A program made the translations under genes and the position numbers. This document shows, piece by piece, positions 1-64,000 of a DNA stretch of 64,000 nt. The stretch covers positions 1 through 64,000 of the forward strand of contig DVIW01000021.1 of assembly GCA_018710945.1 (NCBI GenBank). Direction: 5' to 3'. Below the pieces are notes generated by a model. It saw only the letters and a program-made list of their open reading frames with translations. It did not search any database and was not told where the DNA came from. This DNA comes from Candidatus Aphodovivens avistercoris (lineage in GTDB: Bacteria; Actinomycetota; Coriobacteriia; Coriobacteriales; Eggerthellaceae). Each line of letters begins with the position of its first letter. Within the stretch, counting starts at the first letter, position 1.

Positions 1-928
1 AGATCATCGCCACCATCAACACCAGCCCCAGCCAGTCGGCCCAGGTGAACGCCGTGCCCAGCCACAGCGCGGCGCACACCATCGCGCTGGCCGGCTCGAC
101 GGTGCCCAGAAGCCCGCCCTTCACCGAGCCCACCACCGACACGCCGTACAGGTACAGCCCGAACGCCGCCAGGGTGCCCACCACCACGATGGCGCCCAGC
201 ACCAGGATGCCGTCGAACCCCAGCTCAGGCACTGCCGGCGGCGTTCCCGCCACCCCTCCCAGCGCCCAGATGGCAAGCGCCGCCGCGCCGCCGATGAACA
301 TGCCCACGCCGGTGACCGGCAGGCTGCCCCAGCGCGCGAACAGCTTCTTCGGGAACATGATGTAGAACGCGCACGACAGCGCGTTGATCATGCCCCACGC
401 CAGGCCTGCTGCGGGGATGACCAGCGCCGCCGGGTTGCCCTGCGTGGCGATGAGCCACGTGGCCGCCAGCGCCAGCGCCACGCCCGCCACTTCCAAAACC
501 CGCGGCGGTTTGCGCGCCAGGAGGCACGTGGCCGCCACGATGAACACCGTGTTGAAGCTCTGCAGCACCGTGGCCGTGCCGGCGTTGGTGGCGTTCACCG
601 AGGTGGTGTAGGTGAACTGGCACAGGAACAATCCCGCCACGCCGAACAGCGCCAGCCGCCCCAGCGAGCCGCGGTCGGCCAGCAGCTCGCGCATCAGCGA
701 GCGCTGCGTGGCGAACAGCAGCGCCAGGAACAGGATGCCCGAGCCCAGCATGCGCACCCACGTGATGAACAGGGGCGTTATGTCGTAGTGCTGGTAGAGG
801 TACTGCGCGCAGGTGCCGGAGAAGCCCCAGAACGCCCCGCCCACGATGGCGGCCAGCACGCCGCGCCAGAACCGCCGCCGGAAAAACGCGCGGCCTTTCT
901 GCAGCCCTTCGGCTCCCCCTGTGCTCAT
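1..928 (-). CDS. EamA/DMT-family transporter, partial (C-terminus beyond window)
   Basis: Read on the minus strand from ATG at 928, this is a hydrophobic protein with the repeated short helices of the drug/metabolite transporter (EamA) superfamily. Recognisable pieces are GGAFWGFSGTCAQYL near the N-terminus, TSVNATNAGTATVLQ around residue 110, and the second-half match SVVGSVKGGLLGTVEP. It probably exports a small metabolite across the cytoplasmic membrane; the substrate cannot be read from sequence. The start codon overlaps the mfd stop (ATGA, 925-928), so it is probably translated by coupling to mfd. About 309 codons are visible and the reading frame runs off the window edge. Confidence 0.85.
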   Translation of the reverse strand, partial: MSTGGAEGLQKGRAFFRRRFWRGVLAAIVGGAFWGFSGTCAQYLYQHYDITPLFITWVRMLGSGILFLALLFATQRSLMRELLADRGSLGRLALFGVAGLFLCQFTYTTSVNATNAGTATVLQSFNTVFIVAATCLLARKPPRVLEVAGVALALAATWLIATQGNPAALVIPAAGLAWGMINALSCAFYIMFPKKLFARWGSLPVTGVGMFIGGAAALAIWALGGVAGTPPAVPELGFDGILVLGAIVVVGTLAAFGLYLYGVSVVGSVKGGLLGTVEPASAMVCAALWLGTAFTWADWLGLVLMVAMI

Positions 929-3900
929 TCCTCGTCTCCCGTCAGCTCTTCCAAAAACTCCGCCACGGGGCGCAGCAGAGAGTCGCCCTCGTCCAGCTTG
1001 AAATAGCGCACCGGCAGCGACAGCTTGCGCTTGTCGGCCAGGTAGCGGCCGCCCGCGCGCCGCAGCGCGGTCATCTTGGAGCGCGGCACGTCCACCGGCT
1101 CCACCACCAGCTTGCCGCCGGTCACCGACACCGTTTTGATGCGGTGCTCCGACGCGAACGCCTTGATGCGCGCCTTCTGCAGCAGAGCCACCGCAGCCGG
1201 GGGCATGTCGGGGCGCTTCGCCCGCAGGTCGCGCTCGATCTCGTCCACCGACTGCGGCGTGGCGGCCGAAGCGATCTTGCGGTACCACAGCACGCGCTCG
1301 TCGGCGTCGGGCACGTAGTCCTCAGGCAGGTAGGTGTGGCCGGGGATGTTCACCGTGATGTCCGACAACGCCGGCGGCAGCTCGTCGGCCGCCTTCAGGT
1401 CGCCCTCGCGCGTGGCGGCGACGGCCTGCGCCAGCATCTGGGCGAACAGGTCGAAGCCCACCGCGCTCATGTTGCCAGACTGTTCGGCGCCCAAAAGGCT
1501 GCCCGCCCCGCGGATCTCCAGGTCGCGCATGGCGATGCGCATGCCGCTTCCCAAATCGGTGTGCTCGTCCAGCGCGATGAGGCGCGCCTGGGCCTCCTCG
1601 GTCAGGCTCACCTTCTCCGGGAACATGAAGTAGGCGTAGGCCTGCGCCGACGAGCGCCCCACGCGCCCTTTAAGCTGGTACATCTGCGCCAGGCCGAGGC
1701 GCTGGGCGTCCTCGATGATAAGCGTGTTGGTGTGCGGGTTGTCGATGCCGCTCTCGATGATGGTGGTGGCCACCAGCACGTCCAGCTGCCCGGCCGAGAA
1801 CTCCTCCATCACGCGCTCCAGCTCCTCGCGCGTCATCTGGCCGTGCGCCACGCCCACGCGCGCCTCGCCAGCGGCCGCCGTCACGCGGCCCGCGGCCTCC
1901 TCGATGGAACGCACGCGGTTGCTGACGTAGTACACCTGTCCGCCGCGCGCCAGCTCGCGCCGGATGGCGGCGCTCACCAGGTCGGGATCCCACTCGCCCA
2001 CGTGCACCTCCACGGGGCGGCGGTCGTCGGGCGGCGTGAGGATCAGGCTCATGTCGCGCACGCCGGAAAGCGACATCTGCATCGTGCGCGGGATGGGCGT
2101 GGCCGACATCGTGAGCACGTCGATGCTCTCGCGCAGGTTCTTCAGCTGCTCCTTGTGCCCCACGCCGAAGCGTTGCTCCTCGTCGATGATGACCAGCCCC
2201 AGATCATGCGGGTTCACGTCGCGGCTGAGCAGGCGGTGGGTGCCCACCAGAATGTCCACCTCGCCCTCGGCAAAGCCCTTCAGCGCCTTCGCCTGCTGCG
2301 CGTCGGTGCGGAAGCGCGAGAGCACCTCCACCGTCACGCCGAACGGCTCGCAGCGCTCCCTGAAGTTGGTGTAGTGCTGCTGCGCCAGGATGGTGGTGGG
2401 GCACAGCACCATCACCTGCTTGCCGTCCTGCGTGGCCTTGAACGCCGCCCGCAGCGCCACCTCGGTCTTGCCGAAGCCCACATCCCCGCAGATCAGCCGG
2501 TCCATCGGCTTGGACGACATCATGTCGGCCTTCACCTCGGCGATGGCCGCCAGCTGGTCGGGCGTCTCCTGGTAGGGGAACGCCTCTTCCATCTCGCGCT
2601 GGGCGGCGGTGTCGGGCCCGAAGCGGTAGCCCTGCACCGACGCGCGGCGCGCGTACACGTCCACCAGGTCGAACGCCAGCTTCTTGGTGGCCTTGCGCGC
2701 CTTCAGCATCGCGCGCGACCAGTCGGCGGTGTTCAGGCGCGTGAGGCGGGGACTGGCCCCCTCCGGCCCCACGTAGCGCGTCACGCGGTCCAGCTGCTCC
2801 ACCGGCACGTACAGCTTGTCGCCCTCGGCGTATTCCAGAAGCAGGTAGTCGCGCGCCGTGCCGTCGATCTCGCGGCGCACGAGCTCTTTGAAGTGCGCCA
2901 CGCCATGGGCCGCGTGCACCACGTAGTCGCCCGGCTTGAAGGGGAAGGTGATGTCGGTTATGTCCACACGGCGGCTGGGACGCGCGGCGGAAGCGCCCTG
3001 CGTGTCGGAGATGCTCACCAGCGCCAGCTTCGCCTTGGGGATGATCATGCCCAGCGGCACGTCCACCTCAACCACGTTCACCACGCTGCGTCGCAGCTGG
3101 CGCTTCGCCGCCGCCGCGGAGGTGCCCAGCCTGCGGCGGCGCGCCGTCTGGCCCGGGCCCGCCAGCCCCGGCGCGGGGGCAGAGGCCGCGTCGGCCGCGT
3201 CGGCCGCGGCGGCAGCACCCCCGCCCGCTTCCGCAGCGCTCGCGCCCGTCACGTCCTCGGAACCCCCGGCGCCCGCCAGCGCCTCCCCCGCGTCCACGCC
3301 GGAGCCGCCCTCGAAAACCTCCTGGAACGGGATGCCGTGGTCCACCAGCGCCAGCTTCATGTCCTGGCGCGCTCGGTAGTTCGGCACGCTGAACACCGTC
3401 AGCGTGTCCGCCTCAAGCAGGCTGGTCAAACGCCCGAACAGCTTCTCGGGATGTCCTGCCACCTCCACGCGCTTCACCGGCAGCTCGTCATCCACCGCGC
3501 CACCCGCGCGCATGATGGACACGTAGGTGGCCCGCGCGTTGTCGCCGAACGACAGCCCTGCCGCGTCCGCGTACAGCCCCGCCACGGGGATGCCCGACCC
3601 CTTCGCCCGCGCCACGATGTCGTCGAGCGCGTGCTGGGCGTCGTCGAAGAGCGCGCGCGGCTCCACGAGCGCCGTCAGCGCGCCGGCGGGCAAGTAGTCG
3701 CCCAGCGTGGCCACCTCGTCGTAGAGCAGGGGCAGAAGCGCGTCGGCCCCGTCGAAGCGCAGGCCGCCCTCCAGCTTCGCCAAGAGGTCGCGCAGGGTGA
3801 CGTTGGTGCGCGCCGGCACCTCCAGCTTCTTCTTCGCCCGCGCGATGGCCCGGGCGGAGCAGGAGTATTCGCGCACGGGGTAGATGCTCACCTGCGGCAG

Positions 3901-4587
3901 CGTTTGGATGGTCTGCCCCGTAGTGGGCACGATGCGGCGGATCTCGTCCACCTCGTCCCCGAAGAAGTCGATGCGCACGGGATGCACCAGGTTGCCGGGA
4001 AACACGTCCACCGTGCCGCCGCGCACGCAGAAGGTGCCTGGCCCGTCCAGCTCGCCGGTGTTCTCGTAGCCCGCGTCTACCAGGTGGCGCGTGAAGTCCT
4101 CGAACGACGCCAGCCCCAGCTCGTCCGCAAGGGGAAGGTCGGCCAGCTCGCGGCCAGGCGCAAGCTCGACGGGCAAAAACGCGCGCGCCGACGCGGGCGG
4201 CAGCGTGCGCAAAAGCGCCCGCGCGCTGGCGACCACCACCACGTCACGCCCGGACGCCAGCGCATGGGCCGCCTGCATGCGCAGCGCAGCGCGCGAGGCG
4301 TCGGCGGGCTTGGCGGAAAACGGCGTGTCGGGCCGCTCGGGGAAGCGCAGCACGCGCCCCTCGCCCAGATACGCCGCCATCTGCTGCGCGAAGGCGATGG
4401 CGGCGTCCTCCCCCGGCACCACGGCCAGCGTGGGCTGCGGACGGTGCGCGAAACGCGCCGCGCACAGAAACGGCCGAGCCGAGTTCGCCACGGCCAGCGC
4501 CGCGTCGGCCCCTTCGTCCAGCTTGCCCCAGAAGCGCTCCAGACAGCCCGATTTCTCCAGCGCGAACACCAGCGAGTCGATGAGCAC
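925..4587 (-). CDS. mfd: Transcription-repair coupling factor Mfd
   Basis: Mfd is an ATP-dependent translocase that removes RNA polymerase stalled at DNA damage and recruits UvrA. In order the sequence shows the UvrB-like N-terminal region, a CarD-like RNA-polymerase-interaction domain (PGDYVVHAAHGVAHFKEL), and the RecG-like helicase with Walker A GDVGFGKTEV near residue 705, DEEQRFG near 802 and SATPIPRT. The chosen start is GTG at 4587 (VLIDSLVF), preceded by AAAGGGG at good spacing; the frame stays open upstream but without a ribosome site. At 1220 residues it exceeds the usual ~1150, largely because of an Ala/Gly/Asp-rich insert at about residues 430-490 before the CarD-like domain. The downstream EamA gene overlaps by 4 bases. 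Confidence 0.97.
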   Translation of the reverse strand: MLIDSLVFALEKSGCLERFWGKLDEGADAALAVANSARPFLCAARFAHRPQPTLAVVPGEDAAIAFAQQMAAYLGEGRVLRFPERPDTPFSAKPADASRAALRMQAAHALASGRDVVVVASARALLRTLPPASARAFLPVELAPGRELADLPLADELGLASFEDFTRHLVDAGYENTGELDGPGTFCVRGGTVDVFPGNLVHPVRIDFFGDEVDEIRRIVPTTGQTIQTLPQVSIYPVREYSCSARAIARAKKKLEVPARTNVTLRDLLAKLEGGLRFDGADALLPLLYDEVATLGDYLPAGALTALVEPRALFDDAQHALDDIVARAKGSGIPVAGLYADAAGLSFGDNARATYVSIMRAGGAVDDELPVKRVEVAGHPEKLFGRLTSLLEADTLTVFSVPNYRARQDMKLALVDHGIPFQEVFEGGSGVDAGEALAGAGGSEDVTGASAAEAGGGAAAAADAADAASAPAPGLAGPGQTARRRRLGTSAAAAKRQLRRSVVNVVEVDVPLGMIIPKAKLALVSISDTQGASAARPSRRVDITDITFPFKPGDYVVHAAHGVAHFKELVRREIDGTARDYLLLEYAEGDKLYVPVEQLDRVTRYVGPEGASPRLTRLNTADWSRAMLKARKATKKLAFDLVDVYARRASVQGYRFGPDTAAQREMEEAFPYQETPDQLAAIAEVKADMMSSKPMDRLICGDVGFGKTEVALRAAFKATQDGKQVMVLCPTTILAQQHYTNFRERCEPFGVTVEVLSRFRTDAQQAKALKGFAEGEVDILVGTHRLLSRDVNPHDLGLVIIDEEQRFGVGHKEQLKNLRESIDVLTMSATPIPRTMQMSLSGVRDMSLILTPPDDRRPVEVHVGEWDPDLVSAAIRRELARGGQVYYVSNRVRSIEEAAGRVTAAAGEARVGVAHGQMTREELERVMEEFSAGQLDVLVATTIIESGIDNPHTNTLIIEDAQRLGLAQMYQLKGRVGRSSAQAYAYFMFPEKVSLTEEAQARLIALDEHTDLGSGMRIAMRDLEIRGAGSLLGAEQSGNMSAVGFDLFAQMLAQAVAATREGDLKAADELPPALSDITVNIPGHTYLPEDYVPDADERVLWYRKIASAATPQSVDEIERDLRAKRPDMPPAAVALLQKARIKAFASEHRIKTVSVTGGKLVVEPVDVPRSKMTALRRAGGRYLADKRKLSLPVRYFKLDEGDSLLRPVAEFLEELTGDEE

Positions 4588-4609
4588 CGAAGCCCCTTTC
4601 CCCAACGCG

Positions 4610-4628
4610 AAAAAGCCGCTTGCGCGGC
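4610..4628 (-). terminator. Intrinsic-terminator-like hairpin in the mfd leader (possible attenuator)
   Basis: On the minus strand GCCGC, a GCAA tetraloop and GCGGC are followed directly by TTTTT. It lies between the apparent mfd promoter (4671-4679) and the GTG start at 4587. The only gene further upstream is divergent, so it cannot terminate an upstream operon and would attenuate mfd itself. The stem is only 5 bp. Confidence 0.45.
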
Positions 4629-4670
4629 ACCTGCGAAGCTGGCAGCGCACCCAGCGCCGCAGCGCTGGCA

Positions 4671-4679
4671 ATTGTACCA
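4671..4679 (-). promoter_or_regulatory. Extended -10 promoter for mfd
   Basis: The minus strand reads TGGTACAAT, an extended -10 (TGn + TACAAT). No convincing -35 is present. A 7-bp hairpin (CCAGCGC / GCGCTGG, 4651-4668) lies just downstream in the leader. Confidence 0.5.
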
Positions 4680-4762
4680 TCTGCCCGCCGCCTCGCATTC
4701 GGGAAGGCGCCTCCTGCCCTTCACCGGCTGAAAGAGCCTTTACCTGCGCGTTCCTTCTGGTT

Positions 4763-4771
4763 TGGTATACT
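4763..4771 (+). promoter_or_regulatory. Extended -10 promoter for the 4851 membrane-protein gene
   Basis: TGGTATACT gives an extended -10 about 80 bases before the ATG at 4851, with only a weak -35. The implied 5' leader is about 70 nt. Confidence 0.5.
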
Positions 4772-4850
4772 GCGGTGACGAATGCCGTCAAGCCGAAAAA
4801 GCAAGGCGAAACGAAAGCGCATCTGAATCGAAAGAACCGAAAGGAAGCCC

Positions 4851-6887
4851 ATGGAAACCGCACCGTCCAACCTGCCGCGCAAGGCGCTGCTCGCCTGCCT
4901 TGCTGCCGTGTTCGCCGTTGGATCCTGCTTCCTCGCAGACTACCTTCGGCTCCAGCCTGCCATGGCGGCGCGCCTCGTGTTCTTCGCCCTCGCGCTGCTG
5001 TCCCTGTTCGCTTTGCAACGCAACGGCGGGATGCGCCCGCGCAAGGCCGAGCTGTTCGCCTTCAGCGTGTTCGCACTGCTCTTTGACGCCTCCCTCGTGC
5101 TGGGACGCCATATCGTCGTGGGCGACACCTACAGCGGGCTGATGGACGAGAACTACATCGAACCTTATTCAGCCCTCGATGCCATCGCCTTCCTTTTCAT
5201 GTTCGCCCTGCTGCTTCTCTACAGCCTGGCCCTCTACCGTTTCCTCGCCGGACCGCACCGCGCAACCTCCGACGCAGATGCGGCCAAGACCGCAACCGAC
5301 CAGCGCATCAACGTGCGGATCGTCATCGTCGTTGCCGTCATCCTCTTCCTGCTGTGGCTGCCCTACCTTGTCGTCTACTATCCGGGATTCGTTTTCGGCG
5401 ACACGATGAACTCCATCCGGCAGATCGTCGGAGAAGAGGGCCTCAGCAACCGCCATCCCCTCGCGTTCACCCTCTGCCTGGGACTGTGCCTGCATGCAGC
5501 CGAGGCCGTGGGCCTTGGCGCCACGGAGGGCATCGCTTTGTTCTGCGTTCTTCAGATGGCCTTCATGGCAGCGTGCCTGGCGTACTTCTCTGCCTGGGTG
5601 GTCGCGCGCGGAAGCATCACGGGCAAGGCGCGCTGGATCGTCGTGGCGCTCATGGCAGCGTTCTTCGGGCTCAATCCGTATTTCTCCACCTACACCATCG
5701 CCCTTTGGAAAGACCCCGTGTTCTCCATCGCAGTGCTCATGTTGACGCTGTGCCTGGCCGACATCGTGCTGGCGCTTACGGGCAGTGCGCAACGGATGTC
5801 GCGCGGCAAGCTCGTCGCGGTGCTCGTCTTCAGCCTGCTGGTGGCGTTCTTCCGGAACAACGGCGCCTACCTGCTGCTGCTCAGCGCTGTGGCGCTGGGC
5901 GCCGTGCTGTTGAAAAGCCGTCGAAAGCGCCCTGCCAAGCGCAACTTTACGCGCGCAGAAAGCACGCAGCCTGATGCGGTATCTGCCGAAGACCCGTCTG
6001 CGGAGGCCTGGTCTGCCGGCAAGCAGCCGCAGCCCGCTCGTGATGCAACGCTTGCGGCAAGCGCGCGCCCGCACTCGTCCGATTCCAAACCGAAGCCCGC
6101 AGGCAACGCGCGCCGCATGGCGTGCTGGTCAACAGCCATTCTGCTTGTCGTGGCTGCTAGCTACTTCGCGCTCATCATTCCCGGATTCAAGCTGCTGGGC
6201 ATTTCGGGCGCGCCCAGTTCCGAGACCGTGGGCATCCCCCTCAACCAGATGGCGCGCGTGGCGGCGGTGGGCGGCGACATGACGGAGGAAGACCGCGCCT
6301 ACCTAGACTCCATCCTTCCGCTGGAGCTTTATCCCGAAACCTACCGCCCCTGCTGCGTCGACCTGCTGAAATGGAGCGGCGACTACAACTCCACCGCCAT
6401 GAAGACCGGCATAATCCAGCACTGGCCTTCCCTGCTGCTACGCAACCCCGTCGTGTTCTTCGAAGCATGGGAGCTTCAGACGTTCGGCTTCTGGGCCGTC
6501 AACCAGCCGGCGATCATGGAGTTCAACAACATAGCGGGAGGCTCGCTGCGCTCTGAAGAGCAGCTGGCGGCCTACGGCATCGACGGCACGAAAGGCATCG
6601 ACAATGAGCTGGCACGCCAGCTGTTTCCCCAGGACGAGGCCGGCATCCCTGTTGGCGCGGTGTTCTGGGCGATGCTTTATCTGGCCGTCTGCCTGTGCCT
6701 TGCCGGAAAAGCACGCTGGCTCGTCGCGCTGGCGCCGGCGTTCGGCCTCATGGCAACGCTGTTCGTCGCATCGCCCATTTGGTACTGGCCGCGCTACGCG
6801 CTGGCGGTCCAGCTTCTTGTGCCGTTTTTCGTTCTGCTGTTCTACCTCATAGCGAAAGGCCGCCCGGCGGCATGCCGGACGGCCTAG
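4851..6887 (+). CDS. DUF6020-type polytopic membrane protein
   Basis: This 678-residue integral membrane protein has roughly a dozen hydrophobic segments, starting with two helices in the first 60 residues. It resembles the DUF6020 family common in Coriobacteriia. The stretch after a TM helix (YYPGFVFGDTMNS, then SNRHPLAF) looks like the acidic/His loop of GT-C-fold glycosyltransferases, so a lipid-linked sugar transferase role is possible but unproven. A hydrophilic, Arg/Lys/Ser-rich segment at about residues 355-420 interrupts the helices and is probably a cytoplasmic loop. The start has AAAGGAAG upstream at normal spacing. It is transcribed alone, divergent from mfd. Confidence 0.75.
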   Translation: METAPSNLPRKALLACLAAVFAVGSCFLADYLRLQPAMAARLVFFALALLSLFALQRNGGMRPRKAELFAFSVFALLFDASLVLGRHIVVGDTYSGLMDENYIEPYSALDAIAFLFMFALLLLYSLALYRFLAGPHRATSDADAAKTATDQRINVRIVIVVAVILFLLWLPYLVVYYPGFVFGDTMNSIRQIVGEEGLSNRHPLAFTLCLGLCLHAAEAVGLGATEGIALFCVLQMAFMAACLAYFSAWVVARGSITGKARWIVVALMAAFFGLNPYFSTYTIALWKDPVFSIAVLMLTLCLADIVLALTGSAQRMSRGKLVAVLVFSLLVAFFRNNGAYLLLLSAVALGAVLLKSRRKRPAKRNFTRAESTQPDAVSAEDPSAEAWSAGKQPQPARDATLAASARPHSSDSKPKPAGNARRMACWSTAILLVVAASYFALIIPGFKLLGISGAPSSETVGIPLNQMARVAAVGGDMTEEDRAYLDSILPLELYPETYRPCCVDLLKWSGDYNSTAMKTGIIQHWPSLLLRNPVVFFEAWELQTFGFWAVNQPAIMEFNNIAGGSLRSEEQLAAYGIDGTKGIDNELARQLFPQDEAGIPVGAVFWAMLYLAVCLCLAGKARWLVALAPAFGLMATLFVASPIWYWPRYALAVQLLVPFFVLLFYLIAKGRPAACRTA

Positions 6888-6900
6888 AAAACGAATCCCA

Positions 6901-6917
6901 CGCGCCGAAGCGGCGCG
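6901..6917 (-). terminator. Weak terminator-like hairpin in convergent spacer
   Basis: CGCGCCG / CGGCGCG is a 7-bp stem with a 3-nt loop. On the minus strand it is followed a little later by TTCGTTTTC. It could end the decarboxylase transcript; the T-tract is displaced, so support is weak. Confidence 0.3.
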
Positions 6918-6944
6918 GGGCGCGGATCGCGAGGCGCCCAGCGG

Positions 6945-7709
6945 TTACTCAGCCTGCGCGGCCGCCTTCTCGATGCACGCGATCGCGTTCAGGCAGCGGG
7001 GGAAGCCCAGGTAGGGCACCAGCTGCGAGACGACCTTGATCAGGTAGGCGCGGTCGTTGCCCAGGTTCATGTTGCCCTTGGCGTGCGCGATCAGCTGGTT
7101 CTCGCAGCCGCCCTGGGCGGCGATCAGGCAGAACGTCACCAGCTCGCGGTCGGCCAGGCCCAGACCCCCGCGGGTGTACCAGTCGCCGAAGCAGTTCGAC
7201 GACAGCCACTCGTTGATGTGGCGCACAGCGGGCTCGCCCGTGTCGTAAGAGCCGCGCATCTCCTCGCCGAAGATCTCCACCTGCAGCTCATTGCCCGCGC
7301 GGCGGCGGTCCTCATGCGCCACGGTGGCCGTCCCCTCCAGCGGCAGGTCAATGCCGTGCTGGCGGAACACGTCGTTCATCAGCGGGATGAACTTCAGCAT
7401 GCGGCCCGAACCCTGGTAGGCCACCGACTGGTACACCACCTCGCGGATCTCGATCGGCTTGATGCCGAACTCAAGCGCGGCAGAGGCCACCAGCGGGAAC
7501 ACCGTGACGCTCTGGCAACCCACCAGCGCGGCCAGGACGGCGATGAAGCGGGAGTGCTCGTCCAGGTCGCTGCTGTTGGGCACCTTGTCGAAGGCGAAGT
7601 TCTCGTAGATGGCGGCGAACTCCGGATCGGTCTCCGCCAGCGTGGAGGGCGCGCCGGCGAACATCTTGGCGCGGTAGTCCTTGGCCGCCTGGGTGATCTT
7701 GATTTCCAT
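6945..7709 (-). CDS. Carboxymuconolactone decarboxylase (CMD/AhpD-like) family protein, two CMD repeats
   Basis: The 254-residue protein holds two CMD-type helical repeats. The first is around residues 45-115 (AALVGCQSVTVF, EVVYQSVAYQG) and the second around 160-250 (LIAAQGGCENQLIAHAKGN). Proteins of this type act as decarboxylases or as AhpD-like thiol-dependent antioxidants. Single Cys residues occur where AhpD has CxxC, so a peroxidase relay of the AhpD kind is unlikely. GAGGAG precedes the ATG. It stands alone, with a perfect palindrome 55-75 bases upstream. In other bacteria this family often follows MerR-controlled promoters; no merR gene is in the window. Confidence 0.85.
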   Translation of the reverse strand: MEIKITQAAKDYRAKMFAGAPSTLAETDPEFAAIYENFAFDKVPNSSDLDEHSRFIAVLAALVGCQSVTVFPLVASAALEFGIKPIEIREVVYQSVAYQGSGRMLKFIPLMNDVFRQHGIDLPLEGTATVAHEDRRRAGNELQVEIFGEEMRGSYDTGEPAVRHINEWLSSNCFGDWYTRGGLGLADRELVTFCLIAAQGGCENQLIAHAKGNMNLGNDRAYLIKVVSQLVPYLGFPRCLNAIACIEKAAAQAE

Positions 7710-7764
7710 GTCTCAGGCTCCTCACCTTGGTTTGCGACCCGGCATGCGGACCAGCGCCGCATGC

Positions 7765-7785
7765 GTCCCTGCACCGTGCAGGGAC
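7765..7785 (-). promoter_or_regulatory. Perfect 10+1+10 palindrome, candidate MerR-type operator
   Basis: GTCCCTGCAC and GTGCAGGGAC flank a single central base. MerR-family operators of this layout sit between -35 and -10 elements, and CCTGCAC/GTGCAGG arms resemble those in front of CMD and aldo-keto reductase genes. The flanking -35/-10 matches are poor, so the regulator type is inferred. Confidence 0.5.
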
Positions 7786-7976
7786 GGTCGCCCGTTGTCA
7801 GCGCCAGCATACCGTGAGAAAGGGAAAATGGAAGGAGGAAACGGGGCGCGCAGCCGGATGGACACATTCCCTCCATGCCTGGTGAAAGCGGCTGCGGCGG
7901 CGCCCGAAAGCGCCGCGTCCGGCACGCGCGGATTCCCGACGCGTCCGAAAGCTTCAAGCCTCGCGCCCGCCGGCCC

Positions 7977-8657
7977 CTACCCTTGCGCCCGCTCCTTCAG
8001 CGGCACGCCGCGTCGCGCCAGCTCGCCGGCCACCGTCGCCACGAGAAGCGGCAGGGCGGCATGCACCTTCGGCGTCAGCCCGATGGTCGCCTCCGACGGC
8101 GAGGGGTTCTCCACCTGCATGCCCAGGCACAGCCCCTCAGCTTCGTATCCCAGAAGAGCCGCGGCGTCGAACAGGTCCACCAGCTTCAGGTCGTGCAGCG
8201 AGGCCGTGGCGCCGGAATGGCGCGCCATCGCGTCGGGCGCGAAGCGGAACACCGTGCCCGGCTCCGCGTCGGTGCCGTCCACCGCGTCCACCGAGATGAC
8301 CGTGTCGCAGCGCTCCACCACCGGCAGCATGTCCAGGCTCAGGCACCCCACATCGTACAGCAGCACGTTGTCGGGGATCTCGTAGCGCGCCAGCAATTCC
8401 TCGTACACCGCCGGGCCCAACCCGTCGTCCAGCATGAGCTTGTTGCCCACGCACAGCACCGCGATGACAGGTTGAGCTGCGTTATCGCCCAGCGCAGCGT
8501 CCGCCGCGCCCGCCTCGGCTTCCGGCTGCGCTTCCCCGCCGTCCGCAGACGCCAGCCCCGCCTCAGAGCGCAACGCATCCTCCGGCCGCGTCGCGCACGC
8601 AGCGTCCGCCGCGCCGTCCGCGCCGGATCCCATCCCCATCGCTTCCGCATCGCCCAT
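7977..8657 (-). CDS. hyaD: Hydrogenase maturation protease (HyaD/HybD type)
   Basis: This endopeptidase removes the C-terminal tail of the [NiFe] hydrogenase large subunit after nickel insertion. The core begins near residue 63 with VIAVLCVGNKLMLDDGLGP, containing the conserved GN...DDG. The second acidic ligand region is ISVDAVDGTDAEPG, and a conserved His lies in the middle (MARHSG). The first ~62 residues are Ala/Gly/Glu-rich and low-complexity, so the total of 226 residues exceeds the usual ~160. ATG at 8657 was chosen because it follows a GGGCGGAAG-like ribosome site; a later ATG at about 8639 is possible. It probably shares a transcript with the 8689-9120 gene (31-base gap), apart from hyaABC. 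Confidence 0.9.
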   Translation of the reverse strand: MGDAEAMGMGSGADGAADAACATRPEDALRSEAGLASADGGEAQPEAEAGAADAALGDNAAQPVIAVLCVGNKLMLDDGLGPAVYEELLARYEIPDNVLLYDVGCLSLDMLPVVERCDTVISVDAVDGTDAEPGTVFRFAPDAMARHSGATASLHDLKLVDLFDAAALLGYEAEGLCLGMQVENPSPSEATIGLTPKVHAALPLLVATVAGELARRGVPLKERAQG

Positions 8658-8688
8658 CGCGCTTCCGCCCTTTCCTCGCGCCCGTCCG

Positions 8689-9120
8689 CTACGCGCCCAC
8701 CGTCGAGCGGATGACCAGGTTGTAGTACGTGGCCGCCGCCAGGGCCACCGCGCCGATGGCGATGCAGGCCACCGCCCAGACGCGCTGGGATTTGAGGTAG
8801 TCCTCCTTCGTCTTGCCGCGCGCTGCCGCCCGATGGGCGGCAAGGGGCTGCCCGATCAGCGCGAACGCCACGGTGATGCCCACCATGGCCACGAACACCG
8901 CCGCCGCGACCGCAAACGACAGCGGCGTGCGCTGCGCGAACGCGGCGTAGAAGGCGTTGTCGGCCACCAGCCACAGCGGGTAGAAGATGATGGCCGCCCA
9001 GATGCCGTGCGCCGGCCCCCAGATGGCGGGCATGAAAAAAGCGCCCACGTTGAACCGCGGGATCCCCCTCATGAACGCCTCTTCGGCCTTGATCTGCTCG
9101 TCGGTAAGCTGCGCCACCAC
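8689..9120 (-). CDS. Unrecognised three-TM membrane protein next to hydrogenase genes
   Basis: The family was not recognised. The 143-residue product has a short polar N-terminus (LTDEQIKAEEAFMRG) and three hydrophobic stretches: about residues 25-50 (GAFFMPAIWGPAHGIWAA), 65-90 and 115-135. A basic linker, HRAAARGKTKEDYLK, lies before the last. The start is GTG at 9120 or the adjacent GTG at 9117, both behind GAAGGAGGG. It lies between a terminator after hyaC and the hyaD gene, so a role with the hydrogenase (assembly or membrane attachment) is possible from position alone. Confidence 0.7.
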   Translation of the reverse strand: MVAQLTDEQIKAEEAFMRGIPRFNVGAFFMPAIWGPAHGIWAAIIFYPLWLVADNAFYAAFAQRTPLSFAVAAAVFVAMVGITVAFALIGQPLAAHRAAARGKTKEDYLKSQRVWAVACIAIGAVALAAATYYNLVIRSTVGA

Positions 9121-9147
9121 GCCCTCCTTCGCTGAACCGTTCCCGAA

Positions 9148-9153
9148 AGTATA
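9148..9153 (-). promoter_or_regulatory. Possible -10 (TATACT) for the 8689-9120/hyaD transcript
   Basis: The minus strand has TATACT 27 bases before the GTG start. No good -35 is visible, but a terminator lies upstream, so a promoter is expected here. Confidence 0.35.
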
Positions 9154-9259
9154 CGCTGCCGCGCCCTACCGGCACGCCTCGCCGCCTCGCCGCGCCGCAG
9201 GAAACCGGCGAGCGGGATCTGGAACCGTCCCGCCCAACAATGAAACAAGTCCCAACGCG

Positions 9260-9288
9260 AAAAGGGCCTTGGCGTCATGCCAAGGCCC
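9260..9288 (-). terminator. Intrinsic terminator after hyaC
   Basis: GGGCCTTGGC and GCCAAGGCCC form a perfect 10-bp stem with a 5-nt loop. On the minus strand TTTT follows. It should end the hyaABC transcript before the accessory genes. Confidence 0.8.
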
Positions 9289-9311
9289 TTCGTCAGGATG
9301 CGATCACGCGC

Positions 9312-9998
9312 TTAGTGGCGCAGGTCGTCCTCGCCCACGATCACGTGCTTGTCGGGGTCGTACACCAGTCCGCCATGCTCCTTCCAGAAGAACATGAGCT
9401 TCGTGGGGGCGATGCCCTCGATGTTCGCCAGGTAGATGTGGATGAACATGAAGACGATGAAGATGTACATCATGAAGTAGTGGATGATGCGCATCGACAT
9501 CAGGCCGCCCACCAGCGTGGTGCCGGCCGCGAAGAAGCCCAGGTTCATCGTGGGACCCCACAGGCACAGGCCCGTGTAGAACATCACGATGATCAGCACC
9601 GGGATCAGCAGGTAGCTGATCTTCTGCGGCACGCCCAGCTTGGCGCCCAGCGGATGGTCCTTCTTCAGGAACAGGTAGTACTTGATCCAAGCGCCGGCCT
9701 GATGGCGGTTGTCCTTCTGGGGCAGCCAGGTCTTGTAGTCCTTGACCGTCTTGCGGGTGCCGCCCGTGGGGGCCGTCTTGACGAAGAACGCCAGGATGAC
9801 GCGGACGATGCAGTTGATGAACAGCACGAAGCCGCAGAAGATGTGCACGCCGCGCGCGATGCCCATGAAGTCGGGCCAGAACGGGAAGTGGATGCAGAAG
9901 CCGGTGATGATCAGGCAGATCATCGCGACCAGGTTGATCCAGTGCGTGACAACGAACGGCAGCGGATGCGCTTCCCGATAATGTGCAAGATGCGCCAT
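9312..9998 (-). CDS. hyaC: [NiFe] hydrogenase cytochrome b subunit
   Basis: This 228-residue membrane protein is the b-type haem subunit that passes electrons from the hydrogenase dimer to the quinone pool. It has four to five membrane helices. Candidate haem-ligand histidines are HWINLVAMICLIITGF near the N-terminus, GVHIFCGFVLF in helix 2, and the pair IIHYFMMYIFIVFMFIHIY near the C-terminus. Only one base separates it from the hyaB stop, so the two are translated from one message. An intrinsic terminator follows about 25 bases after its stop. Confidence 0.93.
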   Translation of the reverse strand: MAHLAHYREAHPLPFVVTHWINLVAMICLIITGFCIHFPFWPDFMGIARGVHIFCGFVLFINCIVRVILAFFVKTAPTGGTRKTVKDYKTWLPQKDNRHQAGAWIKYYLFLKKDHPLGAKLGVPQKISYLLIPVLIIVMFYTGLCLWGPTMNLGFFAAGTTLVGGLMSMRIIHYFMMYIFIVFMFIHIYLANIEGIAPTKLMFFWKEHGGLVYDPDKHVIVGEDDLRH

Positions 9999-9999
9999 C

Positions 10000-11670
10000 T
10001 TACTTCACCCCCCAAGGGCTCGTGACCGTCTCGAAGCTCTTGCCCGTGGCAGGCTGCGTGATGTGGACCGCGCAGGCCGTGCAGGGGTCGAAGCTGTGAA
10101 CCGTGCGCAGCGCGTTGATGGGCTTGTCGATGGTGCCGACGGGGCAGCCGATGAGCGCCTGCTCCAGCGGGCCCTTCTCGCCCGACGCGTTGACGGGAGC
10201 GAGGTTCCACGTGGACGGGATGATGATCTGGTAGCCCGTGATCTTGCCGTCCTTCACTTCCTCGCTGTGGTAGAGGGCGCCGCGCGGAGCCTCCCAGAAG
10301 CCCGTGCCCTTGCCGTTGATCTGCGACGGAGCGCGGAAGTACTCGCTGTCGCCGCTCTTGACGGCCTCCACCAGCTCCTGCGCCCACTCGCGCATGAGGC
10401 CGGCCACGTAGAGCGTCTCGATCTGGCGGATGCCGGTGCGGCCCAGCGTGGACTGGACGGCCGAGAAGTCGCCGGGGGTACCCAGCGCCTCAAGCAGCGC
10501 GTCCACCTGCTCCACGATGAAGGGCACGCCGCGCTTGTAGGCGGCCAGCAGACGGGCCATGGAACCGGCCTCCATCGGCTTGCCGTCGTAGGCGGGGCAC
10601 TTCACCCAGGTGTAGCGGTCCTCGACGTTGTACTCGGTGTACTCGGGCTCGGTGGTGAAGTACGGGGAGGTGTAGGTCTCCTCGCCCTTGTACCAAGAGC
10701 TGCCCATGTACTCGGTGATCAGGTCCTCCTGCACGTCGGAGACGTTGAGGTTCTCGTCCAGCACGCCCATGGGCAGGTAGCGGTTCTTCATCTGCTCGAT
10801 GTAGTCGCCGCCGAAGCCTTCCTTGCCCTCGAACACGCCCCAGGCGATGTAGCGGCCGCAGCCCTTGCCGAAGTTGAAGGCGTCGGTGTAGTAGGGCACC
10901 AGCGCCAGCGTGTCGGGGATCATCGTGGCGGAAACCCAGTTGTAGATCTCGTCGCACAGCGCCATCAGGTCGTCGAGCTTCTGTTGCGTGGGCACGAACG
11001 AGGTGCCGCCCGGGATGAGGGTCATCACGTGGGGCATCTTGCCGGACAGCAGCGCGGCCACCTCGGAGGCCTTCGCCTGCATGCGCAGGGCCTCCAGGTA
11101 GTGGGCGGTGCAGATGAGGTCGAGCTCGGGCGGCAGCGTGTAGGCGGTGCCGTCGTCGGCGTCGAACCAGTTGCCCGAGAAGATGGACAGCTGGCCGTTG
11201 GAGGCGAAGGCCTCCAGGCGCTTCTTCAGGGCCACGAAGTCGCTGTTCATGGACGTGCCGGCGGCCTGGGCCAGATCGTAGGCGGAAGCCGGGTCGGCGT
11301 TGAGCGCGTTCAGCGGGTTCACGTAGTCCAGCGCGGCCAGGTTGTAGAACCACAGGATGTTGCTGTGGAGGAACTGGGCGCCTTCGATGAGATTGCGGAT
11401 GATGCGCGCATTGTTCGGAATGGTGATGCCGTAGGCCTTCTCAGCGGCGATCGAGGAGGCATGCGCGTGCGAAACCGGGCACACGCCGCAGATACGCTGG
11501 ACGATCTGCGCGGCATCCTCGGGCGTGCGATCCTGGACGACCAGCTCCATGCCGCGGAAGCAGCCGCCGGAAACCCACGCGTCCGACACGACGCCGTGCG
11601 AGTCGACCTCCATCTCGACGCGCAGATGACCCTCGATGCGGGTGATCGGGTCGATTACAGAACGAGTCAT
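10000..11670 (-). CDS. hyaB: [NiFe] hydrogenase large subunit
   Basis: This is the catalytic subunit that binds the NiFe(CN)2CO centre and splits H2. The two ligand pairs are present: RICGVC (Cys61, Cys64) and DPCTACAVH (Cys530, Cys533). The 20 residues after His536 form the C-terminal tail normally removed by the HyaD-type protease encoded at 7977-8657. The motifs and the companion HyaA with a Tat signal and HyaC place it in group 1, membrane-bound uptake hydrogenases. It lies 6 bases after hyaA and one base before hyaC. The length of 556 residues is normal. Confidence 0.97.
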   Translation of the reverse strand: MTRSVIDPITRIEGHLRVEMEVDSHGVVSDAWVSGGCFRGMELVVQDRTPEDAAQIVQRICGVCPVSHAHASSIAAEKAYGITIPNNARIIRNLIEGAQFLHSNILWFYNLAALDYVNPLNALNADPASAYDLAQAAGTSMNSDFVALKKRLEAFASNGQLSIFSGNWFDADDGTAYTLPPELDLICTAHYLEALRMQAKASEVAALLSGKMPHVMTLIPGGTSFVPTQQKLDDLMALCDEIYNWVSATMIPDTLALVPYYTDAFNFGKGCGRYIAWGVFEGKEGFGGDYIEQMKNRYLPMGVLDENLNVSDVQEDLITEYMGSSWYKGEETYTSPYFTTEPEYTEYNVEDRYTWVKCPAYDGKPMEAGSMARLLAAYKRGVPFIVEQVDALLEALGTPGDFSAVQSTLGRTGIRQIETLYVAGLMREWAQELVEAVKSGDSEYFRAPSQINGKGTGFWEAPRGALYHSEEVKDGKITGYQIIIPSTWNLAPVNASGEKGPLEQALIGCPVGTIDKPINALRTVHSFDPCTACAVHITQPATGKSFETVTSPWGVK

Positions 11671-11676
11671 GCGGGC

Positions 11677-12975
11677 TTACCTCCCTTCTTCGTTGTCGGA
11701 TTCGTCTTCGGACTCGACGGCCTTCGCAGCGGCGTTGCCGGAGTCGATGGCCGCGAGCTCCTTCTTCTGCTCACGGGTCAGATCATAGGTGCCGATGGAG
11801 CTCTCGGGATGCTTGGCGTCCCAAGCGCGGACCTTCTCGAAGTCGGCACCGCCGTCCATGCGGCCGGAGATCTTCATGCCGAAGCCGTGGACCACCAGGG
11901 CCGCGGCCACGAGCGCGGTGATGCTCAGCGCGATGGTGCCGGGCTGGATCATCCAGTCGCCGATGCGCAGGTCGCGATGGCGCTTGAAGAACGGGCTGTT
12001 CACCTCGACCCAGTTCTGGCCCGGGTCGTTGGGGTTGGCCTCGCAGCAGCCGATGCAGGGAGCGCCGGCCTGGACGCACCAGGAACGGCGGTTGTTCCAC
12101 ATCGTGATGCCGCAGGTGGACTTCGTCTGCGGGCCGCGGCAGCCGACCGGGTACAGGCAGTAGCCCTTGGCCTCTTCCTCGGAGCCGAACTCGTAGACGA
12201 ACTCGCCGTTCTCGAAGTGGCCGCGGCGCTCGCAGTTGTCATGCACGGTCTGGTCGAAGATCAGCGCCGGCTTGTTCTCGGCGTTGAGCTTCGGCAGCTG
12301 GTTCATCATGACGACGTCCACCAGCACGGCCATCAGCCACTCGGGGTTGGCGGGGCAGCCCGGCACGTTCACCACGGGAACGTCGATGCCGGCTTTCTTC
12401 AGGTACTGCTGCACGCCGATAGCCTTCGCCGGGTTGGGATGGGCCGACATCCAGCCGCCGTTCACGGCGCACGAGCCCAGCGCCACCACGGCGTTGGCAT
12501 GCTCGGCGGCCTCGATCAGATGCTCGGTGCCGGGCATGTCGGCCACGCGCAGCGCCTGGCCTTCCCAGCCCTCCAGCACGGCGCCCTCGTAGATCAGGAT
12601 GTAGTCGCCGGCCTCGATGGTCTGGGCCTTGGCCTCCTCCATCGAATGGCCCGCAGCCGCCGACAGCGTCTCGGAGTAGTTCAGCGAGATCATCTCCAGG
12701 ACGACCGCCGCAGGATCGGGCGACTCGATCTGGGCGAACGACTCCGTGCAGCCCGTGCACGATGCGCCTTCGATCCAGATGACCGGATACAGATTCCCCT
12801 TCGTCGCGCCGATGATGGATCCCTGTACCTCCGCCAGAGCCTTCTCGGGTCCGAGCAGCTCCGTCAGCCCGGCTGCAGCAGCAATAGCGCCGCACAGCTT
12901 CACGAAGCTTCGACGCGAAACGCCTCGCGCCTCAAGCTTGCCCAGAAACTCTGTAGCCATGGCATCAGTTTCCAT
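11677..12975 (-). CDS. hyaA: [NiFe] hydrogenase small subunit, Tat-exported
   Basis: The small subunit carries three iron-sulfur clusters and delivers electrons to HyaC. A twin-arginine signal (SRRSFVKLCG, Arg21-Arg22) at the N-terminus directs the folded HyaAB pair across the membrane. EGASCTGC (Cys73, Cys76) and later Cys/His motifs (CERRGHF, YPVGCRGP, PCIGCCE) are cluster ligands. A hydrophobic segment near residue 355 (ALSITALVAAALVVHGFG) is the C-terminal anchor. ATG at 12975 follows AGGAGGTG at ideal spacing. At 432 residues it is long for the family because of a charged tail after the anchor. Confidence 0.96.
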   Translation of the reverse strand: METDAMATEFLGKLEARGVSRRSFVKLCGAIAAAAGLTELLGPEKALAEVQGSIIGATKGNLYPVIWIEGASCTGCTESFAQIESPDPAAVVLEMISLNYSETLSAAAGHSMEEAKAQTIEAGDYILIYEGAVLEGWEGQALRVADMPGTEHLIEAAEHANAVVALGSCAVNGGWMSAHPNPAKAIGVQQYLKKAGIDVPVVNVPGCPANPEWLMAVLVDVVMMNQLPKLNAENKPALIFDQTVHDNCERRGHFENGEFVYEFGSEEEAKGYCLYPVGCRGPQTKSTCGITMWNNRRSWCVQAGAPCIGCCEANPNDPGQNWVEVNSPFFKRHRDLRIGDWMIQPGTIALSITALVAAALVVHGFGMKISGRMDGGADFEKVRAWDAKHPESSIGTYDLTREQKKELAAIDSGNAAAKAVESEDESDNEEGR

Positions 12976-13096
12976 GCGCACACCTCCTCTTGGTGCCTCT
13001 CTCGTCTGGTACGATGACCCCAATTATCCATAAGATCTGCACCGCGAAAACCCTCAAACGACGAAATCCCCGCCAGTTTCCGCCAGCGGCGCAAAA

Positions 13097-13124
13097 ATGT
13101 TACGAACGTTTAACGACGTAACAT
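13097..13124. promoter_or_regulatory. Inverted repeat in the hyaA-pheA divergent spacer
   Basis: ATGTTACG and CGTAACAT are perfect 8-bp arms separated by 12 bases (AACGTTTAACGA). The repeat ends 14 bases before the pheA -10, where a repressor or activator would contact the -35 region. The regulator is unknown. Confidence 0.45.
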
Positions 13125-13138
13125 CGCATCCCTTGCGG

Positions 13139-13144
13139 TATGAT
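13139..13144 (+). promoter_or_regulatory. -10 (TATGAT) for pheA
   Basis: TATGAT lies 45-50 bases before the pheA start. The -35 is not consensus, and the inverted repeat occupies that position, which would fit an activated promoter. Confidence 0.4.
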
Positions 13145-13188
13145 GGCGGACGCGAAAGCGACAGAGGGCACCCGCGGAAAGGACGGTT

Positions 13189-14046
13189 TTGAACATGACG
13201 GAAAGCGCACCGAAGCTGGCGTTTCTGGGACCGGTCGGCACCTACTCCGACGAGGCGGCGCGCCGCTTCGCCGAGCGTCTGGGCGCGCCCGACGCGCAGC
13301 TGGTGGAATGCGCGTCCTTCGACGAGGTGTTCGACTGCGTGGACCGCGGCAAGTGCGAGTACGGCGTGGTGGCGAAGGAGAACTCGCTGGAGGGCCCGGT
13401 GACGGCCACGCTGGACAACTTCGCGTTCAAAAGCTCCGCCGTCATCCTGGGCGAGGAGGTCATCGACATCCACCACTGCCTGGTGACGCACCCTGACGCG
13501 AAATGGGAGGACATCACGTCGGTGGCCTCGCACGCCCAGGGCCTGGCGCAGTGCCGGCGCTTTTTGGCCGAGCGCCTGCCGGGGCGCGCCGCCATCACCA
13601 CCTCGTCCACCGCGGAAAGCGCGCGCCTGGCCGCCTCCGACCCGCACGTGGCCGGCATCGCCAACGAGCTGGCCGCCCAGCTGCACGGCGCAGCGGTGCG
13701 CGAGCGCGGCATCGAGGATCACTTCGGCAACCAGACCTGCTTCGCGCTCATTGGCCGCCAGGGGCACGAGCCGGTGTTCCAGGGGCCGCGCATGAAGACC
13801 TCGCTGGCGCTGTTCCTCAACGTCAACCGCGCGGGCACGCTGCACATGATCCTGTCGGAGTTCGCCTACGCGGGCATCGACCTGTCGATGATCCAGTCGC
13901 GCCCCACCAAGCAGACGCTGGGCGACTACATGTTCTTCATCGAGTTCGAGCAGTCCGTCAACGACCTGGCCGTGCAGACGGCGCTGAACTGCCTGCGCCT
14001 GAAGCTGCGCGAAGTGAAGGTGCTGGGGAGCTACCCCATTCTCTAG
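13189..14046 (+). CDS. pheA: Prephenate dehydratase with ACT domain
   Basis: It converts prephenate to phenylpyruvate in phenylalanine synthesis. The N-terminal catalytic domain shows FLGPVGTYSDEAA near residue 14 and STAESARLAA near 143. The ACT regulatory domain follows (GTLHMILSEFAYAGIDL, then SRPTKQTLGDYMFFIEFE), which normally binds phenylalanine. The catalytic motif, TRF in most members, reads TCF here (NQTCFALIG); the essential Thr is kept. Translation may begin at TTG 13189, 5-6 bases after GGAAAGGA, or at ATG 13195. It is a monofunctional enzyme of 285 residues, with no chorismate mutase domain. Confidence 0.95.
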   Translation: MNMTESAPKLAFLGPVGTYSDEAARRFAERLGAPDAQLVECASFDEVFDCVDRGKCEYGVVAKENSLEGPVTATLDNFAFKSSAVILGEEVIDIHHCLVTHPDAKWEDITSVASHAQGLAQCRRFLAERLPGRAAITTSSTAESARLAASDPHVAGIANELAAQLHGAAVRERGIEDHFGNQTCFALIGRQGHEPVFQGPRMKTSLALFLNVNRAGTLHMILSEFAYAGIDLSMIQSRPTKQTLGDYMFFIEFEQSVNDLAVQTALNCLRLKLREVKVLGSYPIL

Positions 14047-14063
14047 ACGTGCTTTGCCCTCCG

Positions 14064-14094
14064 GTCCGCCCGCCGGGAGCGGACAGACCGTTTT
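14064..14094 (+). terminator. Weak terminator after pheA
   Basis: GTCCGC / GCGGAC form a 6-bp stem with a 9-nt loop, followed after a few bases by GTTTTCC. It sits in the 60-bp convergent gap to mntP. Confidence 0.35.
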
Positions 14095-14106
14095 CCTCGT
14101 TCCCGC

Positions 14107-14718
14107 CTAAAGCGCCAAGACGCCCAGGTGTTCCAGGAGGATCTTCAGGCCGATGAGGATGAGGACGACGCCGCCGACGATGGTGGCGGGCTTTTCGAAG
14201 CGGGCGCCGAACTGGTGGCCTATCGCCACGCCAGCAAGCGAGAGACAGAAGGTCGTCGCGCCGATGAGGCCTGCGGCAGGGGCTATGTCCACCTGGAGGA
14301 ACGCGAAGGTGATGCCCACGGCCAGCGCGTCGATGCTCGTCGCCACCGCCAGCAGGGCGATCTCCTTCAGGTCAAGCCGCGATGCAGCGCCCGCAGCTCC
14401 CGCATCTGCTGCCGCGTCGGCGCATGCGCAGTCCCCCTCGTCTTCGCCGCGCAGCGCGTCGAAGAGCATCTTGCCGCCGATGAAGGCCAGAAGCGCGAAG
14501 GCCACCCAGTGGTCCACCGGCGTGATGAGGCTTTCGAACTGAACGCCCAGAAGCCAGCCCGCCACGGGCATGAGCGCCTGGAAGCCGCCGAAGAACGCGG
14601 CGATAACCGCCGCCTGGCGCAGATCGAGCCGGGGCATCCCCAGCCCCTTGCATATCGCCACGGCGAAGGCGTCCATCGACAGCCCCACCGCGACAAGGAA
14701 CAGCTCCGCGAAGCCCAT
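14107..14718 (-). CDS. mntP: Manganese efflux pump MntP
   Basis: This six-TM exporter has the two DUF204 repeats typical of MntP. Acidic membrane motifs are GLSMDAFAVAI at residue 12 and ATSIDALAVGI at about 125. The loop between repeats carries a short Asp/Cys/Ala-rich stretch. The length of 203 residues is near the family norm of ~190. It starts about 50 bases after the MutY-like gene and probably shares its transcript. No yybP-ykoY-like structure was apparent in that short gap. Confidence 0.92.
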   Translation of the reverse strand: MGFAELFLVAVGLSMDAFAVAICKGLGMPRLDLRQAAVIAAFFGGFQALMPVAGWLLGVQFESLITPVDHWVAFALLAFIGGKMLFDALRGEDEGDCACADAAADAGAAGAASRLDLKEIALLAVATSIDALAVGITFAFLQVDIAPAAGLIGATTFCLSLAGVAIGHQFGARFEKPATIVGGVVLILIGLKILLEHLGVLAL

Positions 14719-14771
14719 CGAATCCCCCTCGAAGGTCGGTCAGGAACAAACAAAGCGCCGCCGCAGCGCCC

Positions 14772-15695
14772 TCAGGCGCGCAGGATGCCGTCCTCGCAGC
14801 GGAAGAAACCCTCGCCGGCCAGCTCATGCGCCAGCTCTTCGGCAAGGCCCCGCTCCACCCCGCCGCGCCCGGCCGCGCGCTCTTCTTCGTCCAGCGCCGC
14901 CGCAGCGCCGTCGAGCGGGACGCCCTCCGCCCCCGCCGCCAAGACGATGCGCAGAAGCTCCGCGCGCTTCTGACGGCGCGAGCCCTCGAACGCGCTCTGG
15001 CGCGTATGGTGGGCGCTGCGCCGCGAGGGGTTCGGCAGCACGGACTTCAGGTGCGCGCCGTAGTCCAACAGCGCGTAGTACCAGCCGCGCACGTCCTTAC
15101 CAGGGCAGGTCGCGGCCACCAAAGGAGCGATGGCGGAGTCCTTCACGCCCGCCTGGCCGGGGAACAGCTCGTGCAGGAACACGGTGCGCACGTTGGTTTC
15201 CAGGTAGAGCGCGGGCTTGCCGTAGGCGAACGCCATCACGCCGGCGGCGGTGGCCGGCCCGATGCCGGGCAGCTTCTCCAGCTCTTCGGCCGTGGCGGGC
15301 AGCCGTCCCGCGTTGTCGCGGGCGCACGCGTCGGCGCAGCGCTTCAGCGCCACGGCACGGCGGTTGTAGCCCAGTCCCTGCCACAGCTCCAGCACCTCGC
15401 CCGTGGAGGCCGCAGCCAGCGCGTCCACCGTGGGAAAGGCCGCCAAGAAGCGCGGCCAAAAGCCCAGCACGCGCTTGACCTGGGTCTGCTGCAGCATCAC
15501 CTCCGACACCAGCACGGCGTAGGCGTCATCGAGGTTGCGCCAGGGAAGGTCGCGGTAAAGCCGCGCGCCCTCGCTTCTCACCCGCGCGGCGAACTCTTCC
15601 GGCGACGGCGCGCCTTCAGGCCACGCCGCATTGCCGCTACGCCAGCGCGCAGGCAAGGGCGCCGCCCTTCGCGCAGGCCGCCTCGCGGGCCGCAC
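14772..15695 (-). CDS. MutY-like HhH-GPD DNA glycosylase without iron-sulfur cluster motif
   Basis: MutY-family enzymes remove adenine opposite 8-oxoguanine. The HhH-GPD fold is clear: PWR near residue 51, SEVMLQQTQV (Glu65 matches the catalytic Glu of MutY), GLGYNRRA, and the helix-hairpin-helix LPGIGPATAAGV. At the position of the second acidic residue (LDGNV in E. coli MutY) it has LETNV, so Asp becomes Glu166. The C-terminal four-Cys [4Fe-4S] motif is absent; only one Cys occurs there (AATCPG). The nominal GTG start overlaps the Rrf2 gene by 59 bases with no clear ribosome site, so a start some 17-40 codons later is possible. A weak oxidised-guanine recognition domain may follow. Confidence 0.8.
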   Translation of the reverse strand: MRPARRPARRAAPLPARWRSGNAAWPEGAPSPEEFAARVRSEGARLYRDLPWRNLDDAYAVLVSEVMLQQTQVKRVLGFWPRFLAAFPTVDALAAASTGEVLELWQGLGYNRRAVALKRCADACARDNAGRLPATAEELEKLPGIGPATAAGVMAFAYGKPALYLETNVRTVFLHELFPGQAGVKDSAIAPLVAATCPGKDVRGWYYALLDYGAHLKSVLPNPSRRSAHHTRQSAFEGSRRQKRAELLRIVLAAGAEGVPLDGAAAALDEEERAAGRGGVERGLAEELAHELAGEGFFRCEDGILRA

Positions 15696-16137
15696 AGGTG
15701 TCGCAGGACAGCGCAGCGGCCACAGCGGGATGGCTGGCCCCTTGCTTGAACAGGTCCTCCAACGTGATGGACGAGAAGTAGGAGTTCAGCAGTCGGTCGG
15801 CGCCGCGCCACACCTTATTGTAGCTGCACCCTTCCTGGCGCTCGCAGCTGTCCGGGTCCAGCACGCAGCTGGAAACGCTCACCGGCCCCTGCACGGCTTC
15901 CAGCACGTCCAGCATCGTGGTCCGGGCGGGGTCGCAGTTCAGCACCAGGCCGCCGCGGGCGCCGCGCACGGTCTTGATCAGCTCGCTTTTCACCAGGTCG
16001 TGCTGGATGCTGCGCGCGAACGCGTAGGGTATCCCCTCCTGGTCGGCTATCTCGGCCACCGACATGTAGGATTCGCCGTTCCGGTAGGCCGCCTGAAGGA
16101 TGCGGCATGCGTAATCGCAGCGGCGCGTGACGTCCAT
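15637..16137 (-). CDS. Rrf2-family iron-sulfur transcriptional regulator
   Basis: This is a winged-helix regulator of the IscR/NsrR class. The N-terminal DNA-binding part reads MDVTRRCDYACRILQAAY, then VAEIADQEGIPYAFARSIQ. Cluster ligands appear as C-x6-C-x5-C around residues 92-105 (SCVLDPDSCERQEGC), so it probably senses redox state, oxygen, NO or iron-sulfur supply. The C-terminal tail adds four more cysteines (LSCDTCAAREAAC, LAC), which is unusual. It begins one base after the AAA-like gene stops and overlaps the MutY-like gene, implying one operon. Confidence 0.92.
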   Translation of the reverse strand: MDVTRRCDYACRILQAAYRNGESYMSVAEIADQEGIPYAFARSIQHDLVKSELIKTVRGARGGLVLNCDPARTTMLDVLEAVQGPVSVSSCVLDPDSCERQEGCSYNKVWRGADRLLNSYFSSITLEDLFKQGASHPAVAAALSCDTCAAREAACAKGGALACALA

Positions 16138-16138
16138 G

Positions 16139-17824
16139 CTATTCCTCGCCTTTCAACAGGTCTTCCAGCGCGTCGTCCAGCCCGCGGCGGAAATCGTCGA
16201 CGACCGCGTTCTCCAGCGCGCGGTACTCCTCCGAATCCAGGGGCTGGTAGGCGGCCAGCTTCTCGTAAAGGTTCTCGGCCGACACGGGCACGTAGCGGCG
16301 CTGCACGAGGCTGGCCTTGTACGCCTCCTCGATGGCCTCGCGCACGGCCATGTGGATGTCGAACCGCGGCATGCCGGCCGACAGGCGCACCAGGCGCGCG
16401 CGGTCGATGCTGCGCAGCGACGGATGGTCGCGCGCGATAGCCAGCCAGATGTCGGCGCGCTCGCGCTCGTCGGGGTAGTCGATGTCCACCACCGTCATCG
16501 GCTCCAGCAGGTCGCAGAAGAAGCCGTCGATGGGCGCGGCGTCCGACGCGGAGGCCAGCACGTACACATCGGGGCTTTCCACGGCCGAGCGGATGAGCGC
16601 GATGGCCTCGCGCGCCCCGCGGGAAAGCGAGGGCATCATGAAGCCGCCCATGTCGTCGGCGGGGTCCGCCTCGGGCGAGATCCACAGGTCCAGATCCTCC
16701 AACAGCAGCACGCCCGGCCCTTCGAAAGAGTTGCGCAGGGCGCTGAGCTTGGGATGGTTGTCGGCCTGCGCCATGACGCACAGCACCGGCAGCCCCTGCA
16801 GGTTCTCCTCCATGCGCATGCGGATGGCCGGCAGGCCGATCTCGCCCAGCGTGGCCGTCATGAAGCGGTGCGCGTCCTCGCGCGCCGGGGCGCGGAACAG
16901 AAACGAGTCGGCCACCGGCATGCGGTCGAGCCCGTAGCGCGCGTTCAGCATGCTGACGAGATCCTTGAACTGCGGATCGTCCTGCATGCCGACGCCGAAG
17001 TCGCGCATCGTGGCCACGGCGCGGTCGAACCCGGGGATGTCCTGGTAGGTGAGATGCTCCAACGTCGAGACGGAGGCGTGCGCGTCGGCGTCCTCCACCC
17101 CGCCCGCCGCCGGGCCCGCCAGCAGCGCGGCGCCCTGGGCGAGCGCTTTTTTGTCCTCGGGGGTCAGCCCGTCGAACGCGCGGGCGCCCGCAGCGGGGGC
17201 GCCGTCATCCTGCGGCTGCGCTTCGGCGGCGACGGCTTCGGGGGCGTCGACGGAGCCCTCGGGGACGTCGGCCGGGTCGGCGGCGGCAGCGGCGTCGGCC
17301 GAAGCGGCCTCCCCTTCCGCAGCGCGTGCCTCGGCGGCCGCAGCCGGCGCGGCGGCGCGCAGCTTCTTCGCGGGCAGCGTGACGTGCTCCACCTTCATCA
17401 GGCGCACCGGATCGATGCCCAAAAAGTCCTGCGAGATGATGTCGGTCATCTCCTGCAGGTCCTCGCGCGACAGCCCGAACTCCTCCAGCTTGTCCAGCGC
17501 CATGCGCTGCAGCTGTTCGGCGCACACCGACAGCTCGTCGCCGTCCAGAAGCGGCTCGAGTTTCTCGAAGATGTACTCGGCCAGCGAGCGCTCCTTCAGG
17601 CGCACGGCCAGAACCCACGCCTTGCGCAGCGCGTGCGCGGCGTCAGGGTCCGGCGCGCCCGAGGCGCGGCTGCCCTGCTCGTAGGCGGCCAGGTACAGGT
17701 GCAGGCCCAGCTCGTCGTCGCCGGACGAGCAGGCGCGCGCGGCCCGGCGCACGTAGGCGGCGGCCGAGTTGTCGAATTCGTTGTTCTGGCTCGGTGAGCT
17801 TCCGGCGTCTCTATCCTCGTGCAT
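16139..17824 (-). CDS. AAA-like protein lacking a P-loop
   Basis: The 561-residue protein has a helical N-terminal part (about residues 10-150, tetratricopeptide-like in feel), a long Ala/Glu/Asp-rich linker (about 155-235) and a C-terminal AAA+-like module. In that module a Walker-B-like strand reads GVLLLEDLDLW (about 372-382), followed by a sensor-like VYVLASASD and a lid with PDERERADIW and LSAGMPRFDIHMAVREAIEEAY. Where Walker A should be (about 308-320) the sequence is LFRAPAREDAHRF, with no GxxxxGKT. It is therefore probably not an ATPase. ATG at 17824 follows AAGAAGGGTGG; an ATG 21 bases earlier has no ribosome site. The function is unknown. It precedes rrf2 by one base. Confidence 0.65.
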   Translation of the reverse strand: MHEDRDAGSSPSQNNEFDNSAAAYVRRAARACSSGDDELGLHLYLAAYEQGSRASGAPDPDAAHALRKAWVLAVRLKERSLAEYIFEKLEPLLDGDELSVCAEQLQRMALDKLEEFGLSREDLQEMTDIISQDFLGIDPVRLMKVEHVTLPAKKLRAAAPAAAAEARAAEGEAASADAAAAADPADVPEGSVDAPEAVAAEAQPQDDGAPAAGARAFDGLTPEDKKALAQGAALLAGPAAGGVEDADAHASVSTLEHLTYQDIPGFDRAVATMRDFGVGMQDDPQFKDLVSMLNARYGLDRMPVADSFLFRAPAREDAHRFMTATLGEIGLPAIRMRMEENLQGLPVLCVMAQADNHPKLSALRNSFEGPGVLLLEDLDLWISPEADPADDMGGFMMPSLSRGAREAIALIRSAVESPDVYVLASASDAAPIDGFFCDLLEPMTVVDIDYPDERERADIWLAIARDHPSLRSIDRARLVRLSAGMPRFDIHMAVREAIEEAYKASLVQRRYVPVSAENLYEKLAAYQPLDSEEYRALENAVVDDFRRGLDDALEDLLKGEE

Positions 17825-17882
17825 GAGCCCACCCTTCTTCGTCATGGCATGCGGGGCGGCCGCCCCGCCAATTGTCTTTTCA

Positions 17883-17891
17883 CCTATAGCA
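17883..17891 (-). promoter_or_regulatory. Extended -10 promoter for the AAA-like/rrf2/mutY-like/mntP operon
   Basis: The minus strand reads TGCTATAGG, 58-66 bases before the ATG at 17824. No strong -35 is seen. The four following genes are tightly packed. Confidence 0.45.
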
Positions 17892-17956
17892 TTTTATCCC
17901 AGGAAGCGCCCTGCCGCAGAGCGCATGCGCAAAAGCCACAAGCTGTTGACGCGCAT

Positions 17957-18685
17957 TTAACGCGGATCGGACCACTCCAGCACGTCCCAGCCCTTCGCGC
18001 GCGCCGTGCGCGCGAGCGGCCGGTCGGGATCGACCGCATGGGGGCAGCGGGCCGCGCCCAGCACGGTGCGGTCGGAATGGTGGTCGCCGTAGGCGTGAGC
18101 GATCTCCCACTTCCCCGCGCCGAAGCGCGCATCGGCGTAGCGCGTGACGGCGGCCAGCTTCTCGGCCCCTTCCACCGGCAGCCCCTCCACCTCGCGCGTG
18201 TAGGTGCCGTCGGCGGCGGCGCGCATGCGCGTGGAGATCTGCACGTCGAAGGGGTGGTGCTCCATCGCCCGCTTGATGATGGGCTCGAAGGAGGCCGACA
18301 CCACCACCACGACCATGCCCTCGGCAGCGTGGCGGCACATGGCCTCGTCGGCCTCGGGACGGAAGCGCGGAGCAATCTCGGCGTCGTAGAAGTCCGCCAG
18401 GAAGCGGTCCACCTTCTCCACGGGCTTGCCCTCGAACGCCGAGAACACCAGCCCCCGCACCCAGCTCTCGTTCTGGGGCAGGCGCAGCTTGTAGGCGGCG
18501 CCCCACAGCAGGATGCGGGCGATCACGCGCTTGCGGATCATCTTCAGCTTGGCCAGATGCTGCACCAGAAGCACCGGGGAGTTCCCCTCGATGCTGGTGC
18601 CGTCGAAGTCGAAGACGGCCAGCTGAACGCGCGAGGCGCGGTTGTCGTCGGTTGCGGGCATGGCGGACGGTCGTCCCTTTCGCAT
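17957..18685 (-). CDS. HAD-superfamily phosphatase (IB subfamily, SerB-like)
   Basis: The haloacid-dehalogenase fold is shown by motif I FDFDGTS (nucleophile Asp near residue 25), motif II VVSAS (about 132), and motif III/IV with a Lys before YGDHHSD (about 198-204). A helical cap lies between motifs I and II. Subfamily IB includes phosphoserine phosphatase and lipid- or sugar-phosphate phosphatases; the substrate is not evident. The start could be ATG 18685 or ATG 18661, 12 bases after AAAGGGA. It is about 180 bases downstream of the ABC exporter genes. Confidence 0.88.
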   Translation of the reverse strand: MRKGRPSAMPATDDNRASRVQLAVFDFDGTSIEGNSPVLLVQHLAKLKMIRKRVIARILLWGAAYKLRLPQNESWVRGLVFSAFEGKPVEKVDRFLADFYDAEIAPRFRPEADEAMCRHAAEGMVVVVVSASFEPIIKRAMEHHPFDVQISTRMRAAADGTYTREVEGLPVEGAEKLAAVTRYADARFGAGKWEIAHAYGDHHSDRTVLGAARCPHAVDPDRPLARTARAKGWDVLEWSDPR

Positions 18686-18737
18686 GCTGGGCGCCCCGCT
18701 GCTGGCGCAGGCGGGGCGCGGTCGGTCGTTTCCCGAG

Positions 18738-18743
18738 ATTATA
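18738..18743 (-). promoter_or_regulatory. -10 (TATAAT) for the HAD gene
   Basis: A consensus TATAAT on the minus strand lies 53-58 bases before the ATG at 18685. A -35 is not apparent. Confidence 0.4.
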
Positions 18744-18768
18744 GCGTCACCGCGCCGACGCGGCTAGA

Positions 18769-18868
18769 TGGGCCGGGCGAAGGGCGGGCCGGGCGCGGCC
18801 CTTCGCCGGGCGCGGCGGCGGGGTGGCGGGGCCGGGCGCCGCCCGGGATCGGCCGCGGCAGACGCCCG
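18769..18868. repeat. GC-only spacer with hairpin and GGGCCGGGCG repeats
   Basis: GGCGAAGGGC (18776-18785) pairs with GCCCTTCGCC (18798-18807). Around it, GGGCCGGGCG-like units recur several times. It lies directly after the ABC exporter stop on the minus strand and may help end that transcript, but no T-tract follows. Confidence 0.45.
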
Positions 18869-20950
18869 CTACTCGTCGTCTTCCCCGCGCTGGTCCTCCT
18901 TGGCGAACTGCGAGGTGTACAGCTCGGCGTAGAAGCCGCCTCGTTCCAGGAGCTCGTCGTGGGTTCCCTGCTCCACGATGTCGCCGTCGCGGATCACGAG
19001 GATCAGGTCGGCGTTGCGGATCGTGGACAGGCGATGCGCGATAACGAAGGAGGTGCGGCCCGCCATGAGGTTGTCCATCGCCTTCTGGATGCGCTCCTCG
19101 GTGCGCGTGTCCACGCTCGACGTGGCCTCATCAAGGATGAGCATGCGGCGGTCGGCCAAAATGGCGCGCGCGATGGCGAGCAGCTGGCGCTGGCCCTCGC
19201 TGATGTTGGTGGCGTCCTCGTCGATCTCGGTGTCGTAGCCGTGCGGCAGCGTCGAGATGAAGTGGTGAGCGTAGGCCGCCTTCGCCGCCGCGACCACCTC
19301 CTCGTCGGTGGCGTCCAGCTTGCCGTAGCGGATGTTCTCGCGCACCGTGCCCTTGAACAACCACGTGTCCTGCAGCACCATCGCGAACATGCTGCGCAAA
19401 TCGTTGCGGTCGAAGTCGCGCACGTCGTGCCCGCCGACGCGGATGGCGCCGCCGTTCACGTCGTAGAAGCGCATGAGCAGCTTCACCATGGTGGTCTTGC
19501 CCGCACCCGTGGGGCCCACGAGCGCCACCGTCTGCCCTTCGCGCACGCTGGCGGAGAAGTCCCTGATGACGGGCTTGTCGGGCACGTACCCGAAGCTCAC
19601 GTGCTCGAACTCCACGTCGCAGCTTGCATCTGCGGCGCGCACCTTCGCCTCCTCGGGCTCGACCTCAGGCTCGTCGAGGAACTCGAACACGCGCTCGGCC
19701 GAGGCCGCCATCATCTGCAGGATGTTCGACACTTGGGTGAGCTGCGTGATGGGCTGCGTGAAGTTGCGCACGTACTGGATGAACGCCTGGATGTCACCCA
19801 CCGTGATGACGCCCTGCGCGGCGAAGAAGCTGCCGAGCACCGCCACGGCCACGTACCCCGCATTGCTCACGAAGCCCATGACCGGCTGCATGAGGCCCGA
19901 GAGGAACTGCGACTTCCACGCGCTCTCGTAGAGGCGCTCGTTGGTGGCGCCGAACTGCCGCACGACGCGCTGCTCCTGGCCGAACGCCTTCACGACGGCG
20001 TGGCCCGAGAACGTCTCCTCCACCTGGCCGTTGATGAGGCCGAGCGTCTCCTGCTGCTGGCGGAAGTAGCGCTGCGAGCGCGTGACGATCACCTTCACGA
20101 GCACCGCCGACACCGGGATGATGAACAGCGTGACGAGCGTCATGAGCGGGTTGATGGTGAGCATCATGATGAGCACGCCGATGATCATCGTGACGCTCGT
20201 GACGAGCTGGGTGAGGCCCTGGTTGAAGCTCTGGCCGAGCGTGTCGATGTCGTTGGTGATGCGCGAGAGCGTGTCGCCCACCGAGCTCTTCTCGAAGTAG
20301 CCCATGGGCATGCGGTCGATCTTCGCGGCGATCTCGCGGCGCAGCTGGTAGCACGTGCGCTGCGACACCGAGGTCATCATCCAGCCCTGCACGAACGAGC
20401 ACACAGCGCTCACGCCGTAGAGCGCGAGCGTGGCGGCGAGGATGCCCGCCACCGCCTCGTAGTTGATGCCGCCCGTGCCGGCGAGCTTCGCGGCGATGCC
20501 GTTGAACAGCTCCGTCGTGGCCTGCGAGAGCACCTTGGGACCCACGATGTTGAACACCGTCGAGCCGATGGCGAACAGAAGCACCACCGCGAGCGCCACC
20601 TTGAAGCGGCCCATGAACGCGATCATGCGGCGCACCGTGCCCTTGAAGTCCTTCGCCTTCGCGCCCGCCATCATGGGGCCATGGCCGTGGTGCCCACCGC
20701 GGCGCGGGCGGCGCGGGCCCTTCGCGGCCGCGCCGACCTGCTCCATCGCGAACGCCGCCGCCTCGCGGCGCGCCGCGCGCTCCTCGGGCGTGGTGCCGGC
20801 TGCGCCGAACGGCGCATGCTCGGACGGCGCCGCAAGCGCACGCCCGTCCGCGTTCGCGCCCGCCGCCGCGGCCGCAGGGTCGCCCGCAGCCGCCGCGCGC
20901 TTGCGCCATGCCGCGGCACCCGCGCGCCTCATCTTCTCGTTCGCGCTCAT
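18869..20950 (-). CDS. ABC exporter half-transporter with catalytic Walker B (heterodimer subunit)
   Basis: This type IV (multidrug-like) half transporter has an ~95-residue Ala/Arg-rich N-terminus with HHGHG, six TM helices (about 105-400) and an ATPase domain. The nucleotide-binding domain has Walker A GPTGAGKTT, Walker B MLILDEATSS with the catalytic Glu, and switch His in AHRLSTI. Its signature is non-canonical: ISEGQ instead of LSGGQ. It overlaps the partner gene by 4 bases (ATGA, 20947-20950). It matches the TM288-type subunit of heterodimeric exporters. The substrate is unknown; MarR linkage suggests a toxic or drug-like compound. Confidence 0.93.
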   Translation of the reverse strand: MSANEKMRRAGAAAWRKRAAAAGDPAAAAAGANADGRALAAPSEHAPFGAAGTTPEERAARREAAAFAMEQVGAAAKGPRRPRRGGHHGHGPMMAGAKAKDFKGTVRRMIAFMGRFKVALAVVLLFAIGSTVFNIVGPKVLSQATTELFNGIAAKLAGTGGINYEAVAGILAATLALYGVSAVCSFVQGWMMTSVSQRTCYQLRREIAAKIDRMPMGYFEKSSVGDTLSRITNDIDTLGQSFNQGLTQLVTSVTMIIGVLIMMLTINPLMTLVTLFIIPVSAVLVKVIVTRSQRYFRQQQETLGLINGQVEETFSGHAVVKAFGQEQRVVRQFGATNERLYESAWKSQFLSGLMQPVMGFVSNAGYVAVAVLGSFFAAQGVITVGDIQAFIQYVRNFTQPITQLTQVSNILQMMAASAERVFEFLDEPEVEPEEAKVRAADASCDVEFEHVSFGYVPDKPVIRDFSASVREGQTVALVGPTGAGKTTMVKLLMRFYDVNGGAIRVGGHDVRDFDRNDLRSMFAMVLQDTWLFKGTVRENIRYGKLDATDEEVVAAAKAAYAHHFISTLPHGYDTEIDEDATNISEGQRQLLAIARAILADRRMLILDEATSSVDTRTEERIQKAMDNLMAGRTSFVIAHRLSTIRNADLILVIRDGDIVEQGTHDELLERGGFYAELYTSQFAKEDQRGEDDE

Positions 20951-23112
20951 GCGGCATCACCCCCTTCCAGCTCTTCCGCCGACAGCTGCGAGTACGCGAT
21001 CTCCCGGTACTCCTCGCACGTGCGCAGAAGCTCAGCGTGCGTGCCCTTCCCCACCATGCGGCCCTCGTCGAGCACGATGATCTGGTCGGCGTCCATGACG
21101 GTGGAGATGCGCTGCGCCACGATGACGAGCGTGCGGTCGCCGAGGTGCTCGCGCAGCGCGCGGCGCAGCTCGGAGTCGGTCTTGTAGTCGAGCGCCGAGA
21201 AGCTGTCGTCGAACAGCAGCACGCGCGCATCGGCGGCCACGGCGCGCGCGATGCAGAGGCGCTGGCGCTGGCCGCCCGACACGTTCGTGCCGCCCTGGGC
21301 GATGGCGTCCTCGAAGCCGCGCTCCTTCGCCTCGATGAACGGGACGGCCTGCGCAATGGCAGCCGCCGCGCGCACCTGCTCGTCGGGCATCGACGCATCG
21401 GCGTAGGCGATGTTGCTGTCGATGGTGCCCGAGAAGAGGAACGCCTTCTGCGGCACGTAGCCCACGATACGGCGCAGCGCGTTCTGCGAAAGCTCGCGCA
21501 CGTCGATGCCGTCGATGGTCACGCCGCCGGCCGTGGCGTCGTAGAAGCGCTCGATGAGCTTCACGACGGTGGACTTGCCCGATCCCGTCGAGCCCACGAT
21601 GGCGCAGGTGGCGCCCGGCTCAACCTCGAAGCTGATGTGCTGGAGCACGGGTTCGAGTTCGCCGTCCTCTTCGTCAACGTAGCCGAACGACACGTCGTCA
21701 AACGCGATGCGCGCGCCGCCCGTGCGGGCGAGCTCGGCGTCGCGCGGGGCGGCCGGGTCGGTCACGCTCGGCTCGGTTCCCAGCACCTCGTTCACGCGCT
21801 GGGCGGCCACGTCGGCGCGCGGCAGCATGATGGAGATCATGCCGATGATGAGGAACGACATGATGATGGTCATCGAGTACGAGATGAACGCGATCATGTC
21901 GCCCGTCTGGATGACGCCCGTGTCGATGTAGGAGCCGCCCACCCAGATGATGAGCACGCTCACGCCGTTCATGATAAGCATCATCGAGGGCATCATGAAC
22001 GTCATCACGCGGTTGGTGAACAGCTGCGTGCGCATGAGAGTGCGGTTGGCGTCGTCGAAGCGCGCGGCCTCGAACTCCTGGCGGTCGAACGCGCGGATGA
22101 CGGGCAGGCCCGTGAGCATCTCGCGCGCCACGAGGTTCACGCGGTCGACGAGCTTCTGCATGATGCGGAACTTCGGCATCGCGAAGAACATGAGGAAGCC
22201 CACGACGATGAACAGCAGCGCGGCGGCGAGCACGATGATCCAGCTCATGGCCGCGTTGGTGGTGGACACCATGAAGATGCCGCCAATGGCGAGGATGGGC
22301 GCGTAGAGCACCATGCGCAGCAGCATGACGGTGACCATCTGGATCTGCTGGATGTCGTTGGTGCCGCGTGTGATGAGCGAGGCGGCCGAGAACGACTGCA
22401 CCTCGCGGTCGGAGAACGCCACGACGCGCTCGAACAGGCGCTGGCGCAGCAAGCGCGCGATCTTGGCGGCCGTGCGCGAGGCGACGAAGCCCACGCCCAC
22501 CGCCGCAACGGTGCCGAGGGCCGCAAGCCCCAGCATGAGGCCGCCCGTGCGCAGCAGGTAGGCCATCTGGATGGCGGCCGTGTCGTAGCCGATCTGCTCG
22601 TACTCGGCCTTGGCGGCCTCGATGGCCTGCTGGCCGACAAGCGCATCGGCGCGGTCGCCGAGCGCATCAGTGACGGCGGCAAGGCCGTCGGCGATCTGGT
22701 CCTTGCCGACGAGGCCCGCGTCGTAGGCAGCCTTGAGCTCGGAAAGGTCGAAGCCGCCCATCTGGCTTCCGTAGTGCACGGCCACGAGCGGCAGCTCCAT
22801 GATGGCGTCGAGCGCGTCGATCTGCGCGCGGCCGGTATCGTTGAGGTAGTAGAGCCCGTCGTCGCCCGCGTCGTAGGAGGCGCGCAGCGTCTGCTCGTCG
22901 GCCTCGGAGGACATCATGCACGCGGCCTCGAAGGTGTCTGCGCTCAGGGCGTCCACCGCGGCGTGCTCGATGCCCGCCTGCTGGATGCCCACGTCCACGA
23001 TGTCGGAGGTGTAGTGCGGCAGCGAAAGCTCCGTGAACGCCTGCACGACAAGCAGCGCCACGATGACGAGCGCCGCGAGCTTCGCGTTTTTCAGGTAGCG
23101 GATTATGCGCAC
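20947..23112 (-). CDS. ABC exporter half-transporter with degenerate Walker B (heterodimer subunit)
   Basis: The 721-residue partner begins with a TM helix followed by an unusually long extracytoplasmic loop (about residues 35-195, rich in Asp/Glu/Ala) before the second TM helix. The ATPase domain has Walker A GSTGSGKST and a canonical signature VSGGQ. Its Walker B reads VLLFDDSFSA (Glu replaced by Asp) and its switch motif is AQRISTV (His replaced by Gln). With the neighbour this gives one active and one degenerate ATP site, as in TM287/288-like exporters. The start lies inside the marR gene end (10-base overlap). Confidence 0.93.
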   Translation of the reverse strand: MRIIRYLKNAKLAALVIVALLVVQAFTELSLPHYTSDIVDVGIQQAGIEHAAVDALSADTFEAACMMSSEADEQTLRASYDAGDDGLYYLNDTGRAQIDALDAIMELPLVAVHYGSQMGGFDLSELKAAYDAGLVGKDQIADGLAAVTDALGDRADALVGQQAIEAAKAEYEQIGYDTAAIQMAYLLRTGGLMLGLAALGTVAAVGVGFVASRTAAKIARLLRQRLFERVVAFSDREVQSFSAASLITRGTNDIQQIQMVTVMLLRMVLYAPILAIGGIFMVSTTNAAMSWIIVLAAALLFIVVGFLMFFAMPKFRIMQKLVDRVNLVAREMLTGLPVIRAFDRQEFEAARFDDANRTLMRTQLFTNRVMTFMMPSMMLIMNGVSVLIIWVGGSYIDTGVIQTGDMIAFISYSMTIIMSFLIIGMISIMLPRADVAAQRVNEVLGTEPSVTDPAAPRDAELARTGGARIAFDDVSFGYVDEEDGELEPVLQHISFEVEPGATCAIVGSTGSGKSTVVKLIERFYDATAGGVTIDGIDVRELSQNALRRIVGYVPQKAFLFSGTIDSNIAYADASMPDEQVRAAAAIAQAVPFIEAKERGFEDAIAQGGTNVSGGQRQRLCIARAVAADARVLLFDDSFSALDYKTDSELRRALREHLGDRTLVIVAQRISTVMDADQIIVLDEGRMVGKGTHAELLRTCEEYREIAYSQLSAEELEGGDAA

Positions 23113-23750
23113 GGAGCATCGCCGCCTTTCGTCTGGGTGCGGTGCGCGAACGTCGGCGCGCCTGCAGCTTGCGCGTGCGGTTCGAGGGCGGCTTCCGCGT
23201 TGGCGGCGTGCGCACGCGGCTCGGACGCGCCGTTCGCGCCGGTGGGCGATTCCGCTGCAGCTGCAGCCGCTTCCGCATCGGCGTTCGCGGCGGCCGCCTC
23301 GGCCTGCTTCCCTTCGAAGAACTCCGCCATGCGGCGGATGACGCGCACGAGGTCGCGCACGTCGTCCTCGCCCAGGTAGGCGAAAAGCTCCTTCAGGTAC
23401 GCGTCGCGCAGGCGCTCGCCTTCGCGGGCAAGCGCGGCGCCCGCGTCGGTCAGCCCCAGCGCGATGCCGCGCGCGTCGCCGCCCAGCCGCTCGCGCACCA
23501 CGTAGCCCTTGCGCTCAAGCGACTTGAGCATCTGCGACAGCGCGCTCGGCGTGGTGCCGGCCAGGTGCGCCACCATGCCCGGACGCACCGCGCACCCGCG
23601 CTGGGCGGCGCGGGCGATGGCCATGACGACCATCGACTCCCCCGATGTGAGGTCGCCCAGGCGCTCAGGCGGCACGTGATGCCCGCGGCGGATGCGGCGA
23701 AACACGTCGTGCATCTCGCCTTTGAAGCGCTCGAATGCTTCGTCCTCCAT
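23103..23750 (-). CDS. MarR-family transcriptional regulator
   Basis: A winged helix-turn-helix spans about residues 30-125 (LTSGESMVVMAIARAA, MVAHLAGTTPSALSQMLKSLERKGYV, then the wing with RERLGGDARGIALGLTDAG). A dimerisation helix follows. From about residue 150 the tail is Ala-rich and low-complexity (~65 residues), which is not part of the family fold. It is the first gene of a marR-ABC-ABC operon and probably represses it. A 13-bp palindrome overlapping the -10 just upstream would be its operator. Confidence 0.92.
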   Translation of the reverse strand: MEDEAFERFKGEMHDVFRRIRRGHHVPPERLGDLTSGESMVVMAIARAAQRGCAVRPGMVAHLAGTTPSALSQMLKSLERKGYVVRERLGGDARGIALGLTDAGAALAREGERLRDAYLKELFAYLGEDDVRDLVRVIRRMAEFFEGKQAEAAAANADAEAAAAAAESPTGANGASEPRAHAANAEAALEPHAQAAGAPTFAHRTQTKGGDAPCA

Positions 23751-23786
23751 GCGCGCAACCTCCTTCTTCGTTGTCCTTCTGAATTG

Positions 23787-23804
23787 TTTAGCTGCTAAAT
23801 TATA
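23787..23804 (-). promoter_or_regulatory. Promoter -10 with overlapping MarR-type operator
   Basis: TTTAGC-T-GCTAAA (23787-23799) is a perfect palindrome with MarR-site spacing. A minus-strand TATAAT occupies 23799-23804 and touches it. Binding there would block the marR-ABC promoter, consistent with autorepression. Confidence 0.65.
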
Positions 23805-23940
23805 GAAGAACCCTGGGATAAAGGAGGCGCTTCATCGTTTCTCCAAGGCGGATGGAAGGGCGGGCGGCGCTTCGCGGCGCTTTCCGCAGCTTCCTTTTGA
23901 AGCGATTTCGGTGCGGCTGAAAAAATTTCAAAATTGGGTC

Positions 23941-23969
23941 TTGCGCGGTCTGCCGACTTCCCGTAATAT
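23941..23969 (+). promoter_or_regulatory. Promoter of tRNA-Asp
   Basis: TTGCGC (23941-23946) and TAATAT (23964-23969) are 17 bases apart and about 35 bases before the tRNA. Confidence 0.6.
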
Positions 23970-24003
23970 ACTCGTCGCTGCTTGAGAGGGCAGCAAACGA
24001 CCT

Positions 24004-24080
<77 letters not shown>

Positions 24081-24088
24081 TCGAATAC

Positions 24089-24113
24089 AAAAGGAGCCGC
24101 AAGGCTCCTTTTT
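24089..24113 (+). terminator. Intrinsic terminator after tRNA-Asp
   Basis: AAAAGGAGCC, loop GCAA, then GGCTCCTTTTT. Confidence 0.9.
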
Positions 24114-24365
24114 CTGTTTCAGACCGCGCACGACGGCGCCTCACCGCCGAACCGGCAAATGACGGCGGCAACTAGCCCCGCCCTCCTGCGAAGCCCGCGG
24201 CACTTCCACGTGCGGGAAGCCGGGCAGCGGCAGCCACGTCCACGTGCGGGGAACCGATACCGCGGCACCCGCGTCCCGCCCTTCTGCAAAGTTCCGCAAA
24301 GGGGAGCGCGGCGAGTTGCCGGACAGCGACGCGTTCCTTGTTCGGGAAAACGGCGATCCTCCCCC
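24114..24365. other. Non-coding spacer between tRNA-Asp and the metal operon
   Basis: No credible gene is seen. CCACGTGCGGG occurs twice (24206-24216 and 24240-24250, period 34). The rest is unremarkable GC-rich sequence. Confidence 0.5.
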
Positions 24366-24393
24366 TTGACACGCCTGTGTTCGTTTCTATACT
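24366..24393 (+). promoter_or_regulatory. Promoter of the arsR-HMA-P1B ATPase operon
   Basis: TTGACA (24366-24371) and TATACT (24388-24393) are separated by 16 bases. It is the best sigma-70-like promoter in the window. Confidence 0.85.
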
Positions 24394-24411
24394 TATGAAC
24401 AGTTGCTCATA
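24394..24411. promoter_or_regulatory. ArsR/SmtB-type operator
   Basis: TATGAaCAgtTGcTCATA is an imperfect 18-bp palindrome directly after the -10, covering the expected start of transcription. Shape and position fit ArsR/SmtB-family autoregulation: the metal-free repressor blocks the promoter and metal releases it. Confidence 0.8.
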
Positions 24412-24428
24412 TGTTGAAAGGTTGAACT

Positions 24429-24788
24429 GTGAACGAGCGAACCGACGATGCAACGAGGCCGCAGGGCGCCGAGGCAAGCGCGCTGGACGGCGCCCCCGAC
24501 TGCATGCCCGACGAAGAGCTGCTCTACGAGCTGGCCGACCTGTTCAAGGTGTTCGGCGACACCACGCGCATCAAGATGCTCTACGCGCTGATGGGCCGCG
24601 AGCTGAGCGTCGGACAGCTGGCCGAGGTGATAGGCGCCACGCACAGCGCCGTGTCGCACCAGCTGCGCACGCTCAAGCAGGCGCGCCTCGTGAAGTTCCA
24701 GCGCGACGGCAAGAACGTCATCTACTCGCTGTCCGACGACCACGTTTACACGATGCTCGCCCAAGGCATGACGCACATCTGCGAGTAG
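24429..24788 (+). CDS. ArsR/SmtB-family metal-sensing repressor (CzrA-like site)
   Basis: The 119-residue protein starts at GTG 24429 after GAAAGG. Its winged HTH is FKVFGDTTRIKMLYAL followed by VGQLAEVIGATHSAVSHQLR. The last helix holds Asp103-x-His105 and His116-x2-Glu119, exactly the spacing of the alpha-5 Zn/Co site of CzrA and SmtB, with Glu replacing the final His. The CxC motif of ArsR/CadC alpha-3 sites is absent (ELSVGQL). It probably senses Zn(II), Co(II) or a similar ion and controls the two following genes. Confidence 0.93.
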   Translation: MNERTDDATRPQGAEASALDGAPDCMPDEELLYELADLFKVFGDTTRIKMLYALMGRELSVGQLAEVIGATHSAVSHQLRTLKQARLVKFQRDGKNVIYSLSDDHVYTMLAQGMTHICE

Positions 24789-24875
24789 CCGCCACCCCTG
24801 CAACACCGCCGCACCGCACCCGCAGTACCGTTCACCCCGACCCGCAGGCGCCCCGCGCGCCGGAAAGGACCTCCC

Positions 24876-25094
24876 ATGCGAAAGACGTTCAAGCTCCAAG
24901 ACCTCGACTGCGCCAACTGCGCCGCCAAAATGGAAGACGCCATCAACCGGATCGACGGCGTGGAAAAGGCAACCGTCAGCTTCATGACGCAGAAGCTCAC
25001 GCTCGTCGCCGACGACGCGCGCTTCGACGCCATCGTGGACGAGGCGCAGCGGGCCTGCGCGAAGGTCGAGCCCGACTGCACCATCATCCGCTAG
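24876..25094 (+). CDS. Stand-alone heavy-metal-associated (HMA) domain protein
   Basis: The 72-residue ferredoxin-like HMA domain has its metal-binding loop at LDCANCAAKME (Cys12 and Cys15). The remainder (VEKATVSFMTQKLTLV) matches the second strand. Such domains are usually fused to the N-terminus of P1B ATPases or act as metallochaperones. Here it is a separate gene between the sensor and an ATPase that lacks its own HMA domain, so it probably hands metal to that pump. GGAAAGGA precedes the ATG. Confidence 0.92.
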   Translation: MRKTFKLQDLDCANCAAKMEDAINRIDGVEKATVSFMTQKLTLVADDARFDAIVDEAQRACAKVEPDCTIIR

Positions 25095-25220
25095 CGGCAC
25101 CGCCGCGCACTTCATCCGCCGCGTTGCCGCTGCCCGATGGCGCCCGCGCACCCGCAACGCGGCACCCCGCCGCAGCCCATCCGCAACCCTGTCCGCAACC
25201 CATCCCCTCCAGGAGCCCCC

Positions 25221-27140
25221 ATGTCGAAGAAGCAGAAACGCTGGCTTGTCCGCATCCTCGTCGCTTTGGCGCTGTTCGCCTGCGTGCTGGCCGTCACCGC
25301 CCTCGTCTCGCTCGAGCAGCTGACCGGCAGCCGCACCGCCGCCGTCTGGCTGGAATTCGCGCTGTTCCTCGTCCCCTACCTCATCGCCGGCTACGACGTG
25401 CTGCTGAAGGCCGCGCGCAACATCGGCCACGGCCAGGTGTTCGACGAGAACTTCCTCATGTCGCTGGCCACCGTGGGCGCGTTCGCGATGGTGCTGTTCC
25501 CCGAAACCGACCCGCACATGGCCGAGGGCGCCGCCGTCATGCTGTTCTACCAGGTGGGCGAGCTGTTCCAAAGCTACGCCGTGGGCAGAAGCCGCAAGTC
25601 CATCGCCGACATGATGGACATCGCGCCCGAATACGCCACCATCGAGTGCGACGGCCACCTGGAAGAGGTCGGCCCTGACGAGGTGCCCGTGGGCAGCGTC
25701 ATCGTGGTGAAGCCCGGCGAGCGCGTGCCGCTGGACGGCGTGGTGGTCGACGGAGCGTCCCAGCTGGACACCGCCGCCCTCACCGGCGAGAGCGTCCCGC
25801 GCAGCGTCGAGCCCGGCTCGGAGGTCGTCTCCGGCTGCGTGAACCTGACCGGGGCGCTGCGCGTGCGCACCTCGAAACCCTACGGCGACTCCACCGTCGC
25901 CCGCATCCTGGAGCTGGTGGAGAACGCGGCGGAGAAAAAGGCCCGCACCGAGAGCTTCATCACGCGCTTCGCCCGCGTCTACACCCCCATCGTCACCGGC
26001 ACGGCCGTGCTGCTGGCCGTCGTGCCGCCGCTTCTGGGCGCGGGCGCATGGAGCGACTGGATCCTGCGCGGCCTGACGTTCCTCGTGGTGTCGTGCCCGT
26101 GCGCGCTCGTCATCAGCGTGCCGCTGTCGTTCTTCGGCGGCATCGGCGGCGCGTCGCGGCTCGGCATCCTGGTGAAGGGGTCGAACTACCTGGAGCTGCT
26201 CAGCAAGGTGGACACCGTGGTGTTCGACAAGACCGGCACGCTGACCGACGGCACCTTCGACGTGGTTGCCATCCATGCCGAAGAGGGCGTCGACCCCGCG
26301 GCCGTCCTGTCGCACGCCGCCCATGCCGAGGCGTTCTCCGACCACCCCATCGCCGTCTCGCTGCGCCGCGCCTACGCGGGCCCCATCGACCAGAAGCGCG
26401 TCAGGCAGGCGGAGGAGGCGTCAGGTCACGGCGTGCGCGCGGTGGTGGACGAACGCGAGGTGCTGGTGGGCAACGACAAGCTGATGGCGCGCCACGGCGC
26501 CGCCTGGCACGACTGCGAGCTGGCGGGCACCGTCCTGCACGTGTGCGTGGACGGCCGCTACGTCGGGCACATCGTCATCGCCGACGTGGTGAAGGCCGAC
26601 GCCGCGCAGACCATCGCCGACCTGCACGCCGCGGGCGTGAAGCGCTGCGTCATGCTGACGGGCGACCGCGCCGACGTGGCGCAGGCCGTGGGCGGCCAGC
26701 TGGGCATCGACGAGGTGCGCGCCCAGCTTCTGCCCGAGGACAAGGTGAACGAGGTCGAGCGCCTGCTTGGAAGCCAAGCCGACGGCGCGAAGCTGGCCTT
26801 CGTCGGCGACGGCATCAACGACGCCCCCGTGCTCACCCGCGCCGACGTGGGCATCGCCATGGGCGCGATGGGCTCCGACGCCGCCATCGAAGCGGCCGAC
26901 GTGGTGCTGATGGACGACAAGCCCTCCAACATCGCCCGCGCCATCCGCCTGGCCCGCGGCACCATGCGCATCGTCTGGCAGAACATCGTATTCGCGCTCG
27001 GCGTCAAGATCGCCATCCTCATTCTGGCGGCGCTCGGCATCGCCAACATGTGGCTGGCCGTGTTCGGCGACGTGGGCGTGGCGGTGCTGGCCATCCTCAA
27101 CGCGATGCGCGCGATGAACGTGCGGAAGTACCGCCCCTAA
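25221..27140 (+). CDS. P1B-type heavy-metal efflux ATPase (Zn/Cd/Pb class)
   Basis: The 639-residue pump starts at ATG 25221 behind AGGAG. It has eight predicted TM helices, actuator motif TGES (LTGESVPRS), and membrane metal site SCPCAL (about residues 290-294). The phosphorylation motif is DKTGTLTDG (Asp about 336), followed by the SDHPIAVS His-Pro motif and GDGINDAP (about 530). CPC plus the CzrA-type sensor points to Zn(II)/Cd(II)/Pb(II) rather than copper export. There is no N-terminal metal-binding domain; the preceding gene supplies it. The stop lies 11 bases from the convergent coaX stop. Confidence 0.93.
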   Translation: MSKKQKRWLVRILVALALFACVLAVTALVSLEQLTGSRTAAVWLEFALFLVPYLIAGYDVLLKAARNIGHGQVFDENFLMSLATVGAFAMVLFPETDPHMAEGAAVMLFYQVGELFQSYAVGRSRKSIADMMDIAPEYATIECDGHLEEVGPDEVPVGSVIVVKPGERVPLDGVVVDGASQLDTAALTGESVPRSVEPGSEVVSGCVNLTGALRVRTSKPYGDSTVARILELVENAAEKKARTESFITRFARVYTPIVTGTAVLLAVVPPLLGAGAWSDWILRGLTFLVVSCPCALVISVPLSFFGGIGGASRLGILVKGSNYLELLSKVDTVVFDKTGTLTDGTFDVVAIHAEEGVDPAAVLSHAAHAEAFSDHPIAVSLRRAYAGPIDQKRVRQAEEASGHGVRAVVDEREVLVGNDKLMARHGAAWHDCELAGTVLHVCVDGRYVGHIVIADVVKADAAQTIADLHAAGVKRCVMLTGDRADVAQAVGGQLGIDEVRAQLLPEDKVNEVERLLGSQADGAKLAFVGDGINDAPVLTRADVGIAMGAMGSDAAIEAADVVLMDDKPSNIARAIRLARGTMRIVWQNIVFALGVKIAILILAALGIANMWLAVFGDVGVAVLAILNAMRAMNVRKYRP

Positions 27141-27151
27141 CGGCGGCTCCC

Positions 27152-28024
27152 CTAGCGGCGGTTGAGGGCGTGCAGCCGCGCCAGGCCGCGCAGGGTCAGC
27201 GTTTCGTCCGGCTGCGCCTCGTGGCGCAGCAGCGGCGCGACGGCCGCGGCGTCGGTGCCGGTGACGATGACTGAGAACGAAAGCCCTGTCTCGTGCTCGA
27301 TCAGGTCGATGAGCCCGTCGATGCGCGCGATCTCGCCCAGCACCACGCCGGACTGGATGGCCTCGCGCGTGCAGGTGCCCACGACGCGCTTCGGCGCCGC
27401 CACCTCGATGGAGGGAAGCTTCGCCGCCTCGCGGGCAAGCGAGCGAGCGCCCAGCGCCATCCCCGGCGCGATGACGCCGCCCAGAAACACGCCCTCGCCG
27501 TCGACCACCTCGAAGTTGGTCGTCGTGCCCATGTCCACGACGATGGCCGGCAGCTCGTGGTCGACGCACAGCGCCGCGAGGTCGGCCATGCGGTCGGCCC
27601 CTATCTCGCCGGGGTCGCGGTAGCGCATCCGTATGCCGGTCTTGATGCCCGGCCCCACGACCAGCGGGCGGCGCGCCGTCAGCAGCCGCAGAGCCGCCTG
27701 CCACGGCGCGGCCAGGTCGGGCACCACGCAGGACAGCACGCTGTCGGACGGCTCGGGCAGCGACGGGAAGGGGGGCTCGCCGCCGCCGGGCTCCGGCAAC
27801 ACCGCGCGCTCCCACAGGCGGTACTCGGCGCGCCGCTCCATGCGCTCAAGCGACGAGAGCACGGCGTCGAACGCCTCGTCCTCCGTCAGGCGCGCCGGCG
27901 TGGTGAGCGTCCACGTCGCCGCCAGGGCGCCGTCGACGAACAGACCCAGCGAGGTTTCGGTGTTGCCCACGTCCACGGCAAGCACCACCCGCTTCTCGCC
28001 AGGGGAATCCTTCCGAACCGCCAT
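27152..28024 (-). CDS. coaX: Type III pantothenate kinase
   Basis: CoaX phosphorylates pantothenate, the first step of coenzyme A synthesis. The acetate/sugar-kinase fold is shown by the phosphate-1 loop VDVGNTETSLGL near residue 17, GPGIKTGIRMRY, the catalytic Asp region GADRMADL (about 141), and VVDMGTTTNFEVVD (about 160). The length of 290 residues exceeds the usual ~255; a Pro/Gly-rich loop near residues 70-90 accounts for some of this. ATG at 28024 lies inside a Gly/Arg-rich region. It is convergent with the metal pump. Confidence 0.94.
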   Translation of the reverse strand: MAVRKDSPGEKRVVLAVDVGNTETSLGLFVDGALAATWTLTTPARLTEDEAFDAVLSSLERMERRAEYRLWERAVLPEPGGGEPPFPSLPEPSDSVLSCVVPDLAAPWQAALRLLTARRPLVVGPGIKTGIRMRYRDPGEIGADRMADLAALCVDHELPAIVVDMGTTTNFEVVDGEGVFLGGVIAPGMALGARSLAREAAKLPSIEVAAPKRVVGTCTREAIQSGVVLGEIARIDGLIDLIEHETGLSFSVIVTGTDAAAVAPLLRHEAQPDETLTLRGLARLHALNRR

Positions 28025-28134
28025 GCCGCGCTCTCCTTCCCTTCCTCACCGCAGCGCCCACCGAGGCGCCGCGCGCCATCTTGCCGCAGCCGGATGCGGA
28101 CGCCGTCCCGCCGCAACTGCATCCGACGTAGCGC

Positions 28135-29871
28135 CTACGCCATCATACCCGACAGGATGGCGAACAGCGCTACCAGCACGCCCACCACCGATTCTCCGCC
28201 CAGAAGGCCGCTGGCCACCACCAGCCCGGTCTGCTCGTGGCGCCGCTCCAGCTCTTCGCGCTGCTCGGGCGGCGCGGCGGCGCGGCGGCGGCGACCCACC
28301 GCGTCGTAGACCACCTTCGCCATCGCTCCCAGAAACGCGGCGGCCGACATGTAGAACGGCAGGTAGATGCCCAAACCCAGCATCATAGCCGGAGCCTTCA
28401 CCACGTACAGGACGAACCCGACCGCCAGGCCGACGAGGAACGCCGGAACCGACGGGATGCCCGACACCATCGTGGCCACCACCGAGGCCTGCGCCGCCAC
28501 GAACGTGCCCTGCGGCCCGAACGCGCCCGCGCCGTAGGCCGCCAGCAGCACCAGCATCACGCCCACGGCCACAAGCGCCCCCACGATGGAGCCGACCGCC
28601 TGCGCGATCCACTGCGCGCGCCAATCGGTGCCCAAGATGTGCCCGGCCTTGAAGTCGTACATCACGTCGCCGGCCAGGCCGCACGCCACGGCGATGACGC
28701 CCGCCACGTAGAACAGCTGAACCTCGGACGAACCGGAGAACGCCGCCACGAACAGAAGCACGATGAGGCCGAAGATCTCCATGGGGTCGACGCCGGTCTG
28801 CCCGCAGCTCTGCGCCGCCATCGCGCAGGTGACGAACGACAGCAGCACCACGACCACGGCCACCAGCGGCGAAAAGCCCAGCACGAAGCACAGCGCCAGC
28901 GCCACCGCGGCGGCGGCCAGCGCCATCAACCCCGCGGTCAGCTTCACGCGGCGGACGCGTCCGCCACACGCCGCGTCGGCCTCTTCGGCCGCAGACGGCG
29001 CCCCCGATGCCGCACGGTCGCCTGCGGCCCCGCTTGCGCCCGCGCTTCGGCGGCGCAGCGCCTCGGCCGCCTTCCCGGCGATCATCTTCGCCACCACGCC
29101 CAGGCCGCAGCCCATCATGGCGCCCATGCCCAAGCTCGACGTGATGCCCTGGCCCGTCGCGATGTCCCACAGACCCAGCGCCGTGCCGCCCACAATGATG
29201 CCGAAGCTGCCCAGAAGCGCGCCGAGGAACCACACGACCACCGACGAGGTGCCCACCAGAAAGCCCATCGACATCATCAGCGGCGAGTTGTACAGGCCGA
29301 ACGACACGCCGGGAATCGAAACGCCCTGGAAGAACACCGCCGGCAGCACGCCGATGCCGTCGCGCAGCCAGGTGTAGACGCCCGCCAGCCCCAGCGCGCC
29401 GAAGAGCTTGCGCCCGGTGGAGCCGCCCGTCTCGCCCGCCACGAGGGTCTGCGCAGCGGCCTGGCCGATGGGGAACTCCAGCGGCTCGTCAACCAGAAAG
29501 CGCCGGCGCAGCAGCACCGTGCAGATGGAGCCCAGGATGGTGCCGCCCAGCGCCACGGCAAGAAGCTGCGGCCAGGCGGTCTGGTCGGCGTGTCCCAGCA
29601 TCCACGCGCCGGGGATGGTGAACGCAAGGCCGCCCGCCACCATCGAGCCCGCCGACATGACGGTGTGCGTGACGTTGGCCTCGTTGAGGTTGGCGTGCCC
29701 CTTGCCAAGGGCCTTCAGGAAGAACAGGGAGACGATGGCGGCGAACACGATGGGCCAGGGAAGCGCGCCCATCTTGAGCGCGGTGTAGGCCGAAGCCGCC
29801 GTGATGATGACGCAGCCGACGATGCCGATGGCGATGCCACGGCCCGTGAGCTGCCCTTTGGGCAGAACCAT
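28135..29871 (-). CDS. OPT-family oligopeptide/metal-chelate transporter
   Basis: The 578-residue protein has about 14 hydrophobic segments and the early OPT motif NLNEANVTHTVMSAGSM near residue 60, typical of bacterial oligopeptide transporters (OPT/YSL-like). A second conserved region, CTVLLRRRFLVDEPLEFPIGQ, follows. It probably imports small peptides or siderophore-like chelates by proton symport. ATG at 29871 follows GAAGGAG at ideal spacing. An Arg/Ala-rich cytoplasmic loop lies near residues 270-305. It is transcribed alone from an extended -10 promoter. Confidence 0.88.
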   Translation of the reverse strand: MVLPKGQLTGRGIAIGIVGCVIITAASAYTALKMGALPWPIVFAAIVSLFFLKALGKGHANLNEANVTHTVMSAGSMVAGGLAFTIPGAWMLGHADQTAWPQLLAVALGGTILGSICTVLLRRRFLVDEPLEFPIGQAAAQTLVAGETGGSTGRKLFGALGLAGVYTWLRDGIGVLPAVFFQGVSIPGVSFGLYNSPLMMSMGFLVGTSSVVVWFLGALLGSFGIIVGGTALGLWDIATGQGITSSLGMGAMMGCGLGVVAKMIAGKAAEALRRRSAGASGAAGDRAASGAPSAAEEADAACGGRVRRVKLTAGLMALAAAAVALALCFVLGFSPLVAVVVVLLSFVTCAMAAQSCGQTGVDPMEIFGLIVLLFVAAFSGSSEVQLFYVAGVIAVACGLAGDVMYDFKAGHILGTDWRAQWIAQAVGSIVGALVAVGVMLVLLAAYGAGAFGPQGTFVAAQASVVATMVSGIPSVPAFLVGLAVGFVLYVVKAPAMMLGLGIYLPFYMSAAAFLGAMAKVVYDAVGRRRRAAAPPEQREELERRHEQTGLVVASGLLGGESVVGVLVALFAILSGMMA

Positions 29872-29939
29872 ATGATGCTCCTTCGCGAATACCCGCTCCC
29901 CCGTCATCCAGGGAGTCGGATTACCGAACAGACGCGTGG

Positions 29940-29948
29940 ATTATAGCA
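29940..29948 (-). promoter_or_regulatory. Extended -10 promoter for the OPT transporter
   Basis: The minus strand has TGCTATAAT, a full extended -10, about 70 bases before the ATG. Confidence 0.6.
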
Positions 29949-30106
29949 GGATTCCGCGAAGGCCGCAGCACTCGTTTCGCGCTGGAGGAGGAAAAGCCGA
30001 CGGCGGCTGGCAAGGCCGCAGGTCGGCAGCCGGCCAGCCGACGGCAGGCGCAGCGCAGCGGACGACGATCCCGCAGGCCGCCGACCCGCCAAGCCGCCCG
30101 CAAGCC

Positions 30107-31138
30107 CTAGTTGAACTTGAAGATCTTCTGCGCCGCGCGGTAGCCGGCGATGCCGATGCGCCGTCCCAGCTCGGTGGGCAGGTTCGTGCCCATGTTCAGC
30201 ACGCTGTGCTTGATGCGGCTGTAGACACCCGGGTTGTGCTCGCGCAGGTACGCCCAGATCTCGTCGCGCTTGCGCTCCGATTCCTCGTCGTCGATCATGC
30301 GCAGGAAGATGGAGCAGATGCACATCATCATGGACAGGTAGTTCTCCATGTAGCGCTCCAGGCGCTTCTCCGCCACGCCGTCGGGCAGCGGAACGGCGTC
30401 GATCATGATGCGCGTGATCTTGAGCTGCTGGTCGATGCGCCCCATCATCACGCTCTCGTTGACGCTTTGCCCCTCGCGGCCAATGTAGTAGCGGTACATG
30501 TCCACGTCCAGGTAGTACAGCGTCTTGACGTGGGGCAGCGGCACGTACACGAAGATGTTGTCCACATAGAAGGTGTGCTTGGGCAGCTCAAGCCCCATGT
30601 CGCGCAGAAGCTCGGTGCGGTAGATGACCGAATGCATGAGCAGGTACTGGCTCTGCGAGAAGTGCCCCACCTCGTCCCAGGTGAACTCGCGGCCCACCGG
30701 GAACACGTTCTTGTATCGGATGGGCGTGCGCGTGCCCTCGTGCACCTTCTCGTAGACGTAGTTGCCGATGACCAGGTCGGTGGCGTCGCGCAGCTCGCAC
30801 TGGCGGCGCAGGTAGCGCATCACCTCGCGCATGGCGTCGGCGTCCAGCCAGTCGTCGGAGTCCACCACCTTGAAGTAGCGGCCCTCCGCATGCGCCAGGC
30901 CGGTGTTGACCGCCTGGCCGTGGCCGCCGTTGGGCTGATGGACGGCCAGGATGGTGCCGGGGTAGTCCGCCTGCCACGCGTCGGCCTTGGCGGACGTGTC
31001 GTCTTTGGTCGAGCCGTCGTCCACGATGACGATCTGGACGTCGTTGCGCCCGTCGTCGCACGCCAAGAGGGACTCGATGCACTTGTCCATGTACTCCGCC
31101 GAGTTGTAGCACGGAACGGCGAACGTGATCGTCTTCAT
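30107..31138 (-). CDS. Family 2 glycosyltransferase
   Basis: The GT-A nucleotide-sugar-binding fold is shown by TFAVPCYNSAEYMDKCI at the N-terminus, IVIVDDGSTKDDT near residue 37, NGGHGQAVNTGL near 70, and the metal-binding FKVVDSDDW (about 88-96). There are no strong TM segments, so it is probably a cytoplasmic or membrane-associated enzyme. It follows glf in the same direction with a 130-base spacer, so transfer of galactofuranose or another sugar to an envelope polymer is a reasonable inference; donor and acceptor are not proven. Confidence 0.9.
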   Translation of the reverse strand: MKTITFAVPCYNSAEYMDKCIESLLACDDGRNDVQIVIVDDGSTKDDTSAKADAWQADYPGTILAVHQPNGGHGQAVNTGLAHAEGRYFKVVDSDDWLDADAMREVMRYLRRQCELRDATDLVIGNYVYEKVHEGTRTPIRYKNVFPVGREFTWDEVGHFSQSQYLLMHSVIYRTELLRDMGLELPKHTFYVDNIFVYVPLPHVKTLYYLDVDMYRYYIGREGQSVNESVMMGRIDQQLKITRIMIDAVPLPDGVAEKRLERYMENYLSMMMCICSIFLRMIDDEESERKRDEIWAYLREHNPGVYSRIKHSVLNMGTNLPTELGRRIGIAGYRAAQKIFKFN

Positions 31139-31210
31139 GCGCGGATCGCTTCCTTCCCGCCGGCGCGCCGGCAGCCTTCCTTGAAAACCTCGCCCCGCCC
31201 CAAGGCAGGG

Positions 31211-31237
31211 CCGGGCGCGCCCGCAAGGCGCGCCCGG
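31211..31237. repeat. Strong hairpin between glf and the glycosyltransferase
   Basis: CCGGGCGCGCC and GGCGCGCCCGG pair perfectly over 11 bp with loop CGCAA. No T-tract follows on either strand. It may be an mRNA processing or stability structure between the two genes. Confidence 0.5.
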
Positions 31238-31272
31238 GGCGCCTGCGCGGCCGCCGGCGCCCCAACGCGGGC

Positions 31273-32502
31273 TTAGGCCTGCGCGCCCTCGCCCACCAGC
31301 TCATCGGCCAGCGCCAGCGCGCGGCCGATGATCACGTCCATGTTGTAGTAGCGGTACTCCGCCAGACGCCCGAGCGGATGGAAGTTCACCAACGGCTCAG
31401 TGAGGGCGCGGTAGCGGTTGTAGTGCGCCGCGTTCTCATCCGAGATGATGGCGTAGTAGGGGATCTGCGTGGAGGGGTCCTCGTAGGCGTGGCTGTACTC
31501 CTTCATGATGGTGGTCTTGTCGGAGTCCTGGCCGGTGAGGTAGGTGAACTCGGTGATGCGCGTGTAGTCCTCGGTCACGGTGAAGTTCACCGTGCCGCAG
31601 GGCAGCACGTGCTTCTTGTCGTGCGTCTCGTACTTGAAGTCGAGCGTGCGGTACGGCAGGCGGCCGAAGCGCGAGAGGAAAAGCTCGTCCAAAGGGCCGG
31701 TGTAGACGATGGGCCCGTCGAAGCGGCGGCCCTTGATCAGGATGCCGGACAGCGGCGAATCCTCGCTGCCGTTGGCGAACTCCAGGTCGAACACGCTTTC
31801 CGCCTCGGTGTCCAGGCACACGACGATGCCCTCGTGCGAGAGCATGTTCTCGAACAGCGGCGTGTAGCCGTGAAGCGGCATGCCCTGGTAGGCGTCCTGG
31901 AAGTAGCGGTTGTCGCGCGAGATGAACACGGGCACGCGCGCGGTCACCGACGGGTCCACTTCCTCGGGCGTGAGGCCCCACTGCTTCTGCGTGTAGTACA
32001 GGAACACGTTCTTGTACACGAAGTCGGCGATCTCCGACAGCTCGGGGTCGTCCTGCTCGCGCAGCTCGATGATGGGCACCTTGCGCTCGTCGCCGAACGT
32101 GGCGATGAGCTTGTCGATGAGGTGCGCCGCCTTCTCCTCGCCAAAGGCGATCTCCATCGAGTTCTTGTTGAAGGGCACGGGCATGTATGTGCCGTACCAG
32201 TCGGCCAGCACCTCGTGCTGGTAGTCGCGCCATTCGGTGAAGCGGCGCACGTAATCGAAGGCGCGCTTGTCGTTGGTGTGGAAGATGTGCGGGCCGTAGC
32301 GGTGCACCAGGATGCCGGCGTCGTCCAGCTCGTCGTACATGTTGCCACCGATGTGGCTGCGCTTCTCGATGACGAGCACCTTCTTGCCGCCGCGCTCGGC
32401 CAGCTCGCGCGCGGTGACGGCCCCGGCGAAGCCGGAACCCACCACCACCGCGTCAAACTCGGCGATGTCGATGTCCTTGAATGCGGAATAGCGAACGCCC
32501 AT
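31273..32502 (-). CDS. glf: UDP-galactopyranose mutase
   Basis: Glf is an FAD enzyme that converts UDP-galactopyranose to UDP-galactofuranose. The Rossmann dinucleotide motif VVVGSGFAGAVTARELAE lies near residue 20, with RSHIGGNMYDE, YGPHIFHTND (about 69-78), and the C-terminal NFHPLGRLAEYRYYNMD that lines the active site. The length of 409 residues is slightly above the usual ~370-390. Galactofuranose would go into surface polysaccharide. The 5' leader contains a 7-bp hairpin at 32540-32556. Confidence 0.96.
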   Translation of the reverse strand: MGVRYSAFKDIDIAEFDAVVVGSGFAGAVTARELAERGGKKVLVIEKRSHIGGNMYDELDDAGILVHRYGPHIFHTNDKRAFDYVRRFTEWRDYQHEVLADWYGTYMPVPFNKNSMEIAFGEEKAAHLIDKLIATFGDERKVPIIELREQDDPELSEIADFVYKNVFLYYTQKQWGLTPEEVDPSVTARVPVFISRDNRYFQDAYQGMPLHGYTPLFENMLSHEGIVVCLDTEAESVFDLEFANGSEDSPLSGILIKGRRFDGPIVYTGPLDELFLSRFGRLPYRTLDFKYETHDKKHVLPCGTVNFTVTEDYTRITEFTYLTGQDSDKTTIMKEYSHAYEDPSTQIPYYAIISDENAAHYNRYRALTEPLVNFHPLGRLAEYRYYNMDVIIGRALALADELVGEGAQA

Positions 32503-32705
32503 CGGGCCTCCAATCCTTCGACGAGGGTCTTGCGGAAAAGCGGGCGATCCGCCCGCTACGATGGTTAATCGTGCCGCGAGCCATTTTACCGGGAAGCGAA
32601 AGCGCCTGGGCGATTACCATATAAAGCTGATATTTCCCCGGCGTTCCCACCGCATCCGCCGCCTTGGCGCGGCAGGTGCGCGCCCGATGCAAGGATGGAG
32701 GCTTC

Positions 32706-33701
32706 ATGAGCTCGTTTCTGGATTCCATGATTTCCCGCGCGAAGGCGGACCGGCAGACCATCGTCCTTCCCGAAGGCGACGATGCGCGCACCCTGGAGGC
32801 GGCCGAGCGCATCCTGGCCGAGGGCGTGGCCGACCTGGTGATCCTCGGCGATGCGGAGCGCATCGCGGCCAGCGGGCGGGCGCTTGAAGGCGCGCGCATC
32901 GTTGACGTGCGCACCTCCGAGCTGCGCGACGAGCTGGCCGAGGCGCTCTTCGAGCTGCGCCGCGCGAAGGGCATGACGCTCGAGCAGGCGCGCGAGAAGA
33001 TGGACGACGTGCTGTACTTCGGCGTGATGCTGGTGAAGACCGGGCGCGCCGACGGCATGGTGGCCGGCGCCTGCCACGCCACCGGCGACGTGCTGCGCCC
33101 CTGCCTGCAGATCCTCAAGACCGCGCCGGGCGTGAAGCTGGTCAGCTCGTTCTTCGTGATGGTGGTGCCGAACTGCGAGTACGGCCAGAACGGCACGTTC
33201 ATCTTCTCCGACTGCGGGCTTGAGGTGCAGCCCGACGCCGAGCGGCTGGCGCACATCGCGGTGGGTTCGGCGCGCTCATGGAAAGCGCTCATGGGCACCG
33301 AGCCGGTGGTGGCGCTGATGTCGCACTCCACCTACGGGTCGGCGAAAAACGACGACGCGGCCAAGGTGGTGGAAGCCGCGCGCATCGCCCGCGAGCTGGC
33401 GCCGGATGTGGCCCTCGACGGCGAGCTGCAGGCCGACGCGGCCATCGTGCCCTCCGTGGGCTCGTCGAAGGCGCCCGATTCCCCCGTCGCCGGACGCGCC
33501 AACGTGCTGGTGTTCCCCGACCTCGACGCCGGCAACATCGGCTACAAGCTGGTGCAGCGCCTGGCGAAGGCCGAGGCATACGGCCCCATCACCCAGGGCA
33601 TCGCCGCCCCGGTGAACGACCTGTCGCGCGGCTGCTCGGCCGACGACATCGTGGGCGTCATCGCCATCACCTGCGTGCAAGCCCAGGGCGCCAAGGCGTA
33701 G
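32706..33701 (+). CDS. pta: Phosphate acetyltransferase
   Basis: Pta interconverts acetyl-CoA and acetyl phosphate, feeding acetate kinase for ATP formation. Features are TIVLPEGDDARTLEAAE near the N-terminus, GACHATGDVLRPCLQI near residue 121, ALMSHSTYGSAK near 203, and NVLVFPDLDAGNIGYKL near 268. The length of 331 residues matches the short single-domain class. ATG at 32706 follows GGAGG; the frame is open upstream without a ribosome site. Unusually, ackA is not adjacent: it lies 3.8 kb away, convergent, beyond three envelope-protein genes. Confidence 0.95.
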   Translation: MSSFLDSMISRAKADRQTIVLPEGDDARTLEAAERILAEGVADLVILGDAERIAASGRALEGARIVDVRTSELRDELAEALFELRRAKGMTLEQAREKMDDVLYFGVMLVKTGRADGMVAGACHATGDVLRPCLQILKTAPGVKLVSSFFVMVVPNCEYGQNGTFIFSDCGLEVQPDAERLAHIAVGSARSWKALMGTEPVVALMSHSTYGSAKNDDAAKVVEAARIARELAPDVALDGELQADAAIVPSVGSSKAPDSPVAGRANVLVFPDLDAGNIGYKLVQRLAKAEAYGPITQGIAAPVNDLSRGCSADDIVGVIAITCVQAQGAKA

Positions 33702-33756
33702 CGAGGGGCAGCCGGACCCACTGCCCAGCTGCCTGAAGCAACTTCGGAAACGAAAG

Positions 33757-33780
33757 AAGGCCGCCCCGCAGGGCGGCCTT
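33757..33780. terminator. Terminator between pta and the zinc-ribbon gene
   Basis: AAGGCCGCCC / GGGCGGCCTT make a 10-bp stem with loop CGCA. On the minus strand TCTTTCG follows; on the plus strand only TT. It could serve both convergent transcripts. Confidence 0.6.
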
Positions 33781-33799
33781 CGCGCCTCTCAGGCCCTAT

Positions 33800-34660
33800 C
33801 TAATAGAAGTCGATTTCGGAGACGCAGCAGTCGCCATGGCGGTCGCCCGCATGCACCGACGCGATGACGAGCGTCACTTGCTTCGCCTCGAAGGGAGCGG
33901 CGAAATCAATGCGCTGCGATCCCAGCCCGGAATCGGGCAGCGTCACCGTGTCCACCAAAGCGCCGTCGGCGTACACCTCGAAGGTCCGAACGCGCGCGTT
34001 GCCTTCGTAGAGGTAGTCGGACTCTTGGAAGCCGTTCCACACGACGATGCCCGTGAACAGCTGCTTGTGCGCCGCTGAAAACGTCAATGACTCGCCAATG
34101 CCCGAACCGTTCGATCCCTCGCTCCAGCATGAGGAAGCATCGCCGTCCACCACGTTGGAAGCATCGTAGGACTCGTAATTCACCTCGTCGGTGGGAAGCG
34201 TGGAGCTTGCTGTCACCGACGAGAACGAAGTGAACGGCGGCGCGCTGGGAGACGGATCCGCGCCGACCGAACCGCTCGATGATGCCGTATCTTCGGCACT
34301 AGACCCCGACGCATCCGAGAAGGAGCCTCCCGCATCCGCTTGCACCCCTGCGTCTGCACCAGGCGCAGGGGCTTCAGCAGACCGTCCGCCTTGGTTCAGC
34401 GACATCACGCCCACAACTAGCGCCACCACGACCGCCACCGCGCCGGCGCAGGCAGCCGCGGCGATGACCACGCCCTTCCAGCCGGAGCGCTTCGCGCTTT
34501 CGGATGCACCTTGCAAGCCGTCTGTTCCTTGCGAGCCTTGCAGGACCGGCGCTGCCGTCAAGGGACGCTGGGCCTGCAGCCCCGCATCGGCCGCAGCCCC
34601 GCACGAAGGGCAGAACGCATCTCCTTCGTTCAGAGAGCAGCCGCAGTTTCCGCAGAACAT
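33800..34660 (-). CDS. Zinc-ribbon membrane protein with NADase-type glycan-binding (discoidin-like) domain
   Basis: The 286-residue protein starts with a four-Cys zinc ribbon (MFCGNCGCSLNEGDAFCPSCG). A TM helix follows at about 65-88 (VVIAAAACAGAVAVVVALVVG), then a Ser/Ala/Asp-rich linker to about 150. The C-terminal jelly-roll-like domain (YDASNVVDGDASSCWSEG, GIGESLTF, TFEVYADG) resembles the NADase-type glycan-binding domain of bacterial surface proteins. The ribbon is cytoplasmic and the C-terminal domain outside, so it may bind wall or host glycans. It is the last gene of an apparent operon with the vWA protein and the amidase. Confidence 0.8.
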   Translation of the reverse strand: MFCGNCGCSLNEGDAFCPSCGAAADAGLQAQRPLTAAPVLQGSQGTDGLQGASESAKRSGWKGVVIAAAACAGAVAVVVALVVGVMSLNQGGRSAEAPAPGADAGVQADAGGSFSDASGSSAEDTASSSGSVGADPSPSAPPFTSFSSVTASSTLPTDEVNYESYDASNVVDGDASSCWSEGSNGSGIGESLTFSAAHKQLFTGIVVWNGFQESDYLYEGNARVRTFEVYADGALVDTVTLPDSGLGSQRIDFAAPFEAKQVTLVIASVHAGDRHGDCCVSEIDFY

Positions 34661-34705
34661 CGTCTCACCATCCTAATCCAGATTGGCGCTCGCCCCGCTT
34701 CGGCC

Positions 34706-36322
34706 CTACTTCGCGGTCACGAGGTAGGGGGAGTTGCGCTCCTTTTCGATCTCCAGCATCAGCTCGGTGTTCTTCTGCTCGTAGTCGTTGAGCGGCGTGG
34801 ACATGGCGTCGAACTCTTCAGGAGTGTAACGCTGCGTGTACCAGCGGCGTGTTGAGAAATAGTCCACGAGGTCCTGGTTTTTGAACCCGCGCCCGTAGCG
34901 GGCGAAGATCTCGTTGCGCGCCAGGTACAGCTCCCACAGCGACAGGTCCTCCAGCTCGCTGCGCGAGTAGTAGCGCGAGCCGCTGTCGGGCAGCACGTAC
35001 TCGTTCAGGTTGCCCGCGTTGTCGTAGGCCGGCACGTTGTCCACCGGCATGTAGCTGGACTCGGCCGAACCCGCGTACCCCGAGCCGTCGGCCGCCTCAA
35101 GGCGCACGGTGCGGAAGCGGTCGGTGTCGCCGTCGAACGCCGAGGTGTAGGTCAGGCGGAACAGCGAGCGCTGGTCGGCGTAGATGGCTGCGTAGATCTC
35201 TTCGAGCGCCTGGGCCAGATCGTCGGTGGACGCGTCGTAGTAGCGCCCGTTGCAGGCGGCGGCCAGCTCTTCCAGCTCGGCGACGTCGATGCTGTCGCCG
35301 ATGCCCACCAGATACACCGGGATGCCGGTGAGCTTCGAGAGCTCCTCCACGTCGGACAGCGTGTAGGAGCTGGCGTTCTCCGCGCCGTCGGTGAAGGCGA
35401 TCACCACGCGCGAGCCGCTCTTCAGGTTCGTGCGCTGCAGCGCCCAGTACAAGGCGTCGTAGAGCGCCGTCTCGCCGTTGGGCCGCAGCGCGTCCACGGC
35501 GCTGTCCAGCAACGCGGCGTTGTCGGTGAAGGGCTGGACGTTGTACACGTAGTCGTCGAACGAGGTGATCTCGGCGAAGTTCGCGCCGCCCTGCGACAGC
35601 TGGTCGATGAAGGCGTGCGCGGCGGCTTTGGCGTTGCCCATCATGCCGCTGTTGCCCATCGAGCCGCTTTGGTCCAGCACGAGGTTGAGGTTCATCGAGT
35701 CGCCCTCTTGCACGGGCGCGAGCTCGTCCACGGTCGCCTGGTACTCGGTGCCGTCGGAGCCCACCTCCACCACCTCGAACTGCTCGGGCGCGGCGGAGCC
35801 CAGTTCCGCGCCGGACTGGTCGGTCAGCTGTACGTAAAGCGTCATCTGCGGGAACGCGGAGTTGTCGATCTGGGAGATGGACACCTCCACGGGCGTGGCC
35901 GCATCCGCCGCGCTCTCACCCGTCGCCGGCTGGCCGCCCGCGCCTTCGTTCGCGCCGCCGCCCATGTTCGGAAGAACCGCCAGCACGACGATCAGGACGA
36001 TGGCAACAACCACGGCCGCCGCGCCCACCGCGATGCCGATGATCGCGCCGCGGCTGAGCCCCTTGCGCGCCGGAGCGCCGGCTCCGTCGACCGGGCCGCC
36101 GCCCGCCGCGCCAGCAGCCGAGCCAGCCGGGCCCGCCCCGCCGCCAACGAGGGCCGCATCCGGCCGCACGCCTGCGAATCCGCCCCCGTTCTCGGAGGAA
36201 CCGCTGCCTGCCGCAACCGCCTCAGACGCCGCCGGAGCGGGCGCGCCCTCGACGGGCGCGCCGCACGAGCCGCAGAACGCCGCGCCGTCGGGAACCTGGG
36301 CTCCGCATTGTCCGCAATACAT
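34706..36322 (-). CDS. Zinc-ribbon, TM, von Willebrand A and YARHG domain protein
   Basis: The domain order in 538 residues is a zinc ribbon (MYCGQCGAQVPDGAAFCGSCG), a Gly/Ala-rich linker, a TM helix near 90-115, and a beta-rich segment. A vWA domain follows, with the MIDAS motif DQSGSMGNS at about residue 214 and partner VIAFTDGAEN. The C-terminal YARHG domain reads LWELYLARNEIFARYGRGFKN. The first ribbon is cytoplasmic and the rest extracellular. vWA plus YARHG suggests metal-dependent adhesion or wall binding. GGAGG precedes the ATG; the amidase stop is 10 bases upstream. Confidence 0.88.
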   Translation of the reverse strand: MYCGQCGAQVPDGAAFCGSCGAPVEGAPAPAASEAVAAGSGSSENGGGFAGVRPDAALVGGGAGPAGSAAGAAGGGPVDGAGAPARKGLSRGAIIGIAVGAAAVVVAIVLIVVLAVLPNMGGGANEGAGGQPATGESAADAATPVEVSISQIDNSAFPQMTLYVQLTDQSGAELGSAAPEQFEVVEVGSDGTEYQATVDELAPVQEGDSMNLNLVLDQSGSMGNSGMMGNAKAAAHAFIDQLSQGGANFAEITSFDDYVYNVQPFTDNAALLDSAVDALRPNGETALYDALYWALQRTNLKSGSRVVIAFTDGAENASSYTLSDVEELSKLTGIPVYLVGIGDSIDVAELEELAAACNGRYYDASTDDLAQALEEIYAAIYADQRSLFRLTYTSAFDGDTDRFRTVRLEAADGSGYAGSAESSYMPVDNVPAYDNAGNLNEYVLPDSGSRYYSRSELEDLSLWELYLARNEIFARYGRGFKNQDLVDYFSTRRWYTQRYTPEEFDAMSTPLNDYEQKNTELMLEIEKERNSPYLVTAK

Positions 36323-36332
36323 GGAAACCTCC

Positions 36333-37172
36333 TTACTGCGCCTCGTGGACGCGATAGGACTGGTAGTTGGCGAAATACCCCGCGAACTCCGGCGAGGTGT
36401 CGGAGTTGCCCGAGCGCCACGCCTTGTGGTCGGTTATCTGGCTCTCGAAGCCGTAGTAGGCGTCGATGTAGGCGATCAGCTTGTCGAGGGCCGCAAGCTG
36501 CTCAGGCGGATAGTCGCCCGAGCCTCCCACGTGCACCATCTCGATGCCGATGGAGTAGGAGTTCATGCCGTAGTCGGGCGCCCAGTCGCCAATGGGCACG
36601 CTGCCCAGCATGTCGTCGCGCGACTCGTCCTCCACGCCGAACGACGCGTTGTGCCCCGCATCGCCGTAGCCGGCATGGTGGGCGATCTCGTCAAGCGGGA
36701 CGCACTGCACGATGGTGCCGTCCTTGCCCACCACGAAATGCGCCGCCACCAGGTTGCCGCTCGACGCCCAGTACTCGACGATCGAGGCAGGGTCGGCGTC
36801 GCTTTCGGTGTCGTGCAGCACGATGTACTTCTGGAACTCGGCGCCCTTGGGGCCGTGGGAGAATTCAGGACGGAAGTCCTCCACGATGCCCAATTCGGCG
36901 CGCAGCTCGTCCGCAGACGGCCCGGCGGGTTCCTCTGCCGCGACAGGCTCGTCTGCAGCGTCATCCGCGTCCTCAAGCGGCACGTCCTGCACTGCTAGAA
37001 CCTCGTCGTCGGCCTGCTCGGCCGCCTCCGGCTGCGCCGCGCAGCCCGCACTCAACAGCGCTGCCAGCGCCAGCACCGCCGCGCCGAGCAGCACCGCCAA
37101 ACGCGCGCCGGCGCCGCGCCAGCCCGTCTGGCGCGCTCCCGCGCCGTTCAAAACATCCCTTTCATCGGCCAT
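36333..37172 (-). CDS. N-acetylmuramoyl-L-alanine amidase (amidase_2/PGRP fold), probable lipoprotein
   Basis: The enzyme cleaves the amide bond between MurNAc and the stem peptide. The N-terminus has a hydrophobic signal and LSAGC, a near-lipobox (Cys about residue 44), so it is probably anchored outside the membrane. The catalytic domain shows YIVLHDTES (first Zn-ligand His, about 120), HHAGYGDAGHNASFGVE, SIGIEMVHVGG, and the last ligand region ITDHKAWRSGNSDTSP. An acidic Ala/Glu/Asp linker spans about 48-85. ATG at 37172 follows AAGGGGG. It leads the amidase-vWA-zinc-ribbon operon. Confidence 0.9.
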   Translation of the reverse strand: MADERDVLNGAGARQTGWRGAGARLAVLLGAAVLALAALLSAGCAAQPEAAEQADDEVLAVQDVPLEDADDAADEPVAAEEPAGPSADELRAELGIVEDFRPEFSHGPKGAEFQKYIVLHDTESDADPASIVEYWASSGNLVAAHFVVGKDGTIVQCVPLDEIAHHAGYGDAGHNASFGVEDESRDDMLGSVPIGDWAPDYGMNSYSIGIEMVHVGGSGDYPPEQLAALDKLIAYIDAYYGFESQITDHKAWRSGNSDTSPEFAGYFANYQSYRVHEAQ

Positions 37173-37247
37173 GCCGACCCCCTTCCGCTCCGCCGGACCG
37201 CCCTGCATCCCGGCCGCGCCCCGGTCAGGACGTTTCGCTTCCCTGCC

Positions 37248-37256
37248 AACATACCA
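37248..37256 (-). promoter_or_regulatory. Possible extended -10 for the amidase operon
   Basis: The minus strand has TGGTATGTT about 75 bases before the ATG. The hexamer is imperfect and no -35 is clear. Confidence 0.35.
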
Positions 37257-37405
37257 GATGAAGGGCGTTTCCGCACGCGCCGACGCGGCCTTTTCCTGCT
37301 TCGGCCGCCCCGTGCCGCCCATCTGCGCTTACGGAGCGCAGCGGCTTCTTCGCCACCCAGCAAAGCTCGAAAAGCTCCGACCCCTTCGCCGCCTTCCCCG
37401 AAACG

Positions 37406-37444
37406 AAAAGCGCCGCCCGTGGCCGCGCTGGCCCCGGACGGCGC
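37406..37444 (-). terminator. Intrinsic terminator after ackA
   Basis: On the minus strand a 15-bp stem with two mismatches (GCGCCGTCCGGGGCC / GGCCACGGGCGGCGC, loop AGCGC) is followed by TTTTCGTTTC. It lies about 25 bases past the ackA stop. Confidence 0.75.
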
Positions 37445-37470
37445 TGGATGGCGTGCGATGGCGCGAGCCG

Positions 37471-38664
37471 CTACTGATGCACCAGCTCGAAGGTGTCGCG
37501 GGCGATCATGTACTCTTCGTTGGTAGGGACCACCAGGATGCTGACGGGCGAGTCGTCGGTGGAGATGACGCGCTCGCCGCCACGCAGGCGGTTGCGCTCC
37601 TCGTCCAAAACGATGCCGAGGGGCTGCAGACCGCTGAAGATCATGCGGCGCATCTTCTCGCAGTTCTCGCCCACGCCGGCGGTCAGCACGATGGCGTCCA
37701 CGCCGCCCATCACGGCGATGTACTGGCCGATGTACTTCTTCACGGAGTAGGAGTACATGTCGTAGGCCAGCTGCGCGCGCTCGTGCCCCTGCTCGGAGGC
37801 GTCCTTCACGCTGCGCAGGTCGTTGCTGATGCCGGAGATGCCCAAAAGGCCCGACTTCTTGTTCATGAGATCGTTCACCTCGGCGGTGGACAGGTTCTCG
37901 TGCTCCATGAGGAACGGCACCACCGCCGGGTCCACCGCGCCGCAGCGCGTGCCCATCATCAGGCCGTCGAGCGGCGTGAGGCCCATGGAGGTGTCCACCG
38001 CGATGCCGTGATCGATGGCGCTCATCGAGCAGCCGTTGCCCAGATGGCAGGTGATGAGCTTCAGGTCTTCCAGCGGCTCGTCCAAAACCGCGGCCGCGCG
38101 TTCGGAGATGTAGCGGTGGCTCGTGCCGTGTGCGCCGTACTTGCGGATGCCGTACTTCTCGTACAGCTCGTAGGGCAGCGGGTACATGTAGGCCCGCGGC
38201 GAGAGCGTCTGGAAGAACGAGGTGTCGAACACGGCCACCATCGGGATGCCCGGCATGTGCTTGCGGCAGGCGTGGATGCCCATGAGGGCCGCCTTGTTGT
38301 GCAGCGGAGCCAGCTCGGCCAGCTCGTCGATCTTAGCCACCACGTCGTCGTCGATCACCACCGAGCGGGGGAAGTACTTGCCGCCCTGCACGATGCGGTG
38401 GCCCACGGCGTCGATCTCGTCAAGGGAGTCGATGGCCTTCGTGGGGCCGGAGGTCAGCGATTCCAGTACAAGCGCCATCGCCTCGTCGTGGTCGGCCATC
38501 TTCGCGTCGATGACCACCTCGTTCTCGTCCAGGCCGTGCTTGTGGAACGCCTCGTCGGAGCCCACGCGCTCGCAGATGCCCTTGGCAAGCAGCGTGTGCG
38601 TCTCGACGTTCAGAAGCTGGTACTTCAGGGAAGATGATCCTGCATTGATGACCAGTACGTTCAA
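37471..38664 (-). CDS. ackA: Acetate kinase
   Basis: AckA makes ATP and acetate from acetyl phosphate. Signatures are VLVINAGSSSLKYQLL at the N-terminus, AVFDTSFFQTL (catalytic Asp about 148), YGAHGTSHRYIS near 177, CHLGNGCSMSAI near 205, and TAGVGENCEKMR near 325. The length of 397 residues is standard. The start codon is TTG at 38664 behind AAGGAGG at 7-base spacing. Upstream lies a 500-base non-coding region with strong RNA-fold potential. Pta is convergent, 3.8 kb away. Confidence 0.96.
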   Translation of the reverse strand: MNVLVINAGSSSLKYQLLNVETHTLLAKGICERVGSDEAFHKHGLDENEVVIDAKMADHDEAMALVLESLTSGPTKAIDSLDEIDAVGHRIVQGGKYFPRSVVIDDDVVAKIDELAELAPLHNKAALMGIHACRKHMPGIPMVAVFDTSFFQTLSPRAYMYPLPYELYEKYGIRKYGAHGTSHRYISERAAAVLDEPLEDLKLITCHLGNGCSMSAIDHGIAVDTSMGLTPLDGLMMGTRCGAVDPAVVPFLMEHENLSTAEVNDLMNKKSGLLGISGISNDLRSVKDASEQGHERAQLAYDMYSYSVKKYIGQYIAVMGGVDAIVLTAGVGENCEKMRRMIFSGLQPLGIVLDEERNRLRGGERVISTDDSPVSILVVPTNEEYMIARDTFELVHQ

Positions 38665-38984
38665 CGATCCGCCTCCTTCGCCGTTTCTAAAGAGACAATT
38701 TTAGGGGCCGTGCCCGCCGCCAGCCCCCGCTACCCCGCCACCTTTCGGCAAGCGGCGCCCCTTTCACACGGGAAAGCGAGGCCAAGAAGGCGCCGAGGGG
38801 TTCTTCGCTGGAGAGGAAACGGAAGGGTCCGGGCAGGCGAAGGGGATGCGGAAAGATAAGCAGCCGGATGGGCAGGCGGCGACGAAAACGCAGGGGAATA
38901 CCGTCAAGGCGAAGAACGGAAAAGGCTCGCTAGAAACAAAAAATAAAAGCGGGCAGAAGCAGAAACGCTCCCCACGAAAGGAAA
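38665..38984. other. Low-complexity spacer upstream of ackA
   Basis: The plus strand is rich in A and G (for example 38925-39000), less GC-rich than its surroundings. A 109-codon plus-strand frame crosses it, but its Lys/Gln/Arg-rich product matches nothing and it runs through the fold at 39033-39132, so it is not called. No ackA promoter could be assigned with confidence. Confidence 0.5.
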
Positions 38985-39132
38985 CGGCCTCGACCAGAAC
39001 AGAAACATCCCGGGTAGAGCCAAAGTCAGCGAGGCCGCCTCTGGCGCCCGGAATTCGTGGGATCGCGGGGGCGAAGCGTACTCCGGTACGTGAGCCCCGG
39101 GATCGCGCGAAGGCCGGGTGTCAGAGGCGGCC
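38985..39132. repeat. Long structured inverted repeat between the HIT gene and ackA
   Basis: Arms at 39033-39051 (GGCCGCCTCTGGCGCCCGG) and 39114-39132 (CCGGGTGTCAGAGGCGGCC) pair along 19 positions; the only two non-Watson-Crick pairs are G:U if the plus strand is transcribed. Inside are further stems: 39054-39059 with 39106-39111, GATC with GATC (39061-39064/39101-39104), GGGGC with GCCCC (39068-39072/39094-39098), and CGTAC-TCCG-GTACG (39077-39090). The base of the left arm (39030-39037) can instead pair with CGGCCTCG at 38985-38992. On the minus strand that gives a terminator-like stem before TTTCCTTTCG. It could be a structured RNA or a small palindromic mobile element. Confidence 0.65.
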
Positions 39133-39144
39133 GCAGCGTCGAGT

Positions 39145-39173
39145 AGTTGCGGCGTTCGTAGAACGCCGCAACT
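39145..39173. repeat. Perfect 13-bp hairpin overlapping the HIT stop codon
   Basis: AGTTGCGGCGTTC, loop GTA, GAACGCCGCAACT. Its edge includes bases of the HIT TAG stop (39172-39174). No T-tract follows on either strand. Confidence 0.7.
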
Positions 39174-39522
39174 AAAGGGCCGGGCTGCCGTCGTTCATGG
39201 GGGCGCCGCCCAGCACGTGGACGTGGATGTGGTGGACGGACTGCTGGGCGTCGTCGCCGGTGTTCACGATGACGCGGTAGCCGCTCTTGTCGATGCCCTT
39301 GATCTCGGCCACCGTGCGCACGGCGCGAAACAGCGTGCCCATCTCCTGAACGGGGATGTCGTCGCCGATGTTGTCATAGTGGCTCTTCGGCACGATGAGC
39401 GTGTGGCAGGGCATCTGGGGGTTCAGATCCTCGAACGCCAGCACGTCGTCGTCCTCGTACACCTTCGTGGAGGGGATCTCCCCGGCCACGATCTTGCAGA
39501 ACAGGCAGTCTTCCTTGCGCAT
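39172..39522 (-). CDS. HIT-family nucleotide hydrolase (HinT-like)
   Basis: This histidine-triad protein of 116 residues hydrolyses aminoacyl- or phosphoramidate-linked nucleotides. The N-terminus DCLFCKIVAGEIPSTKVYEDD is typical of the HinT branch with a CxxC-like start, and the triad HHIHVHVLGG lies near residue 100. AAGGAAGGAG precedes the ATG. It is the third gene after xseA and xseB, 25 bases from xseB. Confidence 0.95.
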   Translation of the reverse strand: MRKEDCLFCKIVAGEIPSTKVYEDDDVLAFEDLNPQMPCHTLIVPKSHYDNIGDDIPVQEMGTLFRAVRTVAEIKGIDKSGYRVIVNTGDDAQQSVHHIHVHVLGGAPMNDGSPAL

Positions 39523-39547
39523 GGCGCGCTCCTTCCTTTCTAAGGCC

Positions 39548-39823
39548 CTACGACAGCGTGGCGTCGCGCGTCGCGTCGTCGGGCTCCTCGTCCAGCTGGT
39601 CCATCAGCACCTCCACCTTCTGCTGCGCGTCGGTCAGGCGCTTCTGCAGCGAGGCCAGAAGCGCCACGCCGCGCTCGTAGCCCAGCAGGCTGTCCTCCAG
39701 CTCCAGCGTGTTGCCCTCCAGCTTCGCCACGATGACGTCCAGCTCCGAGAGCGCCTGGCGGAACGTCAGCTCGTCCACCGGGGTGGCGTCGAAGGCGGCG
39801 TTTTGGGATGCGGTTTCGTTCAT
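39548..39823 (-). CDS. xseB: Exodeoxyribonuclease VII small subunit
   Basis: The small helical subunit of exonuclease VII has 91 residues. The family motif LTFRQALSELDVIVAKLE then LELEDSLLGYERGVAL forms the two-helix hairpin, followed by a short acidic tail. ATG at 39823 follows GGAAGGAAA and overlaps the xseA stop by 4 bases (ATGA), so the two subunits are translationally coupled; an upstream in-frame GTG is less likely. Confidence 0.95.
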   Translation of the reverse strand: MNETASQNAAFDATPVDELTFRQALSELDVIVAKLEGNTLELEDSLLGYERGVALLASLQKRLTDAQQKVEVLMDQLDEEPDDATRDATLS

Positions 39824-41229
39824 CGGCTTTCCTTCCACGAGACGGTTTGCGTTTCGATGCGCCGCGCGCCCTCCACGCGGCAGTCCAGCACGCCGTCGGA
39901 GACGGTCACCTGCAAAGGCGCGCCCGCCGGCGCCTGGTCAATGGTCTTGACGATGCCCCCCGCGCCGTCGCGCGCGATGGCGTAGCCGCGGCCCAGCACA
40001 GCCAAAGGCGACAGGTCGTGCAGCCGCGCGGCGCGCAGCCCCACCTGCTGCTCGAAGCGGGGAACCAGGCCTGCGCCCGCCACGGACAGGCGGTCGCGGC
40101 GAGCCTCCACCAGCGTGCGGCGCCGCTCCAGCGCCACCGGCAGGGCGCGGCGCAGGCGGGCGGTCAGCGCGTCCAAGCCCTCGCGGCCCCGCTCGATGCG
40201 GGCGGGAAGGGCGCGCTCCAGCCGCGCGGCCAGCGCGTCCACGTCCTGGGCGTCCTGGGCGAGCAGCTGGCGCGGGTCGCGCAGCACGGGGCGGTCGGCC
40301 AGGCGCGCCACGGCGGCGCCGTCGCGCTGCAGAATCCGCGCCATCGAGGCGGAAAGCGACGCGGCGCGCGCGGCGAGCACCGCTTTCACCTCCGCAGCGT
40401 CGGGCGCGGTGGCGGCGGCGTAGGTGGGCGTGGAGGAGCGCACGTCAGCCACCAGGTCGGCGACGAAGTTGTCCGGCTCGTGCCCGATGCCGGTGACCAC
40501 CGGCACGGGGCAGGCGGCGATGGCGCGCGCCAGGCCCTCGTCGTTGAACGGCATCATCGACTCGTAGGAGCCGCCGCCGCGCCCGAGCACCACCATCTCG
40601 GCACCGGCTTCCACCGTGCGGCGGAGCGCCTGAACCATAAGCTCCGGAGCCTGCGCGCCCTCCACCGCTACGCCGGCAAACAGCACGCGCGCCAGCGGCC
40701 AGCGCCGCCGCAGCGTGCGCAGGATGTCATGCACCGCATCGCCGCGCGGCGAGGTGACCACGCCGATGGTCTCGGGGTAAGCCGGCAGCGGGCGCTTGCG
40801 TGCCGGGTCGGTAAGGCCCTCTGCTGCCAGTTTGCGCGCCAGCAGGGCCACTTCCTGACGCAGCCGGCCCTCGCCCGCCAGCTGGAGGCGGCGCACGTCG
40901 AAGTTCATCGTGCCGCGCGCGGCGTACAGGGTGAACCGCCCCGACACCTCCACCTTCTGTCCCACGGCCAGCTGCACGCCGCTGGCGTGGTACAGATCGT
41001 TCCACATCAAGCACGACAACGTGCTCGAACGGTCCTTCAGCGAGAAGTAGGCGGCCTTGTAGCCGCGCTTCACCGAGACCTCCGACACCTCGCCCTCGAT
41101 GGTCAGGCGGATGCCCTCCAACTTCCCCTTCGCGACGGCCAGCGCCTGCGAGACGGAAAGCGGCCCGTCGCCGGCGGGCGCCTCGCTCCTGGAAGCGCGG
41201 GAGCCGCCAGATCGCGCATACCCGGTCAT
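39820..41229 (-). CDS. xseA: Exodeoxyribonuclease VII large subunit
   Basis: The large subunit degrades single-stranded DNA to oligonucleotides. An N-terminal OB fold (about residues 25-115) includes AAYFSLKDRSSTLSCLMW. The catalytic core shows IGVVTSPRGDAVHDIL, VLGRGGGSYESM (about 225), and GIGHEPDNFVADLVADVR, where most homologues have GHETD. A long coiled-coil arm (about 285-405) follows and ends with VLGRGYAI. The length of 469 residues is normal. It is the first gene of xseA-xseB-HIT. Confidence 0.95.
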   Translation of the reverse strand: MTGYARSGGSRASRSEAPAGDGPLSVSQALAVAKGKLEGIRLTIEGEVSEVSVKRGYKAAYFSLKDRSSTLSCLMWNDLYHASGVQLAVGQKVEVSGRFTLYAARGTMNFDVRRLQLAGEGRLRQEVALLARKLAAEGLTDPARKRPLPAYPETIGVVTSPRGDAVHDILRTLRRRWPLARVLFAGVAVEGAQAPELMVQALRRTVEAGAEMVVLGRGGGSYESMMPFNDEGLARAIAACPVPVVTGIGHEPDNFVADLVADVRSSTPTYAAATAPDAAEVKAVLAARAASLSASMARILQRDGAAVARLADRPVLRDPRQLLAQDAQDVDALAARLERALPARIERGREGLDALTARLRRALPVALERRRTLVEARRDRLSVAGAGLVPRFEQQVGLRAARLHDLSPLAVLGRGYAIARDGAGGIVKTIDQAPAGAPLQVTVSDGVLDCRVEGARRIETQTVSWKESR

Positions 41230-41236
41230 GGCGCGC

Positions 41237-41908
41237 CTAGTCCTCGCTGCGCTGGCCGAGCAGCCACAGAAGCTGCAGGATGGAGGTCAGCGCGGCGGCC
41301 ACGTAGGTGAACGCGCACGCGCGCAGCACCTTGGCCGCGCCCGAGCGCTCGCCGGCGGGCATGCCGATGGTGCCCATGTAGGTCATCGCGCGCGCCGAGG
41401 CGTTGAACTCCACCGGCAGCGTGACCAGCTGGAACAGCACCACCGCGGCATACAGGATCACAGCGATGGTCACGAAGGGCATGATGTTCATTATGATGCC
41501 CAGCATCAGCACGAACACCCATGCGTTCGACGCCATGTTCACCACCGGCACCAGCGAGCCGCGAATCTTCATGGGCGCGTAGCCCTGCGCGTACTGGCAG
41601 GCGTGCCCCACCTCGTGGCATGCCGTGGCCGTGGCGGTGATGGAGCGGCCGTCGAAGGCCTCGGGCGAGAGCGTCACCGAGTTGGTGCGCGGGTCGAAGA
41701 AGTCCTGGCCGTGGCCGCCGCGCTGCACCGGCACGTTGTAGATGCCGTAGTAGGCCAGCATCTGGCGCGCCGCCTCGGCGCCGGTGAGCCCGTTGCCGAT
41801 CGGCACGCGCTGGTACTTCTTCAGCTGGCGGTTCACCCACGCGGTGGCCCCGCAGCCGATGATGAGCGTGACGACGATCAAGCCCAAATAGCCCATGTCC
41901 ATGAACAT
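41237..41908 (-). CDS. Membrane zinc metallopeptidase, YugP-like
   Basis: The 223-residue membrane protein has an N-terminal TM helix (YLGLIVVTLIIGCGATAW), a cytoplasmic or luminal catalytic part with CHEVGHACQYAQG (HEVGH zinc motif near residue 110), and two to three C-terminal TM helices. A later Glu in LPVEFNASARA may be the third zinc ligand. The family (DUF-type neutral zinc peptidase, YugP) is widespread and its substrate is unknown. ATG at 41908 follows AAAAGGAGA. It lies 7 bases upstream of xseA and may co-transcribe with it. Confidence 0.9.
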   Translation of the reverse strand: MFMDMGYLGLIVVTLIIGCGATAWVNRQLKKYQRVPIGNGLTGAEAARQMLAYYGIYNVPVQRGGHGQDFFDPRTNSVTLSPEAFDGRSITATATACHEVGHACQYAQGYAPMKIRGSLVPVVNMASNAWVFVLMLGIIMNIMPFVTIAVILYAAVVLFQLVTLPVEFNASARAMTYMGTIGMPAGERSGAAKVLRACAFTYVAAALTSILQLLWLLGQRSED

Positions 41909-41967
41909 CGAAGATCTCCTTTTCGCGTAAGGGCACAAGGCGCGGCAGGTCACAGCGCCCCGCAACG

Positions 41968-41973
41968 ATTATA
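41968..41973 (-). promoter_or_regulatory. -10 (TATAAT) for the protease/xse operon
   Basis: Consensus TATAAT on the minus strand, 60-65 bases before the ATG at 41908. The -35 is not clear. Confidence 0.45.
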
Positions 41974-42044
41974 CCCGCACCGCCGCGCGCCGACCGCCGG
42001 CGCGGCGGGCGCGCGGGAAGTTCCGCAAAGCCGTTACCGCCCCG

Positions 42045-43199
42045 TCACCCTTCGTCGGCGACGCGCTCCACCACCAGCTCGTTGCCCTTCATCGACAGGC
42101 GGATGCGCCCGTCGAGCAGCTCCAGCAGCTCCTCCCCCACGATGGAGCGCCGCCAACCGCGCAGAAGGTCGACGCCCTTACGGTAGCCGCGCGCGATGCG
42201 AGCGAGGTCGTCGTGGCTGGCCAGCGTCGGCATGGCGATGCCGCTCTCGCGCGAGCGCAGGCGCACGAGCGCCGTCATCAGGTCGATGGCCAGATCCACG
42301 TTGGGCTCGCTGCGGCCCGGGCGGTCGGACTCCGGCCACGAATCCGGCGGCGAGTCCAGCGCCGAGGCGATGAGCTCCAGCACGGCGCGCGCGTCGCGCA
42401 CGGGCAGCTTCTCGCGCATGCCGCGCACCATGTACAGGTCGTTGAGCGTGCGCGCCTCGCGCTTGCAGGCCTCCACCACCTGCTCGTCGGTCACCACCCA
42501 TTTGCGGGGGATGTCGCGGCGCTGGGCCTCCAGCTCGCGCCACGCCGCCACCTCGCGGGCCGCCGCCAGCTGGCGGCGCGACAGCTGGCCCACGCGGCGC
42601 AGGCGCCGGTAGCGGGCGCGCTCGTCCACCTGGAAGTGCGCAGGATCCGACAGCTCGGCGAACTCGCGGTCCAGCCAGCCCAGGCGGTTCTTCTCCACCA
42701 GCTTCGCGTGCATCTTCTCGTAGAGCTGCGGAAGGTAGATGACGTCCTCGGCCGCGTAGCGCAGCTGCGATTCCGACAGCGGGCGCTGCGACCAGTCGGT
42801 GAACGACTCCATCTTGCGCAGCGACACGCCCAGCTCCGCCTGCACGAGCGAGGCCAGCCCGATCTGCTGGGTGTGCCCCAGCACGGCCGCGGCGATCTGC
42901 GTGTCGAAGATGGGGCGCGGCAGCATGCCCATCACGTGCAGCAGGATCTCCAGATCCTGGCCGCCCGCGTGGAACAGCTTCACGATGCCCTCGTCGGTGA
43001 ACGAGGGCTCAAGCGCGGAGAAATCGCGCACCTCGAACGGGTCCACCACCGCCACGTCGTCGTCGGCGGAAAGCTGCAGCAGGCACAGCTGGGGATAGTA
43101 GGTGCTCTCGCGCAGAAACTCGGTGTCGATGGCCAAAACGCGCGCTTCGCGGGCGCGCGCGGCGAACGCGTCGAACGATTCTTGATCGGCTATGTACAT
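42045..43199 (-). CDS. rnd: Ribonuclease D-like 3'-5' exonuclease
   Basis: RNase D trims tRNA 3' ends. The DEDD exonuclease domain shows ExoI IDTEFLRE near residue 25, ExoII KLFHAGGQDLEIL, and ExoIII YAAEDVIYLPQLYEKM near 160. An HRDC helical domain follows (about 200-290), with a second HRDC-like part at the C-terminus. ATG at 43199 follows AAGGA; an earlier in-frame ATG lacks a ribosome site. The length of 384 residues fits the family. Confidence 0.92.
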   Translation of the reverse strand: MYIADQESFDAFAARAREARVLAIDTEFLRESTYYPQLCLLQLSADDDVAVVDPFEVRDFSALEPSFTDEGIVKLFHAGGQDLEILLHVMGMLPRPIFDTQIAAAVLGHTQQIGLASLVQAELGVSLRKMESFTDWSQRPLSESQLRYAAEDVIYLPQLYEKMHAKLVEKNRLGWLDREFAELSDPAHFQVDERARYRRLRRVGQLSRRQLAAAREVAAWRELEAQRRDIPRKWVVTDEQVVEACKREARTLNDLYMVRGMREKLPVRDARAVLELIASALDSPPDSWPESDRPGRSEPNVDLAIDLMTALVRLRSRESGIAMPTLASHDDLARIARGYRKGVDLLRGWRRSIVGEELLELLDGRIRLSMKGNELVVERVADEG

Positions 43200-43247
43200 G
43201 CAGGAGGGTCCTTGCCTTGTCATCGCGGTTCTTGTTGTACCATGACC

Positions 43248-43256
43248 ATCATAGCA
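43248..43256 (-). promoter_or_regulatory. Extended -10 promoter for RNase D
   Basis: The minus strand reads TGCTATGAT, 49-57 bases before the ATG at 43199, in the divergent spacer shared with the kinase gene. Confidence 0.5.
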
Positions 43257-43271
43257 ACAGAAGGGGGATCT

Positions 43272-44189
43272 GTGAAACTGCTCGTCATCAACAACCTCAA
43301 GTCAGGCTACGGCGAAGGCGCCGTCTACGACTTCATCCGCTCGTTCGTGCGGGACGGCGACGAGGTGTGCCTGCGCTCCACCGACGGCGCGACCGACCTG
43401 TCCACGATGGTGTTCGACGCCGCCGACTACGATGCCGTCGTCGCCAGCGGCGGGGACGGGACGGTGGCCGCGGTGAGCTACTGCCTGGCGGGCACGGGCA
43501 TCCCCGTTCTCCCCTTCCCCGCCGGCACGGCCAACCTGCTGGCGCTCAACCTCGCCTCGCCCAACGAACCGCACGCGCTGGCGAAGCTCGTGCGCGCGGG
43601 CCTGACGCTCGACTTCGACCTGGGCGAGATGGAGGTGGGCGGGCGGCGCTGCGGCTTCGTCATCATGGCCGGCGCGGGCTACGACGCGGCCATCATGCGC
43701 GACGCAAAGCCGAACAAGCGGCTGCTGGGGCCCATGGCCTATTTCTCGGCCGCCATCGCCAACCCCACGCCGCAAATGTCGAAGTTCACGATCACGCTGG
43801 ACGGGCGAAAGCTGGAAAGCGAGGGGCTCGGCATCCTTTTGGTGAACTTCGCCAAACTGCAGTTCGACCTGTCAGTCACCCACGACAACGAGCCGCGCGA
43901 CGGCGTGCTGGGCGTGGTGGTGCTGAAGGCCAAGACCGCGTTCGACCTGATTCCGGCGCTCATCGCCAGCCTGCTCGACCGCGACGGCGAGCACCCCGAC
44001 CGCACGGAGTCGCTGGAGATCTTCTACGCGCACGAGATCCGCGTGGAGGCCGACCCGCCCATGGAGGTGCAGTTCGACGGCGAGGCGAACGGGCTCACCA
44101 CCCCCTTCTCGGCACGCGTCCTGCCCGGCGCCGCGCGGTTCTACGTGTCTGAAGAGGGCTTCGAGCTGTTCTCCGACGAAGGGAAGTAG
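43272..44189 (+). CDS. Diacylglycerol kinase-like lipid kinase
   Basis: The DAGK catalytic fold is shown by VINNLKSGYGEG at the N-terminus, VVASGGDGTVAAVSYCL (GGDGT near residue 60), LPFPAGTANLLALNL near 79 and AGAGYDAAIM near 137. Family members phosphorylate diacylglycerol or related lipids at the cytoplasmic membrane face. GTG at 43272 follows AAGGGGGA; an ATG 30 bases upstream is an alternative with poorer spacing. The length is 305 residues. It is divergent from RNase D, with convergent tRNAs downstream. Confidence 0.9.
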   Translation: MKLLVINNLKSGYGEGAVYDFIRSFVRDGDEVCLRSTDGATDLSTMVFDAADYDAVVASGGDGTVAAVSYCLAGTGIPVLPFPAGTANLLALNLASPNEPHALAKLVRAGLTLDFDLGEMEVGGRRCGFVIMAGAGYDAAIMRDAKPNKRLLGPMAYFSAAIANPTPQMSKFTITLDGRKLESEGLGILLVNFAKLQFDLSVTHDNEPRDGVLGVVVLKAKTAFDLIPALIASLLDRDGEHPDRTESLEIFYAHEIRVEADPPMEVQFDGEANGLTTPFSARVLPGAARFYVSEEGFELFSDEGK

Positions 44190-44247
44190 CCGGGCACGCG
44201 CGGCGGTGGCTGGTTGGCGCCGCCGCGCGGCCACGTTGGTCCGGGCA

Positions 44248-44278
44248 ATAAAAAAGGCCAGAGGCTTCAGCCGTCTGA
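44248..44278 (-). terminator. Intrinsic terminator after tRNA-Val
   Basis: On the minus strand GGTCAGA...TCTGGCC with an inner GGC-TGAA-GCC is followed by TTTTTT. It also faces the kinase gene on the plus strand. Confidence 0.9.
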
Positions 44279-44289
44279 CCTGGTGTTAA

Positions 44290-44364
44290 TGGTGGTCGCT
44301 ACAGGATTTGAACCTGTGACCCCCGCCGTGTGAAGGCGATGCTCTCCCGCTGAGCCAAGCGACC
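44290..44364 (-). tRNA. tRNA-Val (anticodon CAC)
   Basis: The 75-nt minus-strand cloverleaf has acceptor GGTCGCT / AGCGACC, A73 and an encoded CCA. The anticodon loop TTCACAC lies between TCGCC and GGCGG, and the T-loop is GTTCAAATC. It reads codon GTG. Confidence 0.97.
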
Positions 44365-44653
44365 GGATCACGTTGTCGTTTCAACGTGCCTAAGTATATT
44401 AGCCTTGTTGCAAGAACCGCGCAAGGGGTAATTTTGACTTTTTTCAAAATCCCTCACGATGCGGCCCAACGGACCGAAGCGGACCCAGGGCCGCACGGCG
44501 CGGCTCCTAGACCGAAGCAGGTTCAGGACCGCACGGCACGGCACAGAGAGCCAAAGCGAGCTCGGCGCCGTGCGATCCCAAGCCAGTTGCGCAGTCGCCT
44601 CAGACAAGCGAGCGCCGCCCGAAGGCGGCTTTCGGTCCAACGGCACCGGAAAC
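44365..44653. other. Spacer between tRNA-Val and tRNA-Leu
   Basis: No gene is seen. It contains an imperfect tandem repeat at 44472-44547 and AT-rich patches near 44395-44455 (for example ACTTTTTTCAAAAT), where a minus-strand promoter for tRNA-Val would be expected. Confidence 0.6.
44472..44547. repeat. Imperfect tandem repeat, period 38, two copies
   Basis: Copies at 44472-44509 and 44510-44547 share 29 of 38 positions. Common blocks are GACCGAAGC at the start and CGCACGGC in the middle. Confidence 0.65.
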
Positions 44654-44684
44654 AAAAAATGCGAACCCAGCAAGGGGTTCGCAT
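44654..44684 (-). terminator. Intrinsic terminator after tRNA-Leu
   Basis: On the minus strand ATGCGAACCC / GGGTTCGCAT (10 bp, loop CTTGCT) runs into TTTTTTG. Confidence 0.92.
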
Positions 44685-44694
44685 TTCGTTCGTC

Positions 44695-44782
44695 TGGTGT
44701 CGGAGGCGGGATTTGAACCCGCACACCCTAATACGGGCACAAGCACCTCAAGCTTGCGTGTCTGCCGTTCCACCACTCCGAC
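44695..44782 (-). tRNA. tRNA-Leu (anticodon GAG)
   Basis: The 88-nt class II tRNA has acceptor GTCGGAG / CTCCGAC, A73 and CCA. Anticodon loop TTGAGGT lies between CAAGC and GCTTG. The long variable arm (GTGCCCGTATTAGGGTGT) is typical of Leu. It reads CTC/CTT. Confidence 0.96.
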
Positions 44783-44904
44783 ATAAGGGGTTGCTCAAAC
44801 GCAACGTTCGGTATTCTACCCTATGCACCCGGGCTTGTGAAGCCCTGATTTTCCACGATTTGACGCCGCATCGCACGCGGCGCGCGAAAGGCGAAGGGCT
44901 AAGC

Positions 44905-45156
44905 CTACGCGATGGTGCCGTGCGGGTAGATGATCATCAACACCAGCAGCGACACGAGGAACACGAGCGCGAACACGATGGTGATGCGGTCGAGGTTCTT
45001 CTCGACGATGCCCGAGCCGGTCTGGGCGGAGTACACGGAGCTGGCGATCATGTCGGAGATGCCCGTGCCCTTGCCGGAATGCAGCAGGATGAACACGATC
45101 AGACCGATGCCGGAAGCCACCAGCAAGACGAGGAAGAGGATCACGAGAGGAGTCAA
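44905..45156 (-). CDS. secG: Preprotein translocase subunit SecG
   Basis: SecG is the small auxiliary subunit of the SecYEG channel. The 83-residue protein has two TM helices (about 4-26 and 56-78) joined by the conserved polar loop HSGKGTGISDMIASS. The start is TTG at 45156, 8 bases after AAAAAGGA; no ATG fits. It lies 318 bases downstream of gpmI on the same strand, close to tRNA-Leu. Confidence 0.93.
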   Translation of the reverse strand: MTPLVILFLVLLVASGIGLIVFILLHSGKGTGISDMIASSVYSAQTGSGIVEKNLDRITIVFALVFLVSLLVLMIIYPHGTIA

Positions 45157-45474
45157 AGCACTGTCCTTTTTCTAACGTTCGATTCTCGGGCACGCCACGC
45201 GGCGACCCATTCACACAATCCATGGAGTTTAGCTGAAGAAGCCCCGTGCGCGCAAGCGCTGATCGACGGAAACCGCAGCGCGCACACGCAGGCTCCATGC
45301 GCGCAACGCGAAAGCGGGCGTCCCGCAGCGGGCGAAGCGCACGCCTGCCCGCCGTCCGCAGCGCGATGGCGCGCGTCGGCCAACACGAAACGCAGCGCGC
45401 CCGCCCGCGGCAGGCGGCGCCCAGCGCAGCGCCGCCTGCCGCTTCCGTACAGCGCGGGCAAACCCCGGCGAATC
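45157..45474. other. Spacer between gpmI and secG with a 14-bp hairpin
   Basis: No gene is seen. GCGGCAGGCGGCGC (45407-45420) and GCGCCGCCTGCCGC (45429-45442) form a perfect hairpin about 35 bases past the gpmI stop. It could be a terminator-like or 3'-protective structure, but no T-run follows. An AT-richer patch at about 45205-45240 is a plausible place for the secG promoter. Confidence 0.6.
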
Positions 45475-47058
45475 CTAGCGGGCCGCGTCGGCAAGCAGGC
45501 TGTCGGCCTCCATCTGCGCGGGGCGCGGCAGGCCGATGATGTCGAGCAGCGTGGGCGCCAGGTTGCACAGGGCCCCGCCGTCGCGTCCAAAGGACAGGTC
45601 GCGTCCCGAGTAATCCAGAAGCGCGCACGGCACCGGAGCGGTGGTGTGCGCGGTGTGCGGCGAGCCGTCGGCCGCCAGCATCTTGTCGGCGTTGCCGTGG
45701 TCGGCCGTCAGCAGCGCGGTGCCGCACGCGCGCTCAAGCGCCGCCAGCACCTTGCCCACGCCCTCGTCCACCGCTTCCACGGCCGCCACCGCCGCCGGGA
45801 TGACGCCGGTGTGCCCCACCATGTCGCAGTTGGCGAAGTTCACGATGTAGACGTCCGCCTCGCGCGCGTCGATGGCGCTCGCCAGCGCATCGGCCACTTC
45901 CGGCTCGCTCATCTGGGGCTGCAGATCGTAGGTGGCCACCTTCGGGCTGGCGATAAGCGTGCGGCGCTCCCCCGCCTTGGGCGCCTCCACCCCGCCGTTC
46001 AGAAAGAACGTCACGTGCGCGTACTTCTCGGTCTCGGCGATGTGGTACTGGCGCAGCCCCGCGTCGGCCAGCACGTCGGCCAGCACGTTTTCGGGGAACT
46101 CCTTGGGGAAGGCCACCGGCGCGTCGATGGCTGGATCGTACTCGGTCAGGCACACGAAGCGCACCTGCGGGACAAACCCGCGCTCGAAGCCCTCGAACGC
46201 CCCGTCGCAGAACGCGTGCGACAGCTCGCGCGCGCGGTCGGGACGGAAGTTGAAGAACACCACCGCGTCGCCGTCGGCCACGCCGCGCCCGTCGAGTGCG
46301 CACGGCACGAGGAACTCGTCGGTGACGCCTTCCGCATACGACGCGCGCACGCGCTCCGCCGCCGTGCCGGAAACCGTCTCCGCGGGATGCACGAGGACAT
46401 CCCATGCCTTCTGCACGCGATCCCAGCGCTTGTCGCGGTCCATCGCGTAGTAGCGCCCGGAAAGGCTCGCGATGCGGAAGCGCTCCGTCCCCGCCTGACG
46501 GTTGAGTCCGTCGAGCTTGGCCTGCAGCTCCTCCACGTAGCCCGCGCCGCTTGCAGGCGGCACGTCGCGCCCATCGAGGAAGCAGTGGACGCGCACGTCG
46601 GAGACGCCCAGCTCGGCCGCCATGTCCAGCAGCGCGTAGAGGTGCGCGTTGCTGGAATGGACGCCGCCGTCCGACAGAAGCCCCATGAAATGAAGCGCCC
46701 CGCCGCCGTCGCGCGCAGCGGAGAACGCCTCCGTGAGCACCGGGTTGCGGCGCAGCGAGCCGTCGGCGCACGCGCGGTTGATGCGCGAGAGCTCCTGGTG
46801 CACCACGCGCCCCGCGCCGATGTTGAGGTGCCCCACTTCGGAATTGCCCATCTGGCCCGCAGGAAGCCCCACGGCCTCGCCAGACGCCTCCAAGCGGATG
46901 AAAGGATGCGCCGAGAACGCCTCGTCAAGGTGCGGCGTGCGCGCCAGCGAGATGGCGTTGCCCGGCCCGGGCTCGGCCAGGCCAAACCCGTCCATGATGA
47001 TGAGGGCGGCGGGAAGGTGCAGCCCCGCCGATTCAGCCGACAAGCGCGCCTCGGTCAT
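45475..47058 (-). CDS. gpmI: 2,3-bisphosphoglycerate-independent phosphoglycerate mutase
   Basis: GpmI interconverts 3- and 2-phosphoglycerate and needs Mn2+. The alkaline-phosphatase-like fold is shown by ALIIMDGFG near residue 18, the phosphoserine loop GQMGNSEVGHLNIG (Ser73), HCFLDGRDVPP near 134, VFFNFRPDRARE, NFANCDMVGHTG, and the C-terminal TADHGNADKM. The length of 527 residues is normal. ATG at 47058 overlaps the tpiA stop by 4 bases (ATGA). Confidence 0.96.
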   Translation of the reverse strand: MTEARLSAESAGLHLPAALIIMDGFGLAEPGPGNAISLARTPHLDEAFSAHPFIRLEASGEAVGLPAGQMGNSEVGHLNIGAGRVVHQELSRINRACADGSLRRNPVLTEAFSAARDGGGALHFMGLLSDGGVHSSNAHLYALLDMAAELGVSDVRVHCFLDGRDVPPASGAGYVEELQAKLDGLNRQAGTERFRIASLSGRYYAMDRDKRWDRVQKAWDVLVHPAETVSGTAAERVRASYAEGVTDEFLVPCALDGRGVADGDAVVFFNFRPDRARELSHAFCDGAFEGFERGFVPQVRFVCLTEYDPAIDAPVAFPKEFPENVLADVLADAGLRQYHIAETEKYAHVTFFLNGGVEAPKAGERRTLIASPKVATYDLQPQMSEPEVADALASAIDAREADVYIVNFANCDMVGHTGVIPAAVAAVEAVDEGVGKVLAALERACGTALLTADHGNADKMLAADGSPHTAHTTAPVPCALLDYSGRDLSFGRDGGALCNLAPTLLDIIGLPRPAQMEADSLLADAAR

Positions 47059-47828
47059 CGCACGCACGCCTCCACCAGCTGGATGAACGACTCGGCCTTC
47101 AGGCTGGCGCCGCCCACCAGGCCGCCGTCGATGTCGGGCTGGGCCAGAAGCGCCTCCACGTTGCCGGGGTTCATCGAGCCGCCGTACAGGATGCGCATGC
47201 CCTCGGCCGCCTCGTCGCCGAACAGGCGGGCCAGCTCGGCGCGGATGGCGGCGCACACCTCTTCCGCCTGCTCGGGCGTGGCGGTGCGGCCGGTGCCGAT
47301 GGCCCAGATGGGCTCGTAGGCCACCACGGCGTGCGCCGCATCGGCCGCCTCGATGCCCGCGAACGCCGCGCGCACCTGGGCGCACACGTACTCGAGCGTC
47401 GTGCCCTCGTCGCGCACCGCAAGAGACTCGCCCACGCACACGATGGGAGCGATGCCGCCGGCGATGAGCGCGGCCACCTTGCGGTTCACGTCCTCGTTCG
47501 TCTCGCCAAACAGAGTGCGGCGCTCGGAGTGCCCCACGATGCAGTACTCGCAGCCGATCTCCTTGAGCATGGGCACTGAGATCTCGCCGGTGTAGGCGCC
47601 CGACGCCTCCCAGTAGACGTCTTGCGCGCCCACAGCCACCTCGGTCTTGTCGAACTCCAACACCGTGCGAGCGGGCTTCAAATCCACAAACGGCGGGCAA
47701 ATCACCACGTCGGCCTTGTCGGGCCACGCGCGCTTCAGCCGGTTCGCGATCTCCTGCGTGAGCACCACCGCCTCTGCGATGGTGTTGTTCATCTTCCAAT
47801 TCCCCGCCATCAAAGGCTTCCGAGCCAT
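47055..47828 (-). CDS. tpiA: Triosephosphate isomerase
   Basis: TpiA interconverts dihydroxyacetone phosphate and glyceraldehyde 3-phosphate. Signatures are MAGNWKMNN (catalytic Lys12), IVGHSERRTLFGE (His, about 100), AYEPIWAIGTG (catalytic Glu about 172) and LYGGSMNPGN near 215. The length of 257 residues is standard. AAGGAGGAG precedes the ATG. It is coupled to gpmI and separated from pgk by the palindromic element at 47902-48172. Confidence 0.97.
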   Translation of the reverse strand: MARKPLMAGNWKMNNTIAEAVVLTQEIANRLKRAWPDKADVVICPPFVDLKPARTVLEFDKTEVAVGAQDVYWEASGAYTGEISVPMLKEIGCEYCIVGHSERRTLFGETNEDVNRKVAALIAGGIAPIVCVGESLAVRDEGTTLEYVCAQVRAAFAGIEAADAAHAVVAYEPIWAIGTGRTATPEQAEEVCAAIRAELARLFGDEAAEGMRILYGGSMNPGNVEALLAQPDIDGGLVGGASLKAESFIQLVEACVR

Positions 47829-48189
47829 AAGCTCCTCCTTTTTCCCTTCTTCTTAGAATGCTTGCCGGGCGCACCGCATCGAGGGTTCACCAGAACGCAC
47901 CGCGCGGAGGGCGGGAGGGAGGGTCCGCGCACAGTTCCGCAGCGACTCGAAACGTCCCAACAACGGCACCGCGCCAAGCGGCCCGGGAGGGCGGGGTCCC
48001 GCGCGCAGTTCCGCACGAGCCGAAACGCCCTGTGGGCGTTTCGCGCGAGCCCAGGACTGTTTGAGCACGGGGCCCCGCCCTCCCGGGCCGCCCGCAAACG
48101 CTCCAAGCAGATCCCCAAGGGTCGTTTCGAGCGAACCCAGACCGCGAGCCCGACGCCTCCCGCCCTCCGCGCCCCTCAGCTAGAACCAG
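47829..48189. other. Spacer between pgk and tpiA
   Basis: This 361-bp region holds the nested palindrome at 47902-48172 and nothing that looks like a gene. No tRNA or known riboswitch shape was recognised. Confidence 0.6.
47902..48172. repeat. Nested palindrome made of four copies of a GC-rich unit
   Basis: Two direct units (47901-47954 and 47978-48027) each begin with a GGAGGGCGGG-type box and end in CGAAACG. Two inverted copies follow (48037-48091 and 48123-48172, beginning CGTTTCG). As a result 47902-47918 pairs perfectly with 48156-48172 (17 bp), 47978-48001 pairs with 48068-48091 (23 of 24), and the centre is a 10-bp hairpin CGAAACGCCC-TGT-GGGCGTTTCG (48021-48043). It lies inside the gap-pgk-tpiA-gpmI transcript and may act as an mRNA-stability or attenuation structure, or be a BIME-like repeat. 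Confidence 0.75.
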
Positions 48190-49374
48190 CTACCGAAGCG
48201 CCTCAACGCCCGGCAGCGCCTCTCCCTGCACCAGTTCCATCGACGCGCCGCCGCCCGTCGAGATGAACGTCATCTTGTCCGCCAGGCCGAACTTGTTCAC
48301 CGCCGCCACGCTGTCGCCGCCGCCGATGATGGTGTCGGCCGCCTCGTTGTCCGCCACGGCCTCGGCCACCGCCTTGGTGCCCGCCGCGAACGCGTCCATC
48401 TCGAACACGCCCATCGGGCCGTTCCAGAACACCGTGGCCGCCTTGCCTATGGCGTCGGCGTAGCGCGCCGCCGTGCCCGCGCCGATGTCCAGCCCCATCA
48501 TGTCCGCGGGAATGGCATCCACCGGCACCTCCTTGGTCGCCGCATCCTCGGCGAAGCGGTCGGCGCACACCACGTCGGTGGGCAGCAGCAGCTCGACGCC
48601 GCGCTCGCGCGCCTTCGCCAGCATCTCGCCGGCACGCTCGACCCACTCGTCCTCTTTCAGCGACGTGCCCACCGAAAGGCCCTGCGCCAGAAGGAAGGTG
48701 AAGCACATGCCGCCGCCGATGATCAGCGTGTCGCACTTGTCGATGAGTGCGTCGATGACCTTGATCTTGTCGGACACCTTCGAGCCGCCCAGGATGGCGA
48801 CGAAGGGGCGCTTCGGCTGCTCCAGCATCCCGGAAAGCGTGCCCACCTCGCGCTCCATCAGGTAGCCCGCATAGGCCGGAAGCAGCGCCGCCACGCCCGC
48901 GGTGGAGGCGTGCGCGCGGTGCGCGGTGCCGAACGCGTCGTTGACGTAGGCCTCGCCCAGCGCGGCCAGCTCTTCGCAGAAGCCCGGATCGTTCTTCTTC
49001 TCGCGCTTGTCGAAGCGCAGGTTCTCCAGCAGAAGCACGTCGCCGTCGCGCAGGGCGGCCGCCTTCGCCTGGGCGTCCTCGCCCACCGTGTCGGCGGCGA
49101 AGGCCACGGGCTTGCCCAGAAGCTCCGCCAGGCGCAGGGCGGCGGGACGCAGGGTGAACGCCTCCTCGAAGCCCGTGCCGGACGGACGGCCCAGATGGCT
49201 CATCAAAATGACGCGGGCGCCGTCGTCCGCCAGCTTCTGGATGGTGGGCAGCGCCGCGCGGATGCGCGTGTCGTCGGTCACGGCGCCATCCTTCACCGGA
49301 ACGTTGAAATCGACGCGCACCAGCACGCGCTTGCCGCGCGCGTCGAGCGCGTCGATGGTCTTGATATCGGACAT
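48190..49374 (-). CDS. pgk: Phosphoglycerate kinase
   Basis: Pgk makes ATP from 1,3-bisphosphoglycerate. The signature [14 protein letters not shown] lies near residue 17, SHLGRPSG near 58, NAIL-type linker region [17 protein letters not shown] near 192, and the nucleotide-site loop [12 protein letters not shown] near 360. The length of 394 residues is standard. ATG at 49374 follows GAAGGGAG; the frame stays open upstream into gap without a ribosome site. A terminator-like hairpin sits in the 56-base gap after gap. Confidence 0.97.
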
Positions 49375-49391
49375 GCAAGCTCCCTTCAACG

Positions 49392-49418
49392 AAAACGGGC
49401 GGCAGGACGCCGCCCGTT
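49392..49418 (-). terminator. Intercistronic terminator-like hairpin between gap and pgk
   Basis: AACGGGCGGC / GCCGCCCGTT (10 bp, 5-nt loop), followed on the minus strand by TTCG, giving a short TTTT run including the stem end. Partial termination would lower pgk-tpiA-gpmI relative to gap. Confidence 0.55.
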
Positions 49419-49430
49419 CGGACCAACCTG

Positions 49431-50573
<1,143 letters not shown>

Positions 50574-50576
50574 ACG

Positions 50577-50618
50577 CAAAACGGCCCGTCCCGCCGCGTC
50601 GCAGCCGCAGACGGACGG
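50577..50618 (-). terminator. Possible terminator after whiA
   Basis: On the minus strand CCGTCC / GGACGG (50613-50618 with 50586-50591) is followed within a few bases by GTTTTGCG. It would separate whiA from gap. Confidence 0.4.
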
Positions 50619-51551
50619 CTATTCCCCGGCCAGTTCCCGCGCAAGCTGCTCGATGCGCCGCACGCGGTGGTAGACGGCCGATTTCGACAGGGGCGGATCG
50701 GCCATCTGGCCGAGCTCCTTCAGCGAGGCGTTGGGGTTGGCCACCCGCAGCTTGATGAACTCCTGAAGCGCCGGCGGCAGGGTCTCCATGCGCCGCGCCT
50801 CCAGCACCTTGCGGATGGCAAGCACCTGGTCGAAGGCGGCGCCGGTGGCCTTCGCCTGGTTGGCAACCTCGGCGTTGATGGAGCGGTTCACGTCGTTGCG
50901 CACGCTTTTGATGACGCGCTCGTTCTCCATGGCCAGCGCCGCCTTGTGCGCGCCGGCGTAGGCCAGAAACTCCATGATGGCCGCGCCGCTTTTCAGGTAG
51001 ACCATGTACGAGCTGCGCCGGCGCATGATGCGCGCGGCGATGCCCTTGCGTGCCAGCAGCTCCACCAGCCCGTCGGCCAGCGTCTCGGTCTCCACCGTTA
51101 TCTCGAAGTGGAAGTCGCCCCGCGGGTTCGACACGAACCCGCTGCCCAGAAACGCCCCGCGCAGGTAGGCGGCCGCGCAGCACTGCTTCTCCACGAGCGA
51201 GGGCTTGATGCCCGCCTCCAGCCCGTCGCCCGACAGCACCCCCATGTCAACCAAAGCCTCGGGAAGCTGGGGCTGCGTGGGCACGTTGATCAGGTAGTTC
51301 GGCGTCTGGTGCAGCACGCTGCGGCGCACGGTGAGGTCGGTCTTCAGACGGTAGAGCCCGTGCAGCTGCCCGATGACCAGCCGCGCCACCGAGGGCACGT
51401 CGGTGGCCACCTCCACGCGGTAGCGGCCCTGCCCCGAAAGGAACAAGGTGCCCTCGATGCGCACCAGCGCGGCCAACGTGGCCCGCTCGCAGTGCGAGCA
51501 GGTGGGCGGCACGTGGGCCAGCTCGTCTTTTACCTCCGACGTGAACGACAT
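50619..51551 (-). CDS. whiA: DNA-binding protein WhiA
   Basis: WhiA combines a LAGLIDADG-like N-terminal domain with a C-terminal helix-turn-helix and controls cell division or sporulation genes in actinobacteria. The start MSFTSEVKDELAHV is characteristic, followed by the HCERATLAALVRIEGT region, CCAAAYLRGAFLGSGFV near residue 125, and the HTH near 270-305 (SLKELGQMADPPLSKSAVYHRVRRIEQLA). The length of 310 residues is normal. It overlaps the end of yvcK by 22 bases. Confidence 0.97.
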   Translation of the reverse strand: MSFTSEVKDELAHVPPTCSHCERATLAALVRIEGTLFLSGQGRYRVEVATDVPSVARLVIGQLHGLYRLKTDLTVRRSVLHQTPNYLINVPTQPQLPEALVDMGVLSGDGLEAGIKPSLVEKQCCAAAYLRGAFLGSGFVSNPRGDFHFEITVETETLADGLVELLARKGIAARIMRRRSSYMVYLKSGAAIMEFLAYAGAHKAALAMENERVIKSVRNDVNRSINAEVANQAKATGAAFDQVLAIRKVLEARRMETLPPALQEFIKLRVANPNASLKELGQMADPPLSKSAVYHRVRRIEQLARELAGE

Positions 51552-52660
51552 AGCTTCAACACCCTCAGGAACGCGTCGCGCAGCGCTTTCGGATCATGCC
51601 AGGTGGGGCGCGCGGGATCCACCAGACAGCGGGTGAGCACCACGGTGCCCTGCTCTTGGATGGCCCGCGCGTCCTGGTAGGTGATGCCCACCGGGCGGAT
51701 GCGCTGGGCATCCGGGTCGTCGGCGGCCTCCGCCGCGCCGCGGCCGCCCGATGCGGCGGCGAACGCCTCGTCGGAGGGGCTTTCCAGCGACAGCGGGTCG
51801 GGCGCGTGCACCAGCATGTAGTCCACCAGCCCCCGCATGCCGTGGTCGCACAACGCCTCGTAGTGCTCGCGCGCGGTCAGTCCCCACGTCTCGCCCTGCA
51901 TGTCGGCCAGCGAGCACACGAACACGCAGGCGCCCCGCGACGCGCGGATGGCGTCCACCACACCGGGCACCAGCAGGTTCGGAATGATGGAGGTGAACAG
52001 CGACCCCGGCCCCAAGACGATGAGGTCGGCTGCGCGGATGGCTTCGAGCGCGGGCGGATAGGCCTTAATGCCCTCCCCCACCAGCCGCACGCGCTCCAGC
52101 GCGGTGCGGGAGTGGCAGGCCACCGCCTGGCCCTCCACCACGCGCCCGTCGCGGGTGAGCGCCTCCAGCGTGACGCGCGTCAGCGTGGAGGGGTACACCG
52201 CGCCGCGCGCGCCCAAAAGCCGCTCGCAGATGGCGATGGCTTCGGGGAACGAGCCGGTTGCGTCCTCCAGCGCGGAGAGCATGAGGTTGCCCAGCGTGTG
52301 GTTGCGCGCGAACGTGAAGCGGTACTTGAACGCGCGCGTGAGCGGGTCGTCGGGGTCGGCCGCCATGGCCGCGATGCACTTGCGCACGTCGCCCGGCGGC
52401 GTGACGTCGGCCTCTTCGCGCAGGATGCCGGTGGAGCCGCCGTCGTCGGCCATGGCCACCACGGCGCTCGTGCGCGCGCCGAACGACAGCAGCGTGCGGA
52501 TGGACACCGGCGCGCCCGTGCCGCCGCCGATCACGACGGCGTTCACCGGTTCTTCAGGCAAGGGCAGCTCGGCAGCCTCGTCGCTCAGCGCGGCGAAGGC
52601 GGCGGTGGCGGACGGCTCGCGGACGAACGGCGCGTCCGTGGGACGGGGAACGTACTCCAT
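51530..52660 (-). CDS. yvcK: YvcK/CofD-like protein (gluconeogenesis factor)
   Basis: YvcK-family proteins have a CofD-like Rossmann fold, bind UDP-sugars and affect carbon metabolism and cell shape. Core motifs are VIGGGTGAPVSIRTLL near residue 43, AMADDGGSTGILREE near 69, PGDVRKCIAAMA, NHTLGNLMLSALED, and IVLGPGSLFTSIIPNLLV near 212. The N-terminal ~38 residues are an extension. It starts 4 bases after the rapZ stop and overlaps whiA, in the uvrC-rapZ-yvcK-whiA order seen in many Gram-positive bacteria. Confidence 0.95.
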   Translation of the reverse strand: MEYVPRPTDAPFVREPSATAAFAALSDEAAELPLPEEPVNAVVIGGGTGAPVSIRTLLSFGARTSAVVAMADDGGSTGILREEADVTPPGDVRKCIAAMAADPDDPLTRAFKYRFTFARNHTLGNLMLSALEDATGSFPEAIAICERLLGARGAVYPSTLTRVTLEALTRDGRVVEGQAVACHSRTALERVRLVGEGIKAYPPALEAIRAADLIVLGPGSLFTSIIPNLLVPGVVDAIRASRGACVFVCSLADMQGETWGLTAREHYEALCDHGMRGLVDYMLVHAPDPLSLESPSDEAFAAASGGRGAAEAADDPDAQRIRPVGITYQDARAIQEQGTVVLTRCLVDPARPTWHDPKALRDAFLRVLKLCRSRRR

Positions 52661-52664
52661 GCGC

Positions 52665-53654
52665 TCAGCCCTTCCCGCCCTCGCGCGCCTCGTAGGCGTC
52701 GTTGTTCGCCACCAGCACCCCGTCGGAGCGCTCCGCCAGGCTCAGGTCGCGATGCGCGCTGCTCACGCGGTAGCCCGCCGCGCGCAGGTAGTCCGCAGTG
52801 GCCTCGGCGATGGCGACGCTGCGGTGCTGCCCGCCCGTGCAGCCGATGGCGATGGCCAGCTGCTGCTTGCCCTCGGCCACGTAGCCCGGCATCACGCAGT
52901 CCAGAAGCGCGCGCCAGCAGGTGAGGAACTCTTCGGTCTCCTTGCGGTAGAGCACGTAGTCGCGCACCGGCGCGTCAAGGCCGGTCAAGGGCCGCAGCTC
53001 GGGGTCGTAGTAGGGGTTGGGCAGAAAGCGCACGTCCATCACCAGGTCGGCGTCGAGGGGCGCGCCGTGCTTGAAGCCGAACGAGTACACCGTCACCGAC
53101 AGCCCGGCGCGGTCCTCGCCCGGGGCGAACAGCGCGCGTATGGTTGCCTTGAGCTGCTGGGGCAGCATAGCGGTGGTGTCGATGACGCGGTTGGACCCCT
53201 CGCGCAGCTCCGAGAGCATCTCGCGCTCGCGGCGGATGCCCTGCGCGATGGAGGCGCCGTCGGCGCACAGCGGATGGCGGCGGCGGCTGGACTTGTAGCG
53301 CGCCACCAGCTTCTCGTCGGAGGCGTCCAAGAACAGCACCCGGCAGTCGATGCCCTGCTCCTTCAGGGAGCGCAGCTCGCTGAGCAGGCTCGAGAAGAAC
53401 TGGCGGTTGCGCGCGTCGCACACCACGGCCAGGCGGCGGTGCTCGTCGGGTTGGCCGGGCAGGCCCGTCAACTCCAGCAGGCTGCCGATGAGGCCGGCCG
53501 GAAGGTTGTCCACGCAGAAATAGCCCAGGTCCTCGAAGGCGTGCATCGCCTCGGTGCGCCCGGCGCCGCTCATGCCCGTGACGATGACCAGCTCGGGCAT
53601 GTTCGCCAGGTCGACGGCGGATTCCCGGGGCTGCGCGCCCGTCGTGTCGCTCAT
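52665..53654 (-). CDS. rapZ: RNase adapter RapZ-family nucleotide-binding protein
   Basis: RapZ (YvcJ) is a P-loop protein; in E. coli it guides RNase E to a small RNA. Here the P-loop reads GMSGAGRTEA at residues 27-36, with Arg for the usual Lys, a change common in actinobacterial members. Further motifs are FEDLGYFCVDNLP, VVCDARNRQF, VLFLDASDEKLVARYKSSRRRHPL near 105, and the C-terminal IGCTGGQHRSVAIAE near 276. The length of 329 residues is slightly long. It overlaps uvrC by 4 bases (ATGA). Confidence 0.95.
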   Translation of the reverse strand: MSDTTGAQPRESAVDLANMPELVIVTGMSGAGRTEAMHAFEDLGYFCVDNLPAGLIGSLLELTGLPGQPDEHRRLAVVCDARNRQFFSSLLSELRSLKEQGIDCRVLFLDASDEKLVARYKSSRRRHPLCADGASIAQGIRREREMLSELREGSNRVIDTTAMLPQQLKATIRALFAPGEDRAGLSVTVYSFGFKHGAPLDADLVMDVRFLPNPYYDPELRPLTGLDAPVRDYVLYRKETEEFLTCWRALLDCVMPGYVAEGKQQLAIAIGCTGGQHRSVAIAEATADYLRAAGYRVSSAHRDLSLAERSDGVLVANNDAYEAREGGKG

Positions 53655-55810
53655 CGTTCGCTCCCCTCCGGCAGGGCCGCCACGTCGCGCGCGCCGCCCG
53701 CCTCATCGCTTTCTGCACCATTATACTGCCTGAGCACCCGGAAGACCTCTGCCGCCACCTCGCTCGGCAGTCCGGGCACCTGCTCGATCTCCTCCAGCGA
53801 AGCCGCTTTCAGCCGCTTGAACGACTTGAAGCGCTTCATGAGCGCCTTCTTGCGCACTGGGCCCAAACCCGACACCTCGTCCAAGATGGAGGCCGTCATG
53901 CCCTTGCCGCGCAGCTCTCGGTGGAAGGTGATGGCGAAGCGGTGCGCCTCGTCGCGCACCTGCTTCACAAGGTAGAGCGAGGCCGACCCGCTCGGCAGCA
54001 CCACCGGGCCGCTGTCCTGCCAGGGCACGAACAGCTCCTCGTCGCGTTTCGCCAAGCCGCACAGCGCGATGCCCTCCACGCCCATCTGCTCGAACTGCTG
54101 CAGCGCGGCGGTCAGCTGGGGCTTGCCGCCGTCCAGGATGATCAGGTCGGGCTTGCTTCCGAACCGCTCGTCGGCCATGCGCTCGGTGCTGTAGCGGCGC
54201 CCCAGCACCTCCTGCATGCTCAGAAAGTCGTTCGCCTCGTCCAGCGGGGTCTTGATCTTGAAGCGGCGGTACTGGTTTTTGTCGGGCTTGCCGCCGGTGA
54301 ACACCACCATCGACGCCACCGTATAGGACCCGTGGATGGTGGAGATGTCGAAGCACTCGATGCGCATGGGCGGCGCGTCCAGCGCGAGCGCGCTTTCCAG
54401 CTGCAGCAGCGCGTCGTTGATGCGCTTGTCCTCGTAGTTGGTGCGCACCTTGTAGCGCATCAGGGCGTGCTTGGCGTTGGTCTCGGCCATGGCGACAAGC
54501 TCCGCCTTCTCGCCCTTGCGCGGAGCCGAGAAGCGCACCTTCGCGCCGTGGGGGCTGGCCAGCTTGTCGGTCAGCCACGCCTCCATGGCCTCGGTGTCCT
54601 CGGGCGCCTCGCGCACCACCACTTCGTGCGGGATGGAGGTGGTGGCGTCGTAGTAGCGCAACAGGAACATGTGCAGCAAGTCGTCGTCCGGCACGTCCTT
54701 GCCGCGGTTCAGCACGAACTCGTTGGAGTTGATGATGCGCCCCTCGCGCACCATCAGCACGTGCACCCCCGCGATGGTCTCCTCGCGGTAGATGCCCACC
54801 ACGTCGGCGTGCAGGTTGCGGGCCGACACGGCGTGCTGCTTGTCCGAAAGCGCGTTGATGGTGTCGATGCGCGCCTTCACGCGCGCCGCGCGCTCGAAGT
54901 CCAGATCGGCGGCCGCCTGGTGCATCTCGGCGGTCAGCTCTTCCAGAAACTCCCGGTGGTTGCCCGCCAGAAAGCGCTCGATCTTGCGGACGTTCTCGGC
55001 GTACTCTTCCGGCGTCACCTGGCCGCAGCAAGCCCCCGGCCCCAGCCCCACGTGCGCGTCGAAGCACGGTCGCGCGCCGCGCTCCATCACGGCCAGCGGA
55101 TCCTTCTCCAGCCGGCGCTTCAATTGGCGCCAATCCGCGCAGCTGGCCGCGCACAACGGCACCACCTTGCGGGCGATGTCCACCATGCGCCGCGCGGCGC
55201 GGCTGTCGGTGTAGGGGCCGAAGTACCGCGTGTCGGCACGGTGCCGCTCGCGCGTGTACTTGATGGCCGGGAACACGTCGCCTTTGGTCAGCGCGATGAA
55301 CGGGTAGGACTTGTCGTCCTTGAAGTCGGCGTTGAAGAACGGGCTGTGCTGGTTGATGAGGTTCTTCTCCAGCACAAGCGACTCGTGCTCGTTCTCCACC
55401 ACCAGGTAGTCGAAGCTGTCGATCTGCTCTACGAGCAGCGGGATCTTGGCGCGGTCGTCCTGGAAGTTGACGTACTGGCGCATGCGCGCGCGCAGCTGCT
55501 TGGCCTTGCCCACGTAGATGACCTGGCCGGAGGCGTCCTTCCACAGGTAGACGCCGGGCAGGGCGGGCACGCTGTCCAGCTCGCGCTTGATGCGCTCGAT
55601 CTTCGCCCTCAGCGCCGCCGGGTCGCTGGCCTGGCCCCAGCCCGCCGGCGCAGGGGCCGAGACGCCGTGACCGCGGCCGGGCGCGTCGACGCAGGCGTCG
55701 AGGCGCTCCACGCCGCCGCCGGCAAGCGCGCCGTCGGCGCCGTCGGCCGCGCGCCAGCTACCCGGTTCGGCAGGGCTGAGATCGTTGGATGTTTCAAAGG
55801 CGTCGTTCAT
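53651..55810 (-). CDS. uvrC: Excinuclease ABC subunit C
   Basis: UvrC makes the two incisions in nucleotide excision repair. A low-complexity extension of about 65-80 residues comes first. Then come the GIY-YIG nuclease (PGVYLWKDASGQVIYVGKAK, about 84-103), the UvrB-contact UVR motif region (MHQAAADLDFERAARVKARID, about 290), the RNase H-like nuclease core (RIECFDISTIHGSYTVASMV; LIILDGGKPQL near 555), and a C-terminal double helix-hairpin-helix (SGLGPVRKKALMKRF). ATG at 55810 is 8 bases after an extended -10, suggesting a leaderless mRNA. It is first in the operon with rapZ, yvcK and whiA. Confidence 0.96.
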   Translation of the reverse strand: MNDAFETSNDLSPAEPGSWRAADGADGALAGGGVERLDACVDAPGRGHGVSAPAPAGWGQASDPAALRAKIERIKRELDSVPALPGVYLWKDASGQVIYVGKAKQLRARMRQYVNFQDDRAKIPLLVEQIDSFDYLVVENEHESLVLEKNLINQHSPFFNADFKDDKSYPFIALTKGDVFPAIKYTRERHRADTRYFGPYTDSRAARRMVDIARKVVPLCAASCADWRQLKRRLEKDPLAVMERGARPCFDAHVGLGPGACCGQVTPEEYAENVRKIERFLAGNHREFLEELTAEMHQAAADLDFERAARVKARIDTINALSDKQHAVSARNLHADVVGIYREETIAGVHVLMVREGRIINSNEFVLNRGKDVPDDDLLHMFLLRYYDATTSIPHEVVVREAPEDTEAMEAWLTDKLASPHGAKVRFSAPRKGEKAELVAMAETNAKHALMRYKVRTNYEDKRINDALLQLESALALDAPPMRIECFDISTIHGSYTVASMVVFTGGKPDKNQYRRFKIKTPLDEANDFLSMQEVLGRRYSTERMADERFGSKPDLIILDGGKPQLTAALQQFEQMGVEGIALCGLAKRDEELFVPWQDSGPVVLPSGSASLYLVKQVRDEAHRFAITFHRELRGKGMTASILDEVSGLGPVRKKALMKRFKSFKRLKAASLEEIEQVPGLPSEVAAEVFRVLRQYNGAESDEAGGARDVAALPEGSER

Positions 55811-55817
55811 GCGGTGA

Positions 55818-55826
55818 AGTATAGCA
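55818..55826 (-). promoter_or_regulatory. Extended -10 promoter for uvrC (leaderless)
   Basis: The minus strand reads TGCTATACT with only 8 bases between the hexamer and the ATG. Transcription would begin about 2 bases before the start codon, and no Shine-Dalgarno is present. Confidence 0.6.
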
Positions 55827-55958
55827 AAGGGGTCGAAGGGTCATATGCAGGTGCGCAGCAAGGCGGGCAGGGGCCGAGCGCCGATGCACCAACGGGTTCC
55901 GCTACCCCGCGCAAACGGCCCGCGGCAGGGCAGGCCGAAAGCGGAGGGCGGCGGGCCT

Positions 55959-56489
55959 TTACCGGCGGGAGCCGGGAGGGGCTGGCGCCGGCGGAGCGGC
56001 GGGGACGGGGGCCTGGCCGTGCTGGCTTGCGAAGGTCCCGTCGAAGAGCAGCTCGTCGGTGCCGTCCAGAAGATCGCGCGCCTTCTCGTAGGACGAACGC
56101 CGCTTTCGGTCGGTGCCGGTAAGCGACACGTAGTCGTCCATCTCAGCGATGAGCAGGTCCAGCTCGCAGCGCTTCACGCGCGCCGCCAAGGCGTCCTCCT
56201 TCACGCGCGCGATGTAGTCGAAGTAGTCCTCCGCTTTGCCGCGCGCCAGCACGCCGGCGGCCCGCACCGCCTCGTCGGGCAGGCCCGCCGCGGACAGCTC
56301 GTCAGACGTGGCGTCCGGGCCCTCCAGCGCGCCCGCCAGCAGCGCCGCGCACGCCTCCTGCTCGGTTTCCATCGCCTCCGCCAAGCGCCGGTAATGGTCG
56401 AACAGCGGACGCCCGGTCCGATCGAAACGGCCCGCGCACGCCCGCTGCGCGAACCGAGCCGCCGCCGACGTCGATGTGGTTGCAATCAT
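55959..56489 (-). CDS. Degenerate HD-domain (RelA/SpoT hydrolase-like) protein
   Basis: The 176-residue protein resembles the HD phosphohydrolase fold of RelA/SpoT-type enzymes: ARFAQRACAGRFDRTGRPLFDHYRRL (His32 in place), then DEAVRAAGVLARGKAEDYFDYIARVKE and ARVKRCELD. At the hallmark ALLHDVVED position it has ALLAGALEG (about 50-57), so the metal-binding His-Asp pair is missing. It probably does not hydrolyse nucleotides and might bind one. ATG at 56489 follows AGGGGGTG. A Pro/Ala-rich tail ends the protein. It is divergent from sbcD. Confidence 0.6.
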   Translation of the reverse strand: MIATTSTSAAARFAQRACAGRFDRTGRPLFDHYRRLAEAMETEQEACAALLAGALEGPDATSDELSAAGLPDEAVRAAGVLARGKAEDYFDYIARVKEDALAARVKRCELDLLIAEMDDYVSLTGTDRKRRSSYEKARDLLDGTDELLFDGTFASQHGQAPVPAAPPAPAPPGSRR

Positions 56490-56576
56490 GCTCGCACCCC
56501 CTGCTTTCCGTTCCTCCCGCTTTCGCGGGCTGCACCGCAATGGTAGCACGAAACCGTGCGGGATCATTCAGAAACA

Positions 56577-56590
56577 CAAACATTTGTTTG
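56577..56590. promoter_or_regulatory. LexA-like palindrome in the HD-sbcD divergent spacer
   Basis: CAAACATTTGTTTG is a palindrome (6+2+6) close to the Gram-positive SOS box CGAAC-N4-GTTCG. It overlaps the start of the sbcD -35. The outer G/C pair of the consensus is changed to A/T, so it is a weak match. Confidence 0.4.
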
Positions 56591-56616
56591 CCTTTCGTTT
56601 GAAAATGCCGTAAGAT
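56588..56616 (+). promoter_or_regulatory. Promoter of sbcDC
   Basis: TTGCCT (56588-56593) and TAAGAT (56611-56616) are 17 bases apart, 40 bases before the sbcD ATG. Confidence 0.6.
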
Positions 56617-56655
56617 GACGCCAGACCGAAGGAACAAGCTGCCCAAGGAGGCGCC

Positions 56656-57819
56656 ATGAGGCTTCTGCATCTCGCCGACCTGCATCTGGGAAAAACCGTC
56701 AACGGGTTCTCGCAGACCGATGACCAGCGCCATATTCTCCATGAAGCCCTGCGCATCGCGCAGGACGAATCGGTGGATGCCATCCTGCTTGCAGGCGACC
56801 TCTACGACCGCAGCTCCCCGTCCGCTGAAGCGGTGTCGCTGCTCGACGGCTTCCTCACGCGCGCGGCCGACCTCGGCATCGCCGTGCTGGCCATCCCCGG
56901 CAACCACGACTCGGCGGAACGGGTCGCCTACGCCGCCGGGCCGCTGTCCCGCCAGGGCATCTACCTTGCGCCGGCTTTCGACGGCAGCGTGCGCCGCGTT
57001 GTGCTGGAAGACGAGCACGGCCCGGTGGCGTTCTGGCTGCTCCCCTTCCTCAAGCCCGCCTCGGTGCGCTGCTTCTTCCCCGAAGCCGACATCGGGCAGG
57101 ATTACACGGCCGCGCTGAGAACGGTGCTGGCATCGTGCGCACTTGACGCCGCCCAGCGCAACGTGCTGCTGTGCCACCAGTTCGTCACCGTCGGCGGCGC
57201 CGCGCCCGACCGCACCGATTCAGAGCTGTCGCTTGGCGGGCTGGACAACGTGGATGCGAGCGTCTTCGACGCCTTCGACTACGTGGCGCTCGGGCACGTC
57301 CACCGCCCCCAGCGGGTGGGACGCGACCAGGTGCGCTACGCCGGCTCGCCGCTGAAGTACTCGCTTTCCGAGGCACGGGACAGGAAATCGGCCGTTTTGG
57401 TGGACCTCGGGCCGAAGCGGGAGGGGGAACGCTGCGCGGTGCGCATCGAGCTTGCGCCCCTTGAACCCTTGCGCGACCTGCGGCGCATCACCGGCCCGCT
57501 GGCCGAGCTGGTCAGCGACGAGGTGGTGCGCTCCGCCGACGCGAACGACTACATCCACGCCGTCCTGACCGACGCCACCCCGGTCATCGACGCGCTTGCG
57601 CGGCTGCGCGCAGCCTACCCGAACGTCATGTCGATGGAGTACGCGGCCCAAAGCCGCGCGGCGGACACGTCTCCCGCCCCCGACCGCGGCGAAGCTCCGC
57701 AGGAAAGCCCCTTCGAGCTGTTCGAGCGCTTCTTCGAGGAGCGCAACGGGTTTCCCCTGACGACGCGCCAAGCGCAACGGGTTCGGCACGTCCTCGAATA
57801 CGCCGAGGAGGACGCATGA
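56656..57819 (+). CDS. sbcD: Nuclease SbcCD subunit D
   Basis: SbcD is the Mre11-like nuclease that, with SbcC, cuts hairpins and blocked DNA ends. Phosphoesterase motifs are LHLADLHLGKT (Asp7, His9 region), LLAGDLYDR near residue 47, IPGNHDS near 84, LLCHQFVTVGG near 175, and ALGHVHRPQ near 214. The length of 387 residues is normal. CCAAGGAGG precedes the ATG. sbcC follows after a 58-base gap. Confidence 0.96.
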   Translation: MRLLHLADLHLGKTVNGFSQTDDQRHILHEALRIAQDESVDAILLAGDLYDRSSPSAEAVSLLDGFLTRAADLGIAVLAIPGNHDSAERVAYAAGPLSRQGIYLAPAFDGSVRRVVLEDEHGPVAFWLLPFLKPASVRCFFPEADIGQDYTAALRTVLASCALDAAQRNVLLCHQFVTVGGAAPDRTDSELSLGGLDNVDASVFDAFDYVALGHVHRPQRVGRDQVRYAGSPLKYSLSEARDRKSAVLVDLGPKREGERCAVRIELAPLEPLRDLRRITGPLAELVSDEVVRSADANDYIHAVLTDATPVIDALARLRAAYPNVMSMEYAAQSRAADTSPAPDRGEAPQESPFELFERFFEERNGFPLTTRQAQRVRHVLEYAEEDA

Positions 57820-57877
57820 CCTTTCGCGCCGAACCCGCCCACCGCCCAGCCGCTCCCGCCAAGGAAGGGATGACCGC

Positions 57878-60598
57878 ATGAAGCCACTCAAGCTGACCAT
57901 GAGCGCCTTCGGCCCCTACGCCGCTGAAACCGTCGTCCCGCTCGACGAGCTGGGCGACGAGGGGCTCTACCTCATCTGCGGCGACACCGGGGCGGGAAAG
58001 ACCACGCTGTTCGACGCCATCTCTTTCGCGCTGTTCGGGGAGGTGTCGGGATCCGCGCGCGGGACGAAGAGCCTCCGCAGCGACTTCGCCGCGCCCGATG
58101 CGGAAACCTACGTCGAGCTGGAGTTCTCCTACCGCGGAAAGCGCTACCGCATCCGCCGCTCCCCTTTGCATGAACGGCCGAAAAAGCGCGGCCAAGGCAC
58201 CACCGTCGTTCAGCCCGCCGTCGAATTCGAGCAGCCGGGACGGCCGCCCATCACGAAGCTCACGGAGGCCAACGAGGCGGTGGAGGCGCTGCTGGGCATC
58301 GACCGCAACCAGTTCTCCCAGATCGTGATGATCGCCCAGGGCGAGTTCCGCCGCCTGCTGGTGGCGTCCACCAAAGAGCGGGGCGAGATATTCCGCAAGC
58401 TGTTCGGGACGGGCGCGCTCGCGCGGTTCCAGGAGCAGCTGGATGCCGAGCGCCGAGCGCTGCAGACCGAGCACGACGCGCTGAAGCGCGCCACCGAGGC
58501 GCTGTGCGACCAAGCCGACTTCGGCGACGCGTCGGCCCGCGCGCTGGAGCGGGCCGAGCGCTTGTCCAACGGAACCGCCTCCGCCTCCTGGCTGGCGGAA
58601 GCCCTCGAAGCGCAGCTGGCGGAAGACGAGGCGGCGCTCGAGCGGGAGGACGCAGCGCTGGCGGACCTGCGCACGGAGCAGGAACGCACGGCGCAGTGGG
58701 CGGCCGTCGCCCAGCGGGCGGAGGCGGCGCGCGCCGAGATGAGGAAGGCCGACGAAGCGAAAGCCGAAGCCGAGCGGCGGCTGGCCGAGGCGCGGCCCGC
58801 TCTTGAGCGCGAACGGGCGCGCGACGGGGAGCGCGCTGAGGCGGCGCGCACGCTGGCGGCAGAAGAGACGTCGCTTGCCGCCTACGCGCAGCTCGAAGCG
58901 GCAGAACGGGACCTGGCGGCGGCGCAGCGGGCGGCGCGCTCAGCCGCAGCCGACGCCGAAGCGGCAGCGCGCGACCTCGCTGCCACCGCGGCCGCTTGCG
59001 CAGCCGCCGAGCAGGAAGCGGCGCGCCTTGAAGGGGCGGAAGGCGCCCTTGCACGCGCGGAGGGCGGAGCCAAAGACGCGCACGCCGCGTTGGAGCGGCA
59101 CCGCGCGCTGGCCACTGAATGGGAGCGGTCGCGGCAAGTCTGCGACGGCACGCGGGAAGCCTACCTGAAGGCAGCGGACGAGGCGCAGCGGCGCGCCCGC
59201 GAGCACCTGGACGCGCAGCGGCGCTACCTCGACGGGCAAGCGGGCATTCTGGCGGCCGGCCTTGAAGCGGGCGCGCCCTGCCCCGTGTGCGGCGCCACCG
59301 AGCACCCACGTCCCGCGCAGCCACTCGAAGACGCGCCCAGCAAAGAGCAGATCGAGGCGTTGCGCGCCCGCTCGGACGCGGCAGCCTCCCTCGCCGAAGA
59401 GCGCGCGAGAAAAGCGGCAGCGGCGCAGGCCACCTTCGAGTCCGTGGCGCGGGAGCTGCCCTTCGCAGACACGGGCGCCATCCGAGGCGAGACGGCACGG
59501 CTGACCGACGCAGCCGAAGCCGCCGACCGCTCCCTCGCAGACGCCCGCGCGCGGCAGAACGCCTACGTGAAGGCACGCCGGACGCTGGCCGAAAGCAGCA
59601 GGAAGCGCGACGAACTGGCGAAGGCGAAAGATGCCGCAGCAGCCCGCGCCGCTGAAGCCCGCCAGCGCGAAAGCGCCGCCGAGGCGTCCTGCGCAGCGCT
59701 GCGCGAGCGTTTGCCCCACCGCGACAAAGCGCAGGCCGAAGAGTCGGTCGCCCGCTTGAGGAAGCAGCTCGATCAGCTGCAACGCGCATTGGAGGTCGCC
59801 GAGAAGGCCGTCGCCGACGGAGAGGCGGCCGTGCGGCAGGCGGAAGCGCGCCGCGGCGCGCTGGAAGCGCACGTCGAAAGCGGCGGCGCGACCGACGCCG
59901 CAGCCGAGCAGCAGCGCCTCGCCGATCTGAAGGGCAAGGCCGCCGTGCTCGAGGCGCGCCGCGACGCCCTTGCCGCGCGGATCGGCGCGAACCGGCGCCT
60001 GCGCTCCGCCGCGGCGGACAACACCCAGCGCGCGGAAGGCATCGACGAGCGCTACGGAGACGTGGCCCTGCTCGCCGACACCGCGTGCGGCAAGCAGTCC
60101 GGCAAAGACCGCGTTTCGTTTGAAACCTACGTGCAGGGGCTGTACTTCGACCGGATCATCGCGGCGGCGAACCGGCGCCTGGAAGCCATCACCAACGGGC
60201 GCTACCACCTGCAGCGGCGCGGGTCGAGCCTCAACCGGCGCGCGCAGACGGGACTGGACCTGGACGTGTTCGACAGCTATACCGGAAAGGCGCGCGACGC
60301 CGGCTCGCTTTCGGGCGGAGAGTCGTTTGAGGCCTCGCTTTCGCTCGCCCTGGGCCTTTCGGACGAGGTGCAAAGCCACGCGGGCGGCATCCAGCTCGAC
60401 ACCATGTTCATAGACGAGGGGTTCGGCTCGCTCGACCCCGAAGCGCTTCAGCAGGCCATCAAGGTGCTCTCCACCCTCACTGGCGGCGGTAAGCTGGTGG
60501 GCATCATCAGCCACGTGGAAGAGCTCAAGGGCGCCATCGACCGCAAGATCGTGGTCAGCGCCTCGCGCAACGGCTCCACCATCGCGCTGGAATCGTGA
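57878..60598 (+). CDS. sbcC: Nuclease SbcCD subunit C
   Basis: SbcC is the Rad50-like SMC ATPase of SbcCD. The N-terminal half-ATPase has Walker A GDTGAGKTTLFDA (about 35-47) and the Q-loop MIAQGEFRRLL. Two long coiled-coil arms (about 180-460 and 490-745) are rich in Ala/Glu/Arg and flank the zinc hook CPVCGATEHPRP (Cys468, Cys471). The C-terminal ATPase half has signature SLSGGESFEASLSLAL and Walker B DTMFIDEGFGSLD. The length of 906 residues is typical. GGAAGGGA precedes the ATG. Confidence 0.96.
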   Translation: MKPLKLTMSAFGPYAAETVVPLDELGDEGLYLICGDTGAGKTTLFDAISFALFGEVSGSARGTKSLRSDFAAPDAETYVELEFSYRGKRYRIRRSPLHERPKKRGQGTTVVQPAVEFEQPGRPPITKLTEANEAVEALLGIDRNQFSQIVMIAQGEFRRLLVASTKERGEIFRKLFGTGALARFQEQLDAERRALQTEHDALKRATEALCDQADFGDASARALERAERLSNGTASASWLAEALEAQLAEDEAALEREDAALADLRTEQERTAQWAAVAQRAEAARAEMRKADEAKAEAERRLAEARPALERERARDGERAEAARTLAAEETSLAAYAQLEAAERDLAAAQRAARSAAADAEAAARDLAATAAACAAAEQEAARLEGAEGALARAEGGAKDAHAALERHRALATEWERSRQVCDGTREAYLKAADEAQRRAREHLDAQRRYLDGQAGILAAGLEAGAPCPVCGATEHPRPAQPLEDAPSKEQIEALRARSDAAASLAEERARKAAAAQATFESVARELPFADTGAIRGETARLTDAAEAADRSLADARARQNAYVKARRTLAESSRKRDELAKAKDAAAARAAEARQRESAAEASCAALRERLPHRDKAQAEESVARLRKQLDQLQRALEVAEKAVADGEAAVRQAEARRGALEAHVESGGATDAAAEQQRLADLKGKAAVLEARRDALAARIGANRRLRSAAADNTQRAEGIDERYGDVALLADTACGKQSGKDRVSFETYVQGLYFDRIIAAANRRLEAITNGRYHLQRRGSSLNRRAQTGLDLDVFDSYTGKARDAGSLSGGESFEASLSLALGLSDEVQSHAGGIQLDTMFIDEGFGSLDPEALQQAIKVLSTLTGGGKLVGIISHVEELKGAIDRKIVVSASRNGSTIALES

Positions 60599-60760
60599 CG
60601 CAAGGGGCAGCGCGCCGAGAGCACGGACATCCGCAGTGCCCGCCGCCTCACGCGCGGGCCTGCCGCCACGCGCCGCTGTGTCTGCCGCCCTGCGCGCAGG
60701 CTTGCTGCTTCGCACAGAGCGCAGGTGCGCCACCAGGCCCGCGCTGCGGCGGCGATGTTT

Positions 60761-60769
60761 TGCTATAAT
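60761..60769 (+). promoter_or_regulatory. Extended -10 promoter of tRNA-Pro
   Basis: TGCTATAAT lies 28-36 bases before the tRNA. The -35 region is not consensus. Confidence 0.65.
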
Positions 60770-60796
60770 GGCGAAGCTTCTTTCGGGAAGCGCCTT

Positions 60797-60873
60797 CGGG
60801 ACGTGGCGCAGCCTGGTAGCGCGCCTGCTTTGGGAGCAGGATGTCGCAGGTTCGAATCCTGTCGTCCCGACCA
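60797..60873 (+). tRNA. tRNA-Pro (anticodon TGG)
   Basis: The 77-nt cloverleaf has acceptor CGGGACG / CGTCCCG, A73 and an encoded CCA. The anticodon loop TTTGGGA lies between CCTGC and GCAGG, and the T-loop is GTTCGAATC. The position-1 C is typical of bacterial tRNA-Pro. Confidence 0.97.
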
Positions 60874-60881
60874 GCGAAACC

Positions 60882-60921
60882 GCGGGCCGAAGCCGCCAAG
60901 CTTCGGCCCGCTTCCTTTTCC
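60882..60921 (+). terminator. Terminator after tRNA-Pro
   Basis: GCGGGCCGAAGC / GCTTCGGCCCGC (12 bp, 6-nt loop) followed by TTCCTTTTCC. Confidence 0.8.
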
Positions 60922-61090
60922 GCCGCCCGCCGCGCCGGACCGCCCAAGCGGCAGACGAGCCGAGAAGCCGGGCGCAGGCGGCGGCGAGAATCCGCGCTCC
61001 GCACGCTGAAAACGCGTTCTCCGGCGCGTTTCGCCCTCGTTTCGGTCTGCGCTTGGTCTGCCGTTTGGCCCACCGCTTTACGCAAAAACG

Positions 61091-61119
61091 AAAAAGGCCA
61101 CCGAAGCAAGCCGGTGACC
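61091..61119 (-). terminator. Intrinsic terminator after tRNA-Gly
   Basis: On the minus strand GGTCACCG / CGGTGGCC (8 bp with one G:U) is followed by TTTTTCGTTTTT. Confidence 0.85.
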
Positions 61120-61129
61120 TGGTGTTTCT

Positions 61130-61203
61130 TGGAGCGGGTGACGGGAATCGAACCCGCGTCAGAAGCTTGGAAGGCTTCGGTTCTACCATTGAACCACACC
61201 CGC
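61130..61203 (-). tRNA. tRNA-Gly (anticodon TCC)
   Basis: The 74-nt minus-strand cloverleaf has acceptor GCGGGTG / CACCCGC, discriminator T and an encoded CCA. The anticodon loop CTTCCAA lies between GAAGC and GCTTC. The T-loop is GTTCGATTC. It reads GGA. Confidence 0.97.
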
Positions 61204-61278
61204 ATCATGCGCCCGTTTCAAGCGCGAGCGCTATTGTAGCGCAAGAAGCGGCGGAACGCGAGGGCTTTTCGCGCGCCG

Positions 61279-61872
61279 CTATGCCCCGATGAGCTCTTTG
61301 AGCGCGCGCAGCGCGTTGCCGCGGTGCGAGATGGCGTTCTTGCGCGCCGCGTCCACCTCGGCCAGCGACAGCCCGTCCAGCACATCGGGGTAGAACAGCG
61401 GGTCGTAGCCGAACCCCTCCGCGCCGCGCTCCTCGTGCCCGATGCGCCCTTCGATCGTGCCGCGCGCGACCGTCTCGGCCCCCTGCTCGTCGCAGTAGAC
61501 GAGCGTGCACACGAACCGCGCCGTGCGCTGGCCGTCAGGCACGCCGGAAAGCTCCGCGAGCAGCTTGGCGTTGTTGCGCGCGTCATCGGAAGGCTCGCCC
61601 GCGTAGCGCGCCGAGTGGACGCCGGGCGCGCCGCCCAGCGCGTCCACCTCCAGCCCGGAATCATCCGCGATCACCGCGCAGCCCGGGCAGGCCTGCTGCG
61701 CCGCGCGCGCCTTGATGCGCGCGTTGCCCTCGAACGTTTCCGCATCCTCCACAGGGTCCGACGAGACGCCCATCTCGCGCAGCGTTTTGAACTCCCATCC
61801 CGGGAACGGCAGCGCATGGGCGATCTCCTGCGCCTTGTGCGCGTTGTTGCTGGCTATCACGACGGTCTTCAC
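61279..61872 (-). CDS. rdgB: RdgB/HAM1-family XTP/dITP pyrophosphatase
   Basis: RdgB clears non-canonical purine nucleotides (dITP, XTP) from the pool. Motifs are VVIASNNAHKAQEI at the N-terminus, FEGNARIKARAA near residue 46, the catalytic VIADDSGLEVDALGGAPGVHSARYAG near 67, EGFGYDPLF near 150, and the C-terminal KNAISHRGNAL. GTG at 61872 follows GAGGAGG at 8-base spacing, giving 197 residues, the usual size. It lies 72 bases after murI on the same strand. Confidence 0.95.
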   Translation of the reverse strand: MKTVVIASNNAHKAQEIAHALPFPGWEFKTLREMGVSSDPVEDAETFEGNARIKARAAQQACPGCAVIADDSGLEVDALGGAPGVHSARYAGEPSDDARNNAKLLAELSGVPDGQRTARFVCTLVYCDEQGAETVARGTIEGRIGHEERGAEGFGYDPLFYPDVLDGLSLAEVDAARKNAISHRGNALRALKELIGA

Positions 61873-61944
61873 GATCCGGCCCTCCTCGCCTTCGAACTTC
61901 CGATCCGCGCCTGCGCCCAGGCGCCTCCCTCTCCGCATCCTCGC

Positions 61945-62835
61945 TCAGGCGCTTACCTGCGCACCAGGCAGGTCGAGGTGCTCCACGAACGACAGCGGGC
62001 GGCGGAACACCCGCCCGCCGAACGAGCGGAACTCGTCCACGTCCTCCCCGGTGGTGTAGAACCGGCTTTCCGGCACCGCGTCCGCCGGCGCCAGCGCGCC
62101 CTTGCGTGCAAGGATCTCGGCCACGTCGCGGGCCGCCTCCTTCGCCGACGAGATCAGCGTCACCTCGCGCCCCACCACGGCCCCGATGAGCGCTTTCAGC
62201 AGCGGGTAGTGCGTGCAGCCCAGAACGAGCGTGTCGATGCCGCAACGACGCAGCGGCTCCAAATACTCCTTGGCGATCTCCTGGAACGCGGGGCGCACGT
62301 ACACCTTCGACGCGAGCGAGGTGTAGTCCTCCACCGGGCCCTCGGCCATCCTGATGCCGCGCTCGGCTATCTCCACGAACCGCGGCGTGGCGGTGGAGAA
62401 CACGGTGATGCCCGCGTCGATGTGGCGGATGGCGCTGGCGTAGGCTCCCGACTCGATGGTGCCCTTCGTGGCGATGACGCCCACGCGGCGGTTGCGCGTG
62501 GCGTGCACGGCGGCCCGCGCGCCGGGCTCCACCACCCCGATCACCGGGACGGGGAACGCCTGCTGGGCGTGGGCCAAGCCCGCCGCGGTGGCGGTGTTGC
62601 ACGCGATGACGATCATCTTCACCCCGCGCTCCACCAGCCACGAGCCGATCTGCTGCACGAAGCCATCGACCTCGCGCAGATCGCGCGGGCCGTACGGGCA
62701 GCGCGCGGAATCGCCCACGTAGATGAGCGACTCCCCCGGCAGCGCCTTGGCTATCTCGCGCGCGACGGTAAGCCCGCCGAAGCCCGAGTCGAACACGCCG
62801 ATGGGGGCGCGGGCGTATGCTTCCAGATCATCCAT
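61945..62835 (-). CDS. murI: Glutamate racemase
   Basis: MurI makes D-glutamate for peptidoglycan. Features are IGVFDSGFGGLTVAREI (catalytic Asp region), IYVGDSARCPYGP near residue 40, VIACNTATAAGLA (Cys about 78), and TLVLGCTHYPLLK with the second catalytic Cys (about 193). The length of 296 residues is slightly above the usual ~265. ATG at 62835 has no ribosome site and is only 8 bases from a TATACT -10, so the message may be leaderless. RdgB is downstream. Confidence 0.95.
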   Translation of the reverse strand: MDDLEAYARAPIGVFDSGFGGLTVAREIAKALPGESLIYVGDSARCPYGPRDLREVDGFVQQIGSWLVERGVKMIVIACNTATAAGLAHAQQAFPVPVIGVVEPGARAAVHATRNRRVGVIATKGTIESGAYASAIRHIDAGITVFSTATPRFVEIAERGIRMAEGPVEDYTSLASKVYVRPAFQEIAKEYLEPLRRCGIDTLVLGCTHYPLLKALIGAVVGREVTLISSAKEAARDVAEILARKGALAPADAVPESRFYTTGEDVDEFRSFGGRVFRRPLSFVEHLDLPGAQVSA

Positions 62836-62843
62836 GGTGCAGA

Positions 62844-62849
62844 AGTATA
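62844..62849 (-). promoter_or_regulatory. -10 of murI (leaderless)
   Basis: The minus strand has TATACT, then 8 bases, then ATG. This is the same geometry as uvrC. Confidence 0.5.
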
Positions 62850-62897
62850 GCGCACGCCTCCGCGACCGCGCGCCCGCGCCGCACGGGCCATAGTTTC

Positions 62898-62906
62898 TGC
62901 TAATAT
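62898..62906 (+). promoter_or_regulatory. Extended -10 promoter of the YbaK-type gene
   Basis: TGCTAATAT lies about 115 bases before the ATG at 63021. The leader is long and no -35 is clear. Confidence 0.45.
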
Positions 62907-63020
62907 CGGAACCCGAACCCTCACGCAGCCGCAAGCGGAAAACCCGTGAGCCGTCGCAAGCGCAGGCCGCCCGCGCTGCGAGCCCCGCCCAACCGCATCA
63001 GGAAGGAGCATCCCCGAACC

Positions 63021-63506
63021 ATGGCGAAAGACCGCGAGAAGAAGACGAACGCTCTGCGCGAGCTCGACGCCGCCGGGCTGCCCTACCGCTCGCGCTTCTT
63101 CGACACCCCCGAAGCGCTCTCGGGCGTGGAGGTGGCGCAGCGTTTGGGGCTCGACGCCGACCGCGTGTTCAAAACCCTGGTCACGTTGGGGAAATCCGGC
63201 CAGCACCTCGTGTTCATGATCCCCGTCGCCTGCGAGCTGGACCTGAAGAAGGCCGCCGCGGCCGCCGGCGAGAAGGCGGTCGCCATGGTGAAGTCGAAGG
63301 AGCTGCTGCCGCTGACCGGCTACGTCCACGGCGGCTGCTCGCCCATCGGCATGAAGAAGGCCTTCCCCACCTTCCTGGACGAGACGGCCTGGCTCTACGA
63401 CACCATCTACTTCTCCGGCGGGCGCATCGGCTGCCAGCTGGAAATGGCCCCCGACGACCTGGGCGCCATCGTCGCCGTGAAAGCGGCCGACCTCACCGCC
63501 GTCTAG
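63021..63506 (+). CDS. ybaK: YbaK/EbsC-family Cys-tRNA(Pro) deacylase
   Basis: This small editing protein hydrolyses mischarged cysteinyl-tRNA(Pro). Conserved features are TNALRELDAAGLPY near the N-terminus, LGLDADRVFKTLVTLG near residue 43, the catalytic-Lys region AMVKSKELLPLTGYVHGGCSPIG near 92, and SGGRIGCQLEMAPDDL near 134. The length of 161 residues is typical. ATG at 63021 lies 10-13 bases after GGAAGGAG, slightly long spacing. A tRNA-Pro gene lies 2.1 kb away, though operon linkage is absent. Confidence 0.94.
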   Translation: MAKDREKKTNALRELDAAGLPYRSRFFDTPEALSGVEVAQRLGLDADRVFKTLVTLGKSGQHLVFMIPVACELDLKKAAAAAGEKAVAMVKSKELLPLTGYVHGGCSPIGMKKAFPTFLDETAWLYDTIYFSGGRIGCQLEMAPDDLGAIVAVKAADLTAV

Positions 63507-63516
63507 CGCCCCGTGG

Positions 63517-63600
63517 CCGCGCCGCAGCCCACAGCTTCGCCGCGACAGGCCGCCCGCGCCCCGCCGCCGCGCCGCGGCCCACAGTCCCACCGCAAACCGC
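63517..63600. repeat. Imperfect direct repeat, period 50, two copies
   Basis: CCGCGCCGCaGCCCACAG at 63517-63534 recurs with one change at 63567-63584, and the following ~15 bases are also similar. It is in the spacer after the L,D-transpeptidase gene (minus) and the deacylase gene (plus). Confidence 0.55.
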
Positions 63601-63698
63601 GCCTGCGCCGCAGCGCGCCCCGAAACGCGAAGCGGGGCCGCCCGGCCCGCGCCGTGCAGCCCCGCCCCAACGCCCGAAGGCAGCCGCGAACCGCGGCA

Positions 63699-64000
63699 TC
63701 ACCAGTGCGACACCACGCAGTCCCCCGGCTGGATCATGCTGTAGAGCTCCGCCGCCTTGTCCACCGGCAGGTTCACGCACCCGTGGCTGCCGTAGCCTTC
63801 CGCGTACATGCTGCCGCCGAACGCCGGCTGCCAGTTCGCGTCGTGCAGGCCGATGGAGTTGCCGTCGAAGGGCATCCAGTACGACACCTGCGTCTCGTAG
63901 ATCTTCTTGCCGTTCTCGTAGCCGATCAACATGGAGGGGCTTTCCATGCCGTTGATCCAGTACACGCCCACCGACGTGTCGTGCTCGCCGTCCGGCGTGC
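63699..64000 (-). CDS. L,D-transpeptidase (YkuD domain), partial (N-terminus beyond window)
   Basis: The C-terminal part of a YkuD-fold enzyme that makes 3-3 cross-links in peptidoglycan. The frame continues to the window edge, starting at TPDGEHDTSVGVYWING. It contains the signature GLHDANW (His), and SHGCVNLP with the catalytic Cys; the end is QPGDCVVSHW. Only about 100 codons are visible, so exported-domain and anchor features cannot be judged. Confidence 0.92.
   Translation of the reverse strand, partial: TPDGEHDTSVGVYWINGMESPSMLIGYENGKKIYETQVSYWMPFDGNSIGLHDANWQPAFGGSMYAEGYGSHGCVNLPVDKAAELYSMIQPGDCVVSHW

Follow-up and report, generated by a model that had tools for sequence, protein, structure and literature searches.

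A nested palindrome between pgk and tpiA of Candidatus Aphodovivens avistercoris belongs to a dispersed folding repeat of Coriobacteriia

The spacer between pgk and tpiA of Candidatus Aphodovivens avistercoris holds two copies of one palindromic repeat, one lying within the other, and this nested pair probably belongs to a dispersed, mobile palindromic element of Coriobacteriia. The closest and most likely reading is that of a REP-, MITE- or RPE-like mobile palindrome that is recognised by its core and its folded shape. The repeat is multicopy and spread across the class, keeps its structure while its sequence turns over, and lies preferentially 3' of genes in the sense orientation; some copies sit in frame within genes, and apical hairpins differ between orthologous copies. 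This dispersed folding repeat of gut Coriobacteriia appears to be previously undescribed and belongs with the small palindromic mobile repeats: twelve loci searched against Rfam 15 gave no relevant match, also at a lax threshold (a single tRNA alone exceeded its gathering score), the open-licence literature held neither a match to the repeat or its core sequence nor a description in Coriobacteriia, and the surveys of REPs consulted do not mention the clade.

Two elements in one spacer

The window, that is, the whole analysed stretch of 64,000 nucleotides, carries gapA (upstream), pgk, tpiA, and gpmI (downstream) on the minus strand, all of them confirmed by Pfam, in agreement with the names that the original prediction had given to the last three. 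Three inverted repeats enclose a central hairpin (CGAAACGCCC-TGT-GGGCGTTTCG) in the pgk–tpiA spacer, namely 47902–47918/48156–48172 (17/17 complementary), 47946–47958/48119–48131 (12/13), and 47978–48007/48062–48091 (27/30; Table 1). The stems first described from the letters alone are hence present where they had been placed, including the perfect 17-bp arm and the central hairpin, and the 24-bp stem is contained within the last pair of arms. The longest perfect inverted arm of the spacer measures 19 nt as compared to a maximum of 12 in 60 approximately dinucleotide-preserving shuffles, and the minus strand folds at −212.7 kcal/mol versus −181.6 ± 5.3 for shuffled sequence (z = −5.8; 0 of 100 shuffles as low), which bears out the argument that random GC-rich sequence would not give such symmetry. 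Four repeat units had been counted here; the boxes themselves were found, but the unit count is better replaced by two complete elements, one within the other, each with one box of either kind, GGAGGGCGGG and CGAAACG, in every arm.

The covariance model R1 scores 114.4 bits at 47987–48082 on the minus strand for the inner element, which is itself one of the 13 sequences in the model-building set. Around it, the arms of 47902–47958 pair with 48119–48172; the former half reads CGCGCACAGTTCCGCAGCGACTCGAAACGTCCC at 47926–47958, while GGGTCGTTTCGAGCGAACCCAGA at 48119–48141 aligns with its intact counterpart in locus L002. Because these outer arms carry the boxes as well as both halves of an apical hairpin, they represent a second copy that is interrupted in its loop. 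The identical nested composite, linkers included, occurs at a second locus of the same genome (G000:C44:35576–35852), where the outer copy is intact; the first linker reads GGCACCGCGCCAAGCGGC in the window and GGCACCGTGCCAAGCGGC in L002. In a genome of the same genus, two copies (L243 and L244) harbour a different insert at their apex.

Table 1. Features of the pgk–tpiA region (window positions)
Feature	Positions	Strand	Remarks
pgk	48193–49374	−	upstream in transcription direction; PF00162, E 2.1e−160
Spacer pgk–tpiA	47829–48189		both flanking genes on the minus strand
tpiA	47055–47828	−	downstream of the spacer; PF00121, E 2.4e−96
Inner complete palindromic element (nested copy)	47978–48091	−	covariance model R1 and outer arms 27/30
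Core box 1, inner element	48050–48069	−	reads 5'-CGUGCUCAAACAGUCCUGGG-3'; GCUC..CAGUCCU nearly invariant in 105 copies
Core box 2, inner element	48000–48020	−	reads 5'-GCUCGUGCGGAACUGCGCGCG-3'; UGCGGAACU nearly invariant in 105 copies
Apical hairpin, inner element	48021–48043	−	10-bp hairpin with the loop ACA (minus-strand reading)
Outer interrupted copy, one half	47902–47958	−	outer arm, core box 2, half of the apical hairpin
Outer copy, other half	48119–48172	−	decayed core box 1 that lacks its CAGUCC part
Linker between outer and inner copy	47959–47977	.	common to the second nested copy at G000:C44
Second linker	48092–48118	.	CGCTCCAAGCAGATCCCC, also in L002 (alignment)

A family with a constant core and free stems

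A covariance model built from 13 own-genome copies finds the repeat at 20 loci of this genome (about 20 places in a sequence search that used the spacer as query), in 25 of 60 relatives, and in 96 of the 199 genomes of Coriobacteriia, where the copy number reaches about 48 per genome and carriers include Gordonibacter, Adlercreutzia, and Parvibacter. Further copies, for which the original prediction had suggested looking, thus lie at 19 more loci of the own genome and throughout a class-wide family. When a phylum sample of 246 genomes was searched with the model, all 14 positive genomes were Coriobacteriia and none outside the class carried the repeat. Isolated weak matches in the deeper-branching families may be due to chance. 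Elsewhere in the window, a 38-nt inverted repeat at 39033–39132 (82 % complementary, 24 nt between its arms) reaches a model score of just 15 bits (E 0.93) and is probably a member of another palindrome family.

Each unit spans about 115–150 bp and is built around a constant asymmetric core, GCUC-NNN-CAGUCCU / UGCGGAACU, which in the minus-strand reading of the window, with the own-genome copies side by side, appears as (C)GUGCUCAAACAGUCCU ... UGCGGAACUGCGCGCG; a variant core (CAGUCGCUC ... GAACUCGCUUGG) and a short form of 67 nt without apical hairpin (CGCUUCGCUGCGG) were also found. The apical hairpin is variable, exchangeable or absent among copies, and in the own genome it has the tip CC-ACU-GG with free stem letters. 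Likewise, the sequence of the outer stem differs in nearly every copy, its arms still being complementary over a total length with quartiles of 24, 27, and 30 bp. A likeness of CAGUCCU to the substrate strand of the hairpin ribozyme was dropped by reasoning, the partner strand and the second loop being missing. Inverted pairs of the element occur in the genomes G007, G018, and G022. In Adlercreutzia (G007/G076; L209, L211, L212, L215, and L388), such pairs are joined by a conserved linker, TGAGCGTAGAGGA, into recurrent composites of about 260 bp. The outer stems of copies in G007, G018, and G022 moreover show conserved A–C mismatches (e. g., GGGGCATACCTCC / GGAGGCACGCCCC), which correspond to G–U pairs if the opposite strand is read.

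At the pgk–tpiA spacer itself, the element is found in three of 48 tpiA loci of Eggerthellaceae and relatives (duplicates merged): the window, Aphodovivens excrementavium (short form, sense), and Gordonibacter Marseille-P2775 (variant, antisense); in the remaining sampled loci it is absent at E ≤ 0.1. Since its presence at this position is not conserved, nothing indicates that the operon needs the element, although the operon regulation or nuclease barrier that the original prediction had proposed may exist. The same spacer holds a different palindrome in G002 of the same genus. It belongs to a second family of palindromes with variable stems and constant boxes of its own (GACGCTGCG ... CTCGCTGAC), whose sites comprise L165 (this G002 spacer), L034 upstream of tpiA, as well as L400 and L408 in G076, and which occupies spacers where relatives hold the first family, the pgk–tpiA spacer included.

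Placement, in-frame copies, and turnover of letters

Placement was assessed for 98 intergenic copies with genes called by a simple codon-usage caller. The nearest upstream gene lies in sense for 75 of them, sense copies outnumber antisense ones 48 to 18 between codirectional neighbours (p = 1.4e−4), and convergent spacers are hit 23 times as compared to three divergent ones (p = 4e−5), copies outside these four orientation classes being those with one neighbour gene missing. The median distance is 41 nt downstream of the stop codon, and at least four T within 15 nt downstream were seen in just five of 102 copies.

About one tenth of the family resides within genes: 12 of roughly 110 copies are intragenic, all in frame without stops, on both strands and in several frames. 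According to names read from the sequence rather than from annotation, the hosts include an Lhr-like helicase, with a copy in this genome as well as in a second family of the order (L193, L285), the linker of an ABC-F protein with copies in five genera and none in most relatives, and a glutamate-synthase-like (GltA-like) protein. In the same genus (G001, G002), the homologues of the latter have neither element nor outer stem, and the ABC-F homologues have no element. The glutamate-synthase-like gene holds a second hairpin in L289 (G000:C45) and L291 (G001:C32), GTTCCG[C/T]CGGCT..AGCCG[G/A]CGGAAC, in which a compensatory change distinguishes these two species of the genus. In a further homologue (L297, G005), a linker encodes the repeated peptide CHPERSAQ...REVEGS, which resembles the in-frame translation of a different palindromic repeat.

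The conservation of shape is best seen in an alignment of 105 copies, in which 94.8 % of pair cells hold standard pairs versus 69.3 % after shuffling, with 767 changes on both sides of a pair versus 189, and with a covariation score of 0.62 versus 0.16 (≤ 0.11 when slid); since the model structure was imposed on the alignment and the copies are related, the pair counts overstate independence. Both-sided changes affect 30 of 33 pairs, including 10 of 10 in the apical helix. Orthologous copies illustrate the same turnover at single sites, where a stem pair changed from A–T to G–C (L374/L380), from C–G to T–A (L385/L386), or from T–A to C–G (L222/L410), the latter two cases with replacement of the apical hairpin; in L389/L210, both stems differ between flanks that are 93–98 % identical. 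Selection on a sense RNA is expected to favour G–U over A–C. In the outer stem, A–C mismatches and G–U pairs are about equally common (84 vs 99), as compared to nine and 15 in the apical hairpin and to seven and 113 in the core, where one fixed U–G pair dominates. The pattern of the outer stem suits selection at the RNA level no better than upkeep at the DNA level, be it through recognition of folded DNA or through hairpin-templated repair.

Origin of the repeat and its meaning

Several other explanations need to be weighed against a mobile palindrome. A functional structured RNA of 3' UTRs and operon spacers, acting as mRNA stabiliser, processing site, or protein-binding site via the core bulges, would account for the covariation, for the sense excess between codirectional genes and the closeness to stop codons, and for the strictly conserved unpaired letters and U–G pairs of the core, and the sense bias could indeed reflect selection for RNA function. 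However, this is rather unlikely in view of the copies within open reading frames on both strands, the 18 antisense copies between codirectional genes, an outer stem whose mismatches would suit a lack of sense-strand selection, and the poor conservation of presence at a given gene pair. Far less probable still are intrinsic transcription terminators turned repeat family: stable GC-rich hairpins just past stop codons and frequent convergent spacers are what they would leave, but the T tract is missing, which led us to reject a Rho-independent terminator, and in-frame intragenic copies, a constant core needless for termination, and a presence that varies between related species speak against them as well. 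The chance symmetry of a GC-rich sequence, for which the 74 % GC of the element might be invoked, has a practically negligible probability given the shuffles, the 20 own-genome loci, and the restriction of the family to one class.

We also regard a strict REP/BIME, mobilised by a RAYT (Y1 tyrosine transposase), as very doubtful. Intergenic palindromes, the inverted pairs with conserved linkers in Adlercreutzia, intragenic copies, and one Y1_Tnp gene in the own genome would suit it. Against it, no copies flank that gene, Y1_Tnp is missing from 10 of the 25 carrier genomes, including G007, G018, G022, and G023 with 21–48 copies each, and length and architecture are unlike those of published REPs (PMC3733652). 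The unflanked gene and the absence of Y1_Tnp from the richest carriers led us to reject a RAYT as the likely mobiliser. The gene concerned, L110 (G000:C27:3397–3723), is the only one of the own genome with a Y1 transposase domain and encodes about 264–308 aa. Of the BIME-like mobile repeat that the original prediction had offered as an alternative, the kind is thus retained, with further copies and a class-wide family, but not the RAYT association, which was not found.

The mobile palindrome is most readily pictured as a non-autonomous element that would be moved in trans, its core being recognised in folded form as hairpin or cruciform. Matching of the arms would be maintained by hairpin-templated repair and/or selection, and the position after genes may simply mark sites that tolerate insertions. 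Within the pgk–tpiA spacer of the window, a copy may have ended up inside the apical loop of a second one; alternatively, an already nested composite may have arrived there, which is conceivable because the identical composite occurs at a second locus. Either way, transcription of the spacer element would yield a hairpin of very high stability, and a dedicated regulatory role would not be required. No mobilising enzyme and no parent insertion sequence were identified with Y1_Tnp as the sole family searched, and outer arms differ per copy. Two presence/absence pairs (L212/L399 and L214/L395) revealed neither a convincing target-site duplication nor a clean insertion, deletion being as likely. 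In L212/L399, the target-side CATCCGCG matches the outer arm, which suggested an inverted target duplication as source of the outer stem; yet a deletion remnant is as likely, because similar letters recur in the arms of further copies of the genome concerned. A pre-existing terminator hairpin as source of the outer stem is not supported at the one intragenic copy for which DNA of same-genus homologues was compared, as these lack the stem; for intergenic copies it may yet hold. More tentatively, and as a possibility that we would not favour, some Coriobacteriia enzyme might recognise the short asymmetric core only in the folded strand and leave the flanking stem (about 24–30 bp) and the apex as rewritable, swappable docking sites; if true, this would be a shape-recognised element that builds Russian-doll nests and donates peptides to host proteins.

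In its behaviour, the repeat comes closest to Rickettsia palindromic elements (RPEs) and to REP/BIME. RPEs are palindromic repeats of about 100–150 bp that occur between genes and repeatedly in frame within unrelated genes (PMC10969869), and the present repeat resembles them in size and in its intergenic and in-frame copies, which lie in several unrelated genes and are absent from homologues; this likeness is one of behaviour, and the repeat differs in its clade, constant core, sequence-free outer stem, exchangeable apical hairpin, and use of several reading frames. REP/BIME/REPIN elements share the many-copy intergenic palindromes, the inverted pairs with linkers (here the composites in G007/G076), and the mostly 3', promoter-poor placement. 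Published REPs, however, measure 20–40 bp with GTAG or CGTC ends (PMC3733652), whereas the repeat is about four times longer, has no RAYT association, and among its listed copies shows no common GTAG/CGTC end. Like MITEs (ERIC, Correia/NEMIS, QMITE1), it is a short, non-coding, multicopy, and imperfectly self-complementary sequence of presumably non-autonomous character with intragenic copies; it differs by the lack of a fixed terminal inverted repeat, its outer stem being copy-specific. Integron attC sites are recognised through their fold, conserve few letters, and leave their stems free to vary, and the repeat would follow a similar logic; the core letters are unrelated and the parallel is an analogy only.

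The family offers more than 100 natural cases of joint rewriting of arms and apical hairpins, often at orthologous positions, and can therefore help to tell hairpin repair at the DNA level apart from selection at the RNA level. Like the RPEs of Rickettsia, but in an unrelated phylum, it supplies conserved proteins with short peptides, and its spread without a visible transposase calls for a concrete search for the enzyme. For pipelines that discover RNA motifs, it finally holds a caution, in that covariation as strong as that seen here need not signify a functional RNA.
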